Shown here: one piece after another, positions 1 to 31,657 of the stretch
Layout: every line of letters starts with the position of its first letter
Position numbering within the stretch: position 1 is the first letter of the stretch
Origin: a virus
Length of the DNA stretch: 31,657 bases
Reading direction: 5' to 3' (one strand)
IMG/VR virus record: IMGVR_UViG_3300009087_000006
Coordinates: 1 to 31,657 of that record
Translations under genes and position numbers: made by a program
The notes under the pieces: generated by a model
Told to the model about the DNA's origin: nothing
Databases searched by the model: none
What the model saw: only the letters and a program-made list of their open reading frames with translations

Positions 1-2
1 AA

Positions 3-91
3 TCCAAGGTGCACAAGTTGGTATGTGGGTTGACTGTTAATCAATTGTATTCCGTGAAGACGGTACGCAGGTTCGAATCCTGCCCTTGGAG
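3..91 (+). tRNA. tRNA-Asn(GUU) with an extra variable arm
   Basis: Acceptor TCCAAGG pairs with CCTTGGA, followed by discriminator G. The D-stem is CACA/TGTG. The anticodon stem GTTGA/TCAAT encloses loop CTGTTAA, so the anticodon is GTT. The T-arm is GCAGG/CCTGC with loop TTCGAAT. About 21 nt lie between the anticodon and T stems, and they can fold CCGT-GAAG-ACGG, a class II style variable arm not expected in an Asn tRNA. CCA is not encoded. Confidence 0.9.
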
Positions 92-125
92 CAAAATTAA
101 TAATACCTCATAAAGGAGGAACACC

Positions 126-503
126 ATGTCAAACGGAAAGACAAATTTAGAATTAAAAGCTAAACTTGTTAAAGAATTTGGTGACATGTGTTGTGTTTGT
201 AAGAATAAATATCTTATTGAGGTGTATGAATTTTATAGTATAGAAGATCTTAAAGTAGTTGGTGAGAACAGGAACCCCTTCAAAGCCAGATTAGTTGACA
301 CAGATGGTTGTGTTATGGTTTGTGCTAATTGTAGAAAGTTATTGAAGCAAGGTAAAACCAGTCTTCCTTCAGATGCTATGAAAATAAAAATTTCGGGATT
401 AAAAGAAATTATTTCAGTGAAGAAGCCTAATGTAGTACAGAAGCAACCTTCTTTACTGGAAAAAGTAAAGATTAAAGTTAAGGACGTATTTGGAAGTTAT
501 TAG
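126..503 (+). CDS. Small protein with two CxxC pairs (degenerate HNH or zinc-finger-like)
   Basis: 125 aa. I do not recognise the family. Two cysteine pairs, CCVC near residue 23 and CANC near residue 67, lie about 44 residues apart, a spacing compatible with one structural zinc site as in HNH or zinc-ribbon folds. No histidine of an HNH catalytic motif is visible between them (the segment has VYEF where HNH proteins have a His-rich strand), so I do not call a nuclease. The C-terminus is lysine-rich, which suggests nucleic-acid contact (inference). A strong ribosome site (AAAGGAGGA) precedes the ATG. The gene sits between tRNA-Asn and tRNA-Cys and is probably co-transcribed with the tRNAs. 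Confidence 0.75.
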   Translation: MSNGKTNLELKAKLVKEFGDMCCVCKNKYLIEVYEFYSIEDLKVVGENRNPFKARLVDTDGCVMVCANCRKLLKQGKTSLPSDAMKIKISGLKEIISVKKPNVVQKQPSLLEKVKIKVKDVFGSY

Positions 504-507
504 TAAA

Positions 508-579
508 GGGTCGGTTCGATGTTTCGGTACACTGCCTGCAAAGTAGTGGATTAGGGTTAAATTCCCTACTGACCCTCCA
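508..579 (+). tRNA. tRNA-Cys(GCA), atypical, CCA encoded
   Basis: Acceptor GGGTCGG pairs with CTGACCC through one G-T wobble, then discriminator T and an encoded CCA. The anticodon loop CTGCAAA gives GCA. The T-stem TAGGG/CCCTA is perfect, but the T-loop is TTAAATT, so the usual C56 is A. The D-arm is hard to pair. The gene begins 5 nt after the upstream stop codon. Confidence 0.8.
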
Positions 580-580
580 A

Positions 581-651
581 GCGGGAATATCTCAGTGGCA
601 GAGAATCTGGTTGCCGACCAGAAGACAAGAGTTCAATTCTCTTTTCCCGCT
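581..651 (+). tRNA. tRNA-Gly(GCC)
   Basis: Acceptor GCGGGAA/TTCCCGC, D-stem TCTC/GAGA, anticodon stem TCTGG/CCAGA around loop TTGCCGA (anticodon GCC), and T-loop TTCAATT. Discriminator T. CCA is not encoded. One base separates it from the tRNA-Cys CCA, so the pair must be processed from a common transcript. Confidence 0.93.
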
Positions 652-657
652 CAAAAT

Positions 658-742
658 GCCGGGGTGGTGAAGTTGGTAGACACACTGGGCTCAAACCCCA
701 GAGAGGTAAAATCTTGTGAGGGTTCAAACCCCTCCCCCGGCA
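658..742 (+). tRNA. tRNA-Leu(CAA)
   Basis: Class II tRNA. Acceptor GCCGGGG/CCCCGGC, anticodon stem CTGGG/CCCAG with loop CTCAAAC (anticodon CAA), a long variable arm, T-arm AGGGG/CCCCT, and discriminator A as in leucine tRNAs. CCA is not encoded. Confidence 0.93.
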
Positions 743-760
743 CAAATAAAAGGCATAGAT

Positions 761-916
761 ATGTTATTTGATAAGACAGAGGTTCTTAGAATTAAAGATT
801 GGGATCAGTTTCAAAAGGTTTTAAAATTGCTTGTAGTTATAATGGACGGACACAAACTAAACACAAATAAAGGAGTACATCATGGGACAGAAATTACCTA
901 TAAGTCTATATGTTGA
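761..916 (+). CDS. Small unknown protein
   Basis: 51 aa from the ATG at 761. A longer reading that starts inside tRNA-Leu is rejected because it would be translated from the tRNA body. The product begins MLFDKTEVLRIKDWDQF and shows no recognised motif. The ribosome site is weak (AAAGG about 8 nt upstream). The 3' end overlaps the start of the next ORF by about 35 nt in another frame, so only part of this reading may be real. Confidence 0.4.
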   Translation: MLFDKTEVLRIKDWDQFQKVLKLLVVIMDGHKLNTNKGVHHGTEITYKSIC

Positions 917-1115
917 GGAAATAAAAATGTCTGTAACAATTATGGATATTTTTGAACAAGGGGATAGTTTGATGTACTCTGTTGAGTATGATGATGAGTT
1001 AGTAAAATCACTAGGTATAACACAAGAAGACGTAGAGTTGGCTATTGAAAAAAAGATGAATACTCTTATAAATTCATATTTAGAGTGTATAGCTGAAGAT
1101 AAAGTCGAAGGATAA
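882..1115 (+). CDS. Small acidic unknown protein
   Basis: 77 aa from the ATG at 882, which has a clear AAAGGAG site. An alternative ATG at 927, with its own GAGGAA site, would give 62 aa beginning MSVTIMDIFEQGDSLMY, and that may be the true start. The C-terminal half is predicted helical and acidic, containing ITQEDVELAIEKKMNTLI. I recognise no family. It ends 1 nt before tRNA-Thr, so it belongs to the same transcript as the tRNAs. Confidence 0.6.
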   Translation: MGQKLPISLYVEEIKMSVTIMDIFEQGDSLMYSVEYDDELVKSLGITQEDVELAIEKKMNTLINSYLECIAEDKVEG

Positions 1116-1116
1116 T

Positions 1117-1190
1117 GCCCATATAGCTCAGTAGGCTAGAGCGTATGCTTGGTAAGCATAAGGGCATCCGTTCAATTCGGATTATGGGCT
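1117..1190 (+). tRNA. tRNA-Thr(GGU)
   Basis: Acceptor GCCCATA/TATGGGC, D-stem GCTC/GAGC, anticodon stem TATGC/GCATA with loop TTGGTAA (anticodon GGT), and T-arm ATCCG/CGGAT. Discriminator T, no encoded CCA. Confidence 0.94.
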
Positions 1191-1193
1191 GAT

Positions 1194-1266
1194 GGTCACG
1201 TATTCGAGTGGTAACAGAAGCCAGCCCCTCAAGCTGGTTACGCCAGTTCAAATCTGGTCGTGACCT
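1194..1266 (+). tRNA. tRNA-Glu(CUC), C33 variant
   Basis: Acceptor GGTCACG/CGTGACC. The extended anticodon stem AGCCAGC/GCTGGTT encloses the 7-nt loop CCCTCAA. Read canonically this gives anticodon CTC (Glu), but position 33 is C instead of the nearly invariant U. The T-arm is CCAGT/TCTGG-like with loop TTCAAAT, and the discriminator is T. The amino acid identity is therefore uncertain. Confidence 0.72.
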
Positions 1267-1276
1267 AATAAAAAAC

Positions 1277-1351
1277 GCTCTGTGTAGCTCACCGGTAGTT
1301 AGCAGAAGACTGAAAATCTTCGTGTAATGGGTTCAATTCCCATCCAGAGCA
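1277..1351 (+). tRNA. tRNA-Phe(GAA)
   Basis: Acceptor GCTCTGT pairs with the 3' CCAGAGC through a wobble. The D-stem is GCTC/GCAG-like, anticodon stem AAGA/TCTT with loop CTGAAAA (anticodon GAA), T-arm ATGGG/CCCAT, discriminator A. CCA is not encoded. Confidence 0.92.
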
Positions 1352-1372
1352 TAGAATATAAGGTAAAGTAAG

Positions 1373-1588
1373 ATGAACAGATTTTTAAATTATATTAAAG
1401 GTAATTGTATTTATTGTGGTAAGAAAAATGCTGTTTTGCCTTTCAAGATAGGTTATTGTAGTGAGGCTTGTGCTTGTAAGGATGGCACATATTCTAAATA
1501 TTTTGGGCGTATAAAAGAACCTAAGTTATTTAACCTGTCTTTTGTAAAGGAGTTTATTGGTTATGAAGAAGTATTCAAAGATAGGTAA
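1373..1588 (+). CDS. Small putative zinc-binding protein
   Basis: 71 aa. It contains CIYCGKKN near residue 12 and CSEACAC near residue 29, which could form one four-cysteine zinc site of treble-clef or ribbon type. The rest shows no recognised domain. It has only a weak A/G-rich ribosome site, and its 3' end overlaps the next small ORF by 26 nt. It is one of several tiny proteins with paired cysteines in this tRNA region. The function is unknown. Confidence 0.65.
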   Translation: MNRFLNYIKGNCIYCGKKNAVLPFKIGYCSEACACKDGTYSKYFGRIKEPKLFNLSFVKEFIGYEEVFKDR

Positions 1589-1727
1589 ATATACACCAAA
1601 AATTAGAATCCCTATAGCAAAGCCAGGGAAACCTCATGAGCTGAACAGTTATGATAGGTTGAAGGATAACCCCTGTAAGGCATGCGGGTTCCAGCCTGGT
1701 TCAAGATGTAAGTATTGTGATTTATAA
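1563..1727 (+). CDS. 54-aa lysine-rich protein with C-terminal double CxxC
   Basis: This ORF is short and easy to miss. It reads MKKYSKIGKYTPKIRIP at the start and ends in CKACGFQP...CKYCDL, so two CxxC pairs lie 7 residues apart, a compact zinc-ribbon-like knuckle. AAAGGAG lies about 10 nt upstream of the ATG. It overlaps the upstream small cysteine protein in another frame and is followed at once by tRNA-Ser. No family is recognised. It could bind nucleic acid or be a short regulatory protein (inference). Confidence 0.6.
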   Translation: MKKYSKIGKYTPKIRIPIAKPGKPHELNSYDRLKDNPCKACGFQPGSRCKYCDL

Positions 1728-1732
1728 TAATA

Positions 1733-1819
1733 GGAGATTTGGCAGAGTCTGGTAATGCACCTGCTTGGAAAGCAGTGGTCATGATAAAACATGCGGGGGT
1801 TCAACTCCCTCAATCTCCA
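1733..1819 (+). tRNA. tRNA-Ser(GGA)
   Basis: Class II tRNA. Acceptor GGAGATT/AATCTCC, anticodon stem CCTGC/GCAGT with loop TTGGAAA (anticodon GGA), long variable arm, and T-arm GGGGG/CCCTC with loop TTCAACT. Discriminator A, no encoded CCA. Confidence 0.93.
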
Positions 1820-1830
1820 AGAGCTTAAAT

Positions 1831-2121
1831 ATGAGAAGAAGAGTAAAGAGTAAACCTGAGAAGAAGAGTACAAAGAAGCAGAGTTCTTATAAAAGACTTA
1901 CACCACAACAGTACGCAAAAGCACTTCAACACCCTAAATGGCAAAAGAAGAGGTTGAAGGTATTCGAAAGAGATAAATGGAAGTGTGTAGATTGTGGAGA
2001 CACAGAGACGACTTTACATGTTCATCATCTAAAGTATACAAAGCGGTATCCTTGGGATGAACCGATCAAAAATTTAAAGACGCTTTGTATAAGGTGTCAT
2101 AGAAAGAATCACGGGGCGTAG
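1831..2121 (+). CDS. HNH endonuclease
   Basis: 96 aa from the ATG at 1831. Upstream in-frame starts lie inside tRNA-Ser and are rejected. The layout is typical of phage HNH proteins: a basic N-terminus, helix HPKWQKKRLKVFERD, CVDCG, the His strand LHVHHLKY, then NLKTLCIRCHRKNH with CxxCH. All expected HNH metal and zinc residues are present, so it is probably an active nicking or double-strand nuclease, free-standing (homing type) because no terminase or recombinase partner is adjacent. Its last codons and TAG stop lie inside the acceptor and linker of tRNA-Pro (10 nt overlap), so mRNA and tRNA from this segment cannot come from the same RNA molecule. Confidence 0.93.
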   Translation: MRRRVKSKPEKKSTKKQSSYKRLTPQQYAKALQHPKWQKKRLKVFERDKWKCVDCGDTETTLHVHHLKYTKRYPWDEPIKNLKTLCIRCHRKNHGA

Positions 2122-2187
2122 CGCAGCCTGGTTAACGCGCCTGCTTTGGGAGCAGGAGATTCGCAGGTTCAAATCCTGCCGCCCCGA
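2112..2187 (+). tRNA. tRNA-Pro(UGG)
   Basis: Acceptor CGGGGCG/CGCCCCG, D-stem GCGC/GCGC, anticodon stem CCTGC/GCAGG with loop TTTGGGA (anticodon TGG), and T-arm GCAGG/CCTGC. Discriminator A. The 5' 10 nt are shared with the 3' end of the HNH gene. Confidence 0.94.
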
Positions 2188-2282
2188 AATAAATAAAACT
2201 AGGATACAATGGAGGATATGTTTAATTATAGTAATTCAAACAAAATACCTACAGTATAAATATTTTAACGGAGGATATCCTT

Positions 2283-2399
2283 GTGGAAAACAGCTATTGC
2301 TTTGTATTAAGCATTTTACAGCTGGGTTTAGGTGTTTTTATTTTAATTTTAAGTGTAGGGTTATGTTGGGGTTTTTACAAACACAAAAAAAAGAGATAG
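2283..2399 (+). CDS. 38-aa single-pass membrane miniprotein
   Basis: GTG start, supported by GGAGG 8 nt upstream (2270-2274). The product is a short polar head, a hydrophobic segment of about 22 residues (FVLSILQLGLGVFILILSVG), and a basic tail (YKHKKKR), so it is a single transmembrane helix with an N-out/C-in prediction by the positive-inside rule. No family is recognised. Phage miniproteins of this shape include superinfection-exclusion and lysis-timing proteins, but nothing here proves either. A 13-codon ORF at 2218-2259, also with a GGAGG site, precedes it and could be a leader peptide. Confidence 0.5.
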   Translation: MENSYCFVLSILQLGLGVFILILSVGLCWGFYKHKKKR

Positions 2400-2414
2400 C
2401 TTAGAATAAAGTTG

Positions 2415-2443
2415 TTGACATTTGTTTTTATATGTGGTACTAT
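2415..2443 (+). promoter_or_regulatory. Sigma70-type promoter before the methyltransferase
   Basis: TTGACA (2415-2420), 17-bp spacer, TACTAT (2438-2443). This perfect -35 lies in an AT-rich stretch 30 nt before the dam-type gene, so that gene can probably be expressed early by host RNA polymerase. Confidence 0.72.
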
Positions 2444-2472
2444 ACTAGTACAAAATAAAAAAGGGGTTTAGC

Positions 2473-3282
2473 TTGATTTATAAAAAGGGATTTCTAAAAT
2501 GGGCTGGGGGGAAAAGAAAGCTATTACCCATATTACTTGAGAAAATAGGAGATGTTTCTGGTGCATATGTAGAGCCTTTTTTAGGGTCTGGTGTTGTGGC
2601 AATGAATGTGAATTCAGATAAGTATATTTTATCTGATATAAACAAAGACCTTATGAATGTGTATTCTATTCTTAAAAAAGAATGTATACCCTTTATAAAT
2701 GAATGTAAAAAGTTATTTACTGAGGAGTATTGTACAGAAGATCAGTTTTATAAACTAAGAGCTTCCTTTAACAAAAGTACTTTTTCTTATGAAAGAGCTA
2801 TTTTATTTATATATCTAAATAGAAACTCTTTTAACGGTCTTTGTAGGTATAATTCAAAAGGGGAGTTTAATGTTCCTTTTGGTAAATATAAAACCAGACA
2901 TTTTCCAGAAAACGAGATGTTGGTTTTTTGTAAGGACAGCAATAAGTATACTTTGGTTTGTTCCGATTTCAGAGAACTAATGTCTAAGTCAGAAAAAGGA
3001 GATGTTATATATTGTGATCCACCATATGTACCTTTATCTAGTACAGCAAGTTTCACTTCATATAGTAGTGGAGGATTCAGTGAGGAGGATCAAAAAGATT
3101 TAGCTTTTTTAGCTATGACATGTAGAGCAAAAGTGATAATATCAAATCATGATACAGATTTTACAAGAGAGCTGTATAGAGGTGCTGATGAAATAGTTGA
3201 GGCAAGTGTACAACGATCTGTTGGGGCTTCTTCAATAACTAGAAAGTCAGTAAAAGAACTAATAGTAGTTTATAATAAGTAG
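2473..3282 (+). CDS. dam: Dam-type DNA adenine-N6 methyltransferase
   Basis: 269 aa, full length for the D12 class (alpha) adenine methyltransferases. Visible motifs are KWAGGKRKLLP (residues 9-19), motif I with the SAM-binding FLGSG (36-40), the SDINKDL acidic strand (54-60), and catalytic motif IV DPPY (182-185). It transfers a methyl group from SAM to adenine N6. The specificity may be GATC as in Dam, but it cannot be read from sequence. The start is TTG with AAGGGG upstream. Its own promoter precedes it. About 95 nt downstream lies a PD-(D/E)XK-like protein, so it may be the modification half of a restriction pair or may simply protect phage DNA from host restriction. Confidence 0.93.
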   Translation: MIYKKGFLKWAGGKRKLLPILLEKIGDVSGAYVEPFLGSGVVAMNVNSDKYILSDINKDLMNVYSILKKECIPFINECKKLFTEEYCTEDQFYKLRASFNKSTFSYERAILFIYLNRNSFNGLCRYNSKGEFNVPFGKYKTRHFPENEMLVFCKDSNKYTLVCSDFRELMSKSEKGDVIYCDPPYVPLSSTASFTSYSSGGFSEEDQKDLAFLAMTCRAKVIISNHDTDFTRELYRGADEIVEASVQRSVGASSITRKSVKELIVVYNK

Positions 3283-3377
3283 AGGTCATTATGTAAGTAT
3301 GTAATTAGTATGGAAAGGATGATTTACAATTTGCTAATTAAATTTGATTTATTAAAACACTAACAAGGAGTTTAAGT

Positions 3378-3923
3378 ATGAAGACTTTTAATAAGAACAC
3401 AACGATTAAAGTTTCTGGTATTGTAATGCCTAACGGTAAAAACGCAGATGTTGATCTGGTAGATCCTCAAGGATACCGTGCTAATTTAAGCGGTAGACAG
3501 TTAGAAAAAGAGATTGCCACTATCTTGAAAAAGAAAGGTGCTTTTATTTCGTATTGGCGTTTGAAAGATAAAGTTAATGAGGAAAAGCACAATCACATTC
3601 TGTATAAGTGTGCCCCTTATATTTCTAATTGGGGGTGTAAGTGTCGTGGTGAGTTTGTTTTTAAGTCGAAGAAAATCGATGGTGCTGTTAGAATTGAAGC
3701 GAGAGCCCAGCATGTAGCTGGATCCGTAGATGAGAAGCTGAATTATCTTAAGGATAATTGTGGTGTATTTGAAGAGCCTAATGTTATCGTTGTATTAGAA
3801 GGAGACGGGTTTAGAAAGGAAGCTCGTCCTTGGTTTAAAAAGCAAATAAAGGCTATTTCTCATAAGAACGTCAGGGTGATGGATCTTAATGAGTTTGAAA
3901 CTTGGGTTAATGATAATATCTAA
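3378..3923 (+). CDS. Putative PD-(D/E)XK nuclease-like protein
   Basis: 181 aa. The central part reads KKIDGAVRIEARAQ followed by HVAGSVDEKLNYL, then a hydrophobic strand NVIVVLEGDGF and a C-terminal VRVMDLNEFETWV. This order (acidic residue D101, strand with E107, downstream Gln, a GS-x-DEKL helix, and a last beta strand before a helix) matches a set of restriction-endonuclease-like proteins of the PD-(D/E)XK superfamily as I remember them. The expected catalytic Lys is Arg109 or displaced, so activity is uncertain. An N-terminal helix with RQLEKEIATIL fits the first core helix. It follows the Dam-type methyltransferase and has AAGGAG before its ATG. Alternative: an inactive DNA-binding relative. 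Confidence 0.6.
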   Translation: MKTFNKNTTIKVSGIVMPNGKNADVDLVDPQGYRANLSGRQLEKEIATILKKKGAFISYWRLKDKVNEEKHNHILYKCAPYISNWGCKCRGEFVFKSKKIDGAVRIEARAQHVAGSVDEKLNYLKDNCGVFEEPNVIVVLEGDGFRKEARPWFKKQIKAISHKNVRVMDLNEFETWVNDNI

Positions 3924-4013
3924 TAATGATTAATTGTGTCTTCTCAAGAGGTTGATTATTCAGAGCCTATGGAACACACCCCATGTCATAAATGTGAGTA
4001 TAGAAACTATGAT

Positions 4014-4214
4014 CAGCCTTAGATCCGCAAACCACGAGCATCGCTCGTGGTTAGGCTAATTTTCCATACATAGTGACAATCACGGTATGGGATTTTGTAG
4101 TAAGGGTTTAAAAGCCTGGGCTCGGATGGAGCCTCGAACTAAAATCTGGAACTCACGCCGCAAGGCCGGAGATCTCCAGACTGGAATCATCGGGCGGCGC
4201 CTGATGAGCATCAA
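4014..4214 (+). mobile_element. Miniature IS200/IS605-type element carrying an omegaRNA-like end, no ORF
   Basis: The left end CAGCCTTAGA-CCGCAA matches the start of the full TnpB element at 8995. It is followed by a perfect 10-bp hairpin with a 3-nt loop (4030-4052). The right end 4116-4214 aligns over its whole length with 10120-10215 and finishes in the same GATGAGCATCAA. No transposase or TnpB frame remains, apart from a C-terminal relic readable as GLGWSLE...RLESSGGA. The segments between are unrelated to the big copy, so it derives from a diverged relative rather than from a recent internal deletion of the neighbour. Confidence 0.82.
4116..4214 (+). ncRNA. Putative omegaRNA scaffold in the miniature element
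   Basis: The predicted fold has three hairpins. Stem 1 is GGCTC/GAGCC. Stem 2 is TCTGGA/TCCAGA, enclosing the inner hairpin GCC-GCAA-GGC with a GNRA loop. Stem 3 is CATC/GATG, with inner GGC/GCC. Differences from the copy at 10120-10215 preserve pairing, as expected for a selected RNA. The guide would be the flanking sequence starting at 4215 (AGACTTATTGTAG). This is inferred from TnpB biology; no transcript is seen directly. Confidence 0.6.
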
Positions 4215-4294
4215 AGACTTATTGTAGACAAATGGGGAGGGTGTGCTTATTGGAAAGTAAGTATATTCTATAAAGACGATTTTTAAATCTTAGA

Positions 4295-4370
4295 ATTATA
4301 TAATAGTGTGGGCATTTTTGTTGGGGTGCGCTCTTTTATTAGTACACCTCAACAGCCAACACTATATAAT
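4295..4370. repeat. Large imperfect inverted repeat before tRNA-Gln
   Basis: The outer arms ATTATATA..GTGTGGGC (from 4295) and GCCAACACTATATAAT (4355-4370) are complementary except for a 3-nt bulge and one mismatch. An inner stem TTGGGGTG (4321-4328)/CACCTCAA (4345-4352) closes a 16-nt loop. There is no terminal T-tract, so it is not a normal terminator. The right arm reaches the first base of tRNA-Gln. It may be an RNA processing hairpin, a small structured RNA, or the relic of another element. Confidence 0.55.
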
Positions 4371-4450
4371 GGGGGGTTGTCTAATGGTAAGACACCAGCC
4401 TTTGAAGCTGGCTGCATATGCAATTACAGGTTCAAATCCTGTTCCCCCAG
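4370..4450 (+). tRNA. tRNA-Gln(UUG) with a long variable loop
   Basis: Acceptor TGGGGGG/TCCCCCA (one G-T), discriminator G as in Gln tRNAs, anticodon stem CCAGC/GCTGG with loop CTTTGAA (anticodon TTG), and T-arm ACAGG/CCTGT. The variable region is about 14 nt and contains the self-complementary TGCATATGCA, far longer than the usual 4-5 nt of a Gln tRNA. Confidence 0.9.
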
Positions 4451-4453
4451 AAT

Positions 4454-4524
4454 GGTCATGTAGCTTAAAGTAAAGCACCACCCTGTCACGGTGGTAAATG
4501 GCGGTTCAAATCCGCTCATGATCG
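4454..4524 (+). tRNA. tRNA-Asp(GUC)
   Basis: Acceptor GGTCATG/CATGATC (one wobble), anticodon stem CCACC/GGTGG with loop CTGTCAC (anticodon GTC), T-arm GCGG/CCGC with loop TTCAAAT, and discriminator G. No encoded CCA. Confidence 0.92.
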
Positions 4525-4530
4525 CAACAA

Positions 4531-4599
4531 GGGGGTGCTGACGGGTCAGATTTGTGCCTTGCAAGTACGAACTAGAGGGTTCAACTCCCTTCACCTCCA
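4531..4599 (+). tRNA. tRNA-Ala(UGC), reduced D-arm
   Basis: Acceptor GGGGGTG/CACCTCC (one wobble), anticodon loop CTTGCAA (TGC) on a stem rich in wobbles, T-arm GAGGG/CCCTT, discriminator A. Only 69 nt long: the D-arm folds as CTGA/TCAG with a 4-nt loop, and the usual bases 8-9 are absent. It may be poorly functional. Confidence 0.75.
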
Positions 4600-4604
4600 A
4601 ATAT

Positions 4605-4678
4605 AGGAGTGTAGCTCAGATGGTTAGAGCACCCGCCTGATAAGCGTGAGGTCGGAGGTTCAAGTCCCCCCATTCCTA
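4605..4678 (+). tRNA. tRNA-Ile(GAU)
   Basis: Acceptor AGGAGTG/CATTCCT (wobble), D-stem GCTC/GAGC, anticodon loop CTGATAA (anticodon GAT), T-arm GGAGG/CCCCC-like with loop TTCAAGT, discriminator A. No encoded CCA. Confidence 0.92.
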
Positions 4679-4688
4679 AATGTAAAAT

Positions 4689-4765
4689 ACTCTGATAGCT
4701 TAGAAGATTAAAGCGCCTCTCTTACAAGGAGGAGAACGGTGGTTTGACTCCATCTCAGAGTACCA
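4689..4765 (+). tRNA. tRNA-Val(UAC), CCA encoded
   Basis: Acceptor ACTCTGA/TCAGAGT is perfect. D-stem GCTT/AAGC, anticodon stem CCTCT/GGAGG with loop CTTACAA (anticodon TAC), T-arm GGTGG/CCATC, discriminator A followed by an encoded CCA (4763-4765). Confidence 0.93.
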
Positions 4766-4767
4766 TC

Positions 4768-4850
4768 GGAAGGTACCGCTAAATGGTAGGCAACTGGGTC
4801 TGAACCCCAGGGCACGGTAAAACGTGGGCGTTCGATTCGTCTACCTTCCA
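4768..4850 (+). tRNA. tRNA-Ser(UGA), C33 variant
   Basis: Class II tRNA. Acceptor GGAAGGT/ACCTTCC, anticodon stem CTGGG/CCCAG around loop TCTGAAC, variable arm CACG-GTAAAA-CGTG, discriminator A. The 7-nt loop places TGA at 34-36 and C at position 33 instead of U. The stem is identical to that of tRNA-Leu(CAA) at 658, so it may derive from a leucine tRNA, and its charging identity is uncertain. Confidence 0.75.
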
Positions 4851-4863
4851 AATAAAGATATAT

Positions 4864-4939
4864 GGTGATTGAAGGCAAACGGTGAGCCAGTGGTCTGTGA
4901 AACCATTTTTAGCGAGTTCGACTCTCGTCATTCACCCCA
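4864..4939 (+). tRNA. tRNA-His(GUG), CCA encoded
   Basis: It carries the His-specific extra 5' G (G-1) opposite C73. The acceptor GTGATTG/CATTCAC has one T-T mismatch. Anticodon stem GTGGT/ACCAT with loop CTGTGAA (anticodon GTG). T-arm GCGAG/CTCGT-like with loop TTCGACT. CCA is encoded at 4937-4939. Confidence 0.9.
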
Positions 4940-4972
4940 TTCAAGAAAAAAAAACAACGGAGGACAAAAGAT

Positions 4973-6043
4973 ATGAAGACTTTTTTTGCTACGATGATGG
5001 TGTTATTCATGTTGTCGTTTTCGTGTGTATATGGTTGTGGTTCTAAACCAGATATAACACCCCCTACGCCCGTTACACCACCCCCGGTTGTAACACCTGT
5101 TACACCGCCTGTTACACCACCTACTGTTACCGAAAGGGTAGAGTATGGTGAGTATAAAATAACAGGGTCTGAGGTAGACTTTTACTTTAAGAAGCCTATA
5201 GCAGAGTATGGTACCTTTAATTTGTTCATTGGTGGAAAAAAGATTGCCACCATCAAAGGGAATTATCTCAAAGGCAACATTGAGGTTAGAAACTCTAACA
5301 GTACAGGGAAGTTAGTTGTCATCACAGATTTAGTCTATAAAGGTAAAACTAGTCATATAATCTATAGTGATTCTGGTGCGCCGCCCCCTACTCCAGAGCC
5401 AGAACCAGAACCAACACCAGTCAATACAACCACAGAAAATGGGCAATATAGAATAACAGGAAGCGAGGTAGATTTTTATTATAGCAAACCCATTGCAACT
5501 TACGGAACTTTTACTTTGTATATTGCGGATAAAAAGATTGCTGAAATTAAAAGTAACTATAAAGTAGGAAATGTTGAAGTTAGAAACTCTAATAGTACTG
5601 GTAAAATGGTTGTTATCACAGATACAACATATAAAAATAAGACCAGCTATATTAAATATAATTCAGATGCAAGTGTGGAACCAACTCCCCCACCAACACC
5701 TCCATCTGATGAAGCCGAAGAGTCAAGAAGATTTGCCCATGCTAATCATATGAGTTGGAAGGGACAGGGGACTACTATCGTATTCTGCGCGGGGGACGAT
5801 GTAACCAGTGTGACTTTTCATGACACCCCGTTCCATTTTCACATGAAAGATGGATTGGACAAAGGACCTGGTAGAGAACAGTGGACTAACCACTATTTTC
5901 AGGGTAAGTCTGAGACAGGAACTGCTGGTTGGTTTGTCTGGGTAATCGGCGGGAAAAAATATAAATACTATTCCGATGGTAGAGGAGATGGCTTGAGTGA
6001 TTATGTAAAGCATACCGGCGACTGCTATCAAAAGTATAATTAG
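4973..6043 (+). CDS. Repeat-containing secreted lipoprotein
   Basis: 356 aa. A signal peptide ends in a lipobox-like VYGC with Cys22, so the protein is probably lipidated and anchored in the periplasm or outer membrane. A Pro/Thr-rich linker (24-52) is followed by repeat 1 (about 58-131), a Pro/Glu linker (136-150), repeat 2 (about 157-230), a second Pro linker, and a C-terminal domain of about 110 aa. Each repeat contains ITGSEVDFY, IA-YGTF, VEVRNSNSTGK and VVITD. The C-terminal domain is rich in His, Trp and Gly (FHDTPFHFHM). The strong site GGAGGA precedes the ATG. Likely roles are surface remodelling or superinfection exclusion, but only topology and repeats are seen; no family is recognised. 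Confidence 0.85.
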   Translation: MKTFFATMMVLFMLSFSCVYGCGSKPDITPPTPVTPPPVVTPVTPPVTPPTVTERVEYGEYKITGSEVDFYFKKPIAEYGTFNLFIGGKKIATIKGNYLKGNIEVRNSNSTGKLVVITDLVYKGKTSHIIYSDSGAPPPTPEPEPEPTPVNTTTENGQYRITGSEVDFYYSKPIATYGTFTLYIADKKIAEIKSNYKVGNVEVRNSNSTGKMVVITDTTYKNKTSYIKYNSDASVEPTPPPTPPSDEAEESRRFAHANHMSWKGQGTTIVFCAGDDVTSVTFHDTPFHFHMKDGLDKGPGREQWTNHYFQGKSETGTAGWFVWVIGGKKYKYYSDGRGDGLSDYVKHTGDCYQKYN

Positions 6044-6067
6044 ATTTTAACCATTTTTGAGTTTGTG

Positions 6068-6151
6068 GCCCGGGTGGTGTAATTGGTAGGCACACGAGAC
6101 TTAAACTCTCGTGATCGTATGGTCGTGGGGGTTCAACTCCCTCCCCGGGCA
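6068..6151 (+). tRNA. tRNA-Leu(UAA)
   Basis: Class II tRNA. Acceptor GCCCGGG/CCCGGGC, anticodon stem CGAGA/TCTCG with loop CTTAAAC (anticodon TAA), long variable arm, T-loop TTCAACT, discriminator A. No encoded CCA. Confidence 0.94.
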
Positions 6152-6156
6152 AATAT

Positions 6157-6227
6157 AGGAGTATAACTTAATGGTAGAGTAGTGGTCTCCAAAACCAATT
6201 ATGGGGGTTCGATTCCCTCTACTCCTG
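6157..6227 (+). tRNA. tRNA-Trp(CCA)
   Basis: Acceptor AGGAGTA/TACTCCT, anticodon stem GTGGT/ACCAA with loop CTCCAAA (anticodon CCA), T-arm GGGGG/CCCTC with loop TTCGATT, discriminator G as in Trp tRNAs. No encoded CCA. Confidence 0.93.
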
Positions 6228-6285
6228 AGTGTTTTGATTAAATATTAAAGTTAAAGTAAGGTAGTTGAACCAGTATGGAGGCGTT

Positions 6286-6435
6286 ATGAAAAAAAATATT
6301 GTTGCGTTAGTTTTTGTTTTTATGTTATCTTTTGTATTTTCTTGTTTCGCCGGTTACGGTCCTGGACCTGCACCGAGCAGTGGTGACGGTATTCAAGATG
6401 GACCTGGTTGGGAGGATTTTGATCCTGGTAATTAA
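6286..6435 (+). CDS. 49-aa secreted peptide or small lipoprotein
   Basis: The ATG at 6286 is preceded by GGAGG with a short spacer. The product starts MKKNIVALVFVFMLSFVFSC, a signal peptide with a lipobox-like end at Cys20, followed by a short Gly/Pro/Asp-rich mature part (about 29 residues). The signal sequence resembles that of the larger lipoprotein at 4973, suggesting the same export route. Entericidin-like or outer-spanin-like small lipoproteins have this size, but no motif supports either. Confidence 0.65.
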   Translation: MKKNIVALVFVFMLSFVFSCFAGYGPGPAPSSGDGIQDGPGWEDFDPGN

Positions 6436-6469
6436 TTACAAACATCCAATCTTTTATTAAGAGGTAGTT

Positions 6470-6549
6470 GCGGATAGATAGGACAAGGGGCGTCCAGTAG
6501 CCTTCCAAGCTACAGTCTAGTACGCGGAGTTCGACTCTCCCTATCCGCT
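6470..6549 (+). tRNA. tRNA-Gly(UCC)
   Basis: Acceptor GCGGATA/TATCCGC, anticodon stem GTAGC/GCTAC with loop CTTCCAA (anticodon TCC), T-loop TTCGACT with stem GGAG/CTCC. The variable region is about 11 nt, long for a glycine tRNA. Discriminator T, no encoded CCA. Confidence 0.9.
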
Positions 6550-6607
6550 TATAAACTATAAATAGGAAAAGACCATACACATAACCCCAGTAGGCATAAA
6601 AGACTTT

Positions 6608-6994
6608 TTGGTATTTTGGTGGCATACCAATGCTTTGTGTGAATTTGTGCTTTGTGTAATGCTGTTATGTTTTTGTGGATGTGCCCAAAAGTTACACCCA
6701 TTACTGGAAGAGCATCATGGGGGTTTACCATTAAGTGATGCCGATGTTGATATAAGGATAGAGCGTAGAGATTATGTGTCTCTTCAGGTTGTTTGTGCTG
6801 TTGAGTGTTGTAATTTAATGTCGGTGCTGGCTTTTGGTACTACATTTGGATGTGCAAAATTGCGATGTGCAACAAAGAAAATGTGGGAGACAGAGAAGAT
6901 GTGTACTTGTATTATTTGGCTGCCTTATAATATAGATTGGCCATTAAATCACGAAAAGAACCATTGCTATGGTTACCAAGATGTGTTGTATTAA
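6608..6994 (+). CDS. Lipoprotein with an HExxH (zincin-like) motif
   Basis: Up to 128 aa. The reading from TTG 6608 gives a signal segment CEFVLCVMLLCFCGC with lipobox FCGC (Cys25). GTG 6647 or ATG 6659 are alternative starts, and no strong ribosome site decides. The mature part has several cysteines that could form disulfides and ends ...CTCIIWLPYNIDWPLNHEKNHCYGYQD. HEKNH (115-119) followed by CYGY fits the HExxH zinc-metalloprotease signature in a periplasmic lipoprotein. A third metal ligand is not obvious. It could be a periplasmic peptidase or an inactive relative. The remaining 90 residues match nothing I recognise. Confidence 0.65.
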   Translation: MVFWWHTNALCEFVLCVMLLCFCGCAQKLHPLLEEHHGGLPLSDADVDIRIERRDYVSLQVVCAVECCNLMSVLAFGTTFGCAKLRCATKKMWETEKMCTCIIWLPYNIDWPLNHEKNHCYGYQDVLY

Positions 6995-7014
6995 AAAATA
7001 TAACTTCAACAGGT

Positions 7015-7302
7015 ATGGGTGTATATATGGTAGTTTCTTGTTCTGCTTATAGATCTTGTTGCTTCAATAACAAAAAGGTAACTTCTCTCAAAAATATACC
7101 TAAAGACTTACCTATTTTTGCTTCTAAAAACAGAAAGATAGTTGGGATGGTGGTTTTTCAAGGAGGGCGTTGGTATTTATCACTAAAACCTGATTTTAGC
7201 CCTATGGCTTATCCTTATACCGCCTATGGGGTTTTTAGCACTAGAGAAAAGTGTATTGATCATGGTGTTAAACTTGGTTATGACTTTTTTATAGGTGACT
7301 AA
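7015..7302 (+). CDS. Small unknown protein
   Basis: 95 aa from the ATG at 7015. The frame is open further upstream but only with weak starts overlapping the lipoprotein gene, and ATG 7027 is another option. The middle reads KNRKIVGMVVFQGGRWYLSL and then ends with TREKCIDHGVKLGYDFF, an alpha/beta pattern typical of small phage accessory proteins. I see no metal or catalytic motif. It is followed by a chain of overlapping small genes (7304, 7477), suggesting one operon. Confidence 0.6.
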   Translation: MGVYMVVSCSAYRSCCFNNKKVTSLKNIPKDLPIFASKNRKIVGMVVFQGGRWYLSLKPDFSPMAYPYTAYGVFSTREKCIDHGVKLGYDFFIGD

Positions 7303-7303
7303 T

Positions 7304-7480
7304 ATGAGATGCCATTTATGTTTTAAAGAAATTGATTTAGAGTTGACAGAAGAGGAAGAATCAGATATAATAAACATTATGCAACAATTCAATGTTTGTA
7401 TGGTTTGTATTGAGTGTAGTAATATTACAAAAAAGGTAGAAGAAGATCCAGATATTTTAAAATATTGGTCCGCTATATGA
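7304..7480 (+). CDS. 58-aa double-CxxC protein
   Basis: The ATG at 7304 is preceded by AGGTGA at good spacing, so it is preferred over the in-frame GTG at 7295. CHLC at residues 3-6 and CMVCIEC around residue 31 give a likely four-cysteine zinc site separated by an acidic helix (LELTEEEESDIINIMQQ). The stop TGA overlaps the next ATG (ATGA), showing translational coupling. The function is unknown. Confidence 0.7.
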   Translation: MRCHLCFKEIDLELTEEEESDIINIMQQFNVCMVCIECSNITKKVEEDPDILKYWSAI

Positions 7481-7962
7481 GTTGTAAACAACACAGTAGT
7501 ATTATTTTTGATGGTTGGGATTGGACAGAGTTAGCTCAAGCATGGAATGTGTATATACCTAGTAGTTATGCCGGGAAAGACATGTATGCCTATGCGGAGA
7601 AGAGACGCTTAAATCCAGTGTCTGATAATAAGGTTGTATTTTCAAAAGAAACTAATCTTGAAGATTTTATGTCAGATATAGATTGGTCAATAAATGAATT
7701 TGAAAACTTTGAAGACTATGACCCTATACTTTGGTACATAAACCTAGCCCTCAAAAGAGGATGGGAACAGGGGTATGAATTAAAGAGTAGAGTGATTGCA
7801 AGGATGGCAAGTGATGTGCGCTGTTTTGCTTATAAACTTTCAAAGAGTTCTCATAACTATCTGGCTCCTCTTTGGGAGGGTCTTTCCAGGATTGAGGACG
7901 ATGAAACACTTCTTAGACTTATTAGCGTACATTATCCCTTACTTGCTTCAATGTGGGATTAG
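7477..7962 (+). CDS. Unknown soluble protein
   Basis: 161 aa from ATG 7477, coupled to the preceding gene by an ATGA overlap. Composition is ordinary and rich in Trp and acidic residues, with a predicted helical C-terminal half (ALKRGWEQGYELKSRVIARM and LAPLWEGLSRIEDDETLLRL). No signal peptide, membrane segment or known catalytic motif is visible. It ends just before tRNA-Ser(GCU). I do not recognise the family. Confidence 0.75.
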   Translation: MSCKQHSSIIFDGWDWTELAQAWNVYIPSSYAGKDMYAYAEKRRLNPVSDNKVVFSKETNLEDFMSDIDWSINEFENFEDYDPILWYINLALKRGWEQGYELKSRVIARMASDVRCFAYKLSKSSHNYLAPLWEGLSRIEDDETLLRLISVHYPLLASMWD

Positions 7963-7970
7963 TGCTTTTA

Positions 7971-8053
7971 GGAGAAGTCCCATAACGGTATTGGAGCGGT
8001 TTGCTAAACCGTCGCTGGTAAAACAGTTCCGGGTTCGATTCCCGGCTTCTCCA
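7971..8053 (+). tRNA. tRNA-Ser(GCU)
   Basis: Class II tRNA. Acceptor GGAGAAG/CTTCTCC, anticodon stem CGGT/ACCG with loop TTGCTAA (anticodon GCT), variable arm around CGCTGGTAAAACAG, T-arm CCGGG/CCCGG with loop TTCGATT, discriminator A. Confidence 0.93.
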
Positions 8054-8070
8054 AAACAATAAGAGGGTTT

Positions 8071-8406
8071 ATGGAACAAGTTGACACATTTATTGCCACA
8101 ATATATTGTGGCTTACGCGCAGGGTACTCTGATAAGATTACAGACCTTGATTTAATCAGAGATTGGTGTAAGTCATACTGCAACTCTGTTGGGTTTTGTG
8201 TTTCATTCACACCGACTGAGTTTATATATAAGGATGGTTCCGAGCCTGGGGTTATCATAGGGATAATAAACTATCCGAGGTTTCCTAAAGATAAAAAAGA
8301 CTTAAAAAGTATTGCTTTGTATATTGCAACTAAGGTAGCCACTATTTCAGAGCAAAAAAGAATATCTATTTTGTTTCCAGATACAACTATTACATTGGAG
8401 ATTTAG
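8071..8406 (+). CDS. Conserved phage protein of unknown function
   Basis: 111 aa, ATG with AAGAGGG upstream. It resembles, from memory, a small protein found in many tailed phages: TFIATIYCGLRAGY at the start, FTPTEFIYKDG in the middle, IIGIINYPRFP, and a C-terminal PDTT near the end. The role of that group is not known to me. It lies between tRNA-Ser and the 5'-nucleotidase and is separated from the latter by one base, so the two are co-translated. No membrane segments. Confidence 0.75.
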   Translation: MEQVDTFIATIYCGLRAGYSDKITDLDLIRDWCKSYCNSVGFCVSFTPTEFIYKDGSEPGVIIGIINYPRFPKDKKDLKSIALYIATKVATISEQKRISILFPDTTITLEI

Positions 8407-8407
8407 A

Positions 8408-9073
8408 ATGAAGCAGGTAGTGATTGATATTGATGGTATCTTGTGGAATATAGCACCATACTGGCACAAAGAGCTTATAAAAATAAACCCGGACTGCCCT
8501 TTTCCAGGGCTCACAACTTGGGAATTTTTTAAAAAGTATATGTCTTGGTCAGAAGCAGCCGCCGCTGTTACAAAAGTTCATATGAATCAAGACAAATATA
8601 AGCCTTTTAATAATGCAAATATACTTACAAGCAAGTTAAATGCGGCTGGGTATAAAACAATAATAGCTTCACACAGACACGAAGACTCTAGGGATGTTAC
8701 AGTTAGATGGCTTCGTAAAAACAATATTTATTTTGATAGTTTATATGTAGGAGCAGACAAGCATGTTTATTTAGAAGACAAAGACACTGTTTTGTTTATA
8801 GATGATTGTCCTGCTAGTCAAAAAATAGCAATAGATAAAGGTATTACTACAATGTCTATACGTTATCCATATAATGAGCATATGTATAATGTTATTTTTT
8901 ATGAAGATTTAGATCATTTAATTTCTGGTATAGATTTGTGGTTAGAACATCAGACTGGAAGGCATATAGGAAGGCGAGTTTCTTGCGCTTTGAACAGCCT
9001 TAGAACCGCAATCCCCGAACGGTGTTCGGGGTCAGGTTCTTGTAAAACACCACAAGTTAGGAATAGTTCTTGA
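8408..9073 (+). CDS. HAD-superfamily 5'(3')-deoxyribonucleotidase, C-terminus altered by an IS insertion
   Basis: 221 aa. HAD motif I is DIDGILW at residues 7-13 (nucleophile and acid/base aspartates), motif II is IIASHR (about 84-89), and motif IV is FIDDCP (about 137-142). The order and size fit the phage 5'(3')-deoxyribonucleotidase/HAD class, which removes the 5' phosphate from (deoxy)nucleotides. ATG with GGAG. From residue about 197 the coding sequence belongs to the left end of the TnpB element at 8995, so the last roughly 25 residues (with PERCSGSGSCKTPQ) are foreign. Joining the flanks gives CALNSTDQSGGVV and a stop inside tRNA-Leu. The catalytic core lies before the insertion, so activity may survive. 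Confidence 0.88.
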   Translation: MKQVVIDIDGILWNIAPYWHKELIKINPDCPFPGLTTWEFFKKYMSWSEAAAAVTKVHMNQDKYKPFNNANILTSKLNAAGYKTIIASHRHEDSRDVTVRWLRKNNIYFDSLYVGADKHVYLEDKDTVLFIDDCPASQKIAIDKGITTMSIRYPYNEHMYNVIFYEDLDHLISGIDLWLEHQTGRHIGRRVSCALNSLRTAIPERCSGSGSCKTPQVRNSS

Positions 9074-9098
9074 CTTTTACTTCTAAACAGGGTATAGT
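9070..9098 (+). promoter_or_regulatory. Promoter for tnpB, probably leaderless
   Basis: TTGACT (9070-9075), 17-bp spacer, TATAGT (9093-9098). The ATG of tnpB at 9105 falls 6-7 nt after the -10 box, where transcription would start, and no Shine-Dalgarno site fits in between. This suggests a leaderless mRNA. Confidence 0.65.
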
Positions 9099-9104
9099 GA
9101 TTAA

Positions 9105-10208
9105 ATGATAGTTAGGGAGCTCAAATTAAAATTGACCTCAAATCAGGTCTCCAAGTTAAACACTCAACTGTTTTATTTAACGGGGGTGTATAACTGGGCT
9201 GTGCGTACTATTGAGCTTAATGCTGTCAATAAAATCTACTACTCAAAGTTTGATTTCGTCAACTTGTTAGCTAACCACAGCAAAACTCTGGGAATTCCTT
9301 CTCATACATTGCAGGGAATTTTAGAGCAGGCTTTTATAGCCTGGCAGAGATGTTTCAAAAAGCTTGCTAAGAAGCCCAGGCTTAAGTCTGTTAGGAATAA
9401 GTTGAATTCAATACCTTTTCCTGATGCAATTTCTGGCACAAGGATCACGGATAAAACTATTGGAATTCCTGGGTTGGGTCAAGTTAGATTTTACAAACAA
9501 GATCTTCCCAAAGGTAAAGTTAAGTGTGCCCGAGCAGTACGAAGAGCCTCTGGTTGGTATCTTCAGCTTTCCATAGATGCTCAGCACCACTTCCCCATTA
9601 AGGAAACTTTTGATAAGGTAGGCATCGACACAGGGTTTAAGCATTTGGCTGTTCTATCCAACGGTACTAAGTTTGAAAACCAGCGCAATTTTATTAAAGG
9701 ACAGAAGCGCTTAGCTCAGGCACAACGTGGCAGCAATAAAAAGCTTGTCGCCCGGCTGCATGAGCGTACCAAGAACAGACGGAAAGATTATAATCACAAG
9801 ATTTCCAGGCAAATAGTTGAAGCTTTTCAAGAGATTTACATCACTAATGATAACTTGCAAAGTCAATCTAAAATGTTCGGTAAATCAGTACACGACGCAG
9901 GGATCAATCAACTAAAACAATTCATTTTATACAAGGGTGACACTCACGGTAGAAAATGTGTTTTAGTTGATTCAAAAAACACCACCATGACCTGTTCAAA
10001 CTGTGGAATTTTAAGTGGTCCCACAGGATTGATCGGGCTTGTTGTAAGGAACTGGGAATGCAGTGCTTGTGGGGCACAACATGATCGCGATATCAACGCG
10101 GCTAAAGTAATTCTCAATACTGGGCTCGGATGGAGCCTCGAAAACACTGAAACTCACGCTGTAAAGCCGGAGATTTTCAGACTGGAATCGTCGGGCGGCG
10201 CCCGATGA
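9105..10208 (+). CDS. tnpB: TnpB RNA-guided endonuclease (OrfB family)
   Basis: 367 aa, usual size for compact TnpB. It is the presumed RNA-guided DNA nuclease of IS200/IS605 elements, guided by an omegaRNA made from the right end. N-terminal OrfB helix-turn region at 1-100; RuvC-I GIDTGFKHLAV with Asp175; RuvC-II region YITNDNLQ with Asp249 where most TnpBs have Glu in an EDL motif; zinc finger CSNC...CSAC (Cys297, 300, 319, 322); RuvC-III DRDINAA with Asp329. The Asp at RuvC-II resembles a subgroup reading GDV/NDN followed by a K-SV-DAG helix, so loss of activity should not be assumed. The 3' end overlaps the omegaRNA. AT content and codon use are mildly different from its neighbours (more GC). 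Confidence 0.95.
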   Translation: MIVRELKLKLTSNQVSKLNTQLFYLTGVYNWAVRTIELNAVNKIYYSKFDFVNLLANHSKTLGIPSHTLQGILEQAFIAWQRCFKKLAKKPRLKSVRNKLNSIPFPDAISGTRITDKTIGIPGLGQVRFYKQDLPKGKVKCARAVRRASGWYLQLSIDAQHHFPIKETFDKVGIDTGFKHLAVLSNGTKFENQRNFIKGQKRLAQAQRGSNKKLVARLHERTKNRRKDYNHKISRQIVEAFQEIYITNDNLQSQSKMFGKSVHDAGINQLKQFILYKGDTHGRKCVLVDSKNTTMTCSNCGILSGPTGLIGLVVRNWECSACGAQHDRDINAAKVILNTGLGWSLENTETHAVKPEIFRLESSGGAR

Positions 10209-10215
10209 GCATCAA
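10120..10215 (+). ncRNA. Putative omegaRNA overlapping the 3' end of tnpB
   Basis: Stem 1 is GGCTC/GAGCC. Stem 2 is CTGAA/TTCAG, enclosing GCT-GTAA-AGC (GNRA loop). Stem 3 is CGTC/GATG, with inner GGGC/GCCC. The scaffold ends CATCAA, and the guide would be the flank CAGTACAGATCAATC. Its position at the right end overlapping tnpB is the known arrangement for TnpB omegaRNAs. Transcription is inferred. Confidence 0.65.
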
Positions 10216-10231
10216 CAGTACAGATCAATCA

Positions 10232-10314
10232 GGGGGAGTGGTGTAGTGGTAGCCACGACAGGCTTAGACCCTGTTGCTCGAAAGGGTGTGGGAGTTCGAA
10301 TCTCCCCTCCCCCA
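10232..10314 (+). tRNA. tRNA-Leu(UAG)
   Basis: Class II tRNA. Acceptor GGGGGAG/CTCCCCC, anticodon stem ACAGG/CCTGT with loop CTTAGAC (anticodon TAG, reading CUA), variable arm CTCGAAAGGG-like, T-arm GGGAG/CTCCC with loop TTCGAAT, discriminator A. It lies 16 nt after the TnpB element, which thus landed between a nucleotidase gene and this tRNA. Confidence 0.94.
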
Positions 10315-10334
10315 CATCCACATGAGGAGATATT

Positions 10335-10547
10335 ATGGGTTATAGACTCGATTTTGCAATAATAGTTACTGAGTTGGATCCAACAGCAGAAAAAGAAGAG
10401 GGGGTAGATAACCTGGTGTCTTTTGTTTCGGCTGGGGGTGAAAAAGTGCTTGCTCCACAAATCACTGTGTATGGAGATACAATAGAGACACTTTTTGAAG
10501 ATCTCAATCTACATCTTAACGGCGTTAAAGGATTTTTGTACAAATAA
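10335..10547 (+). CDS. Small unknown protein
   Basis: 70 aa, ATG preceded by GAGGAG. It reads as a compact alpha/beta protein (YRLDFAIIVTELDP, then ITVYGDTIETLFEDLNLHL), with no cysteine pairs, no signal peptide and no catalytic motif. It ends 2 nt before the DNA glycosylase start codon, so the two genes are translated together. I do not recognise the family. Confidence 0.7.
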   Translation: MGYRLDFAIIVTELDPTAEKEEGVDNLVSFVSAGGEKVLAPQITVYGDTIETLFEDLNLHLNGVKGFLYK

Positions 10548-10549
10548 TA

Positions 10550-11164
10550 ATGATAAATCCCTCTAAAATAACTAATTACGATCTTTCTGATAATGAATTG
10601 GAGGAAGCCATTCTTTTTTGGATATTAGCAGCAGGAAAGAATGGTACAGTAGCAGCCAGATGTCTTGATACGCTAATGCGTAAAACAGGTGGCTATGTTC
10701 TTGGTCCTTTTGAGGCAATAAGACTTGCTCTGCGTAATCAAAACGCAGGTTGGCTTCCTTTTGGTACATACAAGAAACTTTCATCCTGGTTGAAAGAATC
10801 AGGAGTAGGTTGTTACAACCATAAGGCACGCACAATATCCGAATTAACTGATTCGTATATAGATTTAAGAAGGTGTACCCCTGAGGATCTTGAGTCTATT
10901 TATGGGATAGGGAGAAAAACCTCCCGTTGCTTTATTCTTCATAGTAGGGCAAAGGCTCAATGTGCTGGGTTAGATACCCATATTCTTTGTTTTCTAGATA
11001 TGATAGGAGTAGGGGCTGTCCCAAAAAATACTCCAAGCTCAAAAAAAGAATACCTTAGACTGGAAAAGGAGTTTTTGGATCAAGCTAAAAAATATGATAA
11101 AACCCCAGCAGAGTTAGATCTTGTTGTGTGGAATGAGCTTAAAATTGCTTCTAAAATAATGTAA
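10550..11164 (+). CDS. HhH-GPD DNA glycosylase (endonuclease III-like)
   Basis: 204 aa. The helix-hairpin-helix IYGIGRKTSR (118-126) carries Lys123, the Schiff-base lysine of bifunctional Nth-type glycosylase/AP lyases. The catalytic Asp follows in LDTHIL (Asp142), as in the VDTHV motif of endonuclease III. The C-terminal four-cysteine iron-sulfur loop of Nth is absent, so it belongs to a cluster-lacking branch. It excises damaged or modified bases and nicks the abasic site. With the nearby Dam-type methyltransferase it could act in phage DNA repair or in attack on modified DNA (inference). No Shine-Dalgarno is seen; translation is likely coupled to the gene before. Confidence 0.85.
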   Translation: MINPSKITNYDLSDNELEEAILFWILAAGKNGTVAARCLDTLMRKTGGYVLGPFEAIRLALRNQNAGWLPFGTYKKLSSWLKESGVGCYNHKARTISELTDSYIDLRRCTPEDLESIYGIGRKTSRCFILHSRAKAQCAGLDTHILCFLDMIGVGAVPKNTPSSKKEYLRLEKEFLDQAKKYDKTPAELDLVVWNELKIASKIM

Positions 11165-11210
11165 CCATGTATATAGTAGTCTCTTTTAATCTTAATGTAG
11201 GTAATAGTCC

Positions 11211-11525
11211 ATGGTTACAACCAATGATTATATAGGAAGGCGGGATAACATCACCAGGTCTACAATTGCTAAAACTACGATCTCTGGTGATTTAGTGCCT
11301 GCAGCAACAGGACTTGTGGCTTATGATTATATAAGCATAACAAATACTGGGGGTGCTACAATAAATCTGTTTACTACTAACTCTGGTACCTTTGGTGAGG
11401 GGTATACAGTTATTTCTGGTAGTACATTTACAGACGCTACTAGCGCAACTTTTTATATAAAAACAGCAGGTGCCCCCACCACTGTGGAGGTTTATACAAG
11501 TAAAAGACCTATTTTATATAGGTAA
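11211..11525 (+). CDS. Putative small virion or beta-rich protein
   Basis: 104 aa, ATG with AGGTAA upstream. It is rich in Thr, Gly and Ser with alternating hydrophobics (YISITNTGGATINLFTTN; TFYIKTAGAPTTVEVYTSK), a pattern of a small beta-sandwich such as head-decoration or fibre-accessory proteins. No signal peptide. Its position far from the capsid genes makes the virion role uncertain. No family is recognised. Confidence 0.65.
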   Translation: MVTTNDYIGRRDNITRSTIAKTTISGDLVPAATGLVAYDYISITNTGGATINLFTTNSGTFGEGYTVISGSTFTDATSATFYIKTAGAPTTVEVYTSKRPILYR

Positions 11526-11545
11526 CCACAACTTAGAGGAATATT

Positions 11546-11701
11546 ATGCTTGGAACAATTTTACTTATTATTTTGATTCTTTTGTTAGTAGGGGCGTTAC
11601 CATCATGGCCACACAGTCAACAGTGGGGTTATGGTCCAAGCGGTACCTTGGGTTTGATATTGATAATTTTAATTATACTATTATTGTTTGGTAGGATATA
11701 A
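11546..11701 (+). CDS. DUF3309-like membrane miniprotein
   Basis: 51 aa, missed by longer-ORF searches. MLGTILLIILILLLVGALPSWPHSQQWGYGP... then a second hydrophobic stretch ending LLFGRI. The two transmembrane helices joined by a Trp/Pro/Gly-rich turn match the small bacterial DUF3309 family as I know it (its members read GALPxWPxSxxWGYGPSG). The family's role is unknown. AGAGGA precedes the ATG. A longer ORF in another frame (11470-11694) is a shadow. Finding a chromosomal-type family in a phage suggests capture from a proteobacterial host. Confidence 0.82.
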   Translation: MLGTILLIILILLLVGALPSWPHSQQWGYGPSGTLGLILIILIILLLFGRI

Positions 11702-11871
11702 ATACAAGAAGTCGATGCCTATACCAAAGCCCAGAGCGTACTAGGTCATTGAATATATTACATAAGACTTATTAGGAGTAGATACTATTAAAAGTGGGCA
11801 ATAACATACTCAATTCCTGTTTAAATTAAACAAGCCCTTTACAGGAACAGGGCTTTATGATGGAGGACATT
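11702..11871 (+). other. Intergenic leader with a hairpin
   Basis: No ORF of note. It contains the 7-bp hairpin AAGCCCT/AGGGCTT (11832-11855) just before the next ribosome site. A weak T run follows, so it could attenuate or terminate transcription, or mask translation. Confidence 0.4.
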
Positions 11872-12570
11872 ATGATGCACGACAAAACGTCTGGCTACGT
11901 TATAGCCATTCTCAACAACGGTAAAGTTTTACGCGAAGTAAATGGTAAAGTTTATCTTCCTTTTTATTCAGATTATTCAATAAGAATTAAGAATCCAAAA
12001 GACACAAGAGTTGGTGTTTCTATTGATATTGATGGCACTGATGTTACAGATGGTAAAATAATTGTAGATGCCAGATCTCATTTTGATTTTAATCGAATGA
12101 TTGTAGATGGTAATTTATATGATGGTCCATCCTTAAGGTTTGTTCCTATAGGAGATGGAAGGGTGCAAGACCCTACCAGTAGAGATAATGGTATTGTCTT
12201 GGTTAAATTTTATCCTGAGCGTACAACCTATTATCGTAAAGCCAATTTTGGACCGCTTAGACCAGATTATTATTATAATACATATAGCACTACAAGTAAT
12301 TTATTTTCATGCTCTACTAGTGATTTAACAAATACTTCTTTGAATAAAGGAGCCACAGTTCCTGGTTCAAATATAAGCCAAGCATTTATTACAGTTTCAT
12401 TTAATTGTGATCCTGTTCCGGTTGCTGAATTAAAGCTTCAGTTGTTGGGTTCTAATAAAAGTTTACTTGTAGAAAAGACACGTCGGTCTTTTTGTGTAAA
12501 TTGTGGTACCTCTGTTAAAAACAGGGATAGGTTTTGTTACAAATGTGGAGCACGTTTGAGACAGGATTAA
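11872..12570 (+). CDS. Beta-rich protein with C-terminal zinc ribbon
   Basis: About 233 aa from ATG 11872, chosen because GGAGG lies 6 nt upstream; the ATG at 11857 precedes that site. The N-terminal part (VIAILNNGKVLREVNGKVYLP, then SIRIKNPKDTRVGVSIDIDG) is beta-sheet-like and resembles a phage-associated domain that I cannot name. A Ser/Thr-rich linker (about residues 140-165 of this reading) follows. The end FCVNCGTSVKNRDRFCYKCGARL is a classical zinc ribbon with two CxxCG knuckles, as in DUF/zinc_ribbon regulators. Such fusions may bind nucleic acid or protein. The role is unknown. Confidence 0.8.
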   Translation: MMHDKTSGYVIAILNNGKVLREVNGKVYLPFYSDYSIRIKNPKDTRVGVSIDIDGTDVTDGKIIVDARSHFDFNRMIVDGNLYDGPSLRFVPIGDGRVQDPTSRDNGIVLVKFYPERTTYYRKANFGPLRPDYYYNTYSTTSNLFSCSTSDLTNTSLNKGATVPGSNISQAFITVSFNCDPVPVAELKLQLLGSNKSLLVEKTRRSFCVNCGTSVKNRDRFCYKCGARLRQD

Positions 12571-12586
12571 ATGATTTAGTATGGAT

Positions 12587-12613
12587 AGAGGGGGGGTAGA
12601 TAACCCCCTTTAA
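12587..12613 (+). terminator. Terminator-like hairpin
   Basis: GGGGGGT-AGAT-AACCCCC, a strong G/C stem with a 4-5 nt loop, followed by TTTAAG. The T-tract is short, so efficiency is doubtful, but it lies in the right place, 20 nt after a stop codon and before phoH. Confidence 0.5.
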
Positions 12614-12675
12614 GTAACTATAATATTATAAGTCTTGCCGGCAGTCATGATCAACTCAACGGAGTTTACCCATTT

Positions 12676-13977
12676 ATGCCTAAATCTATTGTTGTTGATA
12701 CTAATCTTTTACTGGATGACCCTGGAATAATATTCAAATTAGGAGATAATGATAGAAAAATTATAGTGCCTCTAGCTGTGTTGTCCGAATTGGACAAACA
12801 CAAGTTCAATCCAGATTTATCCTATTCCGCAAGATCAGCTATTTACTCAATTTTAGATTTTAAAAGTAAACACCCAGATAAAATAATTTTTGATATAGAT
12901 GTTGGTTCTGCCTCTTCTAATGATTTGAGGATAATACAATCTGCGGACAAGTATAAGGCTATACTTTCTACAAAAGATATATCCATGTCACTTGTGGCTG
13001 AGGCTATGGGTGTAGATACCCAACTATATGGTGTTGTTACAGATGGGTTTTTTGATCCGTATTATTATATCAGTGATGAATCTGTTTTTGAAGAGTTTAA
13101 GGTGTTGAAGACGTACAATGGTCTTAAATATGACGAGGTTATCCATTATCTAAATGGTTTTCTTGATAGGGATATTGATGTAGAGGCTTGGATCTTTGTT
13201 TTCTTTGAAGTTAAAGAAAGTATAGTATATGTTTATGCCAACAATCCACTTACACAAGAATTAATACGTATAGATAATAATCCGGAGTATAGATGTATTG
13301 ATGACACTAGGTTTACTTTGAAAACACAAGATGTGTACCAAACATGTGCTGTGTTTTGTATGAAAGAGTCCCCTAATACTCTATTATGCGGTACTTATGG
13401 TTCAGGTAAGTCTTTATTAGCCACTGCTTATGGTTTGGCATATAACGATAAAAAGACCTATATTAGCAGACCAAACCTAACAGTAGATCGTCGTTTTGAA
13501 TTGGGATTTTTACCGGGAAGGCTGGAGGATAAACTTTTGCCGTGGATGTCTGGGTTTACTTCAAGTTTATACTATTTGTTTAGTGATACTAAAAATCAAA
13601 AAACAGACAAAGATTCTCAAAAAGTTAGCTATGATTATGTTATGGATCAGGTTTTTAGTAAGAGTTTTGAGATGCTGGCATTAGAGACCTTACAGGGGAT
13701 GTCTTTTCAAGATGGAGACTTATTGTTGTTGGATGAAATACAACTATGCTCTATTTCAATATTGTCTGTTATGTTAAGTAGATTTGGAAAGGGATCAAAA
13801 CTAATAATGACGGGAGATATCAGACAGGTATATGATGTAATTAGACCATCCGAGAGTGGTTTACTTAAATTACTGAGGGTTCTTCCTCATAAATCCCTCT
13901 CCTACGTTGAATTAAAAAATAACTATAGATCAGAGCTGGTTGAAATAGCAGATCTTCTTCAGGATAAATCCTTTTAG
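12676..13977 (+). CDS. phoH: PIN-PhoH fusion (PhoH2-type ATPase/RNase)
   Basis: 433 aa. The N-terminal PIN domain begins IVVDTNLLLDDP with the first acidic residue Asp8, and further acidic sites follow (for example Glu39 in LSELDKHK), typical of a metal-dependent RNase. The C-terminal PhoH domain carries Walker A GTYGSGKS (239-246), Walker B LLLLDE (349-354), and the sensor TGDIRQ. Bacterial PhoH2 proteins with this layout unwind and cleave RNA; phage PhoH genes are common in large phages but their role is unsettled. The ribosome site (GGAG) is 12 nt before the ATG, slightly far. Terminator-like hairpin upstream. Confidence 0.95.
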   Translation: MPKSIVVDTNLLLDDPGIIFKLGDNDRKIIVPLAVLSELDKHKFNPDLSYSARSAIYSILDFKSKHPDKIIFDIDVGSASSNDLRIIQSADKYKAILSTKDISMSLVAEAMGVDTQLYGVVTDGFFDPYYYISDESVFEEFKVLKTYNGLKYDEVIHYLNGFLDRDIDVEAWIFVFFEVKESIVYVYANNPLTQELIRIDNNPEYRCIDDTRFTLKTQDVYQTCAVFCMKESPNTLLCGTYGSGKSLLATAYGLAYNDKKTYISRPNLTVDRRFELGFLPGRLEDKLLPWMSGFTSSLYYLFSDTKNQKTDKDSQKVSYDYVMDQVFSKSFEMLALETLQGMSFQDGDLLLLDEIQLCSISILSVMLSRFGKGSKLIMTGDIRQVYDVIRPSESGLLKLLRVLPHKSLSYVELKNNYRSELVEIADLLQDKSF

Positions 13978-14074
13978 TGTTTTTATATAATGTGTTGTGG
14001 AACAAGAGCATGTAATTATGTAACCTTAAATAAATAGCAATAGTTTCAATAGTAAAATTAAAGGTTAGGAGCAT

Positions 14075-14272
14075 ATGGGCAATACTACATTTGAAGTAGA
14101 CAAGTTTGATGAATTTTCAATACCAGGAGGGTTGAAGGCTCAGTTATTACACAACATAAGACTTACTAGAGAAAAGGGATCTGTAGATATTGAAGTCCTT
14201 GATTTGATGGAAAGTCTATTATTGACGGATTCAGTCAGACTTATGTCTAAATATTGGGATGAGAATAGATAA
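14075..14272 (+). CDS. Small unknown helical protein
   Basis: 65 aa, ATG with TAGGAG upstream. The helical stretch GGLKAQLLHNIRLTREKG is followed by an acidic, leucine-rich end (VDIEVLDLMESLLLTDSVRLM). No known family. It stands alone between phoH and clpP, ahead of a promoter, so it is likely the last gene of the phoH unit. Confidence 0.7.
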   Translation: MGNTTFEVDKFDEFSIPGGLKAQLLHNIRLTREKGSVDIEVLDLMESLLLTDSVRLMSKYWDENR

Positions 14273-14281
14273 ATATTTTTG

Positions 14282-14310
14282 TTGCTTTTTTGTTTAATAT
14301 AGGGTATAGT
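14282..14310 (+). promoter_or_regulatory. Sigma70-type promoter for the clpP operon
   Basis: TTGCTT (14282-14287), 17-bp spacer, TATAGT (14305-14310). The -10 context GGGTATAGTG is the same as in the tnpB promoter. The clpP ATG is about 44 nt downstream behind AAAGGAG. Confidence 0.65.
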
Positions 14311-14354
14311 GTATTTATGGGTTTTTAATAACTAATTATTTAAAGGAGTTTAAT

Positions 14355-14951
14355 ATGACAATCCCATATGTGATTGAAGCAGGAAAGAATGGAAACGACA
14401 AAGTTTATGACCTGTACAGCCGTTTATTAAAAGACAGAATTATATTTATTACAGGGGCATTTGAAGATGTTATGGCAAATTCTGTAGTAGCTCAACTTCT
14501 GTTTTTGAATGCTCAAAATGACAATGATATTTATATTTATATTAATTCCCCCGGCGGAAATATAAGTAGTATGTTTGCTATATATGATACCATGTGTTAT
14601 GTTACACCAGAGATAAATACAATAGGTATCGGGTCTGTAGCAAGTGCTGGTAGTTTTATTTTGGCTGCCGGAACCAAAGGTAAACGTTCTTGTCTAGCAA
14701 ATACCGAGATTATGATTCATGAATTCAGTGCCGGTATTGAGGGAAAAGCTCATGATTTATTTTATACCATGGATAGATATAAAAGATTGTATGACAAGAT
14801 GGCGGGACAATATGTTGAGTTCACTGGGCAAGATTTGAATAAAATACAAGAGGATATGAAAAAGGATTTTTGGTTGTCCCCAGATGAAGCCGTAGAGTAT
14901 GGATTGATTGATAAAGTGGTTAAAAGATTACCTGACAAAAAGAGGAATTAA
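14355..14951 (+). CDS. clpP: ClpP-like serine protease
   Basis: 198 aa, the usual ClpP length. The catalytic Ser97 lies in GSVASAGSF (E. coli ClpP has GQAASMGAF), His122 in MIHEFSAG, and Asp171 in KKDFWLSPDEAVEYGLID. The oxyanion strand IYINSPGG is intact. It should form the tetradecameric peptidase barrel used by Clp ATPases. In phages ClpP-like proteins occur both as free cytosolic proteases and as prohead proteases. Here the position, far from the capsid cluster where a separate prohead protease is present, favours the cytosolic role. It begins an operon with the lipoprotein at 14954 (2 nt gap). Confidence 0.94.
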   Translation: MTIPYVIEAGKNGNDKVYDLYSRLLKDRIIFITGAFEDVMANSVVAQLLFLNAQNDNDIYIYINSPGGNISSMFAIYDTMCYVTPEINTIGIGSVASAGSFILAAGTKGKRSCLANTEIMIHEFSAGIEGKAHDLFYTMDRYKRLYDKMAGQYVEFTGQDLNKIQEDMKKDFWLSPDEAVEYGLIDKVVKRLPDKKRN

Positions 14952-14953
14952 AT

Positions 14954-15508
14954 ATGTTTCGTACTTTTTTTTCGATTGTTCTGATGTTGTGTTTTCTTAC
15001 AGGGTGTTCTTCGTACAACGACTATTACCAGGCAGGCTCAGATCACTTTTTGAATGATCGTAGTAGGATAAATTCTGGGCAGAGTGCGGTTACAACTATG
15101 CATCAGGATGTTCTTTCAAAGATATATGCATCTTCTCCTTATTTAGTAGAGATGATTGTGTATGATGCTAAAGGAAACCCTACCCCCTTAAAAATTAAAG
15201 ACACAAGCCGGGATTTAAGTGCCACTTTACTTACAATGCAAGCTGCGGAAAACATAGAAGAAATAAATAAACCTACTCCTTTTACAATGAAGGAGCCTAT
15301 AACAATAGAATCTGTTTTGTTAAAAGCGGTGGATTATATTCCATGGGTTACTATTCCTTTCATGCTTAGTGCTGCTGGGGTGGGGGATACCCCTGCTCCA
15401 AACCAGACATATACTGCTGACCATGGGTCTGGTATTACTGTAGGAGGGGGTAGCTCCAGTGGTGCATTTGATTGGATTCAGGATGCATTTAATACTTTAC
15501 CAGAATAG
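14954..15508 (+). CDS. Lipoprotein, unknown function
   Basis: 184 aa. Signal peptide MFRTFFSIVLMLCFLTGC with lipobox LTGC (Cys18), so it is lipidated and retained at a membrane. The mature part begins SSYNDYYQAGSDHF. A hydrophobic stretch near 130-145 (VDYIPWVTIPFMLSAAGVG) may be a membrane segment or amphipathic helix. The tail is Gly/Ser-rich (TVGGGSSSGAFDW). It is translated together with clpP. An outer-spanin role is possible but there is no inner partner beside it. Confidence 0.8.
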   Translation: MFRTFFSIVLMLCFLTGCSSYNDYYQAGSDHFLNDRSRINSGQSAVTTMHQDVLSKIYASSPYLVEMIVYDAKGNPTPLKIKDTSRDLSATLLTMQAAENIEEINKPTPFTMKEPITIESVLLKAVDYIPWVTIPFMLSAAGVGDTPAPNQTYTADHGSGITVGGGSSSGAFDWIQDAFNTLPE

Positions 15509-15527
15509 TACTTAGTAGTTATGTCAA

Positions 15528-16085
15528 ATGGAGTATAACAAACCCAGCAATAAAAGCAGAATAATAACGAGGGGTCCAAGAGACAGCCAGCTTAAGAGTA
15601 TGGGTGCTGATCTTGTTAATAAACTACAGGATCAGTTGGCAACAGTTACTGCTGCTTTATACGCAAGAGAGAAAGAAATAAACCAGATATCTTCCTCTGG
15701 AAAGATTTATACACAGGAAGAGTTTGAAAAAGCGTTATATAATCAACTACAGATTGAGCTTTCTAAAAGAAACGATAGTCCATTTAAGCCAGAGGAGCTG
15801 CTTAAAGAAGTTGATACCCTTAAGAATAGAATTAGGGAATTAGAGATAGGATTAAACACAAAAGAGGATCTAATAAGGCTTTTAGTGACAAACACGGATA
15901 ATAAAACAATATCCAGGCAGGGTTTGTTGGCTCCTGAAGTTGAGAGAGTAGTCATAGATCCAACAGAAGATACAAATATGACGTCTCATATTAATATTAG
16001 TTCCCACAAAGAAGATCAACCCCCAAAGGAACAATTTGCAAATAGTGTATCTAAACTAAAAAATTTGATTGGCAAAAAAATATAA
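15528..16085 (+). CDS. Coiled-coil protein next to an actin-like ATPase
   Basis: 185 aa. A basic N-terminus (NKSRIITRGPRDSQ) precedes a predicted coiled coil (DLVNKLQDQLATVTAALYA..., then PEELLKEVDTLKNRIRELEIG). The C-terminal part is disordered and ends in VSKLKNLIGKKI. There are no cysteines and no enzymatic motifs. The gene lies 12 nt before the actin-fold ATPase, so the two are co-expressed. The layout of a small DNA-binding-like or coil partner beside an actin homologue resembles ParR/ParM-type filament systems, but the order and domain are only analogous (inference). Confidence 0.7.
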   Translation: MEYNKPSNKSRIITRGPRDSQLKSMGADLVNKLQDQLATVTAALYAREKEINQISSSGKIYTQEEFEKALYNQLQIELSKRNDSPFKPEELLKEVDTLKNRIRELEIGLNTKEDLIRLLVTNTDNKTISRQGLLAPEVERVVIDPTEDTNMTSHINISSHKEDQPPKEQFANSVSKLKNLIGKKI

Positions 16086-16097
16086 AAGAGGTTTATA

Positions 16098-17078
16098 ATG
16101 ATAGGAGTAGATGTAGGTACAAATCGTCTGGTTACTGCCACTGTTGGAACAGACGGAGACATTGTGTACAAAACAGAGAGGGATTGTTTTTATAGAATAG
16201 TACCTAAAAGTACTGTAAATAGAAATGCAATAAAAGTTTCTTTAGAAGGTCGGGGCTCTTCTTTTATCGAAGATGGTAAGGACCTAATAGTGGTAGGAGA
16301 ACAAGCATTACAGATTGCGCTAGATCGTAATGATCAGTCTATGCGCCCAATACAAAAAGGGGTTATTAGTCCAAAGGATAAGGCTAATTTGCCGATGTTA
16401 AAGCTTTTATTGAAAGGACTAGTGTCTTCAGGACCTGGTAAACTTGTGTACAGTGTTCCCGGTGAACCAATTGAGGGGGGTTTTGATATAGAATATCACA
16501 CCTCCCTTTTGAATATGTTTTTTTCCGAGTTAGGATATGAGGCGGTACCTATAAACGAGGCTTTTGCAATCGGAATTTCTGAACTTTTAGACGAGGATTT
16601 AACGGGAATTACAATTTCTGCTGGCGCTGGATTGTCTAATATAGGCATTATAGCCCAAGGAGATCCTGTAATTACATTTGCCACTTTACGTTCGGGTGAT
16701 TATATAGACCAGGCGGTGGGTGCTGCTTTAGATCTGTCCCCATCTTTGGTGCAGTTGGAAAAAGAGGCGGGGGTTGATTTAAACAAACCATCTAATAAGT
16801 TGATGGAAGCAATTGTTATATATTACCAAGCCGTAATAAATTATACAATTAAAAGTATACAATATGAATTGACCCGGCGTAAACAGAGCCTTCCTGTTTT
16901 TAGACAACCTATTCCAGTGGTTCTTGGTGGTGGTCTTTCTTGGGCTGAAGGGTACGTGGAATTCTTTGAAAAAGGACTAAGAAGCAGTTCATTTCCTTTT
17001 GAAATTGGGGTTGTGCGAAGAGCCAATAATCCTGATTATTGCGTAGCTAAAGGCGCCCTGTTGGCGTCACAGCTATAA
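16098..17078 (+). CDS. Actin/Hsp70-fold ATPase (filament-forming candidate)
   Basis: 326 aa. It begins MIGVDVGTNRLVTATVG, the phosphate-1 motif of the actin/Hsp70/sugar-kinase fold. The connect-1 region follows near NEAFAIGISELL, then phosphate-2 GITISAGAGLSNIGI (about 175-189), and the adenosine motif VVLGGGLSWAEGY (about 275-287). The size is near ParM/Alp-type actins. Phage actin homologues may move or centre DNA in the cell. No membrane anchor is visible. AGAGG precedes the ATG. A simple Hsp70-type or FtsA-type role is the main alternative; the domain layout lacks the Hsp70 substrate domain. Confidence 0.82.
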   Translation: MIGVDVGTNRLVTATVGTDGDIVYKTERDCFYRIVPKSTVNRNAIKVSLEGRGSSFIEDGKDLIVVGEQALQIALDRNDQSMRPIQKGVISPKDKANLPMLKLLLKGLVSSGPGKLVYSVPGEPIEGGFDIEYHTSLLNMFFSELGYEAVPINEAFAIGISELLDEDLTGITISAGAGLSNIGIIAQGDPVITFATLRSGDYIDQAVGAALDLSPSLVQLEKEAGVDLNKPSNKLMEAIVIYYQAVINYTIKSIQYELTRRKQSLPVFRQPIPVVLGGGLSWAEGYVEFFEKGLRSSSFPFEIGVVRRANNPDYCVAKGALLASQL

Positions 17079-17098
17079 AAGTTATGGTATTTTATAGA

Positions 17099-17120
17099 CA
17101 ACCTCGACGCGCCGGGGTTG
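17099..17120. other. Hairpin before the endolysin
   Basis: CAACCTC-GACGCGCC-GGGGTTG, a 7-bp stem with one wobble and an 8-nt loop between the actin-like gene and the lysin. No T-tract follows. It might regulate lysin translation. Confidence 0.4.
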
Positions 17121-17130
17121 TGTGGGGTGT

Positions 17131-18210
17131 ATGATGAGTATCAAGATCGTTATCGAAAACATTACAATTGCTATTATCCTTGATGAACTATCAACACCAC
17201 TAACTAGAAATAAATCTACTAGTAAGAAAAAACTTACTAAGAAACAAAAGCGTCTTGCTAAAGCCAGGCACACACAGCCAGAAGTTTTTGAAAAGAGTAT
17301 TTCTAACGCAGATATTTTTCAAGTAGAGTTTTCTAATAGAAAAGCGTTTCTTGATATGCTTGCTTTCGCAGAAGGCACAGCCTCAAACGGCGCTGACGGG
17401 TATAATGTTGTAGTAGGCGGTACTTTGTTTAAAGACTATTCTGATCATCCACGACAAAAGGTGTGGTTGCCAAGATATAAAATTAATTCCACCGCCGCAG
17501 GCAGGTATCAGCTTCTTGAACGCTATTTTGATGCATACAAGAAGATGCTTAGATTGAAAGATTTTTCCCCTGCTAGTCAGGATGCTATAGCTATACAGCA
17601 AATAAAGGAGCAGCGTGCTCTAGACGACATAGACGCTGGGCGTTTTGACTTGGCTGTTAGTAAAGTGCGAAACATTTGGGCTAGTCTCCCCGGCGCCGGA
17701 TACGGTCAAAGAGAGCAAAATCTTGATGAATTGCGTGCTGTGTATTTACAGGCAGGAGGCACGTTATCTCCAGATAATGATTACATTGCTCGTAGTCTTC
17801 CTACACCAAGCTTCAGTGCATCGTCAAAAAAGAAGTTAGAAGAGTGCCATCCTGATTTACAACGGCTTTTTAATGAAGTTATAAAGCATGTTGATTGTAC
17901 AGTTATTTGTGGGCATCGTGGAGAAAAAGAACAGAATCAAGCTTTCGCTGAAGGTAAGTCTAAATTAAAATATCCCAATGGGAAACATAACAAGATTCCA
18001 GCATTGGCTGTAGATGTTGCCCCTTACTATCCTGGAACAAAAATCAGATGGAATGACTCCAAAGGCTTCATCTATTTTGCAGGATTTGTTATGGGAGTAG
18101 CCTCTCAGATGGGGATAAAAATTAGATCTGGAGCTGACTGGAACCAGAACTTTGATCTTTTAGATGAGACCTTTATTGATTTGCCTCATCACGAGCTTTG
18201 TGATAGATGA
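17131..18210 (+). CDS. Two-domain endolysin: lambda-R-type muramidase plus M15 peptidase
   Basis: About 360 aa from ATG 17131 (or ATG 17134). An N-terminal extension of about 65 residues has a hydrophobic start (IKIVIENITIAIIL) and a very basic stretch (KKKLTKKQKRLAKAR). The muramidase domain starts at FLDMLAFAEGT, with the candidate catalytic Glu, and contains GTLFKDYSDHPRQ, STAAGRYQLL, DFSPASQDAIAI and IWASLPGAGYGQ, as in the lambda R transglycosylase family. The M15 peptidase domain is at the C-terminus: GHRGEKEQNQAFAEGKSKL, the zinc-site part GKHNKIPALAVDVAPY, and DLPHHEL. Together they cut both glycan and peptide bonds of peptidoglycan. A 7-bp hairpin (17099-17120) precedes the gene. Confidence 0.92.
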   Translation: MMSIKIVIENITIAIILDELSTPLTRNKSTSKKKLTKKQKRLAKARHTQPEVFEKSISNADIFQVEFSNRKAFLDMLAFAEGTASNGADGYNVVVGGTLFKDYSDHPRQKVWLPRYKINSTAAGRYQLLERYFDAYKKMLRLKDFSPASQDAIAIQQIKEQRALDDIDAGRFDLAVSKVRNIWASLPGAGYGQREQNLDELRAVYLQAGGTLSPDNDYIARSLPTPSFSASSKKKLEECHPDLQRLFNEVIKHVDCTVICGHRGEKEQNQAFAEGKSKLKYPNGKHNKIPALAVDVAPYYPGTKIRWNDSKGFIYFAGFVMGVASQMGIKIRSGADWNQNFDLLDETFIDLPHHELCDR

Positions 18211-18323
18211 TTGCTTTCGGTTAGGACAAGGATTTACTGGTATTGTACAGGACAAGGATTTATTGATAAGAGCATTTAGCAGCAATACTTAGTTTTAATA
18301 TTTAGATAGGAGGTGTATAGGTA
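18211..18323 (+). promoter_or_regulatory. cspA leader with direct repeats and a strong ribosome site
   Basis: Direct repeat AGGACAAGGATTTA occurs twice (18222-18235 and 18250-18263) in an AT-rich leader, ending in AGGAGGTG, an unusually complete Shine-Dalgarno site, about 8 nt before the cold-shock ATG. Cold-shock genes often have structured leaders, but no known thermosensor is recognised here. Confidence 0.5.
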
Positions 18324-18542
18324 ATGGCTGATACTGTAAAAGGTACAGTCCGCTGGTTTGATAATGGTCGTGGTTATGGCTTTATCACTCTGGATAATGA
18401 CAAGTCAGGAGCTGAGTATTTTGTTCATTATTCCAGTATTGTGATGGAAGGCTATAAGACTTTGACTTCAAACCAACCGGTTAGTTTGCAGCTTGTGAAT
18501 ACGGATAAAGGTATTCAAGCTGCAGAAGTTAGACCTATATGA
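18324..18542 (+). CDS. csp: Cold-shock RNA chaperone
   Basis: 72 aa, full length for a CspA-type protein. RNP-1 is GYGFITL (residues 18-24) and RNP-2 is YFVHYSSI (about 33-40), with the start VKGTVRWFD. It is an OB-fold single-stranded nucleic-acid binder that melts RNA structure. The large leader and strong ribosome site suggest abundant expression. In phage it may help translation of phage mRNA or act as an antiterminator (inference). Confidence 0.96.
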   Translation: MADTVKGTVRWFDNGRGYGFITLDNDKSGAEYFVHYSSIVMEGYKTLTSNQPVSLQLVNTDKGIQAAEVRPI

Positions 18543-18548
18543 TTTTGT

Positions 18549-18577
18549 AGGGGTATTGGTTGACAGTACCCCTTATT
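18549..18577 (+). terminator. Terminator-like hairpin after csp
   Basis: GGGGTA-TTGGTTGACAG-TACCCC with TTATTAATTT downstream. Stem of 6 bp and a moderate T-rich tail. The hairpin lies between csp and the next gene. Confidence 0.55.
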
Positions 18578-18582
18578 AATTT

Positions 18583-19023
18583 ATGATGATTTCAGATTTA
18601 TATATAAAGAGAGAGCAATTTTTAATAAAGTTGCACCTTTTAGGGGAGCTTTTAAAAGGAGTTAGTTCTTCTTCTGCCGAAGTTCAAAGTAAGGCTTTTA
18701 ATTATATAATAGATCAACAACTTAAGACAATAGATCTTATCAAAAATTGTGATATTATTATAGGTTCTGCTAATTGTGAAGTTCTAGTAGAGGCAGACGG
18801 TAAGCTACTTAAATTGGGTGATTTGGTTATATGGATTAAAGCAGTTGAGGATAAAGTTGAGGTTATAGATACCTTGGTTTTATTGGGGGTTAGAAGTGTA
18901 AACATAGAGCACTTAATGAACCAAAGGGCAGAGTATATAAATCAACTATGTAAATATAAAGAAATATATAATAAAAAATTGGCTGAAGTAAATATTGACA
19001 ATCTAGGAACCAATGAGGAGTAA
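18583..19023 (+). CDS. Unknown helical protein
   Basis: 146 aa (ATG 18583 or 18586; no convincing ribosome site). It is predicted mostly helical: LYIKREQFLIKLHLLGELLKG, then KAFNYIIDQQLKTIDLIK, and the C-terminal MNQRAEYINQLCKYKEIYNKK, all with a coiled character. A short beta-hairpin-like segment (CEVLVEADGKLLKLGDLVIWI) sits in the middle. No family is recognised. It is 2 nt from the next gene, so likely translated together. Confidence 0.65.
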   Translation: MMISDLYIKREQFLIKLHLLGELLKGVSSSSAEVQSKAFNYIIDQQLKTIDLIKNCDIIIGSANCEVLVEADGKLLKLGDLVIWIKAVEDKVEVIDTLVLLGVRSVNIEHLMNQRAEYINQLCKYKEIYNKKLAEVNIDNLGTNEE

Positions 19024-19025
19024 AG

Positions 19026-19316
19026 ATGGCTAACATAACTTTTGTAATTAATATTGATAAAGTTAAAGGTGTTTACTTTAATAAAAATGGTAAATATAAC
19101 TATGTATCCTTGACTGTAGAGGAAGATGATATGTTTTCGAACCATTCTTTGGAGTGGAGAGACGGGGCTGCAGTTCCAGATTTTGTTATGGATGTTGTGG
19201 AAATTATTAAGCCCAAAGGAAAGGAGCTGTCTGGGGTTAAAATGGATGAGTCTACAAGAGAGTTTTTGAGCAGATTAAAGCTTGTAAGTGATCAAAATGC
19301 CAAGCAGAATAGTTAG
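19026..19316 (+). CDS. Unknown small protein
   Basis: 96 aa, ATG with GAGGAG upstream, nearly touching the previous gene. N-terminal beta strands (ITFVINIDKVKGVYF, then YNYVSLTVEEDD) are followed by a charged tail. No cysteine pairs or transmembrane helices. Possibly a small virion or regulatory protein; no family is recognised. Confidence 0.65.
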   Translation: MANITFVINIDKVKGVYFNKNGKYNYVSLTVEEDDMFSNHSLEWRDGAAVPDFVMDVVEIIKPKGKELSGVKMDESTREFLSRLKLVSDQNAKQNS

Positions 19317-19509
19317 TTTTGAAAGAATAAAGTATACCTATCCATTTTCTACTGATAAAAAAGATAAGTATCTTGATTATAAGGCAGATAAACGTAGCTA
19401 TAGAGCCGACTCTGGTTTTCCTACTCCGGGGTATAATCCTCATCATAATTTAACTAAACCACAAAAAGTTGTTCTAACTACCGAAGAGTATACACTATTA
19501 CCATATTAG
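19297..19509 (+). CDS. Unknown small basic protein
   Basis: 70 aa from ATG 19297 (73 aa if GTG 19288 is used). It overlaps the end of the upstream gene. It is rich in Tyr, Lys and Asp, with ERIKYTYPFSTDKKDKYLDY near the N-terminus and GYNPHHNL in the C-terminal half. The ribosome site is weak; coupling to the upstream stop is likely. No family is recognised. Confidence 0.5.
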   Translation: MPSRIVSFERIKYTYPFSTDKKDKYLDYKADKRSYRADSGFPTPGYNPHHNLTKPQKVVLTTEEYTLLPY

Positions 19510-19516
19510 GGGTTTT

Positions 19517-20110
19517 ATGAGTGATATTATTGTTTCAGAAGTTGCACCAGAAGTTAAGATTTCTGCATTTAGATTTGAGTTGGATTTAATTGAGGACTTA
19601 GCAATTAAAGAGTTTACAGAGCTTTGTTTAATAGCTGCCCCTGATTATATTTTTTTGGACTGTCCGGCTTCTTCTTCTGGGAAGTTTCATCCCATAGATG
19701 AGTTAGGATGGGATGGTGTTATAATACATACCCGCAAAGTAGTTTCTGTTGGGTATGATTTAGCTAGGGGACTTGACACGGCTGATCGTCAAGATGAGAT
19801 AGTATCCGCTTGTATAATTCACGATCTTAGAAAGCAAGGAATAACTAAGAAAGGGTATACTCAAAACAATCATCCTAAATTGGCTGCAGATTTGGTGGCT
19901 GAGGTTCATTTCGATACAGGGATAATTACCAATACTTCGTTTGAGATCATCAGATCTGCTTGTGGTTATCATTACGGTCCTTGGAGTAAAGCGCCTTGGC
20001 TTAAACCCTTAGACCAGTACACACCCACGGAGTTGGCGGTATACATGGCAGATTATATAGCTTCAAGAAAAGGTTTAACTGTTAATTACCTTACTCGGGA
20101 GTGGAATTAA
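19517..20110 (+). CDS. HD-domain phosphohydrolase
   Basis: 197 aa. The HD signature is present: His in VIIHTRKVV (first metal ligand), IIHDLRKQG (the HD pair), NHPKLAADLV (His), and Asp in VYMADYIASRKGL. This H...HD...D order defines the HD hydrolase fold. Such small phage HD proteins may act on nucleotides or on signalling molecules; the substrate is not readable. GGGG/TTTATG context at the start. The stop overlaps the next ATG (TAATG). Confidence 0.87.
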   Translation: MSDIIVSEVAPEVKISAFRFELDLIEDLAIKEFTELCLIAAPDYIFLDCPASSSGKFHPIDELGWDGVIIHTRKVVSVGYDLARGLDTADRQDEIVSACIIHDLRKQGITKKGYTQNNHPKLAADLVAEVHFDTGIITNTSFEIIRSACGYHYGPWSKAPWLKPLDQYTPTELAVYMADYIASRKGLTVNYLTREWN

Positions 20111-20445
20111 TGGTAAATAAATCTTTAAGTAAAGATATAGATAGGATTTTTAGTGCTGATAATTCTAAGACAGAATTGTCTCCGGGGAGTAAAAGAAGAT
20201 ATGATCCTATACATGGAGAAAGGAAACACAACGCACGTATCCACAGAGAGAATGCTATAACAGATAAAAGTAAACCACTTCCTTTTTCTTTTTCTAAACC
20301 TCCAAAATCCAAAAATGGACATTTGGTGATAAAAGTATGCTCTACTTGTGGCAAAGAGGTATTTGTTAAAGAAAATTGTATAGGAATTATTTGTTCTGGT
20401 TGTAGAACCTATTCAAGTTTAATAATGCCTATGGAGTTTCAATAA
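20110..20445 (+). CDS. Small protein with C-terminal double CxxC
   Basis: 111 aa from ATG 20110, overlapping the previous stop. A long charged, probably disordered N-terminal part (about residues 1-65) is followed by CSTCGKEVFVKENCIGIICSGC, a zinc-ribbon-like knuckle. The stop TAA overlaps the next ATG at 20445. Co-translated with the packaging genes that follow, so a DNA-packaging accessory or regulatory role is possible (inference). Confidence 0.7.
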   Translation: MVNKSLSKDIDRIFSADNSKTELSPGSKRRYDPIHGERKHNARIHRENAITDKSKPLPFSFSKPPKSKNGHLVIKVCSTCGKEVFVKENCIGIICSGCRTYSSLIMPMEFQ

Positions 20446-20951
20446 TGGTTGATGATTTTTTAAAAAGAAGAAGGGGGCGTCCAACAGGGTTTAAGCTTAG
20501 TGAAGAAAGCAAGAAGGCTATAAGCCTGTCTAAGTTTGGGCACGTACACGAAGAAAAGACTAAAGAACAGATCTCCACCAGTCTGCTTGCTTTTTACAAA
20601 AATAAATACCCACTGTCCGGAGAAATGTTAGAGGCTTACCACAAAAAGTGTGGGGAAGATGCAGCAGCTTGGATTGCTAAGAACTTTGATAAACTAGATG
20701 ATTTGGTTGATGTAATAACGGAGCGTTCTTTATCAAATGCCAGAAGAAGGGAATACCAATTTAATGGTAGTTTTTATAAAAATACAATGGAATTGAGTCC
20801 AGAAAAGACTTTAGATCTAAAATATCTTTTACGTTCTTTGGGGTTCGAGCCCAAAGATAAGGAAGTTTTTGAAATTATAAGAATTTTAGTAGAAGAACTA
20901 GGTATCTTGTTTTTATTAGAAGATGTCAGATCTATACTAGAGGATTACTAA
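20445..20951 (+). CDS. DNA-binding protein with NUMOD3-like motifs, upstream of terminase
   Basis: 168 aa. The N-terminal basic RRRGRPTGFKLSEESKKAI, then SLSKFGHVHEEKTKEQIS, resembles the NUMOD3 motif (as in GIY-YIG homing endonucleases) as a tandem of two short helical units with conserved S-x-E-x-K-x-x-I-S. No endonuclease domain is attached. The rest is helical. Its place two genes before TerL fits a sequence-specific packaging factor, that is, a non-classical terminase small subunit candidate. It overlaps the next gene by one base. Confidence 0.65.
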   Translation: MVDDFLKRRRGRPTGFKLSEESKKAISLSKFGHVHEEKTKEQISTSLLAFYKNKYPLSGEMLEAYHKKCGEDAAAWIAKNFDKLDDLVDVITERSLSNARRREYQFNGSFYKNTMELSPEKTLDLKYLLRSLGFEPKDKEVFEIIRILVEELGILFLLEDVRSILEDY

Positions 20952-21469
20952 TGGCTTTAAGTCCAGGTCGTCCAAGAAACCCACCAACACCCCGCCAGTT
21001 ACTGAAGGATATAATCCCCGTAAATGATCTGTTTAAGGAAGATGAGGTAGTTTTATATACTTCCTTTATAGATTATTATCTTAATGATTTCAAAGATGAT
21101 GATTTGTCTGCAAGCGATCTAGATGATATTGCAAGTTTAGCTACCAACAAGGTAATGGAACTTCGTTTACTAAAAGACAGTAAAAATAGTACAGCCAAAC
21201 AAAGTACTGTATCCACATCTTTAGAGAAAATTCGTAAACACAATGAAGCTTTGAAAACAGGACTATCTTCAAGAAGAAAGGATAGGATAGATCCACATGA
21301 ATATAAAGGGTTTTCTATTGTGGATCTTGCAATTGCTTTTGATGAGGAGCGTAGGCATAAACTAGACAATAAGTCCGTGGATATTAGAAAGCAGGCAAGT
21401 GAAGCGGCTAAGCTTATAAGAAGCTATGGAAATAAGGACGATATAGACGGAGAGCAGGGTGTCGAGTAG
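20951..21469 (+). CDS. Putative terminase small subunit
   Basis: 172 aa, directly before TerL with an 11-nt overlap, ATG coupled to the previous stop (TAATG). The N-terminus is PRNPPTPRQLLKDIIPVNDL. The middle is helical and acidic, with SASDLDDIASLATNKVMELRLL. The C-terminal part (SIVDLAIAFDEERRHKLDNKSVDIRKQASEAAKLI) is a predicted helical domain similar in layout to small subunits that bind packaging DNA. I cannot match a Pfam with certainty. Either this or the preceding NUMOD3-like gene is the recogniser. Confidence 0.7.
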   Translation: MALSPGRPRNPPTPRQLLKDIIPVNDLFKEDEVVLYTSFIDYYLNDFKDDDLSASDLDDIASLATNKVMELRLLKDSKNSTAKQSTVSTSLEKIRKHNEALKTGLSSRRKDRIDPHEYKGFSIVDLAIAFDEERRHKLDNKSVDIRKQASEAAKLIRSYGNKDDIDGEQGVE

Positions 21470-24400
21470 ATTATCTAAAAATAAAGATCTTATTCTGAGT
21501 CAGGGAACTCAGATGATTGATTTTTATCGTAAGAACCCTGTAATAGCAGCCTATGATTTGTTAGGGGTTGATTTGGCTCCTATACAGGCAATGATTCTAG
21601 AGGACATGTGGTTTAAAAGTTACGTTGTTACGGTAACGTCCCGTGGTCTAGGAAAAACGTTTATAGCCGCTGTACTTGCAGTTCTTAGTACTCTTTTATA
21701 TCCTGGGTATAGGGTGGGTTTAATATCTTCGTCTTTTAGACAGTGTTTTATTAATAATCCTAATGGTATTCATACTTTCTTTACTTCAGAAGGGCTATAC
21801 TCTTCTACAGATTCTTTTTATGAATCTATTACATGTAATAGATCTCATGTTCAATCCTTAAAGCATACTAATGTTGTCTTGAATAAATGGAAAAACAATC
21901 CTCGTCTTTGTAGGACAATAAAGACTACCAAGGGACTAGAGTTAGGTGGTACAATAGATCATAGAATACTAACCCTATCTGCTGGTTTTTCGTTGACTTA
22001 TAAGGAGCTAAAAGACATAGACGAGGAAACCACTATAGTCATAAGAAAAGGATTTAACTTTTTTGGTAATAATATAAGTTTACCTCAATTAGAGTATACT
22101 GACCATTGGGCAACCAAACCTTGTTGCATACCAAAAACCTTAACACCAGATTTATCTTATTTATTAGGACTTATTGTAGGGGATGGGCATATTACAACCA
22201 AATCGTCATATCAAGTAGGGTTTACAAGCTCTGACCCAGAGTTGGTAGATAGGTTTATACATTTAATGTTTAGTGAGTTTGGTTTAAGTAAACATTATAT
22301 ACAAATAAAGACAGGTAACTGTGTTACTATTACTTATACATCTAAAACAGTGTGTGTTTTTTTATTAGGAGTAGGTCTTACAGACACAACCGCCTTAGAT
22401 AAGAAGTTTCCTTTTATTATAAATAGAGCTCCAAAGGACTGTATTTTATCTTTTATATCTGCTTTGTTAGACACAGACGGATGCTGTTATACACAAAGCA
22501 AATGTAATACCTGTACTGTTGATCTTGCCACATCGTCTATTAGACTTGCAAAAGAATATCAAGCTCATTTGTTAAATTTGGGTATTTTAGCTGGTTTGTG
22601 TGTGTCAAAAAAAGCAGAACGTAGACAACTAGTCACCAGAACTAATGGACTTTCAGACTGCGCGGAAGCGTATAAAGTTAGAATTACTGGAATTAAAGAT
22701 TTAATATTATTTAGCAAGGTAATTGGCTTTAAATTACATAGGAAACAAAATAAGTTGAATAATTATCTACTGGAGAATAAACCATACTCTACTTCGGATA
22801 AAATACCTTATTCAGAAAAATACTGTCTTACTTTAATATCAGAATTAAGACCTTTATTAAAACGTGGAACTCCTGATTTAAAGTTTATAGGTATGCTTAA
22901 AAATAATACAACTAAAACTAAAACAGGAGTAACTAGATGGCGATTAGAGAAGCTTATACATATAGCGGATAAGTATAATGTTTCGACTGAGTCCTACTGT
23001 AGATTGAAAGATATTATTTCTAAAGATCTTGCTTTTGTTAAGCCCGTATCTTTTATTACTTCTATGGAGGAGACAATAGACATAGAGGTGGCATCTGAAC
23101 ATTGTTATTGGGCTTCCGGTTTCATTCACCACAACTCTAAACTTATTTTTGCAGAAGTAGAAAAGCTTTACGGGCAATCCAGTATTTTACAAGAAGCCTG
23201 TGAGAAGAGACCAATTCGAGGGGCTGACCTTTGTTATTTACAATTCAAAGGTGCCAAAGGACAGCATGGATCTTATATAGAAGCCCTTCCTATAGGAAAT
23301 GACGGAGCTAAGATTAGAGGTTCTCGTTTTTACTTATTAATTATGGATGAGTTTGCTCAGATTCCTAAAAAAATTATAGATAACGTATTAACTCCTATGG
23401 CAGTGACCAAACTAAATCCAATGAAGCGGGTTAGGGATTTAGAAGTAAAAAAGAGACTTATAGCGCAGGGATTGGCAGTAGAATCAGACTTTGAAGAGGA
23501 AACTCTTAACAAGTTGGTGGCGGTTTCTTCCGGGTACTACAAATTCAATCATATGTATAGACGTATGCGTGAATATTGGAAGTTGATGGATCTTGGATCT
23601 GAACACCACGTCGTTCATCAAGTACCATATACCGCTCTCCCTGATGGATTTTTAGATAAGGAAAATATAGATAATGCCAGAAGAACTATGTCTGATTATG
23701 AGTTCAGAATGGAATACATGGCAGATATGGTTAGTGATTCAGATGGATTTTTTAAAGCATCTTTACTTTTAGGTTGTTCTGAGGGTAGTGGTTTTTATGT
23801 AGAGGATATGGGGGTATCTGGGGCAAGTTATATAATAGGAGTAGATCCAAACCAGGGGGGTAGAGCTAAATGTGGATTTGTCGTAATCAAGCTGGGAACC
23901 GTATGTAAAGTAGTGCAGGTATTTGAGTTTGAAGGGCATAAAACTCAAGACATTGTGAAAAGAGTACAGAGGCTGTGTAAGGAGTTTAATGTCTCTAGGA
24001 TTTTTATGGATAGAGGTGGCGGAGGAAAAGCTATAAGTGATTTACTTGCAGAGGGATATGGAGGGGAAGAGCCTATTATTGATATTTTGGAAAAATCCTA
24101 TGAAAAGCTGCAAGGTAGAAGAATACTAGAAGCCGTTCCTTCTAACCCAGGGTGGGTGGCAGAGGCTAACTTTGCTACACTCGCTTTGTTGGAAGCTAAA
24201 GGTATTTTATTTCCAGAGCCTCCTCTAGAGGCAATAAAAGAAGAGACAGAAGATGCTTATAATAGTGTAGAGCTTTTGAAAAAGCAATGTTTAAATATTG
24301 TGATCACAGAGACTTCTTCCGGGGTGTTACATTTTGATACTCCTAAAAAAGGACAAAACAAAGATCTATATTCAGCATTTGTTCTAGCTTGTTGGGGGGC

Positions 24401-24563
24401 AAAGAAAGTACTAAAACCGGTGGTCGAAGAAGACTTTCAAATATTACACGGAAGTTCCGGATTAATTAGAATGAAGGAAGGTGCTTGGATGCCTGTGTCT
24501 GGGAAATCTGTTGTTGCTAATGCAGACTTACAAGCAGCCGTCCTTAAGAGAAAAATAAACTAA
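21459..24563 (+). CDS. Terminase large subunit, interrupted by an intein
   Basis: 1034-aa precursor, 570 aa after splicing, normal for a TerL. Extein: Walker A TSRGLGKT (60-67), a motor motif in LISSSFRQ|SKLIF, Walker B LLIMDEFAQ, and nuclease acidic residues in GVDPNQGG, FMDRGGGG and GQNKDLYSAF. It packages DNA into the prohead and cuts it to length. The GTG start overlaps the upstream gene by 11 nt. The intein occupies residues 96-559. The intein sits between Walker A and Walker B, so the precursor cannot be an active motor until it is spliced. Confidence 0.97.
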   Translation: MSSRLSKNKDLILSQGTQMIDFYRKNPVIAAYDLLGVDLAPIQAMILEDMWFKSYVVTVTSRGLGKTFIAAVLAVLSTLLYPGYRVGLISSSFRQCFINNPNGIHTFFTSEGLYSSTDSFYESITCNRSHVQSLKHTNVVLNKWKNNPRLCRTIKTTKGLELGGTIDHRILTLSAGFSLTYKELKDIDEETTIVIRKGFNFFGNNISLPQLEYTDHWATKPCCIPKTLTPDLSYLLGLIVGDGHITTKSSYQVGFTSSDPELVDRFIHLMFSEFGLSKHYIQIKTGNCVTITYTSKTVCVFLLGVGLTDTTALDKKFPFIINRAPKDCILSFISALLDTDGCCYTQSKCNTCTVDLATSSIRLAKEYQAHLLNLGILAGLCVSKKAERRQLVTRTNGLSDCAEAYKVRITGIKDLILFSKVIGFKLHRKQNKLNNYLLENKPYSTSDKIPYSEKYCLTLISELRPLLKRGTPDLKFIGMLKNNTTKTKTGVTRWRLEKLIHIADKYNVSTESYCRLKDIISKDLAFVKPVSFITSMEETIDIEVASEHCYWASGFIHHNSKLIFAEVEKLYGQSSILQEACEKRPIRGADLCYLQFKGAKGQHGSYIEALPIGNDGAKIRGSRFYLLIMDEFAQIPKKIIDNVLTPMAVTKLNPMKRVRDLEVKKRLIAQGLAVESDFEEETLNKLVAVSSGYYKFNHMYRRMREYWKLMDLGSEHHVVHQVPYTALPDGFLDKENIDNARRTMSDYEFRMEYMADMVSDSDGFFKASLLLGCSEGSGFYVEDMGVSGASYIIGVDPNQGGRAKCGFVVIKLGTVCKVVQVFEFEGHKTQDIVKRVQRLCKEFNVSRIFMDRGGGGKAISDLLAEGYGGEEPIIDILEKSYEKLQGRRILEAVPSNPGWVAEANFATLALLEAKGILFPEPPLEAIKEETEDAYNSVELLKKQCLNIVITETSSGVLHFDTPKKGQNKDLYSAFVLACWGAKKVLKPVVEEDFQILHGSSGLIRMKEGAWMPVSGKSVVANADLQAAVLKRKIN
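21744..23135 (+). mobile_element. Intein with LAGLIDADG (DOD) endonuclease inside terminase
   Basis: 464 aa. The first residue is Cys96, block B contains TIDHRIL, and the splice end is SGFIHHN with penultimate His558 and Asn559, followed by Ser as the +1 extein residue. DOD endonuclease motifs are LLGLIVGDG (233-241) and SALLDTDGC. The flanking extein SSSFRQ/SKLIF is continuous. Expected splicing chemistry: Cys1, Asn-final, Ser+1, fully compatible. The gap of about 65 residues before block B is slightly long for an intein N-terminus. Confidence 0.95.
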
Positions 24564-24604
24564 CTTGCCCTATATAAGAGTATTTTATTTTTGATGGAGC
24601 ATAT

Positions 24605-25003
24605 ATGGAAGTCAATAAACTGTCGAAATTAATAGAGTCAGTAGACGAAATACTAGGGGATGATTCAGAAAAGGATACCTTAAAGGCAATTGTTATGGAT
24701 CATTTGCTGAATAAGAAAGAGTCCACAGCTTTATTGGGACTACTTAAAAAGGTTACTTCTGGGGAAGATTCAATTATCACCAAAAACTGGAGACCAGTTA
24801 CTGTTGTGATTGTTGGTCTGCTTCTTGTAAATAATTATTTAATTTATCCTTATTTACATATGCTAAATGTAGGGGCTCCTTATTTTGTATTAAGTGATGA
24901 TACATCCCAGGCTCTTATTGGTTTCTTGATAGCTTATGCAGTAGGTAGATCCGGGGAAAAAGCGGTTACTACCTTTAAAGCTGCAAAAACAAGGGATGAA
25001 TAG
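24605..25003 (+). CDS. Putative holin (3TM-holin-like)
   Basis: 132 aa. A charged helical N-terminus of about 60 residues (LIESVDEILGDDSEKDTLKA) precedes ITKNWRPVTVVIVGLLLVNNY (hydrophobic), a second amphipathic segment, and TSQALIGFLIAYAVGRSGEKAV. The order W-R-P, membrane segments and a GRSGEK end is that of GTA-type 3TM holins. It would make holes in the inner membrane to release the endolysin. ATG with GGAG. It lies between terminase and portal. Confidence 0.72.
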   Translation: MEVNKLSKLIESVDEILGDDSEKDTLKAIVMDHLLNKKESTALLGLLKKVTSGEDSIITKNWRPVTVVIVGLLLVNNYLIYPYLHMLNVGAPYFVLSDDTSQALIGFLIAYAVGRSGEKAVTTFKAAKTRDE

Positions 25004-25305
25004 TGGTGTGTGGTGCTTGTAAGCCTTCCACATTTTACAGAACAACCATCTCTTTTTTAGATGTTAGTGTTGGTGATTTTATTTGTAAAAAGATAGAGAA
25101 TGAAGAGTGGATTAGTGTAGTAAACCGTGGCGTAAATAAAGCACATCTTTTAATAGAGAAAAGATCTGGGCAGGTTACCAATACGATATTACCTCCCTTA
25201 GGTCAAGAATTGTTTAAAATGAAATATGGGTATTCTATTTCTTTGGGGTCTTTCTCTGATACAGCTTCTTTAATAGTGTATAAAGTTATTTTTAAACAGG
25301 TTTAA
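25003..25305 (+). CDS. Small unknown virion-associated candidate
   Basis: 100 aa. GTG start at 25003 overlaps the TAG of the holin, and the end overlaps the portal ATG by one base, so it is firmly inside the morphogenesis operon. CGAC near the N-terminus. The rest is beta-rich (TTISFLDVSVGDFICKKI; ISLGSFSDTASLIVYKVIF), without signal peptide. No family is recognised. Its place between holin and portal suggests a small head or head-tail protein. Confidence 0.7.
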   Translation: MVCGACKPSTFYRTTISFLDVSVGDFICKKIENEEWISVVNRGVNKAHLLIEKRSGQVTNTILPPLGQELFKMKYGYSISLGSFSDTASLIVYKVIFKQV

Positions 25306-27122
25306 TGATGACAGATAATGATAAAATAGCAGGAGTTTTGCGTGATAAATTCCCGGAGCTGGACGTTAGGGCTGTTGAGTTTGATAGGGATCACGGAACT
25401 GCTTCTTTGTATGTTGGAAATACAAAAAAACTTGCATATTTAGAAGACCCAATAGTTGGTGGTATGGTTGTTCCAAGAATTTATAAAGACAAGGCGTCTA
25501 CCATAACAAGAGATATGATGTCAAGATCTGTGTTAGATCTTGCTAAACCGGTTAGTACCTATGATGAAGATCCGCATACCCTATTTAAGCAGGCTATGCA
25601 GTATTACTATGAAGAGCCTTTAGTAGGATCTGTTACTGATAAACTAGCTTCAATCGCTTGTAAGGGTTTCGAAAATGATATAGATGATCCAAAGATAAAA
25701 GAGTTTTTTGATGCTTGGGTTTTTGATGTAAAGTTTACTGAAGTCCTTGAGTGGATTTTTTTAGATCTATTTAGAACCTCCCATGTTGTAACCTATAAAG
25801 TAGTTTCTAAATATGAACCAAGGGTTTCTAATTTATCTCCTATAGCAGGTAAAAAATTAACTTTATCCACTTTAATGGATAAAATAACAGCCGCCAAAAA
25901 GAAGAAGTGGGCAAAGTCACATATACCTGTGGGATACACCATATTGAATCCTGAATATGTAAATATAACAGGTAACATGTTATTTAACCAGACATCTATT
26001 ACTTTAACCCCTCCCGACGGACTGAAAGATCTTTTAAAAAAGCCTCAATCAGAACTAAGTCAATCCGAAGCAGACCTTATAAAAGCACTTCCTAGTGATC
26101 TAAAACAGGCAGCTAAGGATGGAAAGGAATTTACTCTGGATCCATATGCTGTTGGTGTAATTGCGTATAGGAAAGCTCCTTATGAAAGATATGCCAAACC
26201 GAGATTGGCGAGAATATTTGAATCTTTAAATTACAAGCAGGCTTTGAGGAATGCAGACCTTAGTACTCTTGATGGTATTTCAAATTATATTCTTAAGATA
26301 ACAATAGGTAACGATGAGTTTCCAGTAACTTCTCAAGAAGAGCTGGAGTCTGTTGCTAAACTGTTTAATACTCCTTCTAAGTCTTTTGATGTGGTTTGGA
26401 ACCATACATTACAAGTTGAAAAAATAGTAAGCCCCGAAATAGAGGCTATACTCGGTGCGGATAAATATAAGCAGGTTAATTCTGATATTGAAGCAGGGAT
26501 TAATGTAACACGCGCCCTTATTGATGGAAGCTCGGGGGCTAATGCACAAGAGGTTGATTTTGCAGTTAAAAGTGTTAGAGAAGAAGTAGATTATGCTAGA
26601 GGTCTTGTTACTCGTTGGATTTATGATGAGTACAGGGATATTGCAGAGTCTATGGGGTTTGATAGATTTCCTAAAGTTAGATGGGATGATAGTGTTTTGC
26701 GTGATGACATCCTTTATATGAATGTTATTGCCCAATTAGTAGACAGAAGAATGCTTAGTTATCACACAGCCCTTGAAACATTAGGTTTTGATTACGAAAC
26801 GGAAAAGACTTATATGTCGGAAGAGATTCAACTAGTAGTTGACGGAGTTTTTGGTTTAAAAGGAAGTCCTTTTCAACAAACAGGAGTTCAGCCAAATCAA
26901 ACTGCTCCCACAGGTACCCCCTCAAACGGGAGACCCACAGGGCAAACTAAGAAAAAAACACCTTCAAAAGATCCAAACAACCAACCAGACAACAAGACAG
27001 TTAATCCTAAAAAATCAGCATCGCTTCAAGATGTTATGTCTAATTTATCAAATGAGGAGTTACAAGCATTTGCTAATTTAGTAAGCACCATTGTAAAGGA
27101 GCGTTTAGATGGAGGAGCTTAA
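25305..27122 (+). CDS. Portal protein
   Basis: 605 aa. Portal by position (TerL, holin, then portal, then protease, scaffold and capsid) and by composition: a long beta/alpha protein with a conserved-looking stem region VGSVTDKLASIACKGFENDI, DIAESMGFDRFPKVRWDD, and a Pro/Lys/Thr-rich C-terminal tail (QTAPTGTPSNGRPTGQTKKK). It forms the dodecameric ring through which DNA enters and to which the tail binds. Overlaps the next gene by 14 nt. ATG 25305 or 25308. The sequence is far from lambda/HK97 portals in detail, so family assignment rests on context. Confidence 0.85.
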   Translation: MMTDNDKIAGVLRDKFPELDVRAVEFDRDHGTASLYVGNTKKLAYLEDPIVGGMVVPRIYKDKASTITRDMMSRSVLDLAKPVSTYDEDPHTLFKQAMQYYYEEPLVGSVTDKLASIACKGFENDIDDPKIKEFFDAWVFDVKFTEVLEWIFLDLFRTSHVVTYKVVSKYEPRVSNLSPIAGKKLTLSTLMDKITAAKKKKWAKSHIPVGYTILNPEYVNITGNMLFNQTSITLTPPDGLKDLLKKPQSELSQSEADLIKALPSDLKQAAKDGKEFTLDPYAVGVIAYRKAPYERYAKPRLARIFESLNYKQALRNADLSTLDGISNYILKITIGNDEFPVTSQEELESVAKLFNTPSKSFDVVWNHTLQVEKIVSPEIEAILGADKYKQVNSDIEAGINVTRALIDGSSGANAQEVDFAVKSVREEVDYARGLVTRWIYDEYRDIAESMGFDRFPKVRWDDSVLRDDILYMNVIAQLVDRRMLSYHTALETLGFDYETEKTYMSEEIQLVVDGVFGLKGSPFQQTGVQPNQTAPTGTPSNGRPTGQTKKKTPSKDPNNQPDNKTVNPKKSASLQDVMSNLSNEELQAFANLVSTIVKERLDGGA

Positions 27123-28239
27123 AGTGGACCCTGAATATAAATATAAAATAAAACTAGAGGCAGAGATTGTACCCAGGAAAGCCACAGTAGCTTCTAGAAA
27201 GGAAGCGGCGTCGGTTTTGGGACTGCCCCCGGAAGAAGAGAGACAACCAGATTTAACTTATTTTACTTCTATTTTTGTATCTAGTGGTGTGAACTTAAAT
27301 AGAGCCTTTTTCTTACCTTCAGAAGTAGTAATGGCTAGTCATTCAATACCAACAAAAGCAGTAGATATTGAACATAAAGAGGATCAAGTCATAGGACATA
27401 TATATAAACATACTTTTTTGGATTCTGAATATAAAGAGTGTCCTTATGATACACTAGCTTCTATGCCTACAGATCAACTAGATGGTACACCCATTCATGT
27501 GGAAATTGCAAGTGTAGTATATAAAGATAGATTTCCTGAGATTTCCAAACAAATAGAAGATAAAAAATGGAAAGTATCCATGGAGGCTTACTATAAAGAT
27601 TTTGATATTAAAGTGGGTGACTTGTTATTTTCAAAGAATGAAGCAAAGGCTTTGGGTTTAGATGTAGATCAAGATGCTACTTTTTTTAATACGATAGTTA
27701 AAGTAGTGGAACAAGGGGCTGTTTTGGTTGAAGATTACCCAGCAAAGGTATTACGAGGCATTCATTTTTCAGGGGTTGGTATTGTGGAAAACCCAGCCAA
27801 CCCACCAAGCGTTATATTGGAGACCTCTTCCGATACAAAAACAATAATTTTTGATAAGGAAAAAATATCAAGAAATACAAATAATAATGTAACTACTGTG
27901 AATATAGAAGGAAATAACATTGAAGTTACTGACTCTTGTAAGGAATCTTCTGAACTAGTGTATAAAGATACAGTAGGTATTTGTGTTAATTATAAGAAAG
28001 AGTATCTTTCAGATAGTCCTAAGGATCAGGACACAAAGGTCTTACACACAGACTGGTGTACGGCTTTTGATACTCAATGTACCTCTTTTGGTCATGACGC
28101 TACTGATCCAAGTTGTTTGAGGAATCAAGCAAAAGTAGTAGCTGGAGTTTTAGCAAGTGTGTACGAGCCGCCTGTTACTAAAAAACGGCTTAAATTAAAT
28201 AAGTTAATTGAAAAAATTAACAAATTGTATAAAAAATAA
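27109..28239 (+). CDS. Prohead maturation protease
   Basis: 376 aa. The N-terminal half has the pattern of phage prohead serine proteases: NRAFFLPSEVVMAS, AVDIEHKEDQVIGHIY with a likely catalytic His, WKVSMEAYYKDF with a likely Ser nucleophile, and FSGVGIVENPANPP near the end of the domain. It would cut the scaffold and capsid N-termini. The C-terminal about 120 residues add a second part with six or seven Cys (CKESSELV, GICVNY, WCTAFDTQCTSFG, DPSCLRN) and a basic helical tail, unlike a plain protease. It overlaps the portal gene by 14 nt. Confidence 0.82.
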   Translation: MEELKVDPEYKYKIKLEAEIVPRKATVASRKEAASVLGLPPEEERQPDLTYFTSIFVSSGVNLNRAFFLPSEVVMASHSIPTKAVDIEHKEDQVIGHIYKHTFLDSEYKECPYDTLASMPTDQLDGTPIHVEIASVVYKDRFPEISKQIEDKKWKVSMEAYYKDFDIKVGDLLFSKNEAKALGLDVDQDATFFNTIVKVVEQGAVLVEDYPAKVLRGIHFSGVGIVENPANPPSVILETSSDTKTIIFDKEKISRNTNNNVTTVNIEGNNIEVTDSCKESSELVYKDTVGICVNYKKEYLSDSPKDQDTKVLHTDWCTAFDTQCTSFGHDATDPSCLRNQAKVVAGVLASVYEPPVTKKRLKLNKLIEKINKLYKK

Positions 28240-28254
28240 CGTTGGGAGGATATC

Positions 28255-28599
28255 ATGCCAGGACAACCTTTGACAGGCGAACGTGCTAGCACGCCTAAAT
28301 TTGTAGAGCTTGTAGCTCAAGACAATGGAAGTGTTTTATCAAAAAAGATGGGTAATGGACACATAACTCGGTATTTGTGGGCAGAGACCGTAACTGTTTC
28401 TGGAACTGAGTACACCATTGCCAGTGGTATTTCATATAATGGAAAAGCATTTGCTACTTATGCTAATGTTGTGGTAACTCCAAGGGAGTTGGTTACCGAC
28501 AATTATTATGTCGATTACAACACCACTACTAACGTAGTTAAGCTTGTATCCAGTGGTTCTATTAATGCAGATTTTAATATTCAAATTGTATTAGCCTAA
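28255..28599 (+). CDS. Putative head decoration or stabilisation protein
   Basis: 114 aa, ATG after GGGAGGA. Beta-rich: AETVTVSGTEYTIASGISYNG, then a second strand set ending LVSSGSINADFNIQIVLA. The size and place between protease and scaffold fit a decoration protein of the gpD/fibrous-head type, but no signature allows a named family. Confidence 0.7.
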   Translation: MPGQPLTGERASTPKFVELVAQDNGSVLSKKMGNGHITRYLWAETVTVSGTEYTIASGISYNGKAFATYANVVVTPRELVTDNYYVDYNTTTNVVKLVSSGSINADFNIQIVLA

Positions 28600-28699
28600 C
28601 TTTGGTTAGGTTCTACATAGCACAGAAAATGTGCAGGTAACGGAAAAGGTTTTAATTAGGTTGGTATATTTATTTTTTTAGTCAACATAGGAGGCTATA
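28600..28699. other. Leader before the scaffold gene
   Basis: 100 nt without an ORF. It holds the hairpin GCACA-GAAAA-TGTGC (28620-28634) and the ribosome site TAGGAGG. The hairpin is weak and lacks a T-tract, so it is not called a terminator. Confidence 0.35.
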
Positions 28700-29389
28700 A
28701 TGGATGAAAAATTAAGAGCCGATATTGAGGAGATTGTCAAATCAATATTTGCTAATCGTGAAGAGAGTGATCAGCGTGCAGCTCTTGAGCAGACTCTGGA
28801 GAAGTCAGCTAAGGTTATTGAAGACCTTACTGATGAACTGGCGGCTGTGAAAGAAGAGTTGGCTACGTCTAAAGAAACTGCTTCTCGTGCAAACGAGGAT
28901 CTTGTTTCTAAGTTAGCTGCGTCTGAAGATAGTATTGAAAAGAAAGACATTGAAATTACAGCTCTTACAGAGAAGTTTACTGCTTCAGAAAGCAAGATAG
29001 AGGAATTAACAAAAGAAAAAGCTGAGCTTGCTTCTCAGCTGGAAAATATTAAACTTGACCAGTTAGTTGCTTCAAGAATGGCTGAGTTGGTAGAGATGAA
29101 GATTGCTCGTAAAGATCAGGACGTTCAGTCCAGTAAAGTAAGAGCAATGTCTGATGAAGAATTTGAGGCTTATAAAGCAGAGCTTGTAGATGTTCGTAAC
29201 TCTATTATGGCTGAGCTAGAGACTACTACCGAAGATGGTAGTGGTTCTGTTGCCCCAGCAGCTATAGATAAAGAAAAAGCTGCAGCGGCTGCTTTGAATG
29301 TTGAAGCAAGCAAGAAAACTGTAGCCAGCGATTATGCTGCACTTGGTGTGGCTTTGGCTGAACTTATTAAAGAAAAAAGTAAATCTTAA
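28700..29389 (+). CDS. Capsid scaffold protein
   Basis: 229 aa, ATG with AGGAGG. Strongly acidic and helical: continuous coiled coil from about residue 20 to 125 (EKSAKVIEDLTDELAAVKEE...LTEKFTASESKIEELTKEK), then an Ala-rich tail ending LAELIKEKSKS. The lack of any enzymatic motif, position just before the capsid genes, and the C-terminal basic helix that could bind capsid all fit a scaffold to be removed by the protease at 27109. Confidence 0.85.
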   Translation: MDEKLRADIEEIVKSIFANREESDQRAALEQTLEKSAKVIEDLTDELAAVKEELATSKETASRANEDLVSKLAASEDSIEKKDIEITALTEKFTASESKIEELTKEKAELASQLENIKLDQLVASRMAELVEMKIARKDQDVQSSKVRAMSDEEFEAYKAELVDVRNSIMAELETTTEDGSGSVAPAAIDKEKAAAAALNVEASKKTVASDYAALGVALAELIKEKSKS

Positions 29390-29402
29390 GTAGGAGGAGA
29401 GT

Positions 29403-30026
29403 ATGTTTATTCCTAGACATCCAGTTGTAGAAAACCAGTTCTGCAAGTTTGGAGAAACTGCGACCGCAGGTGGTGCTGGTGATGTGTTGTGCTACGCGGG
29501 GTCTGTTTTATATCTTGACTCTGCTGCTACCAACCAAGAGGCTATTGTCAAAAAGATGTCTTATGCTGCTGCAGCGGAGACTCCTTTTGGCTTTGCTATG
29601 CAAAAAGTAAAGACCGGATACCACAGTATTCATCCCGTTGGAATGATGCTTCCCGGTGACTTAGGATCCAGCGATGCAATTGCTGCGCCTAAGTACAGTT
29701 CAAGTGGTACAATTTCAGGTACCTTGGCTACTCCTATTGGTGTAGCTCATTTGGGTATTTGGGATACTGTTCACTATGTTTGTGCTCATACAGCCAACGT
29801 TGTGGCTGCTGGTGCACATATGAAGCCTGGGGATGCTTTATATCCAGCTGCTGATGAAGCTAAGGTAACAAACAGTACTACAGATGCCGACGGTAGTGAT
29901 ACAGCCGGTGAGAAGTGTGGTTCTGTTGTTGTTGCCCGTGTTGTTGTGGGGGCTTCCGCTGCAAAGTGTTCGGCTACTATTGCTAATACTACTCTTTATC
30001 CTATTAGGATAAAGTTGCTTATCTAA
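29403..30026 (+). CDS. Second capsid-associated (decoration or minor head) protein
   Basis: 207 aa, ATG with AGGAGGAGA, no signal peptide. Ala/Gly/Thr-rich beta protein (NQFCKFGETATAGGAGDVL; HPVGMMLPGDLGSSDAIA; LATPIGVAHLGIWDTV). Lies between scaffold and major capsid gene, where a decoration or vertex protein is common. No known family is recognised, and a head role is inferred from place and composition. Confidence 0.78.
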   Translation: MFIPRHPVVENQFCKFGETATAGGAGDVLCYAGSVLYLDSAATNQEAIVKKMSYAAAAETPFGFAMQKVKTGYHSIHPVGMMLPGDLGSSDAIAAPKYSSSGTISGTLATPIGVAHLGIWDTVHYVCAHTANVVAAGAHMKPGDALYPAADEAKVTNSTTDADGSDTAGEKCGSVVVARVVVGASAAKCSATIANTTLYPIRIKLLI

Positions 30027-30036
30027 GGACATTAGG

Positions 30037-30070
30037 ATGAAGGGGCTCTTTATATGAGCCCTTCCTAAAA
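30037..30070 (+). terminator. Terminator-like hairpin before the major capsid gene
   Basis: GGGCTC-TTTATAT-GAGCCC with one bulged base and a short AT-rich tail. Between the decoration gene and the major capsid gene. It may act as attenuator or an RNase processing site, which would let capsid mRNA be more abundant. Confidence 0.45.
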
Positions 30071-30097
30071 TAAAAAAACATTATGGAGGCTATTATT

Positions 30098-30295
30098 ATG
30101 GAAAAAGCTGTCATGGAAAAGCTGTTTGCTAAAACAGCTGAAGTGCAAACCGCGGAAGGGCTGGCAGCCCTTAAGGAATTTGCGGCTGCACTGACTACGC
30201 CTATTCTGCAGAAAATTGAGCTTGAGTCTATTATGCGCAAGCTTTTTGCAGTTGAAAAACTTGCTCCTGGCGCACAAGCCAGCTACCCCGTCGCT
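30098..30295 (+). CDS. Major capsid protein, exon 1
   Basis: ATG 30098 is chosen because GGAGG lies 8 nt upstream; the ATG at 30083 lies before that site. Exon 1 encodes MEKAVMEKLFAKTAEVQT... to ASYPVA, then the intron starts. Exon 2 resumes at 31380 with EDFEVPVWVLPGL, and the joined reading has the style of an HK97-fold major capsid protein. Without splicing the frame ends at a TAA (30299-30301) only 4 nt after the exon boundary. Splice point inferred from the U-G pair in P1. Confidence 0.85.
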
Positions 30296-31379
30296 ATCTA
30301 ATTTGGCGCCCTACATAGTAATATGTAGGTGATAAAAGGACTATATGCTGGAAACTCCCGCTAAACCTTAAGTACCACAGTGTAAAAATCTTAAGGATAG
30401 GGACAATCAGCAGGAAAGATATATTATAAATATGATTAAAGATAATAAGGATTTGTTGTATAAACTGTATGTAGAAGAAGGTAAGTCTTTAGCTACTATA
30501 GCAAGTGAATATAGTGCTTCTGTGAGTTCTGTAAGAGCTTGGTTGAAAAAAGTAGGTATTACTGTAAGACCTTCAACTCAGGATATTTATAAAGAGCTTA
30601 AAATAACAGACTTTAGTGCGTTGCAAAAAAACCTAATTGTGGGTTCTTTGCTGGGTGATGGTTCTCTTACTAAAAGTAGAGACTGCATCAGTGCCAGGTT
30701 TGTAGAAAGACACAGTGTTGACCAATTAGACTACTTACAGTGGAAGAACTCTATTCTAAAACCTTTTGTAACATCAAAACTAGTAAAAACCCCGGGAGGG
30801 GAACACATTATATCAGGTGTGCCTTGTATTGTAAAGGATAGTTATATGCTTTCTACTATAACACATCCGTACCTTACTGGTTTACATAAGATATGGTATA
30901 AAGATGGTAAGAAAGTTATACCAGGTAATTTATATAATACAATGAATGTTTTATCTTATACAGTGTGGTTCTGCGATGATGGGTGTTTTATACATAACAA
31001 AAGGCTTGGAATTTATAGGATAGATATACACAGCGAAGCATTTAGTTATAAAGAGAATGTTTTTTTGTGTAGAGATTTGTTATCCAAGTTTTTTGGTGTA
31101 GGTTTTAGAGTGAACAACAGAACTTATGTCTCAGGAAAAGCATACTACATATGTATTAGTGGTGAGGAAAATATCAGACATATAGTGTCGATATTGAAAC
31201 CAGTAATTCCTGATTCAATGATGTATAAATTTAAAGATTATTTATAATATATATCCTCAACGACTACATGTTCTTCTACCAGATTGGTAGATGATATAGT
31301 CTGACCTGCGCGGAAACGTGCAGAGGGTGGGTCGAAGAACCTGCCCCGCCTCGAAAGAGGTCATTAAAGTAACAGAGTG
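30296..31379 (+). other. Group I intron in the major capsid gene
   Basis: Core elements visible: P (TGCTGGAAACTCCC, 30347-30360), Q (AATCAGCAGGAAAG, 30405-30418), R (TCAACGACTA, 31257-31266), and S (GATATAGTC, 31293-31301). P1 can form between exon CGCT and intron GGCG with a U-G pair at the 5' splice site. The LAGLIDADG ORF lies between Q and R. End positions are uncertain by a few bases: the alternative 30300-31377 also keeps the frame (it would insert Ile-Leu). The element is about 1.08 kb. Confidence 0.9.
30432..31247 (+). CDS. LAGLIDADG homing endonuclease in the group I intron
   Basis: 271 aa. An N-terminal helix-turn-helix-like segment (GKSLATIASEYSASVSSVRAW) is followed by LAGLIDADG motif 1 LIVGSLLGDGSLTK and motif 2 VWFCDDGCF. 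The candidate metal-binding acids of both motifs are present (Asp in GDG, Asp-Asp in CDDG), so it is probably active and makes a double-strand break in intron-less capsid genes to spread the intron. Start ATG 30432 lies about 12 nt after the Q element. Confidence 0.93.
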   Translation: MIKDNKDLLYKLYVEEGKSLATIASEYSASVSSVRAWLKKVGITVRPSTQDIYKELKITDFSALQKNLIVGSLLGDGSLTKSRDCISARFVERHSVDQLDYLQWKNSILKPFVTSKLVKTPGGEHIISGVPCIVKDSYMLSTITHPYLTGLHKIWYKDGKKVIPGNLYNTMNVLSYTVWFCDDGCFIHNKRLGIYRIDIHSEAFSYKENVFLCRDLLSKFFGVGFRVNNRTYVSGKAYYICISGEENIRHIVSILKPVIPDSMMYKFKDYL

Positions 31380-31657
31380 GAAGACTTTGAGGTGCCTGTT
31401 TGGGTACTTCCTGGTTTGGGTAGAGCAGCACAGAACTTTATTGAGGGTGTTGGCGAGGAAGTATTTGTACCAACATTTACAGTAAATGCTTCTGGTGATT
31501 GGAAGTTGTCTTACGCAACTGATTCGCGTATTGACATTGCTGCAAGAGTTGCGGCTCGTGTAGCAAAAGACCTTATTAACTACGAAGAAGAGTGCGGTTG
31601 GCGAGTAATTGTTCCTGCTGCTACCTCTGCTTTCTCTGGAAAAGGACTTTTAGGTTC
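31380..31657 (+). CDS. Major capsid protein, exon 2 (partial, runs off the window)
   Basis: Reads EDFEVPVWVLPGLGRAAQNF, then FVPTFTVNASGDWKLSYATD and DIAARVAARVAKDL, and continues beyond the window. In-frame with exon 1 after removal of the intron. The sequence after the splice is typical of HK97-fold capsid proteins (P-domain/A-domain style) in position and repeats of beta strands, but family assignment rests mainly on operon context. Confidence 0.85.

What the first reader, a model, noticed from the sequence alone, without database searches (positions are those of the whole stretch)
4014..4214. omegaRNA-only miniature of a TnpB element
The 201-bp element has the left-end start, a left hairpin and a complete right end shared with the full TnpB element 5 kb away, but no ORF. 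Its right end could be a guide-carrying RNA used in trans by the TnpB at 9105. Standalone guide RNA satellites of TnpB would be like CRISPR-type guide arrays of a selfish nuclease. The guide would be AGACTTATTGTAG..., the right flank of its own insertion site, that is, the empty allele.
Basis: partly seen in the sequence, partly recalled or inferred. Interest (0 to 1): 0.9.

Follow-up and report, generated by a model that had tools for sequence, protein, structure and literature searches.

The report
Miniature transposon keeping TnpB's guide RNA
A 201-base mobile-element remnant in a phage genome has lost its nuclease gene but still encodes a complete-looking guide RNA that matches the TnpB nuclease of a larger sister element 5 kb away; the anatomy is real, but whether the RNA is made and used is untested.

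Summary
Window 4014-4214 has the left end, a left hairpin and the whole right end of an IS200/IS605 element, and no gene. Its sister, 8995-10215, carries a 367-aa TnpB. The 98 nt at 4117-4214 are a complete minimal TnpB guide-RNA (omegaRNA) core: stem 1, the pseudoknot between the stem-1 loop (GATG, 4125-4128) and the 3' end (CATC, 4209-4212), stem 3 and the right-end hairpin. Stem 1 and the pseudoknot covary strongly across 18 relatives. Small and full cores are 89.5% identical; none of their ten substitutions breaks a pair. Homology with the full element stops where stem 1 starts. So the element is a non-autonomous 'PATE' with a cognate, structurally intact omegaRNA. Use in trans by the phage's TnpB is plausible but unproven. 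Against it: no promoter inside the element, a left flank (TATGAT) unlike the TGAA at the other 14 sites, and passive retention explains most of the anatomy. At least three other phage miniatures keep both ends and the core, one with a different TnpB lineage. PATEs with this layout are already described. There is no guide array. New member of a known kind, unusual for sharing a phage genome with its cognate TnpB.

The parts
4008..4013 (+). Left flank / presumed target-TAM TATGAT of the small element
   Evidence: sequence; other sites end TGAA
4014..4050 (+). Left end (LE) of small element, with hairpin 4032-4050
   Evidence: shared start with full element and relatives L005, L054, L060, L062
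4051..4116 (+). Middle segment of unknown origin; no match to any held locus
   Evidence: blastn, no hit at E<=0.5; no ungapped similarity to the full element upstream of the core
4117..4214 (+). Predicted omegaRNA core: stem 1 (4119-4123/4129-4133), stem 3 (4145-4150/4175-4180 with inner pairs), right-end hairpin (4189-4195/4199-4205), pseudoknot 4125-4128 with 4209-4212; also the right end (RE) of the element
   Evidence: covariation in 18 relatives, folds, pair-preserving changes against the full copy, covariance model hit E 2.5e-22 (this sequence is in the model's seed)
4215..4230 (+). Predicted 16-nt guide AGACTTATTGTAGACA (right flank)
   Evidence: position by TnpB rule (PMC8612924); inference
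3930..4013 (+). 5' part of a small ORF that appears interrupted by the element (continues 4215-4283)
   Evidence: joined flanks give an open 51-codon frame with CxxC; no homologue found
8995..10215 (+). Full TnpB element (LE CAGCCTTAGAACCGCAA..., RE ...GATGAGCATCAA), left flank TTTGAA
9070..9098 (+). Sigma-70-like promoter TTGACT-17-TATAGT in front of tnpB; absent from the small element
9105..10208 (+). TnpB, 367 aa; RuvC-I D175, RuvC-II D249 (no canonical Glu), RuvC-III D329; disordered tail 347-367 coincides with the omegaRNA-coding part
10121..10215 (+). Cognate omegaRNA core of the full element
10216..10231 (+). Predicted guide of full element CAGTACAGATCAATCA
   Evidence: inference from the TnpB rule

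Best explanation
The feature is a non-autonomous IS200/IS605 element (a PATE) that lost tnpA and tnpB but kept the two ends a Y1 transposase needs and, inside the right end, a complete omegaRNA core of the type used by the phage's own TnpB. Shown by sequence: the ends, the absence of genes, the intact and covarying omegaRNA fold, and kinship to the neighbouring copy. Inferred: it moved by a TnpA acting in trans; the + strand is transcribed by read-through of the surrounding + strand phage genes and tRNAs; TnpB trims the 5' end at stem 1 and loads the RNA with the flank AGACTTATTGTAGACA as guide; the complex would then cut the element-free allele of this locus, favouring retention or spread of the miniature among co-infecting phages if the TAM ATGAT is tolerated. 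My estimates: identity as PATE 0.95; RNA structurally competent 0.75; TnpB loads it in infected cells about 0.45; it cuts the empty site in practice about 0.3.
For: Stem 1 and the stem-1-loop/3'-end pseudoknot: 98.1% of 162 cells paired across 18 relatives, against 71.0 +/- 2.6% in shuffles and at most 44% when slid; covariation score 0.681 against 0.160. Pseudoknot 4-mers pair with their own partner in 15 of 18 relatives but in only 25 of 254 cross-class combinations. In ISDra2 the same pseudoknot and stem 1 define the functional core, and removing everything 5' of stem 1 leaves activity intact (PMC10097598). Of ten substitutions between small and full cores six fall in pairs, including two double compensations, and none breaks a pair (null P about 0.017). 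Homology to the full copy ends where stem 1 begins. The full copy is the closest core over the full 95 aligned columns, 89.5% against 74.7-77.9%, and alone among the seven phage cores shares its exact stem-1/loop sequence. Other miniatures with both ends keep the core: L049 (312 nt), L060 (293 nt, another TnpB lineage), L005 (480 nt). TnpB and omegaRNA supplied separately are active in vitro (PMC10278001). The local TnpB is intact and folds like ISDra2 and ISFba1 TnpB.
Against: No + strand promoter in the small element, and the LE promoter of the family is lost. Left flank is TATGAT while 14 of 15 sites end TGAA; characterised TAMs show little degeneracy (PMC10278001). Retention of about 98 nt upstream of the right edge is also what most random internal deletions would leave. 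Many of the pair-preserving changes may predate loss of tnpB and cannot be assigned to the small lineage. The pairs were chosen from these sequences, so the P value is optimistic. No empty-site homologue was found, no TnpA is known in the window, and the record is a fragment.
Confidence: 0.55

Rival explanations
1. Passive relic: an ordinary PATE or decayed deletion derivative. The right end must be kept for the transposase, and the omegaRNA sequence came along without being used.
For: The 3' half of the omegaRNA is also the TnpA-recognised right end; deletion derivatives are common in this family; no promoter; odd TAM; possible weakening of the outer LE stem (GATCC against GGCTA). Right-end-only scraps that cannot serve as full omegaRNA also exist (L047, L052).
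Against: Stem 1, its loop and stem 3 lie outside the right-end hairpin yet stay intact, with homology ending at the core's 5' edge.
Confidence: 0.37
2. Competitor or sponge: the RNA is made and loaded but, because its TAM context is poor, mainly titrates TnpB away from the full element's guide.
For: Intact core with non-consensus TAM.
Against: No evidence of expression; nothing suggests selection for titration.
Confidence: 0.05
3. TnpB here is a nuclease-dead, TldR-like regulator and the small RNA directs repression rather than cutting.
For: No canonical RuvC-II glutamate in P0001.
Against: The lineage keeps an invariant Asp (D249 column) plus RuvC-I and RuvC-III Asp in members next to TnpA in mobile elements; one rearranged-RuvC-II TnpB is an active nuclease (PMC10278001); the guide matches only the insertion flank.
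Confidence: 0.03

Closest known systems
PATE-like element of Halanaerobium hydrogeniformans (PMC7290912, section 3.8)
   Same: Ends-only IS605 derivative, about 271 nt: LE hairpin, no tnpA, last 58 nt of tnpB, complete RE
   Different: Bacterial chromosome; omegaRNA content was not considered there; here the element sits in a phage with a cognate TnpB 5 kb away and the RNA fold was tested
ISDra2 TnpB-omegaRNA (reRNA) of Deinococcus radiodurans (PMC8612924, PMC10097598)
   Same: omegaRNA in 3' end of tnpB plus RE; stem 1 and pseudoknot to the 3' end; guide from the right flank; TTGAT-like target
   Different: Here the RNA is separated from tnpB; shorter core (98 nt, some relatives 59 nt); TAM consensus TGAA; RuvC-II glutamate replaced
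Standalone, trans-acting omegaRNAs proposed for IscB (Altae-Tran 2021) and PATEs in Geobacillus (Meers 2023); recalled from memory, papers not held
   Same: Guide RNA loci without the nuclease gene next to them
   Different: IscB or other lineages, bacterial genomes; not checked here
Phage TldR RNA-guided repressors
   Same: Phage-encoded TnpB relative with guide RNA
   Different: No sign of regulatory targeting; mobile ends retained; RuvC Asp residues conserved

Membership tests
IS200/IS605 PATE (ends-only element) | LE and RE of an IS200/IS605 element without tnpA or tnpB | tested here: met
IS200/IS605 PATE (ends-only element) | Subterminal hairpins at both ends and RE ending TCAA | tested here: met
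   4032-4050 and 4189-4205; RE ends CATCAA
IS200/IS605 PATE (ends-only element) | Insertion 3' of the family target motif without duplication | tested here: inconclusive
   TATGAT left flank; 14 of 15 sites of the family end TGAA; empty site not found
IS200/IS605 PATE (ends-only element) | Mobilised in trans by Y1 TnpA | not testable with these tools
   TnpA found in records of relatives with the same ends, none known for this phage fragment
TnpB omegaRNA (reRNA) | Stem 1 and pseudoknot between the stem-1 loop and the 3' end | tested here: met
TnpB omegaRNA (reRNA) | Cognate TnpB available | tested here: met
   P0001 in the same record, closest core; cognate by sequence only
TnpB omegaRNA (reRNA) | Transcribed and bound by TnpB with a flank-derived guide | not testable with these tools
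   needs RNA from infected cells
Active TnpB nuclease | RuvC D-E-D triad | tested here: not met
   D175 and D329 present; Glu position is T/S/N with invariant D249; rearranged RuvC-II types can be active (PMC10278001)
CRISPR-like guide array | Several repeated guide units | tested here: not met
   only one standalone copy in the window

The most novel reading that the evidence does not exclude
The miniature is a guide-RNA satellite: a standalone omegaRNA that parasitises the phage's TnpB in trans, so that one nuclease drives the retention and spread of several nuclease-less copies at different sites of phage genomes. At least three other phage miniatures that keep both ends and the core would be further cases.
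Probability: 0.25. Interest if true: 0.75.

Novelty: new member of a known kind. Interest (0 to 1): 0.42.

Why it matters
If TnpB can be programmed in trans by nuclease-less miniatures, RNA-guided homing of transposons would work as a two-part system like transposase and MITE, and PATE counts would reveal guide repertoires. The phage setting, with nuclease and miniature in one genome and a defined empty site, makes this directly testable. If not, it is a tidy example of an ordinary PATE whose right end happens to contain the guide-RNA scaffold.

Tried and rejected
Nucleotide search of phage records for the small element: none. Exact right-end pattern from the window: none; a relaxed one gave 12 loci. 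Empty allele or homologues of the interrupted ORF and of the upstream gene: none in viral contigs. Similarity of 3300-5000 in phage records: the best hits listed are only tRNA genes. Second targets of the guide: only 3-mismatch hits, not clearly more than chance (11 listed, several of them overlapping copies of the same locus; about 4 expected) and none preceded by the target motif. Origin of 4051-4116: no match. Idea that core retention in miniatures proves selection: rejected, most random internal deletions would keep it. Idea that TnpB is dead because it lacks the RuvC-II glutamate: not adopted, since the alternative Asp is invariant in mobile relatives. Literature for trans-used omegaRNAs of PATEs: none in the held library; the key Nature, Science and PNAS papers are not held.

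Full report
What is there. The window is a 31.7-kb virus fragment rich in tRNA genes. A 201-nt element (4014-4214) and a 1,221-nt element (8995-10215) share their left start and right end. The large one encodes one protein, a TnpB of 367 aa (NCBIfam guided_TnpB E 5e-62; Pfam OrfB_IS605 and Cas12f1-like_TNB) whose model resembles ISFba1 and ISDra2 TnpB. The small one has no ORF of 60 aa or more. Relatives in IMG/VR and bacterial genomes fix the boundaries: elements start CAG..TTAG..CCGCAA (phage group) and end ..TCAA, 3' of a target ending TGAA at 14 of 15 sites; the small element is the exception with TATGAT. The small copy also differs from the others in the LE sequence next to the hairpin (GCAAAC for GCAATC), possibly a matched change in target choice (inference).

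The right end is a whole omegaRNA core. Published work on ISDra2 shows that the functional omegaRNA starts at stem 1 and that bases in the stem-1 loop pair with the last bases before the guide (PMC10097598). The same architecture appears here: stem 1 GGCTC/GAGCC at 4119-4133, loop GATG pairing with CATC at 4209-4212. In an alignment of 18 relatives these nine pairs are kept in 98.1% of cells, against 71% in shuffles and 33-44% for slid partners; six of nine pairs change on both sides. The pseudoknot classes GATG/CATC, GATA/TATC, GAAC/GTTC, GAGC/GCTC, GATC/GATC and GAAT/ATTC match mostly within class (15 of 18 own, 25 of 254 crossed); the three exceptions share a GTGC loop. Small and full cores fold alike. 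Their ten substitutions include two double compensations (in stem 3) and two one-sided changes that keep a pair; none breaks one of 27 pairs. Random placement gives that in 1.7% of trials, an optimistic figure because the pairs were read from these sequences and some changes may predate the loss of tnpB.

Kinship. Over the full core the small element is nearest to the full element of the same phage (89.5%; next 77.9%; three relatives that lack stem 3 can be compared over 59 nt only and score 84.7-89.8%) and alone among the seven phage cores compared shares its exact stem-1/loop sequence. Similarity to the full copy stops at the 5' edge of stem 1; 4051-4116 matches nothing held. A break within 3 nt of that edge would occur in about 0.7% of uniformly placed breakpoints, suggestive of, but not proof for, conservation of exactly the omegaRNA. 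In TnpB itself the overlapping tail (347-367) has very low model confidence, as expected of a disordered tail and as in ISDra2, so this stretch is free to serve as RNA.

Context. The small element seems to interrupt a short ORF: joined flanks keep a 51-codon frame open, but no homologue was found and a frame of this length can be open by chance. It lies on the strand of its neighbouring genes and tRNAs. It has lost the LE promoter that the full copy keeps (TTGACT-17-TATAGT), so transcription would be read-through.

Other miniatures. L049 (312 nt, with a TnpA remnant by eye), L060 (293 nt) and L005 (480 nt, truncated tnpB) have both ends and an omegaRNA core; L060 belongs to another TnpB lineage (L045/L053/L062) that shares the same terminal 40 nt and shows its own compensatory stem-1 change. 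Among the records searched only the window shows a full TnpB element together with a separate miniature that has both ends and a core, though all are fragments.

Mechanism and verdict. Ordinary part: a PATE, as described in Halanaerobium with the same layout (PMC7290912). Inferred part: TnpB processes omegaRNA 5' ends itself and works with separately supplied RNA in vitro (PMC10278001), so an intact cognate core with a flank guide could be used in trans against the empty site. The lack of a promoter, the unusual TAM and the absence of expression data keep this open. The TnpB lacks the canonical RuvC-II glutamate but has an invariant Asp two residues on throughout a lineage that includes TnpA-bearing elements, and a rearranged-RuvC-II TnpB is known to cut, so I treat it as probably active. 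The array analogy is not supported.

Noticed in passing
RE 4201-4214 and 10202-10215; L005, L054, L019, L024, L003: The right end ends ATGAGCATCAA (or ATGGGNNNTCAA), with the tnpB stop overlapping an ATG. When the element sits after ATGAA at a gene start, the RE re-supplies a start codon in frame (L005: MKIKGIKYVG becomes MSIKIKGIKYVG; L019 a methyltransferase-like start; L024 a metallophosphatase-like start). Looks like a harm-reducing trick worth its own study.
   Followed up: partly
L051 1893-2883 (- strand), contig IMGVR_UViG_3300034152_000827: The same LE and RE flank a TnpA-like ORF and an HNH endonuclease instead of TnpB.
   Followed up: partly
9105-10208 and relatives L019-L041: TnpB lineage without the canonical RuvC-II Glu; invariant Asp in xxDN motif, present in TnpA-bearing elements of several phyla.
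   Followed up: partly
10050-10105 region and relatives: Further hairpins in the tnpB zinc-finger and DRDxN codons look covarying upstream of stem 1 (by eye).
   Followed up: no
L006/L018 and L015 (G001 58.7-60.1 kb): Two related records carry an LE plus the first about 30 codons of tnpB joined to a different TnpB-like C-terminus at the same junction.
   Followed up: no
window 21459-24563: Terminase large subunit ORF of 1034 aa with endonuclease-like match at 227-366, probably an intein.
   Followed up: no
L047, L052: Only the last ~40 nt of the RE remain, fused to short phage ORFs and again giving the next gene an ATG.
   Followed up: no

Follow-up and report, generated by a model that had tools for sequence, protein, structure and literature searches.

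In a phage family of IS200/IS605-type elements, the right ends have an RNA-like fold that appears, with good support from alignments, to be under selection across the family. The two sites at which we recognized it belong to a tnpB-less miniature and a full copy with tnpB in the same window (the whole stretch analysed, 31,657 nucleotides of an IMG/VR virus record with 19 tRNA genes; features below are on the + strand). Read as RNA, each right end would be an omegaRNA (reRNA) scaffold made of three stems (stem 2 variable, stem 3 subterminal) and a terminal TCAA, after which a guide would be read from the flanking DNA. Compensatory change would have preserved the pairing of stems 1 and 2 in bases that also encode the tail of TnpB. 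The miniature would come from a sister tnpB element and not from the resident copy, having lost tnpB and kept both ends and the whole scaffold. Most likely it was moved in trans by a Y1 TnpA like that of sister elements with the same ends, and it is perhaps transcribed with its neighbors, which would provide a second guide for the resident TnpB, one directed at the allele without the insertion (junction 4013/4215). We give this reading as a whole a probability of about 0.75.

The miniature (4014-4214) is 201 bases long, is flanked on the left by ATGAT and, like PATE/MITE elements, has both ends and no transposase gene; it also lacks TnpB. Its left end (4014-4058) starts as other left ends do and contains a hairpin at 4032-4050 (z -5.7). 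The right end comprises stem 1 (4118-4134; 4118-4123 paired with 4129-4134), aligned in a set of 31 sequences; stem 2, a middle helix and an inner GCAA hairpin (4145-4180), drawn from alignment and folding; stem 3, the subterminal hairpin (4187-4207), drawn from folding and the type A set described below; and a tail, ATG AGC ATC AA (4204-4214), that holds both a start codon and the TCAA terminus. By analogy with the ISDra2 reRNA, as presented in the available text of PMC8612924, the putative guide would be the flanking DNA at 4215-4234. The insertion splits a 51-codon open frame (3930-4286, in the parts 3930-4013 and 4215-4286) that stays open when the flanks are joined. The intact allele of this target was not found in phages (four matches, E 9-10) or in viral_contigs, a distant blastn search of the phage collection found no miniature-like sequence, and no promoter-like site was found on the + strand of 3900-4400. 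To judge from its sequence, the miniature is a TnpA-less IS200/IS605-type element. An imperfect hairpin at 4062-4091, in mid-miniature, has no counterpart that we could see in the full element, and a PD-(D/E)XK nuclease-like protein (PF20472) is encoded just upstream, at 3378-3923.

Within the window, the only second copy of the miniature's right end is at 10122-10215, where the full element has its right end and scaffold, with homology beginning at the foot of stem 1. Over 97 aligned columns, 4118-4214 and 10122-10215 differ by 10 substitutions and a 3-base insertion, which sits in the miniature and keeps the frame. The original prediction had placed two doubly changed pairs and one wobble change here and had described stem 1 and the terminal GATGAGCATCAA as unchanged, and the alignment bears this out. 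Stem 2 pairs A-T in the full copy where the miniature has G-C (4149 with 4176), the inner hairpin pairs T-A where the miniature has C-G (4159 with 4164; loop GTAA versus GCAA), stem 3 contains a G-T/A-T change (4189 with 4205), and stem 1 and the terminus are identical. A second wobble change in stem 3, G-C/G-T (4192 with 4202), had been missed, and at its foot stem 2 of the miniature is one pair longer (T-A, 4145 with 4180). In all, both bases of two pairs have changed, two single changes preserve pairing through G-U, one pair is gained and three substitutions are unpaired; 29 of the 30 pairs in the miniature's fold are standard in the full copy as well, and none is broken. When these substitutions were placed at random, 41 of 200,000 trials (about 2 in 10,000) left every pair intact and compensated two or more. 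On both strands the right-end sequence folds better than dinucleotide shuffles (z -3.3 and -2.9). The full-copy counterpart of the scaffold is coding, and the miniature's tail is still open in the tnpB frame. Because that tail differs from the resident copy in sequence, in its in-frame 3-base insertion and in a stop one codon earlier, we infer that the miniature descends from a sister tnpB element.

Paired changes had also been taken to imply selection on RNA structure in a copy that no longer codes for anything. The direction of change was assumed in that argument, and we polarized the changes with three outgroups (L003, L005 and L035). All three have C-G at the inner hairpin, as the miniature does, so at this double change the derived state is that of the full coding copy. 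At the stem-2 double change the outgroups carry A, C and G, and no date can be assigned. Clear miniature-only changes are column 27, loop column 44 and the 3-base insertion, which is absent from all outgroups; all are unpaired. Three or four random changes would break no pair with a chance of 0.13 to 0.05, and the absence of broken pairs among the miniature's own changes is too weak to prove constraint. The coding relatives (the window's full copy, L003, L005 and L035) carry the same kind of double changes. Because at least one paired change arose in a protein-coding copy, these changes do not show miniature-specific selection, and the argument for selection on the miniature itself fails on polarity. 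The structural half of the claim stands for the family: as far as the alignments show, covariation reflects selection on the element family and not specifically on the miniature.

Relatives were gathered by searches in IMG/VR and sorted into types A to D, letters coined in this analysis. Five distinct right ends are of type A (the window's full copy, the miniature, L003, L005 and L035). Type B comprises three right ends without any stem 2 (L018, L030 and L025), and stem 2 is therefore dispensable in that lineage; type D is a larger set with a single stem 2; and type C has the same last ~31 bases attached to a different TnpB lineage with a canonical LEDL motif. Across the type A set 93.3% of cells are paired, and 7 of 27 pairs have changes on both sides. 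None of 500 shuffles reached its covariation score, and all slid versions scored far lower. One stem-2 pair is broken in L005, and the pair at columns 30/68 is absent in four of the five ends.

Stem 1 is paired in every cell (155/155) of 31 ends. Under a tree-based null its five pairs rank first to fifth among 153 column pairs, with E of 0.003 or less for three and of 0.28 and 0.35 for the other two. This null came from our own script, written in the manner of R-scape and distinct from it, which keeps the changes per column on the TnpB tree. The 31 ends omit duplicates and near-duplicates (L073, L076, L081 and L096), a fragment (L082), a deletion copy (L007/L090) and the distant L086-L093 and L099-L173. 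The tree test used the 29 of them for which a TnpB protein was available, thus without the miniature and L025, and took the window row with its full 367 amino acids. The stem-1 register was aligned by eye and is consistent with the frame in which the G-x-G codons are read.

Stem 2 folded at z -2 or lower in 14 of 25 regions and no better than z -1.7 in the other 11; its predicted fold has a GNRA loop in 8 of the 25 and a UUCG loop in L035. Six of the 31 rows fell outside this folding, namely the three type B ends, L066 and L067, which had been cut short by the motif search, and the motif-less L085. Amino acids encoded by the scaffold vary with the stem (GLGxS, GVGxT, GAGxA, ALGxR), and differences among the coding copies have no clear third-position excess, which together are expected if RNA pairing outweighs the protein tail. 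The scaffold lies at the 3' end of tnpB and its 3' hairpin finishes at the element boundary, as in an omegaRNA or reRNA; an Rfam search of the window found no omegaRNA-like family.

Searches with right-end patterns, judged from the matched sequences, returned 8 real ends and 26 chance matches among 34, and 7 real and 5 chance among 12; a stricter pattern gave 0 matches. The type A pattern occurs in 110 stretches of viral_contigs, and among the 80 listed only the known ends were real by context, that is, by GGAATC or stem 1 nearby. In 25 records, the window and 24 related virus records, the right-end pattern occurred in at most two copies per record.

The full element (8995-10215; 1221 bases, both ends found) carries tnpB and no tnpA. 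A promoter-like site, TTGACT-17-TATAGT (9070-9098), precedes tnpB (9105-10208), whose coding sequence runs through the scaffold, and the putative guide would be 10216-10235. An HAD-like ORF (8408-9073) has its 3' end split by the element, and its joined flanks are open to a stop nine codons on. Across the family, 12 of 13 left ends are preceded by WTGAW (8 ATGAA, 3 TTGAA and 1 ATGAT; the exception is L006), and left ends begin with C (G in L007). These 13 omit eight hairpin-less matches judged to be chance (L008, L009, L011, L013, L016, L048, L144 and L179), and the left flank of L019 was scored as ATGAA after a one-base shift of the match. The family thus has the subterminal hairpins at both ends and the fixed left target of IS200/IS605 elements. 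In ISHp608 the target and guide motifs are GAAT and TCAA.

Y1 TnpA (PF01797) was not found in the window record, which may be a fragment. Four sister elements with both ends contain a PF01797 TnpA, divergent from TnpB in L281, L283 and L284 and from an HNH-like ORF in L285. With TnpA missing from the record but encoded by sisters that share their ends, the copies in the window count as non-autonomous derivatives and not as complete members. The common ends suggest that the miniature was probably moved by the TnpA those sisters encode. An element with the same ends in L285/L026 carries TnpA and the HNH-like ORF in place of TnpB; this ORF has no Pfam match in L285, the HNH label having been given from its residues. 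Right ends without an intact tnpB either start at the first scaffold hairpin (the miniature, L014, L023 and L020) or consist of 46-75 bases only (L022, L027 and L026), and a left end was also found only for the miniature, L014 and L026. Because L022 and L027 retain just 46-48 bases of the right end, a remnant can persist without the scaffold. The literature searched, which left most subscription journals outside its coverage, held no paper on these elements.

The window's TnpB has Cas12f1-like/OrfB domains, with PF07282 and PF01385 above cut-off and NF040570 (guided_TnpB) at 210 bits against a cut-off of 100. It lacks a complete canonical RuvC D-E-D triad: D175 and the RuvC-III Asp are present, the Glu is replaced by T, and D249 is invariant. 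Of 30 aligned TnpB rows, a few of them duplicates (L072/L073 and L075/L076, for example), the subfamily accounts for 27 (window 9105-10208, L035 and L060-L085); the other three are distant rows with IEDL. At the canonical RuvC-II Glu position all 27 subfamily rows have T, S, N or L, and the Asp two residues further on (D249) is invariant in 27 of 27, and in 17 of 17 in a second count. In 25 of 27 rows both the RuvC-I and the RuvC-III acid are present; L080/L081 have also lost the RuvC-I Asp. By identity (57-60%), 5 of 80 genome_contigs loci belong to the subfamily (L094-L098; a 29-residue match, L173, was left aside), so that in the databases searched the subfamily is mostly viral.

Several right ends supply the next gene with a start codon. 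The frame from the terminal ATG is open for 80 or more codons in 8 of 17 distinct right ends (L003, L005, L018, L019, L020, L022, L027 and L030), with two cut by the locus end, and the other two frames after the right end are so in 0 of 34. For L003 the downstream protein matches the DNA polymerase III beta N-terminal domain from residue 4; for L030 the match is to RF-1 and begins at residue 9. The phase left by ATGAA in front of the element is also that of ATGAGCATCAA at the element end, and a gene entered at its start codon would thus restart in frame, two codons longer. In the window this frame runs for just 7 codons after the miniature and 13 after the full copy, and no gene is supplied.

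The closest competitor to the reading we prefer, a little short of even odds, is that the pairing is inherited: the miniature would have arisen recently by deletion from a coding element, with its pairs compensated earlier through selection acting on the active element, and would now be drifting. The inner-hairpin change derived in a coding copy, the tail still open in the tnpB frame and the few, unpaired miniature-only changes all fit this account, which is compatible with our explanation except for any present function of the miniature. Against it, in weak numbers, no pair of the miniature is broken and one is gained, while its last codon was lost and an insertion gained; because the tail changed in these ways while no pair broke, coding looks released and the fold does not. 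That the ends are kept purely as DNA hairpins, single-stranded recognition sites for TnpA, is quite improbable: most copies do retain the left-end hairpin and stem 3, and TnpA occurs in sister elements, but the 46-48 bases kept by L022 and L027 do not include stems 1 and 2, and the strongest covariation is that of stem 1. That two diverged copies resemble each other by chance had some footing when the comparison rested on two sequences only; the family covariation under the tree-based null rules it out, the type A covariation and random placement agree, and its probability is negligible.

A further alternative concerns the protein. TnpB might be nuclease-dead, with the RNAs guiding repression as in TldR proteins, and the loss of the RuvC-II Glu throughout the subfamily and of the RuvC-I Asp in L080/L081 is in its favor. 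The acids retained at RuvC-I and RuvC-III and the invariant D249 are, however, as expected for a relocated active site, and the elements look mobile; we consider nuclease death unlikely. In our preferred explanation the miniature might serve the resident TnpB as a solo guide RNA, a plausible role. More doubtful is an extended version, in which the miniature would be a guide-RNA gene on its own: omegaRNAs from tnpB-less miniatures would serve in trans a phage TnpB with a non-canonical (D-D-D) RuvC site, each miniature insertion would program cutting of its own uninterrupted allele in rival phages, and right ends with ATG would allow insertion at gene starts while leaving the genes unsilenced.

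In the available text on ISDra2 (PMC8612924, PMC10278001), IS200/IS605 elements resemble ours in a Y1 TnpA with a divergent TnpB (here in sister elements), in hairpins at both ends with a subterminal 3' hairpin, and in an RNA scaffold overlapping the tnpB 3' end; the WTGAW left flank is close to the TAM described there, TTGAT. Ours differ in the non-canonical RuvC-II, in window copies without TnpA, and in a right end that gives ATG to a downstream gene in about half of copies. Palindrome-associated transposable elements (PATE), thought to be moved in trans according to the accessible part of PMC7290912, are likewise short, ends-only derivatives of about 200-300 bases. Unlike them, the miniature retains the whole omegaRNA-like scaffold in its right end and might serve as a guide on its own. 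TldR (PMC13418256) and relocated-Glu TnpB (PMC10711439), as far as the available portions of those papers describe them, also lack the canonical RuvC-II Glu, and a broken tldR copy is proposed in the former as a trans source of guide RNAs. In our subfamily the alternative Glu six residues before CxxC (PMC10711439) is absent, and the invariant Asp lies two residues beyond the canonical position instead. Atypical RuvC-II clades need not be inactive, according to the portion available of PMC10278001.

These elements would offer a natural test of TnpB working with guide RNAs from tnpB-less copies, and a case of RNA pairing shaping a protein tail. The TnpB subfamily, with its possibly relocated RuvC-II acid, its start-codon ends and its concentration in viral contigs, may hold a catalytic variant. 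Elsewhere in the window, 21459-24563 encodes a terminase-like protein with intein/LAGLIDADG matches, and at 30432-31323 a LAGLIDADG ORF overlaps, and is then followed by, a group I intron-like match that scores 36.4 against a gathering threshold of 50 bits.
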